Positions 1-11,175 of a stretch of 11,175 nucleotides of DNA are shown here, piece by piece. This DNA comes from SAR324 cluster bacterium. GTDB lineage: Bacteria > SAR324 > JACQKK01. Where the stretch lies: assembly GCA_027296185.1 (NCBI GenBank), contig JAPUJL010000486.1:1-11175 (forward strand), given 5' to 3'. A model generated the notes under the pieces. The model was given only the letters and a program-made list of their open reading frames with translations, was not told the origin of the DNA and ran no database searches. Numbering within the stretch: position 1 is the first letter of the stretch; every line of letters begins with the position of its first letter. A program made the position numbers and the translations under genes.

Positions 1-1
1 G

Positions 2-46
2 CGTTCGAAAGATGCCCGGCCGGGCGCCGTGATTGAAATCGAGTAA
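2..46 (+). CDS. Possible C-terminal end of an upstream gene (partial)
   Basis: Frame 2 is open from the left edge and would encode the last 14 residues of a protein, ending in AVIEIE, with a TAA stop at 44-46. A GC-rich hairpin follows at once, as expected at the end of a gene. The fragment is far too short to name a family, and an open run of 14 codons can occur by chance. It is listed only because the ending, the stop and the hairpin agree with one another. Confidence 0.3.
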   Translation, partial: RSKDARPGAVIEIE

Positions 47-48
47 CT

Positions 49-76
49 GGAGCCGCGGCCTCCGCGGCCGCGCTCC
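49..76 (+). terminator. GC-rich hairpin after the possible upstream stop codon
   Basis: The 7-base arm GCCGCGG at 52-58 pairs with CCGCGGC at 62-68 across a 3-base loop. Outer bases GGAGC (49-53) and GCTCC (72-76) can also pair in an alternative fold. No T-tract follows, so if this ends transcription it is not a classical intrinsic terminator. Simple GC-rich sequence is the alternative explanation. Confidence 0.3.
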
Positions 77-164
77 CGGGGTGCCTCCCGTCCCCGCCTT
101 GCGCCGTCGCCCCCGCGGCGGGCCGGCGGTTGACCAGCGGCATTCCCATGAACCCCACTTACTG

Positions 165-689
165 ATGAAAACGACGATGATCCGCAACGCTCGCATGGTT
201 TCACTTTCTCGCGCCGCGGCCCGGCTGGCCGCGCTTCTCTTGGCGGTGCCGATCCTCTCGCTCGCCGCGCCCACCGCTGCCGCCGCGGAAGAGGATTCCG
301 ACCGGTACGCCGGGACCTACAAGATCGACGATTGGCGCTCACTGGAAAAGAAAAGCATTTCCCACATGTTCGTCCTGGAGCGCGACGGGCGCTTTCTGCT
401 CGGTGCCCAGTGGTCGGACAAGGAAGAAGACTACTTCTTCGGCAACTGGACCCTGGGCGATGGAAAAATCTCACTCAACGGCATCGGCAAGGTGCGCACC
501 AACCAGGGGGGATGGACGACCCGTTTCGCGCGCACCTACAAGATCGGAGAGAAAGACGGCTGGGTCGAGCTGACGCCCATCCCCGAGAAGAACCGTTACG
601 GTCTGCTGGGTTGGCCCAACGCGTTCGTCATGATCGCGGTGGCCGGATCGGGCACCGAATCGGAAGGCCAGCCGGCCGGTTCCGATTGA
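165..689 (+). CDS. Small exported protein of unknown function
   Basis: This encodes 174 residues from ATG 165. The N-terminus is a typical Sec signal peptide: basic residues (K2, R7, R10, R16, R20), a hydrophobic core around residues 21-34, and an Ala-rich AxA-type cleavage site near residue 41. The mature part, about 133 residues, begins with the acidic EEDSDR. It is rich in alternating aromatic and polar residues (YAGTYKI, YFFGNW, GWTTRFARTYKI), suggesting a small beta-sheet or lipocalin-like fold in the periplasm or outside the cell. I do not recognise a family. The frame is open back to 33, but the earlier stretch is Arg/Pro-rich and would bury the signal peptide, so I start at 165; ATG 177 or 195 would also keep it. 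No clear Shine-Dalgarno precedes any of these starts. Its 3' end converges on tgt. Confidence 0.8.
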   Translation: MKTTMIRNARMVSLSRAAARLAALLLAVPILSLAAPTAAAAEEDSDRYAGTYKIDDWRSLEKKSISHMFVLERDGRFLLGAQWSDKEEDYFFGNWTLGDGKISLNGIGKVRTNQGGWTTRFARTYKIGEKDGWVELTPIPEKNRYGLLGWPNAFVMIAVAGSGTESEGQPAGSD

Positions 690-701
690 TCCGCCATTCG
701 C

Positions 702-787
702 GACCTCACCCCCTCGTTTCCCATCTCCCACGGGAGAGGGGGATGCCCGGCGGCATGGAGCCAGGCGGGAGTGAGGGACCTCACCCC
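702..787. repeat. Nested inverted/direct repeat between convergent genes (CCTCACCCC type)
   Basis: GACCTCACCCC occurs twice, at 702-712 and 777-787. Between the copies lies a hairpin, TCTCCC (724-729) with GGGAGA (732-737). An outer pair is formed by CCTCAC (704-709) and GTGAGG (771-776). This resembles the CCTCACCCC...CTCTCCC..GGGAGAGGGG intergenic repeats scattered through many proteobacterial genomes. It sits between the convergent 3' ends of the exported-protein gene and tgt, and may end transcription from both sides. The right-hand copy contains the tgt stop codon (781-783). Confidence 0.6.
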
Positions 788-1908
788 ACCCGCCGGCGCT
801 TTTTGCCTTCCCGCAAGTAGCGCTCCAAAAACTCCGCTTTGAAGGCGGGAAAGCGATCGCCGCGGATGGCCTGGCGGATGTCCGCCATGAGGTTCATGTA
901 GAACGCAATGTTGTGAATCGTGGCAAGGGTCTGGCCGAAGATCTCGCCAGCGTGAAACAGGTGGTGCAGGTAGGCCCGCGTGTAGTTTTCGCAGGTGTAG
1001 CAGCGGCAGGCGGTATCGGGGGGAAAACGGTCCTTGCGGTAGTCGTTGTTCATCACCCGCAGCCGGCCCACCTGGGTGAATATGACCCCGGTGCGGGCGT
1101 ACTTGGTGGGAATCACGCAGTCGCTCATGTCGATCCCCAGTTCCACCGCCGCGAGGATATCCTCCGGCAGGCCGACGCCCATCAGATAGCGGGGCCGGTC
1201 CTCCGGCAGGTGGGGCACGGTGAACGCCAGCACCTCGCGCATGGTATCGAGTCCCTCGCCCACGCTGAGCCCCCCCACGGCGATCCCGGACAGCTCCAAC
1301 TCGGCGATTCGCTCCGCGCACTCCCGGCGTAAATCCGGGTAGGTGCTGCCCTGGACGATGCCGAACAGCGCCTGCTCCGGGTTGGTCCAGGATTCCCGGC
1401 ACCGTCGCGCCCAGTCCACGGTGCGTTCCATGGCGGTCTTGGCGGCTTCGTAGGGGGCGGGATAGGAGACGCACTCGTCGAAGGCCATCATGACGTCGGC
1501 ACCCAGCTTCTGCTGAATGGCGATCGCCTTCTCGGGCGTGAGTTCCACGGGTTGCCCCCCTTTCTCCATGCGGAAGCGCACCCCAGCGTCGTCCACCTGC
1601 ACGTTGGGCAGGGAGAACACCTGATACCCGCCGCTGTCGGTGATGATCGGGTGGGGCCAGTTCATGAAGCGGTGCAGCCCGCCCTGAGCCGCGACGATCT
1701 CCTCCCCTGGCCGGAGGTGGAGGTGATAGGCGTTGGCCAGCAGGATGCGGGCGCCGGACTCGGCCACCTGCTCCGGCGTAGCGGATTTCACCGTGGCCTG
1801 CGTGCCCACCGGCATGAAGGTGGGGGTTTCCACGTCGCCCCGTGGGGTGGAGAGCAGCCCCAGGCGCGCGGCGCAACCCGCATCGGTTTTCAGCAGTTCG
1901 AATTGCAC
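781..1908 (-). CDS. tgt: Queuine/preQ1 tRNA-ribosyltransferase (tRNA-guanine transglycosylase)
   Basis: Tgt replaces guanine-34 of GUN-anticodon tRNAs (Asp, Asn, His, Tyr) with preQ1, the committed step of queuosine modification in the cytoplasm. The 375 residues match the bacterial family in length. Visible landmarks are FMPVGT (31-36), TDSGGYQVFSL with the general acid D91, FDEC (143-146), GIVQG (183-187), the presumed nucleophile D263 in SDCVIPT, and the zinc site C301-x-C303-x2-C306 with H332. The D263 to C301 spacing of 38 equals that of the Zymomonas enzyme (280 to 318). The start codon is GTG, and residues 2-5 (QFEL) fit the usual N-terminus; no strong Shine-Dalgarno is visible. The nucleophile region reads PTKYARTG rather than the PTRNARNG of E. 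coli-type enzymes. It lies 45 nt after the zinc-ribbon gene and away from queA, yajC and secDF, so the locus is not the usual one. Confidence 0.97.
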   Translation of the reverse strand: MQFELLKTDAGCAARLGLLSTPRGDVETPTFMPVGTQATVKSATPEQVAESGARILLANAYHLHLRPGEEIVAAQGGLHRFMNWPHPIITDSGGYQVFSLPNVQVDDAGVRFRMEKGGQPVELTPEKAIAIQQKLGADVMMAFDECVSYPAPYEAAKTAMERTVDWARRCRESWTNPEQALFGIVQGSTYPDLRRECAERIAELELSGIAVGGLSVGEGLDTMREVLAFTVPHLPEDRPRYLMGVGLPEDILAAVELGIDMSDCVIPTKYARTGVIFTQVGRLRVMNNDYRKDRFPPDTACRCYTCENYTRAYLHHLFHAGEIFGQTLATIHNIAFYMNLMADIRQAIRGDRFPAFKAEFLERYLREGKKRRRVG

Positions 1909-1953
1909 GGGGATCGCCGAGGCGGGAGGGTACCGGGTAAACGGCCGGCGCCA

Positions 1954-2475
1954 CTACGGTTCGTCCTTGTCCTCGAATCGTTTGGCGGGGTCGTGGAGGG
2001 CCTGCGACACCAGCAGCCCCAAAGCGTCCATCTCGGCCACGGGCAGCCGCTTGAGCACCCCGTCGTCGATGGGATAGGGCTCGGCGGGCTGGCCGGCGAT
2101 GGATTCCAGGCGGCGCCGGTATTCCAGGTAGCGCTGCCGCTGCTGATCCAGGTACTCCGACAGGGCGTCGATGCGCCGCAAATTGATTTCCGCGACCGTC
2201 GCCTCGGCCCGCGCATCGATCTCCACGGCGGCTTCCCGCACCACCGCGCCGCACTTGTGGCGGCGGCCGCCGGGGACTTCGATCTCGCTGTATTCAAGGG
2301 TGTCACAGGCCGGGCAGTGGAGCCAGATCAGTTTGCCGGGGAGCGGACCCGCCGCCTCCGCCTGCTTCGAATCGGGGGTGGCCTCGCCGTCTCCGGCAGG
2401 GCCGGGTTCCGCCCGTTCGGATCGACGCCGCACCCGGCGGGCCTCCAATGAGATGACGTTGTCGTCGTCGGCCAT
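1954..2475 (-). CDS. Hypothetical zinc-ribbon-like protein upstream of tgt
   Basis: This encodes 173 residues from ATG 2475. Residues 1-48 are charged and low in hydrophobicity, probably disordered. A likely metal site follows: H53-C54-x2-C57, then H73-x-C75, resembling a treble-clef or rubredoxin-like knuckle with one Cys replaced. Residues 80-126 are rich in Glu, Arg, Ala and Leu and could form a long helix or coiled coil. The acidic tail ends in EDKDEP. There is no signal peptide or membrane segment, so it is probably cytoplasmic. I do not recognise the family. The stop is 45 nt before the GTG of tgt on the same strand, which suggests co-transcription; a role in nucleic-acid or tRNA handling would be inference from position and zinc site only. 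A weak GCGGA lies upstream of the ATG. Confidence 0.75.
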   Translation of the reverse strand: MADDDNVISLEARRVRRRSERAEPGPAGDGEATPDSKQAEAAGPLPGKLIWLHCPACDTLEYSEIEVPGGRRHKCGAVVREAAVEIDARAEATVAEINLRRIDALSEYLDQQRQRYLEYRRRLESIAGQPAEPYPIDDGVLKRLPVAEMDALGLLVSQALHDPAKRFEDKDEP

Positions 2476-2500
2476 GGTTTCCGCTGAAATGCGCGCGGCG

Positions 2501-2523
2501 GTCAGTAGAGCGGCCAGTAGAGC
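2501..2523. repeat. Two-copy 12-bp tandem repeat
   Basis: CAGTAGAGC occurs at 2503-2511 and again at 2515-2523 with period 12; the full unit is GGYCAGTAGAGC. It lies 26 bp upstream of the ATG of the zinc-ribbon gene, within the divergent region. It could be a tandem operator or just a small local duplication. Confidence 0.5.
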
Positions 2524-2597
2524 CGCCGGCAGGGCCTCCCGCGCCGCGTGAAGGAAAAGCGGACGGCCGCCATCGCGGGGGACGCCGCCGGTCCCGA

Positions 2598-2653
2598 TTG
2601 CATCTCGGCCGCGAGTCCGCTATGTCTTAGGGTATCCCTTCCAAGGAAGGAAT
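2598..2653 (+). promoter_or_regulatory. Dyad and weak promoter candidate upstream of the STAND gene
   Basis: An inverted repeat, CCTTCC (2637-2642) AA GGAAGG (2645-2650), extends to 9-base arms with one mismatch (2634-2653). Just upstream, TTGCAT (2598-2603) and TATGTC (2621-2626) are 17 bp apart, but the -10 match is poor. If this is the promoter, the dyad would cover the transcription start, the usual place for a repressor site. The region is divergent, so the dyad could equally serve the zinc-ribbon/tgt operon. The dyad is seen directly; its function is inferred. Confidence 0.3.
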
Positions 2654-2741
2654 CCGCCCACCTCGGGCCGAGCCGCCCCCGCCTGACGGGGAATGGCGCG
2701 CCGGGAGGCGGCGGGGTTTACACCCGTGGGAATACCAGTTG

Positions 2742-5700
2742 ATGGCCAATCTCGTCAAACTCTACGGCGACAAGGCCGAGCTTCCTCACCTTTCCCTGCG
2801 CTATCCGGTCGCGCCGCCCGAAGGCGCATTACTTCGTGCGCTGGAGGCCTACCGGGATCTGAAGCTGGACTTTCGCGCCCAGTCGCGGCCCCTCGGCCAG
2901 CGGCGGGAGGTGACGCGGTTTCTGCGGCAGTTCGGGACCTTGCTCCACCGCACGCTGTTTCCAGGGGACACGGCGCTACGGCTCGCGGCGGGGCGGCCGC
3001 TGCTGCTGGCCACCGACCGCCGGTGGGGCGCCTACCCCTGGGAGCTCCTCCACGACGGGGAGCGCTGGCTGGCCTTGCAGCAGGGCGTGGTGCGCTGGTA
3101 TCCCGAGGCCGGGCCGGAAGCCCGGCAGGCATCCGCTGCCCGTGGCGCCCCGCGCATCCTGGCCGTGACCGCCCAGCCCCTGCCCCGCACCCCGGGGGAA
3201 TGGCTGACCACTCGCTACGAGGCCCTGGGCAGCCGGTTCGTTTCGGTGGTGGCGGATGCTCTCGACACCCCCTACGGAGGCAAGCGCGACCCTGCCGGCC
3301 GGGTGTTGGAGCACGCCGGCCTGGCGGAATTCGAGGAGAACCTGGGCGAACCCTGGGATATCCTGCTGTGGTCGGGCTACGCCTCCGGGGAGGAATGGCT
3401 CTTCGAGACTCCCTCGCTCGATGCGGAGTCCGCGCCCGCGGCCCGTATCGCCGAAGGCCTGCGCCGGGCGGTGGGGCAAGGCCTTTCCGTGTTGGTGCTC
3501 AACGATTCCCTGGGCCTCACCGACTCGGGAGCCGCCACGGAACAGGCCGGCCGCTGGCTGGGCACCGGACTGCCGTGGCTGATCCGCGTGGAGGGGCTGG
3601 AGGCGCGGATCCGCGAGCAGGATTATCTGCGCACCCTGGCGCGCCACATGGGCCAGGGGCTCTCCCCCTTCGAAAGCCACCTGTCGGCGGTGCGCCGGCT
3701 GCACCGCCGGTTCGAAGAGGGGTGGGACTGGAGCTACTTCCGACTGCACGCCGGCCGCCAAGCGCCCACCATCGGCGCGGCGCCCGCGCGGCCCACCCGC
3801 GCGCCGGAGGTGCCCCGGCCGCTCGGGCACCCGGCGTTCCGCCTCCGGCGTGGCGCCCCATCGGGGCGCGGCGCGCCACCCGCGCCTCCTTCTGCCGCGC
3901 CGCCGGTGTTCCGCCCCCGCCGCCGGGTTTTTGCGCGGCATGAGGAGCTGCGGGCCCTGGCGCGGGGCCTCGTTCCGCCGCAGCAGCCCAGCTCCCCGTT
4001 CGTGTTCCTCACCGGCGGCCCGGGCAGCGGCAAGACCGTGCTCGCCATCGATATCGCCAACCGCCTGCACCGGCAGTTCGACGAGGTCATCTACCTGAAC
4101 GGGCGCGGCGTGCTGCCCGAAACGGTGGCCCCGGCGGATACCATCGCCACGCCCGGAACGGGCCTGGGCGGGGCGGGACGGCTGCTCGAGGCCCTCGCCG
4201 GTTACCTGGGGCCCGATCCGGCGGAAGATGGAGGCGGCGCTCCCGCGCCTTGGCCGCCGGCGCTGAAGGAGCGCCTGGAGGACGGCCGGCGCCGCCTGAT
4301 CGTGCTCGATGGGCTGGACGGCAGCCCGGGTTACGACGAGCTGTTGCCACTGCTGCAGGGCCTGCCGCCGGCCTGCCGCGTGCTGTTGGCCAGCCGGAGC
4401 AGGGCGCCGTTGCTGCCGGGCTTCCGGGTGGATTTGGAGCCGCTGGAGCCCGCGGCCCTGGCGGAGATCTACGGTGAGGAACTGGAGCACCGGCTTCAGG
4501 CTCATCCCCTGGGAGACCGGCTGATGGCCATTTGCCGGAGCGACCTGCTACTGGCCCGGCTTCTGCGGCGCTTGCCCCACTGGCCCGGCAGCGGCGACGT
4601 CGCCGCCGCCATCGACGGAGATGACGGCGGAGGAGTAGGCGCGTCCCGCACGACGCCGGCGCTGCTCGAGTTGATTGCGGCCCAGGCGCTCGAGGCTCTG
4701 AGCGATCCGCCGCGGCGAGTGTTGGCGGCGTTGCTGTCGCTCACGGGGATGGTGCACCGGGAGACCCTCGCCCGCACCGCCGGCATCGAGGGCCGGCCTC
4801 TGCAGCAGGCCTTGACCGAATTGCAGTGGTTCGGGCTGACTGACGCCCACGGCGGAGAGCGCTACTACTCCCTGCATCGCCGCCTGCAGCGGGCCCTGGG
4901 GGCGAGGGTGGTCACCCGTGCTGTGTACCAGGAGCTCGCGCCGCGGCTGGTGGCGGCCTACCGCTCCTACCTGGCGGGCGTGGGCGAGGCGCTCTCCCGG
5001 GCTCCGCGGTCTTCCGCCTGGTACGCCGGCGAACGGGCGCTCGCGTGGCGCGCCACATGGCGGGACCGCCGCAACGGGGCCGAGCCAGGCGACCTGCACC
5101 GGCTGGGCGTCGAGCGCATCAATCTGGCCGAACTGGGCACCATGCTCGCCGAGGAGTCCGATCTGGCCGGTCTGACCCGAATCGTGGACGAGGCGAGGCC
5201 GCTTGCCGAACTGCCCTGGCTGGCCGAGCTCAGCACGAGCCTGGGCGCCAATCTCCTGGCCGTCGGACGCCGGCACGGCGACGAGGTGGCGCAGGCTCGG
5301 GCACTCAACCGCATCGGCGCCGCATCCCTCGCCACGGGCGACGCCCAGGGCGCGGTGCCCCCGCTGGTACGGGCGCTGGAGCGGATCAGCCATCATCGAG
5401 GCTGGGACACGCTCTCCGAGACCTATCTGCTGCTCAGCCGCTGCTACCAGCAACTCGATCGGCTCGACCCCGCCGAGAACCTGCTCAATTCGGCGATCGA
5501 GCTGGGCTATCAACTGGGCGACGGCAATCTGCTCGTCGCGGCGCTGGACTCCCTGGCGCTGATATGGAGGCGGCGGAGCACGCACCAGGAACAAGCCGGG
5601 CAGGTGTTGCCCCGTGCCGTGGCGTTCCTCGAGAGCCGGCAGCAGCGGCACCAGGCGGCCCGGGTGCGCCGGCTACTGGCCGATTGCCGGGCCGAAGAGC

Positions 5701-6137
5701 GGGACCCGGAGGAGACCGAGGAGGATTACCGGGAGACCGTCCGCGCCTTTCTCGACGCCGGTGACCGGCGCGAGGCCGGGCTCACCCGCCTGAGCCTCGC
5801 CGAATGCCTGCTCCGGGGCGCCCGGCCCGGCCTGGCGTTGCGCGAGGTGCGCGAGGCCGAGGCCCTGCTGGACGACGCCGGAGCGCCCGAGCCCGAACGG
5901 CAAGGGCGCACTTTGGGCCTGATCGCTCAATGGCACGAGGCCCACGGCCGGCCCGAGGAAGCGCTGGAGGGCTACCTGCGGTTACGCTCCCTCTGGGAAC
6001 GGGTGGGCGATCGGGAAGGGGTGATCGGCGTGCTGGACAGCCTGGGCGGCCTCTATTTCCAGCTGGGCCAACAGGAGCAGTCCACCCGCTGCTACGAGGA
6101 ACGCCTGCTGCTGCAGGCGGAAGCGCCCCATCGCTAG
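2742..6137 (+). CDS. STAND-type NTPase with degenerate N-terminal CHAT-like domain and TPR-like tail
   Basis: This encodes 1131 residues. Residues 1-335 look like a CHAT (caspase-like peptidase) domain: the PWELLHDG signature at 99-106, a core strand RILAVTAQP, then WDILLWSGYASGE (205-217) and LVLNDS (251-256). Family members have GHG and NAC(R/N) in the last two motifs; here Tyr213 and Ser256 occupy the expected His and Cys places, so protease activity is probably lost. Residues 340-392 are a Pro/Arg/Ala linker. The NTPase has Walker A GGPGSGKT (425-432), Walker B LIVLDGLDG (519-527) and an NB-ARC-like sensor VLLASRSR (547-554). Residues 637-720 resemble a winged helix. From about 846 to the end, helical repeats of TPR type follow. 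STAND proteins switch on by nucleotide-dependent oligomerisation after the repeats bind a ligand, so a cytoplasmic sensor or scaffold is likely. I prefer ATG 2742 to the adjacent TTG 2739; GGGA ends 10 nt upstream. It appears monocistronic. Confidence 0.9.
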   Translation: MANLVKLYGDKAELPHLSLRYPVAPPEGALLRALEAYRDLKLDFRAQSRPLGQRREVTRFLRQFGTLLHRTLFPGDTALRLAAGRPLLLATDRRWGAYPWELLHDGERWLALQQGVVRWYPEAGPEARQASAARGAPRILAVTAQPLPRTPGEWLTTRYEALGSRFVSVVADALDTPYGGKRDPAGRVLEHAGLAEFEENLGEPWDILLWSGYASGEEWLFETPSLDAESAPAARIAEGLRRAVGQGLSVLVLNDSLGLTDSGAATEQAGRWLGTGLPWLIRVEGLEARIREQDYLRTLARHMGQGLSPFESHLSAVRRLHRRFEEGWDWSYFRLHAGRQAPTIGAAPARPTRAPEVPRPLGHPAFRLRRGAPSGRGAPPAPPSAAPPVFRPRRRVFARHEELRALARGLVPPQQPSSPFVFLTGGPGSGKTVLAIDIANRLHRQFDEVIYLNGRGVLPETVAPADTIATPGTGLGGAGRLLEALAGYLGPDPAEDGGGAPAPWPPALKERLEDGRRRLIVLDGLDGSPGYDELLPLLQGLPPACRVLLASRSRAPLLPGFRVDLEPLEPAALAEIYGEELEHRLQAHPLGDRLMAICRSDLLLARLLRRLPHWPGSGDVAAAIDGDDGGGVGASRTTPALLELIAAQALEALSDPPRRVLAALLSLTGMVHRETLARTAGIEGRPLQQALTELQWFGLTDAHGGERYYSLHRRLQRALGARVVTRAVYQELAPRLVAAYRSYLAGVGEALSRAPRSSAWYAGERALAWRATWRDRRNGAEPGDLHRLGVERINLAELGTMLAEESDLAGLTRIVDEARPLAELPWLAELSTSLGANLLAVGRRHGDEVAQARALNRIGAASLATGDAQGAVPPLVRALERISHHRGWDTLSETYLLLSRCYQQLDRLDPAENLLNSAIELGYQLGDGNLLVAALDSLALIWRRRSTHQEQAGQVLPRAVAFLESRQQRHQAARVRRLLADCRAEERDPEETEEDYRETVRAFLDAGDRREAGLTRLSLAECLLRGARPGLALREVREAEALLDDAGAPEPERQGRTLGLIAQWHEAHGRPEEALEGYLRLRSLWERVGDREGVIGVLDSLGGLYFQLGQQEQSTRCYEERLLLQAEAPHR

Positions 6138-6166
6138 ACGCCACCGATCCGTCCCCTGCCGGGCGA

Positions 6167-6206
6167 CCGGCCCCGGACCGTCGATTCCGGCACGCCGGGG
6201 AACCGG
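6167..6206. terminator. Hairpin between convergent genes
   Basis: CCCCGG (6171-6176) pairs with CCGGGG (6195-6200). CCGG on each outer flank (6167-6170 and 6203-6206) can extend the stem past a 2-base bulge. It lies 30 bp after the STAND gene stop and 26 bp past the stop of the convergent membrane-protein gene. There is no T-tract on either strand, so its role as a terminator is uncertain. Confidence 0.35.
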
Positions 6207-6231
6207 CAAGCTCCGTGGCGGCCGACAGGGC

Positions 6232-6492
6232 CTAGAACATAATTTGGATCCAGCGGGTGAAGCCCGCAAGAAACATCGAGAAGAAGATCATCGTCCCCAC
6301 ATAGCCGAGGAACAAATCCCCTTCGCCCCGCCGCACTCCGAACAGGATCGTCTTGATGGAAAACTCGTCCTGGGACGCGGGGGATCCGGCACCGGAATCG
6401 GAGCGTCGCGATTCGCGGTAAAACACCATCAACCCCCCGACGGTGCCCGCGAGCACCAACCACAGCATCCAGGTGTCGGCGAGAAAGCCCAT
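6232..6492 (-). CDS. Small two-helix membrane protein of unknown function
   Basis: This encodes 86 residues. Two hydrophobic segments are clear: one about residues 7-25 (WMLWLVLAGTVGGLMVFY) and one about 58-80 (LFLGYVGTMIFFSMFLAGF). A polar loop between them, with RESRRSDSG and DEFSIKT, probably faces the cytoplasm because it is rich in Arg near the first helix. The frame is open upstream, but ATG 6492 is chosen because AAGAGA lies 7 nt before it and because this start falls 4 nt after the stop of the preceding gene on the same strand. The two genes therefore look translationally linked. I do not recognise a family; holin-like, transporter-accessory or complex-assembly roles are all possible and none is supported by a motif. 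Confidence 0.75.
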   Translation of the reverse strand: MGFLADTWMLWLVLAGTVGGLMVFYRESRRSDSGAGSPASQDEFSIKTILFGVRRGEGDLFLGYVGTMIFFSMFLAGFTRWIQIMF

Positions 6493-6496
6493 GGCC

Positions 6497-6730
6497 TCAT
6501 CTCTTGGAGCGGGAGGCGCCCATCTGAGGGCGCCCCTTGGGTGTCGGGCGGGGCGGTTCCAGCAATTTCTCCACCTTGCCCGTGTTGATGTGCCGCAAAA
6601 ACACACCGGATTGTTTTTCCTGGAACTGCGCTTGATCGATCTTCAAATAGGGGTACATCGTCTCGATCTTGCCTCGGGCTCCCTCGGAAAGGGCGTCGTA
6701 ATTGGTCCATTTGCTGGGGTCCAGACTCAT
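6497..6730 (-). CDS. Small hypothetical protein, first gene of a bicistron
   Basis: This encodes 77 residues from ATG 6730. There is no signal peptide or membrane segment. The middle is mixed polar and hydrophobic (ALSEGARGKIETMYPYLKI, residues 13-31). The last 20 residues are basic and Pro-rich, ending in RSKR, and may contact nucleic acid or the acidic face of a membrane partner. The frame is open further upstream to 6895, but that part is atypical in composition, and a sigma70-like promoter lies across its start, so the shorter form is preferred. AGG in CAGGTAACC provides a modest Shine-Dalgarno. The membrane-protein gene begins 4 nt after its stop, so the two products probably work together. 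No family is recognised. Confidence 0.7.
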   Translation of the reverse strand: MSLDPSKWTNYDALSEGARGKIETMYPYLKIDQAQFQEKQSGVFLRHINTGKVEKLLEPPRPTPKGRPQMGASRSKR

Positions 6731-6893
6731 GATTCGGTTACCTGACGAAGAGTGGGTGACTGCCTGCGAAATCTTCCAGGAAGCGCCGACTTCCGAGGCG
6801 CAGCGCCCGCAAGGGCTGGGCGCGATGGAGATTGCTGCGGGAAAAAACGGCGTGTGTAGCGGATACGACTGACGAACCATCCCGCCGGATTCC

Positions 6894-6923
6894 ATTCTAC
6901 GGTCACGATCGACGCTCCGTCAA
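6894..6923 (-). promoter_or_regulatory. Sigma70-type promoter for the two small genes
   Basis: On the minus strand, TTGACG (6923-6918) is followed after 18 bp by TAGAAT (6899-6894). Each hexamer matches the consensus at 5 of 6 positions. Transcription would start near 6887 and give a leader of about 155 nt before ATG 6730. It is back-to-back with the tRNA promoter on the other strand. Confidence 0.6.
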
Positions 6924-6983
6924 CAAGACTCCGCTACCCCGGGCGGGATCTCCAGCCCAATTGCCCGCGGGCGTTCCCGCCGC

Positions 6984-7013
6984 TTGACAGCGTGGCGTGG
7001 CAACCTCTATTTT
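6984..7013 (+). promoter_or_regulatory. Promoter of tRNA-Leu
   Basis: A perfect -35 box, TTGACA, lies at 6984-6989. The best -10 matches are TCTATT (7006-7011, 16-bp spacer) or TATTTT (7008-7013, 18-bp spacer), both within a short AT-rich patch that stands out from the GC-rich surroundings. A GC-rich stretch, GCGGGGCGCC, follows at about 7024-7033, near the expected start of transcription, as in stringently controlled stable-RNA promoters. The tRNA begins about 60 nt downstream. Confidence 0.65.
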
Positions 7014-7074
7014 TGAAATCCACGCGGGGCGCCGGGCCGCCCTTCGGGCTCTCCGGACCGCGTGCATACCCCAT

Positions 7075-7158
7075 GCCCAAGTGGCGGAACTGGCAGACGC
7101 GCATGGTTCAGGTCCATGTGGGAGCAATCCCGTGGAAGTTCGAGTCTTCTCTTGGGCA
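7075..7158 (+). tRNA. tRNA-Leu (anticodon CAG)
   Basis: The cloverleaf is complete. The acceptor arms are GCCCAAG (7075-7081) and CTTGGGC (7151-7157), with discriminator A at 7158. The D-arm contains GCGGAACTGGCAGACGC. The anticodon stem CATGG/CCATG encloses the loop TTCAGGT, putting CAG at 7109-7111, which reads CUG leucine codons. A long variable arm (GGGAGCAATCCC) is typical of class II tRNAs. The T-arm is GGAAG TTCGAGT CTTCT with one G-T pair. The 3' CCA is not encoded (TAG follows), so it must be added by tRNA nucleotidyltransferase. Confidence 0.97.
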
Positions 7159-7190
7159 TAGCGGCACCCTCTCTCTCGTAGTCGGCGGAA

Positions 7191-8225
7191 TTGCTCGCGG
7201 GGACCGCTGCGGCGGCGGATTCCTTGCCAATCCCTAGAGTGGACCTCCCCTCTTCCATCATTGGCAACTTCGATTACCGCAAGCACTTCGGCGAAATTCA
7301 GCCACTGGCCGACGCCCTGAGGGAAGGCGAAGAACGGTGCTGGCAGAGCGCCACGGGGCGGGATCCTGAGCCCCGCGACTATGTCCTGTGGTTGGGGTGC
7401 AACGTGCTGCGGACGGTCAACCTGGCCGAATCCATCGTGGCCATCCTGGAGGCGATGGGGGTGGACTTCGTGGCGCTGGGCGGTCCGGCCAACTGCTGCG
7501 GCATCGTGCACTACCGCAACGACGACTTCACCCAATCCGCGGCGATGGTGCGGCACACCTGGCGGAACTTCACCGCCTACCGCCCCAAGGCGGTGCTCAC
7601 CTATTGCCCGTCCTGCCATTTCCACATGGACGAACTCCAGCCGCCGAGCTTCGGCTACGACACGCCCTACCTTCACGTCACCGAGTTCATCGCCGAACGG
7701 CTGGAGCGGCTGAACTTCGTGAAACCAGTGCGGCGGAAGGTGGCCCTCCATGCCCACGACGCCCAGCCCCAGCAAAAGAAGGACGGCGAGGCGACCCTGA
7801 AAATCCTGCAGGCGATACCCGGGCTGGAAGTCGCCGAGCTACGGGATGGGGCGGATTGGGGGCGGCACTGCTACCCGGTGCACATCCAACAGCTGGGGCG
7901 GGAGCGCTTCGACGCCATGGTCGACGAGATGTTCCGCGGCGCCCAGGCCGCCGGCTTCGACGCCATCGCCACGGTCTATCACTCCTGCTACCGCGAGCAC
8001 TGCGCCAAGGGAGCGCGCTACGGGGTCGAGCTGGTGAACTACGTCGATCTCGTCACCGAGGCCCTGGGCATCGGTCCCTTCCGCGAGTCCTACAAGGAGT
8101 TGGCCCTGGCCGGCGATCCGGAAGCCGCCTTCGAGGCCCTCCGCCCCCGGGCCGAGGCGCGCCAAGTCAACCTCAAGAAGCTCCGCGAGGCCACCCAGAC
8201 CCACTTCCCACCCCGGGGGAAGTAG
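7191..8225 (+). CDS. CCG-domain (HdrB/GlpC-like) iron-sulfur protein
   Basis: This encodes 344 residues if TTG 7191 is the start. The first CCG motif is complete: C70, C102-C103-G104 and C139-x2-C142, giving CX31CCGX34CXXC. That fits the cysteine-rich domain which holds a non-cubane [4Fe-4S] cluster in heterodisulfide reductase subunit B and related proteins such as GlpC and LldE. The C-terminal half keeps the fold's shape but not the second set: HDAQP stands where HDPCH is usual, a single Cys in HCYPVH replaces CCG, and SCYREHC replaces CxxC. So one cluster, not two, is expected. It probably acts in cytoplasmic thiol-disulfide or electron transfer, but no Hdr, Glp or Lld partner gene is adjacent. 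GTG 7239 and TTG 7224 are other in-frame starts, none with a strong Shine-Dalgarno. The gene follows the tRNA by 32 nt. Confidence 0.88.
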   Translation: MLAGTAAAADSLPIPRVDLPSSIIGNFDYRKHFGEIQPLADALREGEERCWQSATGRDPEPRDYVLWLGCNVLRTVNLAESIVAILEAMGVDFVALGGPANCCGIVHYRNDDFTQSAAMVRHTWRNFTAYRPKAVLTYCPSCHFHMDELQPPSFGYDTPYLHVTEFIAERLERLNFVKPVRRKVALHAHDAQPQQKKDGEATLKILQAIPGLEVAELRDGADWGRHCYPVHIQQLGRERFDAMVDEMFRGAQAAGFDAIATVYHSCYREHCAKGARYGVELVNYVDLVTEALGIGPFRESYKELALAGDPEAAFEALRPRAEARQVNLKKLREATQTHFPPRGK

Positions 8226-8292
8226 TACGCGAACCCGAACACTTTGGGCGCCGCGCCCGTTGACTCACCGATACCATTCGATGCCGGCCCCT

Positions 8293-8311
8293 ACTCCCGG
8301 CCGACGGGAGT
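8293..8311. terminator. Hairpin between convergent genes
   Basis: ACTCCC (8293-8298) pairs with GGGAGT (8306-8311) across a 7-base loop. It lies 68 bp after the CCG-protein stop and 14 bp beyond the stop of the convergent M23 lipoprotein gene, so it could serve both. No T-tract follows on either strand, which weakens the call. Confidence 0.35.
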
Positions 8312-8324
8312 GGAGTCTCTCCCC

Positions 8325-9265
8325 TTAATCGAAATTCACGCTCAGCCCCCAGCCGTGGATGTCGGTGAGCTCGACCCAGCTGGGCTTGGCCGGGAACCGG
8401 AACTCGTAGGCGATGGTATCCGACGTGCTGAGGAACACGTCCGGGACGATGGTGACCCAGCCGTAATCGAAGTCGTCCAGGGTCGCCGTGGTGCCGGCGT
8501 CGATGCCGGCGCGGCGGTTGAAGTTGATCGTGCCCCGGTTGGTGCGCAGCTCGTTCAGGTCCAGGTCCCCCGCGTGGCCTGGTAGGTCACCACGAATGGC
8601 GAGCCCGGCTGCTCGGTCAACGCGATAGCGGTATCGGTGTTTTCCCCACCCACGAAGGCGTAGGGGTGCACATGGGGGTCGAAGCCCCACTGAGCGCAAG
8701 AGCTTGCCGGATTGGCCAGCTGAAACTCCAGGGAGCAGGTGGTCTGCATGCGGATCTCGAAGTGCAGGTGGACAAATGGGGTCGAGCCGGTGGCGCCCAT
8801 GGTGGCGATTTGCGCTCCGGCCGTCACCGGGTCGTCCAGCGTCACGAGGAACGATTGCAGGTGCAGGTACACCGCGTAGATGCGGTCGATCGTCGCCCCC
8901 TGCCACTCGAAGGGCGCGGCGAGGCCGTGGCGCACGATCAGCGTGTTGCCACTGTCGGGAAACTGGGGGCTGCCCACCGGAAACAGGCCCGTGACCGTGC
9001 CGCCGCCGATGGCGAGGATCGGATCGCCCAGGCTGCCGAGGTAGTCGATGCCCCGGTGGAAATCGAAGCGGCTTTCGCTAAACTTCCAGCGCGGCCCGAA
9101 GGTACTGGAGATCGCCAGTGGGGCCTGCACCGGCGCCAGAAAGCTGTCGCTGGTGGGAATGTCCGGCCCGCGGTCCACCTCGTGGCCCGAGACGAGGATG
9201 CCCTCGTCCTCGCACCCCGCCGCCAGACAAAGCACCGCCAAGCCCAAGGCGAGCCGCCAGGGCAT
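8325..9265 (-). CDS. M23 (LytM-type) metallopeptidase lipoprotein, frameshifted near its C-terminus
   Basis: From ATG 9265 the product has a lipoprotein signal (LCLAAGC, Cys18; Glu at +2 suggests the outer membrane). The M23 domain follows: H70-x3-D74 in FHRGID and H166-L-H168 in FVHLHFE, giving zinc ligands H70, D74 and H168 and catalytic H166. Such enzymes cut peptide cross-links in peptidoglycan, and those lacking a residue act as activators; here all are present. The frame ends early at 8555 with RGTWT. One extra base in the C-run at 8567-8571 (six instead of five) would restore RGDLDLNELR and add about 80 residues of a beta-rich tail ending SVNFD at 8325. The intact product would be 313 residues. 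This is a true mutation, a sequencing error or, less likely, ribosomal slippage. ATG 9346 is in frame but would give an unusually long signal N-region. Confidence 0.85.
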
Positions 9266-9582
9266 CCTGGCTATAGAGGCCGCGCCGCGCCAAATGCAAA
9301 CGCACCGCAACGGCCAGCGATGGAAGCGGTTCCTGGGAAACGACATGGGCTGAGACGGCGGCGAAGGGTTCTGAGGGCGATCCGGTATCCGCGGGGGAGG
9401 ACCCAATCCATAAACGATCCGGGCGGCGGCCCCGTTCAATTGCCGCTCCACCCCGCCGGATTCGGCTCTGAACTTCAGGTCCGCCGATCCACCGGCGCCC
9501 ATCGGAGGGCGCGGTGCCGGTGGCATAATGGGGCACCGCACGCCGGCGCCCGCGCTTGGCCGGACGTTGCGGGGCCTCGGGC
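9266..9582. other. Gap between the REC-kinase and M23 lipoprotein genes
   Basis: These 317 bp hold no recognisable gene. A hairpin near the kinase stop is listed separately. On the minus strand TTGCAT (9299-9294) and TATAGC (9275-9270), 18 bp apart, form a weak promoter so close to ATG 9265 that the mRNA would be nearly leaderless. Open frames pass through, but without family signatures. Confidence 0.45.
9511..9539 (-). terminator. Hairpin after the REC-kinase gene
   Basis: GCGGTGCC (9511-9518) and GGCACCGC (9532-9539) are perfect 8-base arms around a 13-base loop, 43 bp past the kinase stop codon. There is no U-tract in the minus-strand transcript, so this may be an mRNA-end stabilising hairpin or a non-classical terminator. 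Confidence 0.45.
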
Positions 9583-10701
9583 TCAGGCGGGAGGCGCCCT
9601 GTGGAGCCGCACCCGGACGAGGGTGCCGTGGGCGTCGGGATGATCGGATTCCGTGCGGCTTTCCACCTCGATGGAGCCGCCGAAGCGCTGGACGGCTTTC
9701 TGCACCAGGGGCATGCCGAAGCCAGTGCCGCGCTCGTTCTCGGTTCCCGGGTGGGAGGTGGCCCGGTCGGTGCGGAACAGCGTCTCGAGCAAGGGCTGGG
9801 GAATGCCGATGCCCCGATCCTCGACCTCCAGGTGCACCCACTCCCCATCGTGATGGATGCGCACATTCACTTCGGAATTCCGGTAGGAAAACTTGATGGC
9901 GTTGGAGATCAGGTTGTTGAGGACGTTGTGGGTCAGGCTGACCTGCTCGGCGAGCACCAGGAAGTACTCCGGATCGCCATCGACGGCCATAACCAGTCGA
10001 ATCTGCTTTTGCTCCAGCCGGTTGGCGAAGATGGTGCTGCTGGTATTGACGACCTTCGGTAGATTCACCGGCTGTATCGACAACGACTTTTTGCCCGTTT
10101 CCAGCGCGCGCAGCTCGCGCACCTGATCGATGATTTGTTCCTGGTGGTGGATGCAGTCGCCGATGTAATCGCAAAACTTCCGGGATTCCTCGCCGGCCAT
10201 GCTTCTGACGATCCTCAGAAATCCGCGCATCGCGCCGATCGGGTTCATCAAGTCGTGAAGCAGAATGTGCAGCAGCGCCTCGTATTCCTCGTTTTTCTTC
10301 GAAAGCTCCTGCTGGGCCCCCCTCAAGGCGAGATGGGTTTGCACCCGCGCCAGTAACTCCTCGGCGTTGAAGGGCTTGGAGATATAATCCACGCTGCCGG
10401 CCTGAAAACCCTTGACGCGGTCCCGGGCCTCCGCGAGCCCGGATATCATCAACACCGGCACGTCGCGGAGCGCGTCGTCGGCCTTGAGTGCCCGGCAGGT
10501 CTCGTACCCGTCCATGCCGGGCATGCGGACGTCGAGCAGCACCAGATCGGGCCGCTCGGCCTGGGCGGCTTCCAGCGCCAGCTCTCCGCTCAAGGCGCGC
10601 CGAACGCCATACCCGTGGGGCGCTAGAATGCCCGCCAGCACATCGAGGTTGAGCGAATCGTCGTCGACCAGCAGGATACTTGGGGAGGGTTTCTCGAACA
10701 T
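9583..10701 (-). CDS. Response regulator-histidine kinase fusion (REC-HisKA-HATPase)
   Basis: This encodes 372 residues. The REC domain covers about residues 7-125: acidic pocket D13-D15, phosphoacceptor D57 in LLDVRMPGMDG, S87 and K109 in SKPF. A short helix (QQELSKKNEEYEALLH) links to HisKA with the phospho-accepting H149 in HDLMNPIG. The ATP-binding domain shows the N box LNNLISNAIKFS (261-272), the G1 box DRGIGIP (295-301) and the G2 box GTGFGMPLV (325-333). There is no membrane segment or sensor domain, so it is cytoplasmic and probably takes its input as phosphate or partner binding through REC, a layout known from phosphorelay intermediates and some photosensory pathways. No partner kinase or output regulator is next to it. 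The ATG at 10701 lacks a clear Shine-Dalgarno, and the frame does not extend upstream. Confidence 0.93.
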   Translation of the reverse strand: MFEKPSPSILLVDDDSLNLDVLAGILAPHGYGVRRALSGELALEAAQAERPDLVLLDVRMPGMDGYETCRALKADDALRDVPVLMISGLAEARDRVKGFQAGSVDYISKPFNAEELLARVQTHLALRGAQQELSKKNEEYEALLHILLHDLMNPIGAMRGFLRIVRSMAGEESRKFCDYIGDCIHHQEQIIDQVRELRALETGKKSLSIQPVNLPKVVNTSSTIFANRLEQKQIRLVMAVDGDPEYFLVLAEQVSLTHNVLNNLISNAIKFSYRNSEVNVRIHHDGEWVHLEVEDRGIGIPQPLLETLFRTDRATSHPGTENERGTGFGMPLVQKAVQRFGGSIEVESRTESDHPDAHGTLVRVRLHRAPPA

Positions 10702-10858
10702 GGGAAGACGGATTTACGCGCAACAACACAGCGGATCGCCGCGCCCTGCGCCTGTTCCGTCATGCTGATTCGATTGTGCCGGCGCGCATCGGTGTGGCCC
10801 GAAGTGCGCCGCGCCACCGCCGATTGCCCCGGCTATATCCCCACCGTTGATACGGAAA

Positions 10859-10888
10859 ATTATACATGAATCCGAGCAAAAGGGTCAT
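10859..10888 (-). promoter_or_regulatory. Sigma70-type promoter for the REC-kinase gene
   Basis: On the minus strand a perfect -10 box TATAAT (10864-10859) follows ATGACC (10888-10883, 4 of 6 matches to TTGACA) after 18 bp. Transcription would start near 10852 and give a leader of about 150 nt before ATG 10701. The patch is strikingly AT-rich against its surroundings. Confidence 0.5.
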
Positions 10889-10952
10889 CGAGTGATTGCG
10901 GTATCACCGCCTTGTCGCCCCGAGAGCCGTTTGTTAGATTGAGTCCAGTCCA

Positions 10953-10978
10953 AAATCGTGGCCCCAAATCGTGGCCCT
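10953..10978. repeat. 13-bp tandem repeat upstream of the sugar-acid kinase gene
   Basis: AAATCGTGGCCCC (10953-10965) is followed directly by AAATCGTGGCCCT (10966-10978), identical but for the last base. Its position about 100 bp before GTG 11074, in a divergent intergenic region, suits a tandem binding site for a regulator, but this is inferred from position only. Confidence 0.5.
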
Positions 10979-11073
10979 GAATGGCGCCCCCGAACGGTGC
11001 GCCGCCCCGGTCATCCGGCGTTTCCTGGCCGGGGCAGGCTCTCGAGGGGCACCCCCAAGCCCGCCGGCGTGGC

Positions 11074-11175
11074 GTGAACGCGACTGCAATCGGAATCCTG
11101 GCCGACGATCTCACCGGCGCTAGCGACATCGGGGTGCAGTTCTCCAGGGCGGGTGGAGCCGTGCTGGCGATCGTT
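11074..11175 (+). CDS. Four-carbon acid sugar kinase family protein, N-terminus (partial)
   Basis: The first 34 codons run off the right edge. From GTG 11074 the product reads NATAIGILADDLTGASDIG and on, where GILADDLTGASD is the N-terminal hallmark of the four-carbon acid sugar kinase family (DUF1537; YgbK, OtnK and DtnK are members). These ATP-dependent enzymes phosphorylate acids such as threonate, erythronate or 3-oxo-tetronate so that a partner aldolase or dehydrogenase can break them down. The DD of ADDLTGA is a conserved part of the substrate-binding domain. GTG is chosen because the motif begins about 8 residues in, as usual; no good Shine-Dalgarno is seen. The substrate cannot be told from this fragment; it usually sits in an operon with a 4-hydroxythreonine-4-phosphate dehydrogenase or an aldolase, which would lie beyond the window. 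Confidence 0.85.
   Translation, partial: MNATAIGILADDLTGASDIGVQFSRAGGAVLAIV

Follow-up and report, generated by a model that had tools for sequence, protein, structure and literature searches.

The gene at positions 2742..6137 (+) of the window, that is, the whole 11,175-nucleotide stretch analyzed here, encodes a protein of 1131 residues with a pseudo-CHAT head, a STAND-type NTPase, and a TPR tail. We consider it probable that this is an NLR-like protein that has lost its proteolytic effector, is inherited vertically, and has been domesticated as a scaffold or regulator. The original prediction had read the gene as encoding an effector-bearing protein of antiphage defense or cell death. The catalytic dyad of the effector is lost in the protein family, and the gene is passed on as core in two SAR324 families, among housekeeping neighbors; taken together, these features leave the defense reading unsupported, and a role in antiphage defense is unlikely. 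The window is an entire contig of a 2.7 Mb MAG (73.6% complete, 547 contigs).

The frame stays open over 1131 codons, and its start was placed at the ATG at 2742 because M1 is present in at least 90% of 30 aligned sequences. A promoter scan of positions 2400–6400 found none. Both genes flanking the target within the window lie on the opposite strand, in agreement with the earlier view that the gene stands alone and has no codirectional partner. The motifs PWELLHDG (residues 99–106), GGPGSGKT (425–432), and LIVLDGLDG (519–527), from which the domains had first been read, lie where the original prediction put them. The protein (all coordinates on the + strand) begins with an N-terminal region and a degenerate CHAT (caspase-fold type) head (2742..3776, residues 1–345), followed by a weakly conserved linker of approximate limits (3777..3911, residues 346–390), an AAA_16/NACHT-like P-loop NTPase core (3912..4421, residues 391–560) with Walker A at residues 425–432 and Walker B reaching to Asp523, a possible winged-helix region (4422..4901, residues 561–720), and a TPR tail with a conserved C-terminal repeat (5262..6134, residues 841–1131). 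In a general Pfam scan, TPR_12 matched the C terminus (best stretch 1056–1121) and, in the middle of the protein, NACHT scored just over and AAA_16 just under the cut-off; no match was listed for residues 1–390. From the domain order proposed earlier, the CHAT-type head, the P-loop STAND-type NTPase, and the TPR tail are borne out by profiles, and the winged helix comes down to a single weak match below the cut-off (DprA_WH, residues 646–705, E 0.097).

Throughout, f1 denotes the SAR324 family to which the window belongs, and f2, f3, and f4 denote other families. When 5.8 billion proteins were searched, with 8000 candidates scored, 29 homologues of the window protein were returned with 35–49% identity and 96–100% query coverage, followed by a cliff; these near full-length homologues rule out a chance GC-rich open reading frame. 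Those that carry an organism name are labeled SAR324, Lambdaproteobacteria, Deltaproteobacteria, or merely “bacterium,” and JACZVE010000038.1, from a SAR324 MAG, is among the f1 loci. The same kind of search with an f4 member as query yielded 41 proteins (8000 candidates scored). The family sequences compared below number 70, namely 30 of f1 type (the window protein and its 29 homologues) and 40 of f4 type, a 749-residue partial f4 match being excluded. Alignment of the two types by hhalign spans their full length (1013 columns, probability 100, E 1.9e-58), and their heads alone match with E 9e-51; the middle part alone gives a weaker match (probability 71, E 3.6e-5). Full-length relatives of the f1 and f4 types only were found in three protein searches, in each of which 8000 candidates were scored and distant relatives may be missed. 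In a profile search that included f4 in the query, the best 120 of 161 matches contained no f4 member, and, wherever coverage was given, matches other than f1 type extended over no more than 26% of the window protein, with the exception of one partial SAR324 protein (52%). Among the matches listed in PDB sequence searches (in one of them the best 60 of 250), almost all were to TPR or P-loop proteins and none was to the head. The protein family was found here only in SAR324 bacteria.

Compared directly with the window protein, Pfam CHAT (PF12770) stays below the cut-off (16.2 versus 24 bits), and a narrow CHAT reference set gave a negative result for the head (probability 1–2%, E 0.03–0.04). 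With a CHAT profile built from 33 sequences (17 retained and 16 new), profile–profile comparison matched both the f1 head (E 2e-11) and the f4 head (E 4.7e-12). Removal of the closest relative, L080, left E values of 1.6e-10 (f1) and 6.5e-10 (f4), and the controls gave 0.13–0.85 for reversed heads and 0.30–0.58 for six column shuffles. When seven STAND-linked CHATs were removed (26 sequences left), the local match fell to 1.2e-3 (f1) and 5.2e-5 (f4), which indicates that the head is closest to the CHAT–STAND–TPR type. The homology to CHAT that was originally suggested from motifs is thus confirmed at the level of profiles; the fold is a putative one, assigned by profile comparison. Identity between the f1 and f4 types is highest in the head (24.9%), followed by the C terminus (20.6%), the NTPase, middle, and TPR regions (15–16%), and the linker (11.8%). 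With the head in first place, the pattern speaks for constraint and against decay, although within f1 the C terminus matches the head in conservation (46.2 versus 45.8%), which counts against the proposed reading.

In the window protein, Tyr213 aligns with the catalytic His and Ser256 with the catalytic Cys of active relatives, which have both dyad residues in 5/5 cases; two alignments are concordant on the residues at the two positions. None of the 70 family sequences has Cys at the nucleophile position, which is occupied by Ser in 65, Ala in three, and Asp in two (f1 type: 28 Ser and 2 Ala of 30; f4 type: 37 Ser, 2 Asp, and 1 Ala of 40). The His position of the f1 type holds no His (0/30; 23 Phe, 5 Tyr, 1 Met, and 1 Leu). 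In the f4 type, 15 of 40 sequences have His; the next residue is Glu in 13 of them and Asp in two, whereas it is Gly in the active relatives. In the single f3 member, the Cys position is a gap, the His position is Tyr, and the P-loop is missing. Based on these alignments, the family lacks the catalytic His–Cys dyad of CHAT (PF12770), and its head is predicted to be without proteolytic activity; residual chemistry may persist in the 15 f4 sequences with a His at the dyad position. In a study of Craspase, mutation of C627 to Ser or Ala abolished the activity of its CHAT protease (PMC9729208). A literature search by title and start of abstract, with few subscription papers, returned neither a catalytically dead CHAT–STAND family nor anything on CHAT in SAR324 among the matches listed.

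All 30 f1-type sequences share Walker A (K431 and T432) and Walker B (D523) without variation, and all 40 f4-type sequences lack both. The f1 type, including the window protein, therefore carries the Walker motifs of STAND/NLR-like NTPases. The P-loop is retained in f1 and lost both in f4 (0/40), where the gene is nevertheless retained, and in the single f3 member. STAND/NLR-like NTPases have a GxP motif after the core. Within residues 561–720, the GHPL of the active relatives L080 and L086 corresponds to C..DLL in seven f1 sequences, which is a weak sign because three other active relatives also lack GHPL and have GNGR. D601 is invariant in alignment A1.

A profile of 18 heads was used to scan 52 genomes of the phylum and matched 22 of them, distributed as 9/10 in f1, 1/1 in f3, 10/10 in f4, and 2/31 in f2. 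The matches in the two f2 genomes (G028 and G031) were rejected as family members, being other CHAT proteins with mostly intact dyad motifs. One of them, G028:C81 (E 2e-27), has an intact dyad and P-loop and is the sole strong f2 match (1/31 genomes); the remaining f2 matches, with E values from 3e-6 to 7e-3, represent CHAT proteins with His–Gly by motif and a Cys motif in all but G031:C15. In the f1 genome with no match, G002 (80% complete), a receiver/histidine kinase gene occupies the slot, and the two small convergent genes described below are kept. Distances between target proteins follow those between RpoB proteins (Mantel r 0.937) in the 16 genomes, of 20 searched, that had usable RpoB and target sequences. 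Within f4 the correlation is 0.863 (n = 10), and within f1 it is modest (r 0.447, p 0.029, n = 6). The target diverges 2.5–3 times more than RpoB (p-distance), a faster pace that a conflict gene could also show. The gene is a vertically inherited core gene of f1 and f4. No close relatives were found in a scan of viral contigs, and a viral origin was rejected on this ground.

Conserved neighbors surround the gene in f1. In the window, tgt (queuine tRNA-ribosyltransferase, 781..1908, −) is such a neighbor, being on the same contig as the target in seven of eight checkable f1 loci (the exception is G006, and the G007 contig ends too early). Between tgt and the target lies a small divergent gene (1954..2475, −; 173 residues, function unassigned, with an RNHCP match below the cut-off), whose group is present in 8/9 f1 loci with a 5′ flank. 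On the other side, two convergent small genes adjoin the target in 9/9 f1 loci with a 3′ flank; one (6232..6606, −) is membrane-like by eye and has an uncertain start, and the other (6497..6727, −) encodes a protein of 76 residues that is present in 10/10 f1 genomes and 0/42 others. A tRNA-Leu (CAG) gene (7074..7159, +) is located on the 3′ side, as in 7/9 f1 loci. Two near full-length tgt genes occur in 16 of the 20 f1 and f4 genomes; in f1, one of them adjoins the target. Elsewhere in the window (8325–9400, −), the frame of an M23 peptidase ends at 8555 and is overlapped by a frame at 8325–8906, possibly through a frameshift.

The other families have neighbors of their own, identified by Pfam with one member of each group checked. 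All 10 f4 loci have a SelB-group gene immediately upstream of the target (gap of −17 to 68 nt in nine and 246 nt in one), and a UGP-group gene follows directly in eight loci and after at least one further gene in two. The f4 loci form a codirectional run of a gene without a Pfam match (one tested; its group is in 8/10 loci), selB, the pseudo-CHAT gene, and UGP. In the single f3 genome, kdtA and the target frame share 4 nt, with a class I LysRS gene nearby. PADLOC gave no match for six of seven window neighbors; the seventh, the window histidine kinase, was matched twice in part, across the receiver and ATPase domains (E about 2e-8). With these two partial matches among seven window neighbors and housekeeping genes as the identified neighbors elsewhere, a defense island is not supported. 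Distribution and context (the latter including PADLOC on the seven window neighbors) are neither patchy nor indicative of a defense island or mobile element. A check of close homologues for variable neighborhoods and defense islands had been proposed; each family keeps its own housekeeping neighbors. A single conserved housekeeping context had been named as speaking against the original prediction, and this is largely what was found: contexts are fixed within each family and accompanied by vertical inheritance, but they are not one context across the lineage.

The active CHAT–STAND–TPR protein G028:C81 (L080/L163) is colinear with the family over 1160 alignment columns (23% identity, E 1.7e-25) and shares its order of N-terminal region, CHAT, P-loop NTPase, and TPR. 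This protein and four other aligned active relatives keep His–Gly, Cys, and the P-loop, and here the family differs. To the eye, the TPRs of G028:C81 seem recent and near-identical. We read 16 selected CHAT places, of which seven of the 10 in G028 and G031 have CHAT followed by a P-loop, compared with 0/6 from other genomes. At 30 CHAT loci, CHAT lies near the frame end with both dyad motifs (30/30), and a P-loop pattern was seen in 2/30 within the examined part. Among the CHAT places read, the CHAT-then-P-loop order with an intact dyad is thus confined to two f2 genomes, a distribution that befits an accessory type and contrasts with the core, dead family. CHAT matches above the cut-off are present in 26/31 f2 and 10/10 f4 genomes, and open frames at C-terminal CHAT loci in f2 are mostly 1125–1280 residues long; this intact C-terminal CHAT protein could belong to the SAR324 core genes in its own right.

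Bacterial NACHT/STAND antiphage proteins, such as bNACHT and Avs, resemble the family in layout, with an N-terminal domain, a STAND-type NTPase in the center, and repeats at the C terminus. Unlike them, the family is core and vertical, its effector head appears dead, and its NTPase motifs are lost in sister lineages. CHAT and TPR are also common to the family and TPR-CHAT/Csx29 of Craspase; Csx29 has an active His–Cys dyad and is the partner of a CRISPR effector (PMC9729208), whereas the family is without the dyad. Eroded NTP-binding motifs like those of f3 and f4 are described for iSTAND/iSTAND2, which belong to MoxR–vWA ternary conflict systems (PMC8195603). No MoxR–vWA system genes were identified among the neighbors examined.

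In the scaffold or regulator that we consider probable, the head would cleave no substrate. The pseudo-CHAT head and the TPR tail would serve as protein-binding surfaces, and the protein would scaffold or regulate a putative partner. An ATP switch would gate partner binding in f1, and binding would be constitutive in f3 and f4.

A rather unlikely, though tenable, alternative is a core immune or stress sensor that has kept NLR-like signaling and whose noncatalytic head recruits a separate effector. The NTPase motifs intact in f1 fit this idea, as does the proposal, made in PMC8195603, that inactive STAND modules are parts of bacterial conflict systems; the same motifs are, however, lost in f4 and f3, and the conserved neighbors identified by Pfam are housekeeping genes, several small ones being unassigned.

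An active NLR-like antiphage or cell-death protein, in which the TPR senses a phage product, the NTPase oligomerizes, and CHAT cleaves a death substrate, is improbable. Domain order, homology to active CHAT–STAND–TPR proteins, and Walker motifs invariant in all f1-type sequences would suit it, but the nucleophile Cys is missing from all 70 family sequences and the His from every f1-type sequence, the gene is core and vertical in a fixed housekeeping context, the viral contig scan found no close relatives, and the PADLOC matches of the window protein fall on the P-loop. Least probable is a serine hydrolase, in which the Ser at the Cys position (65/70) would be a working nucleophile with another base, making the head active but not a cysteine protease: His313 is invariant in alignments A1, A3, and A4 but corresponds to a place toward the C-terminal end of the head and not to the dyad His, five of the 70 sequences have Ala or Asp, the f3 member has a gap, and Cys-to-Ser exchange inactivates another CHAT protease, as PMC9729208 reports.

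Returning to domestication, we tentatively put forward the bolder and doubtful idea that a whole NLR-like receptor, after loss of the protease and, in two lineages, of the ATPase as well, became a core SAR324 scaffold, possibly tied to translation. The possible tie is suggested by the neighbors, namely tgt and tRNA-Leu in f1, a lysyl-tRNA synthetase nearby in f3, and selB in f4. An NLR-like architecture is often taken to mean defense; this family retains the layout in a vertically inherited core gene whose effector appears dead, and the intact colinear relative beside it allows a clean comparison. The family thereby calls for care in annotation and provides an example on which the domestication of immune-type machinery in bacteria can be tested.
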